The notes under the pieces are model-generated. The model searched no databases and had not been told where the DNA came from. It saw only the letters and a program-made list of their open reading frames with translations. A stretch of DNA of 10,770 nt, taken from NCBI GenBank assembly GCA_020343715.1, contig CP070808.1, forward strand, positions 35,001 to 45,770. The letters are read 5' to 3'. The position numbers and the translations under genes were made by a program. Positions 1-10,770 of this stretch are shown here, one piece after another (within the stretch, counting starts at the first letter, position 1; each line of letters opens with the position of its first letter). This DNA is from Thermoplasmata archaeon. Its GTDB lineage: Archaea > Thermoplasmatota > DTKX01 > GCA-020343715.

Positions 1-390
1 GACGAGAAGGTCGACGAGGACCACGTGGCCCGGATAGGGGAGGGCGGGATGGACCCGGCGACGATGAGGCCCATCGTCGTCATCAAGCACCCCAAGGAGG
101 AGGTTTTCTCGGTCCTGGACGGGCACCACAGGTTCCGCCTCATCAGGGACATGGGGTGCGAGACCATCCGGGCCGCGGTGGTGGACGACTACGTGGGCCT
201 GGGCTTCTTCCTCACCAAGAAGGGAGTTTTCCAGCCGACCCCGGAGTTCACCAAGTACGTCAGGGTCCCCATCAAGCGTTTCGTCTTTTCGATGACCGAG
301 TTCCTGAGGGACCCATTGGCCCTGCTGAAGGACGGTCCGGACCGTTCTACGGAGACCCAACCCACGGGTGAACCCGACACCACGGAGTGA
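1..390 (+). CDS. ParB/sulfiredoxin-fold protein, 3' part (5' end outside window)
   Basis: The frame is open from base 1 (GAC GAG AAG GTC) to TGA at 388-390, so at least 129 codons are present. A GTG lies at 25, but coding continues upstream of it, so the true start is probably outside the window. The diagnostic motif is VLDGHHRFRLIRDMG (codons about 37-51), the DG-x-HR box of the ParB N-terminal / sulfiredoxin fold, preceded by a beta strand (RPIVVIKHP). The C-terminal tail is polar and acidic (ETQPTGEPDTTE) and probably disordered. In this fold the DGxHR box contributes to nucleotide or phosphate binding. Known members include ParB CTPases, nucleases, sulfiredoxin and archaeal free-serine kinase (SerK). 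With the N-terminus missing I cannot choose among these, although a stand-alone archaeal protein is less likely to be a true chromosome-partition ParB. It converges on the ABC permease gene, with 21 nt between stops. Confidence 0.75.
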   Translation, partial: DEKVDEDHVARIGEGGMDPATMRPIVVIKHPKEEVFSVLDGHHRFRLIRDMGCETIRAAVVDDYVGLGFFLTKKGVFQPTPEFTKYVRVPIKRFVFSMTEFLRDPLALLKDGPDRSTETQPTGEPDTTE

Positions 391-411
391 AGACGATTGG
401 GACAAGGCCTC

Positions 412-1548
412 TCATCCCTTCCGCCTCAGCGACAGGGTGGCCAGCATCAGGTAGACAGCGATGAACACCAGCAAGGCCGCAACCTGGGGCCAGATCTCCC
501 CCAGCCCCCACCCCCGCACCATTATCGAGCGAAGCGCCTCCACCGCGTGGGTCGGCGGTAGGATGTACGCCACTGGCTGCAACCAGGCGGGAACGGCCTC
601 GATGGGCCAGAATATCCCCGAGAGCAGGAACACCGGCAGGACGATGAGGGGGATCATCTGGGTCGCCTGGGCCTCGGTCCTTGCGGCGGCCGAGAGCAGG
701 ATTCCGAAGGCCATGCTGGCTATCGCCAGCAGGGCGGCCACCAGGATGGCAAGGGCCAGGTTCCCCTCCACGAATATGTCGAAGCCCACGATGCCCCAGG
801 AGATGAGGAGCACCGCCTGGCCGGTCCCGATGAGGCCGAAGGCCACCGCGTAGCCCGCCACGATCTCGGCCTCGGTCACGGGCGTCACCAGGACCCTGTC
901 CAGGGTCTTGTTCACCCGCTCCGTGGTGAATGCCAGCAGCGTCAGCAGCGTGGTCAGCAGGAAGATGGCGAAGGCGATGACGCCAGGGATGAGGAAATCG
1001 GAGAACTCCGCCCCCTGGCCGTACACGGCCTGCGAGTCGTCGAACTCGACCGGGGGCCGGTGCCCGACCTCGTCCATGAGACCGTCCATGGCGTTACGCA
1101 TCTCGAGCATGATGGTGGTGAAGATCTGGGTGTTGCTCTTGTCCGCCCTGATGGTGACGGTGGTCGACTCCCCCGTGAGCAGGGCCTCGCTGTAGTTGGC
1201 CGGGAAGTGGATGACGGCCCAGGCCTCGCCGTCCTTGACCTTCTGGACGGCCTCGTCCATGGACGACATGAACTTGATTATCAAGACCTCCTCGTCCAGG
1301 TGGTCGATGAACATGTCCGCGGCCCTGACCTCCGTCTGGTCGGGGGGGAACCCTACCATGGCCCCCTCGTCCTCGTTCACGATCACCACGTCGATGTTGG
1401 TCACCTCACCGCCGAAGGCGATGCCGAACACCGACATGGCCACCAGGGGGGCGATGACCATGAGGGCGATGGAGCGCTTGTCGTGCTTGAAGCCCCGGAA
1501 CACCCTGAGGGTGATGGACGTGACCCTCCTGACGTTCATCTCAGCCAC
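412..1548 (-). CDS. ABC-2 type exporter permease
   Basis: This 378-residue membrane subunit of an ABC-2 exporter has the usual length and layout. TM1 is at about 27-46, followed by a large extracytoplasmic domain at about 48-184 (starting IDVVIVNEDEG). Five more hydrophobic helices lie near 185-207, 232-254, 263-288, 297-314 and 352-372. Residues 210-233 (ERVNKTLDRVLVTPVTEAEI) form the cytoplasmic coupling segment typical of the family, and LSGIFWPIEAVPAWLQP (309-325) is the characteristic loop before the last helix. The substrate cannot be read from sequence; relatives export drugs, lipids, polysaccharides or peptides. The start is uncertain. GTG at 1548 overlaps the ATPase stop by 8 bases and sits only 3 nt after GGAGG. 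ATG at 1539 (375 aa) lies 1 nt beyond the ATPase TGA with a 12-nt spacing. Either start implies translational coupling to the ATPase gene. Confidence 0.93.
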   Translation of the reverse strand: MAEMNVRRVTSITLRVFRGFKHDKRSIALMVIAPLVAMSVFGIAFGGEVTNIDVVIVNEDEGAMVGFPPDQTEVRAADMFIDHLDEEVLIIKFMSSMDEAVQKVKDGEAWAVIHFPANYSEALLTGESTTVTIRADKSNTQIFTTIMLEMRNAMDGLMDEVGHRPPVEFDDSQAVYGQGAEFSDFLIPGVIAFAIFLLTTLLTLLAFTTERVNKTLDRVLVTPVTEAEIVAGYAVAFGLIGTGQAVLLISWGIVGFDIFVEGNLALAILVAALLAIASMAFGILLSAAARTEAQATQMIPLIVLPVFLLSGIFWPIEAVPAWLQPVAYILPPTHAVEALRSIMVRGWGLGEIWPQVAALLVFIAVYLMLATLSLRRKG

Positions 1549-2269
1549 CCCCCTCCTTCCTTGAGGCCAGCTTTAGGAACGCTCCCTCCAGGTCAGCAGC
1601 CCCTGACATGCTCACCACCTCGGCGGGCTGGCCCTCGGCCACCAGCCCGCCACGGTGCATGAGCCCGATGCGGTCGCAGTGCTTGGCCTCGTCCATGTAG
1701 TGGGTGGTGATGACCACCGTCTTGCCCGACTCCTTCAGCCTGCCGAAGTTGTCCCAGAAGCTGGCGCGAAGCTCAGGGTCGACGCCCACGGTGGGCTCGT
1801 CCAGGAACAGTATGTCCGGCTCGTGGAGCAGCGTCAACGCCAGGCTGACCCGGTGGCGCATGCCTCCTGACAGGGTCTGCACCAGGTCGTACCTCCGATC
1901 GGATAGGGCGACGAAGTCCAGGACCTCCGCCTTGCGCCTGTCCAGGCCCTCGACGTCCAGGCCGAAGAGCCCACCGAAGAGGTCCAGGTTCTCCTCCACC
2001 GTCAACGCCTCGTACAGGGCCAGCTCCTGGGGCATGTAGCCGATGTGGCGGGCAAGGTCCTTGTCCCCCACGGCCCTCCCCATCACCGTCATCCTGCCCT
2101 CGGTGGGCTTGGCGAGGCCGACGAGGATGCGGATGACCGTGGTCTTGCCGGCCCCGTTGGGACCCAGGAGCCCGTAGACCTCCCCCTCCTCGATGGTAAG
2201 GTCGAGCCGGTCCACGGCCGTCAGGTCCCCGAATCGCTTGGTCAGTCCGGTGATCTCGATGGCGGGCAT
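1541..2269 (-). CDS. ABC transporter ATP-binding protein (exporter type)
   Basis: This 242-residue ATPase powers the adjacent ABC-2 permease. Every nucleotide-binding motif is intact: Walker A GPNGAGKTT (36-44), Q-loop Gln81 in YMPQE, signature LSGGM (133-137), Walker B ILFLDE (153-158) with catalytic Glu158, D-loop VGVDP, and switch His190 in TTHYMDEA. The wording of these motifs (EGEVYGLLGPNGAGKTT, TTHYMDEA) places it with the DrrA/CcmA-like half-transporter ATPases used by drug and lipid exporters. It should act as a dimer on the inner face of the membrane with two permease copies. The ATG at 2269 follows a strong ribosome-binding site, GGAGGTGG, 6 nt upstream. It is the first gene of a two-gene operon whose second gene overlaps or abuts its stop codon. 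It is transcribed divergently from the reductase gene. Confidence 0.96.
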   Translation of the reverse strand: MPAIEITGLTKRFGDLTAVDRLDLTIEEGEVYGLLGPNGAGKTTVIRILVGLAKPTEGRMTVMGRAVGDKDLARHIGYMPQELALYEALTVEENLDLFGGLFGLDVEGLDRRKAEVLDFVALSDRRYDLVQTLSGGMRHRVSLALTLLHEPDILFLDEPTVGVDPELRASFWDNFGRLKESGKTVVITTHYMDEAKHCDRIGLMHRGGLVAEGQPAEVVSMSGAADLEGAFLKLASRKEGGG

Positions 2270-2365
2270 ATCAGTCCACCTCCACCCTGGCTCCGTCCGA
2301 TAGCATGCATGTCAAGCAGGAAAACCCTTTTCGTTCCCCATGTCGGTCCCGGTGGGTGAGGGAGG
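2270..2365. promoter_or_regulatory. Divergent intergenic region, ABC operon / geranylgeranyl reductase
   Basis: These 96 nt must hold the promoters of both flanking genes. The AT-richest spot is GAAAACCCTTTTC at 2320-2332, a 5-bp inverted repeat with a 3-nt spacer; it is the best-placed candidate for a weak BRE/TATA element for the rightward gene. A short palindromic run, GCATGCAT, lies at 2303-2310. The region also carries the leftward ribosome-binding site (complement of about 2276-2283). No canonical archaeal TATA box is visible, so the element calls are weak; only the location of a promoter region is secure. Confidence 0.4.
2355..2360 (+). promoter_or_regulatory. Ribosome-binding site fixing the GTG start of the reductase gene
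   Basis: GGTGAG matches the archaeal 16S anti-Shine-Dalgarno complement (GGAGGTGATC) and lies 5 nt upstream of GTG at 2366. An in-frame TGA at 2357-2359 lies inside it, so no start further upstream is possible. The Rossmann strand begins at residue 8, so a later start would damage the FAD site. Confidence 0.6.
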
Positions 2366-3712
2366 GTGACCCTGGACCCGGAGCACGATGTCATCGTGGT
2401 GGGCGCCAACGTCGCAGGTGTCTCCACCGCAAGGGAGCTGGCCCTGCGTGGCCTTGACGTGGCCCTGGTGGAGAGCCAGCCGGCCCCCGACGTGGGCTCG
2501 AGGAGCTGCGGCGACGGCATCGAGGTCTTCCAGTTCAAGAAGGTGGGAATCCCCATCCCCCAGGGGGACTTCATCCTGCGGGAGGTCCCCGTGGCCTACC
2601 TCCTCTCTCCAGACCGACAGACACGGTTCCGTGGCATGTCCGCGGGCATAACGATAGACAGGTTCACGCTGAACCAGCACCTGCTGTCAGAGGCCATCGA
2701 CTCGGGAGTTCAGCTCTACGGGTCCACCGACGCCACGGCCCCGGTCGTCAAGGACGGGAGGGTGACGGGGATCCGCACCCGGGACCGTGCGTCCAGGGAC
2801 ACAGGCACTGTGGTCGCCCCTGTCACAGTGGACGCCAGCGGATGGAGGGGGAAGCTCCGTCGGTCGGTCCCTCCCGATTGGCCCATTGCCGAGGTGGTCC
2901 CCGACCATGAGACGGCCATCGCGTACAGGGAGGAGAGGCGAAGGCCCGAACCCGTCGAGGACCTCCACGTGGAGGCGACCTTCGACTTCGACATCGCGCC
3001 CAAGGGCCTCTACTGGTACGCCGACCGGACCGACGTCCTGGTCAACGTGGGCGTGGGCATGCAGCGGGTGCCGGGCGTCCCGGGTCCGAAGGCCGTCATC
3101 CGAGACAGGGTGCTTCCCCTGTACCCTGACCTGAAGGGGACCGCGCTCATCCGGAGCGGGGGCGGCGTCATCCCGAACAGGCGTGCCCTGGACTGTCCCG
3201 TGGCCGACGGCATGGTCGCCGTGGGCGACGCCGCGTGCCAGGTAAACCCCCTTTCGGGCTCGGGCATTGGCTCGTCCATGTTCGCAGCGGCGCTCATCGG
3301 GAGGACGGTCGCCATTGCCCTGGAGGCGTCGAGGAGCCCGAGGACGGAGGACCTCTTCCCTTACGCCCACGCCTATCAGACGGCGTACGGTACTGACCAG
3401 GCGGCCTACCACGTGCTCAGGGCGTCCCTCCAGGGATTGACCAACGCCCAGCTCAACCGCCTCATGGGCTCTGGCACCATCTCCGAGGACGACCTGGTGG
3501 AGGCGGCCCGCACTGGCGAGATGAACCTGTCGTTCACCGCAAAGGTCAAGGCGGCCTCGAAGCTCATGGGCGAGCCGCGTCTAATCCGGTCCCTCGCCCG
3601 TTTGCACAAGAACATGCAGGAGGCCCGTCATCTCTACTCGGAGTATCCCGAGTCGGTGGAGGGGCTGGACGCGTGGAGACGGAGGGCGGCCCAGCTCTTC
3701 GAAGGGATCTGA
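2366..3712 (+). CDS. Geranylgeranyl reductase family FAD-dependent oxidoreductase
   Basis: This 448-residue flavoprotein belongs to the geranylgeranyl reductase family, which in archaea saturates the isoprenoid chains of ether membrane lipids (for example digeranylgeranylglycerophospholipid to archaeol) at the membrane surface. The N-terminal FAD-binding strand-turn-helix is DVIVVGANVAG (8-18), followed by the acidic residue ending strand 2 (VE, 35-36). Cys48 in SRSCGDG corresponds to the family's conserved cysteine motif. YWYADRTDVLVNVGVG (216-231) matches the Y-x-W...NVG substrate-side motif. The second FAD motif is MVAVGDAACQVNPLSGSGIG, with Asp288 contacting the ribityl/phosphate. Length and motif order are normal for the family. 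No other lipid-biosynthesis gene is nearby, and the substrate could be another polyprenyl compound such as a quinone side chain. It starts with GTG, diverges from the ABC operon, and converges on the cadherin-repeat gene with a 6-nt gap. Confidence 0.9.
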   Translation: MTLDPEHDVIVVGANVAGVSTARELALRGLDVALVESQPAPDVGSRSCGDGIEVFQFKKVGIPIPQGDFILREVPVAYLLSPDRQTRFRGMSAGITIDRFTLNQHLLSEAIDSGVQLYGSTDATAPVVKDGRVTGIRTRDRASRDTGTVVAPVTVDASGWRGKLRRSVPPDWPIAEVVPDHETAIAYREERRRPEPVEDLHVEATFDFDIAPKGLYWYADRTDVLVNVGVGMQRVPGVPGPKAVIRDRVLPLYPDLKGTALIRSGGGVIPNRRALDCPVADGMVAVGDAACQVNPLSGSGIGSSMFAAALIGRTVAIALEASRSPRTEDLFPYAHAYQTAYGTDQAAYHVLRASLQGLTNAQLNRLMGSGTISEDDLVEAARTGEMNLSFTAKVKAASKLMGEPRLIRSLARLHKNMQEARHLYSEYPESVEGLDAWRRRAAQLFEGI

Positions 3713-3718
3713 GCCCCG

Positions 3719-6691
3719 TCATCTGTGGAGAGGAGCCACGGCCTCCACGTCGTCGACCGCCTCCCAGGCGTCCTCCTCCTCGGGCTCGGGCTCCTCCGGC
3801 CTTCCCCCGATCCTCCCGGTCAGGACTAGGAACAGGACCAGCAGGGCAACTGCGAGGGCGATGCCTCCCGCCCACAGGACGGTCGACGCGCCGCCCTCCT
3901 CGGGGGCGGCCTCCACCTCGATGACGACCTCATCGAAGCCCACGCCCTCTCCGTCCGAGGCCTCCACCCTGATCCTGATTTTCCCCGAGGGGGGATCGAC
4001 CCAGTGGCTGCTGGGGCCCGTCGTGATCTTCTCCCAACGGGAGTCCGGGGTGTCGTTGTAACGCCATAGCCAGGTGAAGGTGATGTGGTCCTCCTCCTCG
4101 TCCAGGCCGATGGAGCTTAGGAACACCTCCTTGCCCCCGCCCACCACCTGCCCCTCCCTCGGTGTCTTTATGTCCACCGTGGGAGGGTCGTTGACGGTGA
4201 TGACGGTCAGGTTGAAGGCGAGGACGGATGAGCCCCCCCTGCTGTCGGTGGCCGTGAGGGTGACCAGGTGTTCCCCACCGTGCCTCTCCTGGGGAGTCCA
4301 GACGATGGTCCCCCCCTCGGCGGGCACGTGGAACGGTGCGCCCCTTGCACCGACCTGGACGGTGTCGCCCACGTCGTCGTCGCTGAGGACGATCGTGATG
4401 GACCACTCCACGTCCTCGACGGCCTCCTGGTCCGGTATGTGCCGTATGTTGGGCGGGTGGTTGATGCCCATCACCGTCAGCAGGAACGAGACGGTGTCGG
4501 AGGCTCCATAGGCGTCGGTGACGGTGACGGTCATCTCGTGCTCTCCCACGTGGTCGTGCAAGGCCACGTAGGTGAACGAACCGTCATGGGCCACCTGGAA
4601 TAGGAGCGGGTCGACCTCCCACGTCAGTTCCTCCCCAGGGTCGACGGCCAGGTCCGGGTCCGTCACATGGATGCTGTGGGACAGGAGACCGTCCTCGAAG
4701 GTCACGATGTCGGCGACGTGGGACAGTACGGGCGGGTCGTTCACGTTGGCGATGACGATCAGGAACTCGGCAGAGTCCGTCGCTCCATCGGTATCCTCCA
4801 CCACCATGGTCAACGTGTGCTCCCCCACGTTCCCGTTCCCTGGTGACCGCCACACCAGCTCGCCCAGCACATCGTTCAACTCCAGCAGCTCGAGGATGAG
4901 GGGGTCCCCTTGCAGCGACCACCTGAGCAGGTCGCCATGGATGATGTCCGGGTCATCTACCTCGAAGGTGTGGGCCAGGTACACGCCCTGCATCCCGTGG
5001 ATTTCGCCGGGGTTCTCGATCCGGGGTTCGTCGTTGACGTTCGCGATGGTAAGCTCCAACCAGAACTGGGCCTGGCCCCCCATGTCGTCGGACACGGTGA
5101 TGATGACCCGGTGGAGCCCGACCTGCTCGTTGTTCGGAGTGAAGGATATGACCCCGGTTACGGGATCGATGTCGAAGGCGCTGGTGTCCAGGGAGTAGTT
5201 GATCGGATCTCCGTCCACGTCCATGGCCACCATGTTCAGGTAGAACGGGACGCCCTGGGTCCCGTTCATCCGGCCGGGGGACGTACTCCTGGGCGCGTCG
5301 TTGACTGCGATGACGTCCAGGACAATCGTCGGGCTCGTGGTGTTCTCCCCCCACGGGTCGGTGGCGTTGACCTGGAAGGTGGCCCTGCCGTTCCAGTCCG
5401 CCTCCCTCACGTAGAAGGACAGGAAGTGGTCCGACTCGACCAACGCCTCGATGGCCGTCGTCGAGGAGTTGACCACCGCGTACGCGAGGATGTCCGCGGA
5501 CCAGTCATCGTCGGTGTACATACCAAGGTCCACAAGGCCTGGGGCGTCGATGTCCTCGTACATGGTAAGGTCCGGCAGATCTCCCCATGTGGGCGCCAGG
5601 TTGACCACGGGCTCGTACACCACGCTCAGGTTGGACAGCCGGACGCGGGCGGCGGTGACGTTCTCGAAGGAGACGACTATGGGAACCGTGATGTTGCTGG
5701 GCAGGACCGCCTCGGCGTCCACGGCCGCCTGGAGGGCTTCTTTCAGGCCGGATCCGGCGCCAAGCCGGACCAACCCCGAGAACAGTCCCTCCCTGCTCCA
5801 CAGCTCGCCAGAGGGGGCGATGGTGAGGTTCACGTCCTCGGCCTCCCTCCACACCCCCTCCATGGTGACGTTGAGGCGGACGTAATCGGTGTGGACCTCC
5901 CCGTCCCCGACGAAGGGATTTGTACCCCCTGAGAGCTCGGATGGTTTTCCAACGACCAGGACGAAGACGTTCCGGTTCACGTCTATGAAGTCCCTGTGTG
6001 GGCCCGACCATGCCTTCCTCAGCCTCCTCTCCTCCCCTAAGTTCGTGGCGGCGTAGGTGTCCACGGGAACCCAAGAGGTGGTGGAGTTCTTCCACATGTA
6101 CATCGCCGCGCCGCCCACGGTGGGCGAGGCGGTGCATTGCCCGAACCCCTCCCACATCACGTCCATGGCCACGTCCGTGCCCGGTGGCATGGCGAACCGG
6201 AACAGGTGGAACGGATGGCGACCCGTGGTCCCCGTCCCTGTGGTAGTGGCCAGGTGGTCATCGTCGGAGGTGCCTGCGGAATCGTACTGTGTCCTGACCA
6301 GGTCGTTGCCCGAGGGAGAGTACGGGTCCCAGAAGGGATACGTGGGGGGGTGGTTACCCTGGACCCATCCCTCCCACGCACGATGGGGCGATGCGGTGTT
6401 CCACCTTTCGAAGTCCAGGGTCCGATCGTCGTCCTCGTGGCCCCCCAACCCCTCCACGTCCATGCGCGCTGACGTGATGTTGGCCCCTCGGGGGATCTCT
6501 ATGCCGGCGGTGGCGTTGATCCCGTCCTCCTTGAACGTCAGGGTAACGTTGGCCTCCCCACCGGCGAAGGTGGTGATGTCGACGGGCCCCGCCGACGCCT
6601 CGGTGGCGGTCCAGGGTGCCGCTAGGAACCCCAGCAGGACCACTGACAATAGTGCCCAAGACCTATACGCAGACATAGCCCCAGCGCGCAT
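3719..6691 (-). CDS. Large type I surface protein with cadherin/Ig-like repeats
   Basis: This 990-residue exported protein has a signal peptide at about 1-34 (hydrophobic core WALLSVVLLGFLAAPW, then an ASA-type cleavage site). An N-terminal region at about 36-360 is not recognised. A chain of beta-sandwich repeats follows, marked by NLAP/NDAP/NDEP/NDPP/NHPP/NDPP at 364, 464, 553, 651, 744 and 834, i.e. 89-100 residues apart. Inside the repeats are cadherin- or dystroglycan-like phrases (DPVTGVISFTPN, VGLHRVIITVSDDMGG) and Asp-rich DVDGD/DPD clusters that often bind calcium. A single transmembrane helix at about 937-958 leads to a 32-residue acidic cytoplasmic tail (EEPEPEEEDAWEAVDDVEAV). Many N-x-S/T sequons suggest glycosylation. 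A role in the cell envelope, adhesion or ligand binding is inferred; no catalytic motif is seen. The start could be ATG 6691 (GGGGGA 8 nt upstream) or ATG 6676; both keep the signal peptide. It is divergent from the membrane regulator gene. Confidence 0.88.
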   Translation of the reverse strand: MRAGAMSAYRSWALLSVVLLGFLAAPWTATEASAGPVDITTFAGGEANVTLTFKEDGINATAGIEIPRGANITSARMDVEGLGGHEDDDRTLDFERWNTASPHRAWEGWVQGNHPPTYPFWDPYSPSGNDLVRTQYDSAGTSDDDHLATTTGTGTTGRHPFHLFRFAMPPGTDVAMDVMWEGFGQCTASPTVGGAAMYMWKNSTTSWVPVDTYAATNLGEERRLRKAWSGPHRDFIDVNRNVFVLVVGKPSELSGGTNPFVGDGEVHTDYVRLNVTMEGVWREAEDVNLTIAPSGELWSREGLFSGLVRLGAGSGLKEALQAAVDAEAVLPSNITVPIVVSFENVTAARVRLSNLSVVYEPVVNLAPTWGDLPDLTMYEDIDAPGLVDLGMYTDDDWSADILAYAVVNSSTTAIEALVESDHFLSFYVREADWNGRATFQVNATDPWGENTTSPTIVLDVIAVNDAPRSTSPGRMNGTQGVPFYLNMVAMDVDGDPINYSLDTSAFDIDPVTGVISFTPNNEQVGLHRVIITVSDDMGGQAQFWLELTIANVNDEPRIENPGEIHGMQGVYLAHTFEVDDPDIIHGDLLRWSLQGDPLILELLELNDVLGELVWRSPGNGNVGEHTLTMVVEDTDGATDSAEFLIVIANVNDPPVLSHVADIVTFEDGLLSHSIHVTDPDLAVDPGEELTWEVDPLLFQVAHDGSFTYVALHDHVGEHEMTVTVTDAYGASDTVSFLLTVMGINHPPNIRHIPDQEAVEDVEWSITIVLSDDDVGDTVQVGARGAPFHVPAEGGTIVWTPQERHGGEHLVTLTATDSRGGSSVLAFNLTVITVNDPPTVDIKTPREGQVVGGGKEVFLSSIGLDEEEDHITFTWLWRYNDTPDSRWEKITTGPSSHWVDPPSGKIRIRVEASDGEGVGFDEVVIEVEAAPEEGGASTVLWAGGIALAVALLVLFLVLTGRIGGRPEEPEPEEEDAWEAVDDVEAVAPLHR

Positions 6692-6723
6692 GTGGGTCCC
6701 CCTTGGACCATTGTTGGTCGCGA

Positions 6724-6735
6724 TTGATATTTGTT
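6724..6735 (-). promoter_or_regulatory. Alternative TATA-like element for the leftward surface-protein gene
   Basis: On the minus strand this reads AAACAAATATCA, an AT patch centred about 38 nt upstream of ATG 6691. That spacing would give an almost leaderless transcript, which is common in archaea. It is a poorer TATA match than the element at 6781-6790 and is offered only as an alternative. Confidence 0.25.
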
Positions 6736-6780
6736 TCTATTCGGTCCACCCCGGCCATCGTGTCGAAAACTTCTCCACTC

Positions 6781-6790
6781 TTTATATATA
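6781..6790 (+). promoter_or_regulatory. TATA box, near-symmetric, candidate for both divergent genes
   Basis: TTTATATATA fits the archaeal TTTAWATA consensus on the plus strand. Read on the minus strand the same site is CTTATATATAAA, one mismatch from the consensus. It is the clearest TATA-like element in the window. With transcription starting about 25 nt downstream, the rightward transcript would begin near 6812 and have a leader of about 195 nt. The leftward transcript would begin near 6757 with a leader of about 65 nt. Neither flank is a strong BRE, so I cannot assign one direction. Confidence 0.55.
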
Positions 6791-6902
6791 AGGTGCACGA
6801 CTAAGATAGGAAGCGTCCTAGCGACGTGTACACCGAGTGATACAATGCCTGGTTGGGAGGATGTACACCCGTGTGAGCCCCCGAACGGGTCCCCCGAGAC
6901 CC

Positions 6903-6924
6903 CCTCCCAGCGTATGCTGGGAGG
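6903..6924 (+). repeat. Perfect inverted repeat / RNA hairpin in the leader
   Basis: CCTCCCAGC (6903-6911) and GCTGGGAGG (6916-6924) are exact reverse complements separated by GTAT, giving a 9-bp GC-rich stem with a tetraloop. There is no T-run after it on the plus strand, so it is unlikely to be an intrinsic terminator. It could be a leader structure of the rightward mRNA or, as DNA, a palindromic protein-binding site. Confidence 0.6.
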
Positions 6925-7006
6925 CTTGTCACCACGACGACACCCGTTCCGAAAACTACTTGAGCAAAGAAGCCCAAGGCCCGGAGTAGAAGTGGGAGCC
7001 AGGTCC

Positions 7007-10000
7007 ATGGACCGCCTGTTGAACCCCCGGACAGTCGCACTGGTCGCCCTCGCCATGCTCGTGACGCTGGTAGCCGTGGCCATGTCCTCCGCCGCGGACG
7101 AGACCTTCGACGACTGGACGGTCAGGACCACCGTCGCCATGAACGACACCGTCATCACGGTGTACGGGGAGCTGACCATCGAGCAGACGGGCAACCTCAA
7201 CCTGTACAACTGCGAGCTGCGGTTCATGGGCGGCGACGATACCAACAGGAGGATCCACCTGGCGGGCGGCACCCTCGTGCTCGAGGACACCATCGTCACC
7301 TCCGTGAACGGCGGCCTTATGACGGTGGAGGGGAACCTGGAGGTCAGGGGCACCTCAAGCATCGAGCACATGGACGTGTGGGTAGGCACCCGCGGCTCCA
7401 TCGCCATGAGGGGCGCCTCCCTCACCCTCGCGGGCACGTACACCACTCCCCGCGACTTCGACCCCGTGGACATGAAGGTGGCTGGCTCGGCCACCATCGT
7501 CGACTCCACCGTCACCCTGGAGGTCGCGTTCATATCCTCCACGGGCACCGTGACCCTCACCCGGTCCACCATCGACTCGTCCTTCGACTTCGGCTACCAG
7601 TACGACCCCGCGAAGGAGCACCTGGGCTTCGACGGTGGGACCGTCTCCCTAGTGGACAGCACCTTCACCTCCCTCGACGGCGGCATCAGGTCCCTGGCTG
7701 ACCTGTCTGCCCGGGACAGCATCTTCAACGACGCGGACCTGAAGCTCCACACCCCCGACTGGCTGGCAGGGCTGGAGGCATGGGTCGACGGCTGTACCTT
7801 CACCAACTCGGACCTTCTGATCATCGTTGATATGGCCCAGCGGGTCACCAAGTCCCTGGATGTACTGGTCGAGGATGTGGAATTCACCGGCGGCGTCATC
7901 GAGATCAACCTCCTGGAGGCCTACTCCGGCTCCATCGTGATAGACGGGGCCACCTTATCGGGCTATTCCGGCTACGGCGTGACGGTCCTGGCCAACGGCG
8001 TGGACGGAGACCTGGTCCTCGAGGACCTGGACCTGGACGGCCCGTGGGGCGTCCAGCTGGGCTGGGACTATTCGGGCATCCGCCTGGTCAACTCGACCAT
8101 CAAGGCCCAGCAGACGGCCCTGGACATCCTGGGCCAGTACCCGTCGGTCCCCGCCTTCGTAGAGGGTGTCACCCTCAGCGGCAACATGGGCCTGAAGGCC
8201 AAGAACACCGTGGTCAAGGTCGAGGACTGCGACCTGACGATGGCCGCCGTCCCCGTGAGGGGAGAGGGCGGTGCCGCCGTGAGCCTCACCAACTGCATGG
8301 TGGACGATGTGACGATGGTCCTGAACGTCGAACCTGGCGAGAGGGACGCATCGATCAAGGTGGACCGGCAGCTGGAGATAGACGAGGTCCGGTGGCTCAT
8401 CGGTGACCCCATCGAGGATGGTACCGTCCTGTTCTACGTCAAGTCCGGCGACACCCTCTTGCCCACGGTGAAGCAGTGGAGGATAGGTTCCCCCGACCTT
8501 CCCCTCATACGGATCCTCGAGTGGACGATGGACGACGAGGGCGTGGGGGTCCGCACCGTCTTCGACGACGTCGAACCGTCCCTCTACATCGACGGGAACA
8601 CCTTCATCCCGGACGCGGGCTTCGCCCTCGACCCCTGGGACGAGGGCCCATTCGACCTGGTGTTCAAGGACGATGTGAAACCCTGGATCGCAGTGTCCGG
8701 AGACGTTCCGACCGTGATCAACGACCCCGAGTGGATCCTGTACGGGACCGTGGGCGACGCCGGGACGGGCATCGAGGGAGTCTCGTGGGCCCTCTACAAC
8801 TCCACCGGCGAGCTGGTGGACTCCGGCGAGGTCGACTACCTCTCAGGCAGCCGTTGGCAGACGACGATATTCGTCACCGGCGACTTCCAGGTGGTGCACC
8901 TGTTCCCCATGGACAGGTCAGGCAACGAGGAGCTCCTCCCCCTCCAGGGCGTGGACGTGGCCGTTCCCCCTCCCACGCTGACCGTCGTCAGGCCTGAGAA
9001 CAGGCTCTTGACGAACGTGGAGCTCATCACCGTCTCCGGTACGGCCGATTTCTACGCCAGCGAGGTCCAGATACAGGTTCTGGGCCACACCGAAGTGGTC
9101 TCAGTGCCCGTGGTGTCCGGCAGGTACTCCAAGATATTCCGCCTTCCCCAGGAGGGCCTCAACGACCTGATAATCTCCAGCCATGACCCCTACGGTGGCT
9201 TCGACGAGAAGCGTTTGTCGGTCTACCTTGACACCATCCCGCCGGCTATCATCCTCGACGACCTGTCCGATGATTCGATGAACTACCTGAACAACCCCTC
9301 GCTGGTGATCTCGGGCATGACGGACGACCCGAGGGCCGTCATCACCGTGCTCGGACAGGAGGTGGGCCTGGCCGACATGGCCTTCGCCACCACCGTGTCC
9401 CTGGCGAACGGGGCCCAGACGATCAAGGTGAAGGCCAGGGACGAGGTGGGCAACGAGAACCTGGTCAATCTGCAGGTCACCCTCGACACCCTACCCCCCC
9501 TGATCCGGTTGGTGAGCCCAGAGACCAGCCCATTCTGGTCCACCGAGTTCGAGGTGGAGGTGGTGCTGGAGGCCGACGAGGAGCTGGCATCGGCCTCCGT
9601 GAACGGCGAGGAGGTTGACGTGGATGACGGGCTCATCACGTACACCGCGAGGCTCGGGAGCGGCCCCTACGAGGTGAACGTGAGGGCGACCGACCTGGCA
9701 GGCAACTGGGCCGAGAGGCAGGTGGTGCTCAGGCTGGACGACGTACCACCCGCCTTGAACTTCGTCTCCCCCAGGCAAGGCCAGGTGGTGAACGCCACCG
9801 CCGTCCCGCTGGTCGTGGTGACCAGCGAGCCCGGTTGCAGCCTCTTCATAGACGTGGACGGCACTCTCGTGCGCGTCGACACCCACGAGCACGACATCGG
9901 CCGCTTGACGGGCATGATGTACCTGCCCCCAGGAGAGGGCGAGAGGACGGTGAGGATGGTCCTTGTTGACAGGGCCGGGAACACCGTTGCCGAGGACCTC

Positions 10001-10770
10001 TCCATCGACATAGACACGATAATCCCGAGCCTCAGCATCCGCGACATATACGACGGCAAGAAGGTCACCACCGAGCCCTGGAGGATCAAGGGCTTCACCG
10101 AGCCAGGCGTCAAGGTGGTGTGGGTGAACGACAGGATGGCGACCCTCTCTCCCAACGGGGAGTTCACCATCACCCTCGAGCTGGACGAGGGATGGCACAT
10201 CATAACCTTCGTGGTCATCGACCGGGCCGGGAACACCAGGCACGAGAGCTTCAACATCGAGGCCCTGGGCGAGCCCAGCATCGACCCGCCCGTCACTGCC
10301 TTGGCGGCTGGAACGATCCTTGCGACCCTGGGCGCCCTGGCCGTCACCACCGAGGCGGGCAGGTGGAGCCTGATGGCCGTCTTCATACCCCTCTATACCA
10401 AGTTGCGCAAGGACAAGATCCTCGACCAGCGCACCCGTGGCCTCATCGAGGGTTACATCACCGCGAACCCAGGCTGCAACTACACCATCATACGGGACAA
10501 CCTGAACCTGGCGGATGGGACCCTCACGTACCACCTCCAGGTGCTGGAGCGGGAGGGCTTCGTCTACTCCATCCGGGAGGGCCTGTTCCGGTGCTTCTAC
10601 CCCCAGGGCGTCCCCCCGCCACGGCGGGGCAAGCTCCACCTCAGCGACACCCAGGCCGACATCGTCAGGATAGTCAAGCGCATCCCCGGCATCACTGTGG
10701 GCGAGGTCGCCACCGCGATGAACCGGCGTCCCAACGTGATCTCCTACCACCTGAAGCTCCTCAAGGAGGG
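7007..10770 (+). CDS. Membrane-spanning regulator: beta-helix and Ig-like ectodomain with cytoplasmic tandem winged helices (3' end outside window)
   Basis: The frame is open from ATG 7007 (GGGAG ribosome site 8 nt upstream) to the window end, giving 1,254 full codons and no stop. A signal peptide or anchor lies at 9-25 (VALVALAMLVTLVAVAM). Residues about 45-440 are successive short strands of a right-handed parallel beta-helix; rungs such as VDSTVTL (165), LTRSTID (184), LVDSTFT (215), ARDSIFN (235), VDGCTFT (260) and LTNCMVD (427) recur. After a linker domain (about 450-555) come six Ig-like repeats of 84-98 residues, opening with D-x-x-PP-type motifs near 556, 654, 742, 827, 911 and 1001. 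A transmembrane helix at about 1096-1115 and a hydrophobic stretch to 1130 lead into PLYTKLRKDKIL. Then come two winged helices: 1141-1200 (recognition helix DGTLTYHLQVLEREG) and 1213 onward (NVISYHLKLLKEG), the latter cut by the edge. The DNA-binding part resembles COG3398 archaeal two-HTH regulators. Predicted role: an extracellular sensor coupled directly to transcription. The ligand is unknown. Confidence 0.88.
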   Translation, partial: MDRLLNPRTVALVALAMLVTLVAVAMSSAADETFDDWTVRTTVAMNDTVITVYGELTIEQTGNLNLYNCELRFMGGDDTNRRIHLAGGTLVLEDTIVTSVNGGLMTVEGNLEVRGTSSIEHMDVWVGTRGSIAMRGASLTLAGTYTTPRDFDPVDMKVAGSATIVDSTVTLEVAFISSTGTVTLTRSTIDSSFDFGYQYDPAKEHLGFDGGTVSLVDSTFTSLDGGIRSLADLSARDSIFNDADLKLHTPDWLAGLEAWVDGCTFTNSDLLIIVDMAQRVTKSLDVLVEDVEFTGGVIEINLLEAYSGSIVIDGATLSGYSGYGVTVLANGVDGDLVLEDLDLDGPWGVQLGWDYSGIRLVNSTIKAQQTALDILGQYPSVPAFVEGVTLSGNMGLKAKNTVVKVEDCDLTMAAVPVRGEGGAAVSLTNCMVDDVTMVLNVEPGERDASIKVDRQLEIDEVRWLIGDPIEDGTVLFYVKSGDTLLPTVKQWRIGSPDLPLIRILEWTMDDEGVGVRTVFDDVEPSLYIDGNTFIPDAGFALDPWDEGPFDLVFKDDVKPWIAVSGDVPTVINDPEWILYGTVGDAGTGIEGVSWALYNSTGELVDSGEVDYLSGSRWQTTIFVTGDFQVVHLFPMDRSGNEELLPLQGVDVAVPPPTLTVVRPENRLLTNVELITVSGTADFYASEVQIQVLGHTEVVSVPVVSGRYSKIFRLPQEGLNDLIISSHDPYGGFDEKRLSVYLDTIPPAIILDDLSDDSMNYLNNPSLVISGMTDDPRAVITVLGQEVGLADMAFATTVSLANGAQTIKVKARDEVGNENLVNLQVTLDTLPPLIRLVSPETSPFWSTEFEVEVVLEADEELASASVNGEEVDVDDGLITYTARLGSGPYEVNVRATDLAGNWAERQVVLRLDDVPPALNFVSPRQGQVVNATAVPLVVVTSEPGCSLFIDVDGTLVRVDTHEHDIGRLTGMMYLPPGEGERTVRMVLVDRAGNTVAEDLSIDIDTIIPSLSIRDIYDGKKVTTEPWRIKGFTEPGVKVVWVNDRMATLSPNGEFTITLELDEGWHIITFVVIDRAGNTRHESFNIEALGEPSIDPPVTALAAGTILATLGALAVTTEAGRWSLMAVFIPLYTKLRKDKILDQRTRGLIEGYITANPGCNYTIIRDNLNLADGTLTYHLQVLEREGFVYSIREGLFRCFYPQGVPPPRRGKLHLSDTQADIVRIVKRIPGITVGEVATAMNRRPNVISYHLKLLKE

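What the first reader, a model, noticed from the sequence alone, without database searches (positions are those of the whole stretch)
7007..10770. Giant one-component transmembrane transcription regulator with an extracellular beta-helix/Ig sensor
One open frame joins a signal peptide, a roughly 400-residue parallel beta-helix, six Ig-like repeats, a transmembrane helix and a tandem winged-helix region with Y-H-L recognition helices. If the topology is right, more than 1,060 residues face outside and the DNA-binding part stays tethered to the inner membrane. Two-HTH archaeal regulators (COG3398) with N-terminal membrane segments are known. I know of no characterised function for a version with an adhesin-sized ectodomain. 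It would be a way to turn contact with a polymer, surface or cell directly into transcription, with no kinase relay.
Basis: partly seen in the sequence, partly recalled or inferred. Interest (0 to 1): 0.72.

Follow-up and report, generated by a model that had tools for sequence, protein, structure and literature searches.

The report
Giant membrane-tethered archaeal gene switch
An uncultured archaeon carries a very large surface protein whose outside part looks like a polymer- or sugar-sensing rod and whose inside part looks like a DNA-binding switch, so one molecule could carry an outside signal straight to a gene; it belongs to a big family for which no studied member was found.

Summary
The frame from 7007 to the window end is one real gene: 28 relatives match its C-terminal region, 26 of them 1271-1284 aa long. 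AlphaFold2 gives a confident parallel beta-helix for the N-terminal region (pLDDT 92.7) and, for an orthologue's C-terminal region, an Ig domain, a membrane helix and two winged helices. The hydrophobic stretch after the membrane helix has only 12 uncharged residues (at most 16 in 36 relatives), so the protein is most likely single-pass with the DNA-binding part inside. Between 20 orthologues the winged helices are 91-92% identical, the beta-helix 40%. A 30-nt block at a TATA-like box upstream is kept 26 of 30 in a distant orthologue; its 22-nt core was found nowhere else in the two relatives' drafts: a candidate autoregulatory site. Five genomes of the relatives' class carry 40 large ORFs with this module and varied ectodomains, more than response-regulator matches; 305 of 389 sampled phylum genomes have the module. 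Transmembrane transcription regulators are a known kind; for this giant-ectodomain branch I found no characterised member. Ligand, DNA binding and targets are not shown.

The parts
7007..10770 (+). Open frame of the giant regulator (residues 1-1254; about 25 C-terminal residues lie outside the window)
7007..7096 (+). N-terminal hydrophobic segment, signal peptide or N-in anchor (residues 1-30)
   Evidence: sequence; relatives have one at the same place
7097..8326 (+). Right-handed parallel beta-helix ectodomain (residues about 31-440)
8327..8686 (+). Extra beta-rich part (residues about 441-560)
   Evidence: strands in the AF2 model
8687..10270 (+). Six Ig-like units (residues about 561-1088; number by own reading)
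10292..10351 (+). Membrane helix (residues 1096-1115)
10352..10426 (+). Juxtamembrane module: invariant Glu1116, basic residue, 12-residue hydrophobic stretch with PLYTKLRK, start of a long helix (residues 1116-1140)
   Evidence: Glu in 36 of 36 rows of A4; long helix 167-204 of the model
10427..10615 (+). Winged helix 1 (residues 1141-1203)
   Evidence: HTH_HVO_0163_N E 7e-9; model of L001
10628..10770 (+). Winged helix 2 (residues 1208 to end of window; last wing cut off)
6762..6791 (+). Conserved promoter block with TATA-like box, candidate site of autoregulation
   Evidence: 26 of 30 nt identical to orthologue L001, best of 200 mononucleotide shuffles 19; 22-nt core found once in G001, once in G002, 0 in G003-G005 at up to 3 mismatches
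2366..3712 (+). Geranylgeranyl reductase-type gene, upstream neighbour shared with L001 and L002
3719..6691 (-). Divergently transcribed surface protein with Ig/cadherin-like repeats and a C-terminal hydrophobic helix; not at this place in L001 and L002

Best explanation
This is a single-pass, membrane-tethered one-component transcription regulator. Supported by computation: a long ectodomain (about 1,065 residues: beta-helix, a small beta-rich part, Ig-like units) is followed by one membrane helix, a juxtamembrane module with an invariant Glu, and two winged helices in the cytoplasm. Inferred: the beta-helix at the tip binds a polymer or glycan of the cell's own surface layer or its surroundings, the Ig stalk holds it away from the membrane, and binding or tension changes the pairing of the membrane helices and of the long helix that runs from PLYTKLRK into winged helix 1. 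This switches DNA binding by the tandem winged helices, without a kinase relay and without leaving the membrane. The near-frozen DNA-binding part implies a conserved target set; its own promoter is the best candidate target.
For: Orthologues with the same architecture. Folds. Topology: after the membrane helix the longest uncharged run before winged helix 1 is 12 residues in the window, at most 13 in 30 of 36 rows and 15-16 in the other 6; mean net charge -0.4 outside and +2.2 inside, more positive inside in 30 of 36. Winged helices 91-92% identical against 40% for the beta-helix and 48% for the Ig part among 20 orthologues; dN/dS about 0.45-0.5 in the ectodomain and 0.11 in the cytoplasmic part in the closest pair. 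The same membrane-wHTH module is joined to PKD, CARDB, NEW3, Big and FG-GAP/VCBS ectodomains in relatives, as expected of interchangeable receptors. Promoter block. With the beta-helix region as query, 12 of 13 hits (the window's own among them) carry the wHTH and the 13th (P0033) looks frameshifted (the candidate list was cut by the tool). Precedent for acting from the membrane: TfoS and ChiS (passages of PMC11856585) and the TTRs of PMC10269533.
Against: No DNA binding, ligand or target was tested. AF2 gives low confidence (block means 52-64) to model residues 141-190, that is the membrane helix and the first part of the long helix, and pTM 0.35 for the C-terminal model, so the joints are unknown. 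In one of 36 relatives (L072) the stretch after the membrane helix is itself hydrophobic enough to pass for a membrane helix. Winged helix 1 has no net positive charge (6 basic, 8 acidic); winged helix 2 has (13 and 8; both counted in L001). The promoter block rests on three sequences, two of them close relatives, and may be only core promoter; no second copy, hence no regulon, was found. Beta-helices serve many roles, so a glycan ligand is a guess.
Confidence: 0.62

Rival explanations
1. Regulated proteolysis: the ectodomain is shed and an intramembrane protease cuts the membrane helix, so that the winged-helix part is released and acts as a soluble factor.
For: The membrane helix is short and rich in Gly, Ala and Thr (ALAAGTILATLGALAVTT), as some intramembrane-protease substrates are (recalled); a released factor reaches the chromosome freely.
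Against: The juxtamembrane module, with its Glu, is kept in 36 of 36 rows with different ectodomains, which suits a transduction element at least as well. No protease gene was seen among the ORFs scanned beside it in the window, L001, L002 and L091; not every ORF there was scanned.
Confidence: 0.2
2. Chromosome-envelope tether or structural protein: the winged helices anchor DNA, or dock proteins, at the membrane and do not regulate transcription.
For: Winged helices can be structural; Foldseek and VIA also list ESCRT-II and TFIIIC or RNA polymerase III winged-helix chains.
Against: Several paralogues with different winged helices per genome, nearly frozen recognition helices within one orthologue group, and best VIA matches of winged helix 2 to MarR/ArsR regulators.
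Confidence: 0.1
3. Adhesin or S-layer component with a vestigial or mis-assembled HTH tail.
For: The ectodomain is adhesin-like.
Against: The HTH part is the most conserved part of the protein in 20 orthologues, and 26 of 28 orthologues have full length.
Confidence: 0.02

Closest known systems
Transmembrane transcription regulators (TTRs; ToxR, CadC, TcpP), PMC10269533
   Same: One protein with a DNA-binding domain and a membrane region; more than half are single-pass; reported in bacteria and archaea
   Different: In ToxR and CadC the DNA-binding domain is N-terminal and the sensor small (recalled); here a giant ectodomain is N-terminal and a tandem wHTH is C-terminal
TfoS of Vibrio (passages of PMC11856585 and PMC7564644)
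   Same: Membrane-bound regulator with a periplasmic sensor domain related to hybrid two-component proteins; needed for the response to a polymer (chitin); binds its promoter directly
   Different: AraC-family output; periplasmic rather than open to the environment; propeller-type sensor (recalled), not beta-helix plus Ig; sequence relation not tested
ArnR and ArnR1 of Sulfolobus acidocaldarius (passages of PMC6396743)
   Same: Archaeal membrane-bound one-component regulators with promoter binding studied in vitro
   Different: N-terminal HTH, HAMP-like and sensing domains, two C-terminal membrane domains; no large ectodomain
Large TM-wHTH proteins of Thermoplasmata (database names such as 'winged helix-turn-helix transcriptional regulator')
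   Same: Related membrane-juxtamembrane-tandem wHTH module at the C-terminus
   Different: Other ectodomains (FG-GAP/VCBS, CARDB, NEW3); no characterised member found in my searches

Membership tests
Transmembrane transcription regulator (TTR, as defined in PMC10269533) | A predicted DNA-binding domain in the same protein | tested here: met
   PF24266 and HTH_20 above cut-off; fold in orthologue L001
Transmembrane transcription regulator (TTR, as defined in PMC10269533) | At least one predicted membrane region | tested here: met
   residues 1096-1115
Transmembrane transcription regulator (TTR, as defined in PMC10269533) | Regulates transcription from the membrane | not testable with these tools
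   needs an experiment
Pfam HTH_HVO_0163_N (PF24266) | Score above the curated cut-off | tested here: met
   36 bits against 31
COG3398 (two-HTH archaeal regulators) | Match to the COG profile | not testable with these tools
   no COG library; the term was found in 0 papers
ArnR type | N-terminal HTH with C-terminal membrane domains | tested here: not met
   HTH is C-terminal to the membrane helix
Two-component or hybrid receptor | HisKA, HATPase_c or receiver domain | tested here: not met
   none among the 13 Pfam families at E up to 0.1
Polysaccharide lyase, epimerase or tailspike beta-helix enzymes | Beta-helix fold | tested here: met
Polysaccharide lyase, epimerase or tailspike beta-helix enzymes | Catalytic residues and glycan binding | not tested
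   no superposition of active sites was made

The most novel reading that the evidence does not exclude
In these archaea, which have few two-component systems, a multigene family of giant one-component receptors took over environmental sensing. A fixed membrane-Glu-helix-tandem wHTH chassis is joined to swappable ectodomains (beta-helix, PKD, CARDB, propeller), and this member reads a surface polymer and regulates its own promoter and a conserved target set directly from the membrane.
Probability: 0.35. Interest if true: 0.8.

Novelty: new variant of a known kind. Interest (0 to 1): 0.57.

Why it matters
Complete Thermoplasmata genomes hold very few two-component proteins (3 histidine kinases and 4 response regulators in 11 genomes, Table 1 of PMC5847659), so how such archaea sense the outside is open. 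In the five genomes held of the class of the window's relatives, ORFs of at least 480 aa with this wHTH module (5, 3, 14, 6 and 12) outnumber response-regulator matches (3, 2, 10, 0 and 4) in each genome. A family with a fixed output chassis and swappable sensors makes the question testable: one DNA-binding assay per chassis, one ligand screen per ectodomain, and chimeras between them. That these genomes belong to Thermoplasmatota is inferred from names of relatives.

Tried and rejected
Chimera or frameshift: rejected. Two-helix hairpin that would put the HTH outside: thought unlikely. My first measure skipped up to four residues and cut runs at the first charge, so that it read at most 13; the recount gives 12 for the window, at most 13 in 30 of 36 rows and 15-16 in six, and one row (L072) with a hydrophobicity that would pass as a membrane helix. 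Search for a wider regulon: the 22-nt block with up to 3 mismatches gave only the two orthologues' own promoters in 5 genomes, and its 12-nt core was found in 7 of 94 held loci, all copies of the same two promoters; so no second target was found. A scan of viral contigs with an 18-nt pattern gave 32 stretches that I take as chance and did not follow. Orthologues in viral contigs: 74 pattern matches, none confirmed. Rfam: no match at gathering threshold. tRNA: none. Papers: nine searches listed no characterised archaeal regulator with an ectodomain of this kind; only open-licence papers are held and few of the listed ones were opened, so this is no proof of absence. Neighbourhood: only the window, L001, L002 and L091 could be compared. 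The Foldseek list for the beta-helix model has low TM-scores (0.11-0.38); VIA was used for the fold statement. The Foldseek list for the C-terminal model is led by Ig-type adhesins and enzymes, since the Ig unit fills it; VIA hardly tested the membrane part and winged helix 1.
Full report
Observation. The frame 7007-10770 is open to the end of the window. A search with residues 1060-1254 found 30 proteins at E up to 0.001 among 2356 candidates: the window's own protein (1255 aa, on a 2.28-Mb contig), 28 orthologues (26 of them 1271-1284 aa, two of 927 and 1071 aa) and one distant relative with another ectodomain. An alignment of 22 of these rows, the window included, runs over the whole length for the orthologues. 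The missing C-terminus is about 25 residues, the last wing. So the protein is real and conserved, and in the window whole but for its last residues.

Topology. Behind the membrane helix lies a second hydrophobic stretch (WSLMAVFIPLYT). Its longest uncharged run is 12 residues in the window, at most 13 in 30 of 36 aligned modules and 15-16 in six; one of the 36 (L072) reaches the hydrophobicity of a membrane helix there. The side towards the wHTH is the more positive in 30 of 36. With an N-terminal signal or anchor this puts about 1,065 residues outside and the wHTH part inside. A Glu at the inner end of the helix and an Arg at the start of winged helix 1 are invariant in 36 of 36 rows, although the ectodomains differ. 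I read the Glu as part of the transduction joint (inference).

Evolution. Among 20 orthologues the mean pairwise identity is 40% in the beta-helix, 48% in the Ig part, 56% in the membrane segment, 92% in winged helix 1 and 91% in winged helix 2. In the closest pair dN/dS is about 0.45 in the N-terminal half, about 0.5 in the Ig part and 0.11 in the cytoplasmic part (the last rests on very few changes). The DNA-reading part is nearly frozen while the sensor drifts. The beta-helix region used as a query found 13 proteins at E up to 0.001 (7996 candidates scored, list cut by the tool); 12, the window's own among them, carry the wHTH, and the 13th, P0033, ends in an Arg/His-rich tail that looks like a frameshift.

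Family. In the five genomes held of the class of L001 and L002, the HVO_0163 wHTH occurs in 40 ORFs of at least 480 aa (5, 3, 14, 6, 12; my count from the rows) and in further short ones. I fetched 40 regions; 41 ORFs matched the C-terminal query, 39 of them with a hydrophobic 19-mer of KD 1.6 or more just before the wHTH (L082 has 1.55, L092 none) and 38 with one within 120 residues of the first start codon (not L091, which is cut by a contig end, L072 with 1.44, and L092). Of 38 full proteins scanned, 38 match PF24266 at E up to 0.001; their ectodomains include PKD (8), NEW3 (8), Big_9 (5), CARDB (4) and others. Of 389 sampled genomes of the phylum 305 have the module at E up to 1e-10, with about eight candidates scored per genome; of the 150 best rows printed, 89 lie in ORFs of at least 600 aa and 38 of at least 1000 aa, up to 2847. 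A search with a paralogue's module found 110 large proteins, its own among them, many with FG-GAP/VCBS or CARDB ectodomains; some source names give Thermoplasmata, Thermoplasmatota, Euryarchaeota or Methanomassiliicoccales archaea and no function beyond regulator, membrane-protein or repeat-protein labels. Response-regulator matches in the same five genomes number 3, 2, 10, 0 and 4; HATPase_c matches number 6, 6, 12, 3 and 5, a family that also holds gyrase-type proteins (the latter recalled). These are drafts, so absences are soft. A published census gives 3 histidine kinases and 4 response regulators in 11 complete Thermoplasmata genomes (PMC5847659, section read).

Surroundings. A geranylgeranyl reductase-type gene lies upstream on the same strand in the window (2366-3712), L001 and L002 (61-62% identity). 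An ABC ATPase is shared by the window and L002 (72% over 188 residues). Exonuclease VII large subunit lies downstream on the opposite strand in L001 and L091. In the window a divergent surface-protein gene stands between the reductase and the regulator. This may be plain synteny. In the promoter, 30 nt at window 6762-6791 are 26 of 30 identical to L001, against at most 19 in 200 mononucleotide shuffles. The 22-nt core, written from these three promoters, has no second copy in G001 or G002 and none in G003-G005 at up to 3 mismatches; the reversed-pattern control gave 0. It touches a TATA-like box, so core promoter is a rival to an operator. Nearly fixed winged helices and a nearly fixed site at their own gene fit autoregulation; this is a hypothesis.

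Comparison. The census of transmembrane transcription regulators (PMC10269533) found 1,384 in archaea (367 of 404 species with at least one, on average 4 per genome); 56% of all TTRs, bacteria and archaea together, are single-pass; its table of characterised cases has one from archaea, ArnR. ArnR has an N-terminal HTH and two C-terminal membrane domains (passages of PMC6396743). TfoS of Vibrio is the nearest functional analogue that I know, a membrane regulator with a periplasmic sensor domain needed for the chitin response (passages of PMC11856585, PMC7564644). So the mode of action has precedent; for the archaeal giant-ectodomain branch with C-terminal tandem wHTH I found none in nine paper searches of an open-licence library.

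Verdict. Supported by computation: architecture, conservation, expansion, topology. Inferred: ligand class, in-place signalling, autoregulation.

Noticed in passing
window 6903-6924: Perfect 9-bp hairpin with a 4-nt loop in the leader between promoter block and start codon; the block lies 245 nt before the start codon here and 104 nt in L001.
   Followed up: partly
window 3719-6691 (-): 990-aa surface protein with Ig/cadherin-like repeats and a C-terminal hydrophobic helix, divergent from the regulator; not at this place in L001 and L002.
   Followed up: partly
window 2366-3712 (+), L001:26-1402, L002:1792-3237: Geranylgeranyl reductase-type gene is the shared upstream neighbour of the regulator, 61-62% identical: possible link to membrane lipids or mere synteny.
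   Followed up: partly
L001:5809-7176 (-), L091:2406-3773 (-): Exonuclease VII large subunit, which I know mainly from bacteria (recalled), downstream of the regulator in two archaeal drafts.
   Followed up: no
G004 (2.7 Mb draft): No response-regulator match at E up to 0.001, but six ORFs of at least 480 aa with the wHTH module.
   Followed up: partly
P0033 (928 aa): Orthologue copy that ends in an Arg/His-rich tail, apparently a frameshift in that contig.
   Followed up: no
window 1-390 (+): Partial ORF at the window start with a weak ParB N-terminal match (E 0.014, below the cut-off).
   Followed up: no
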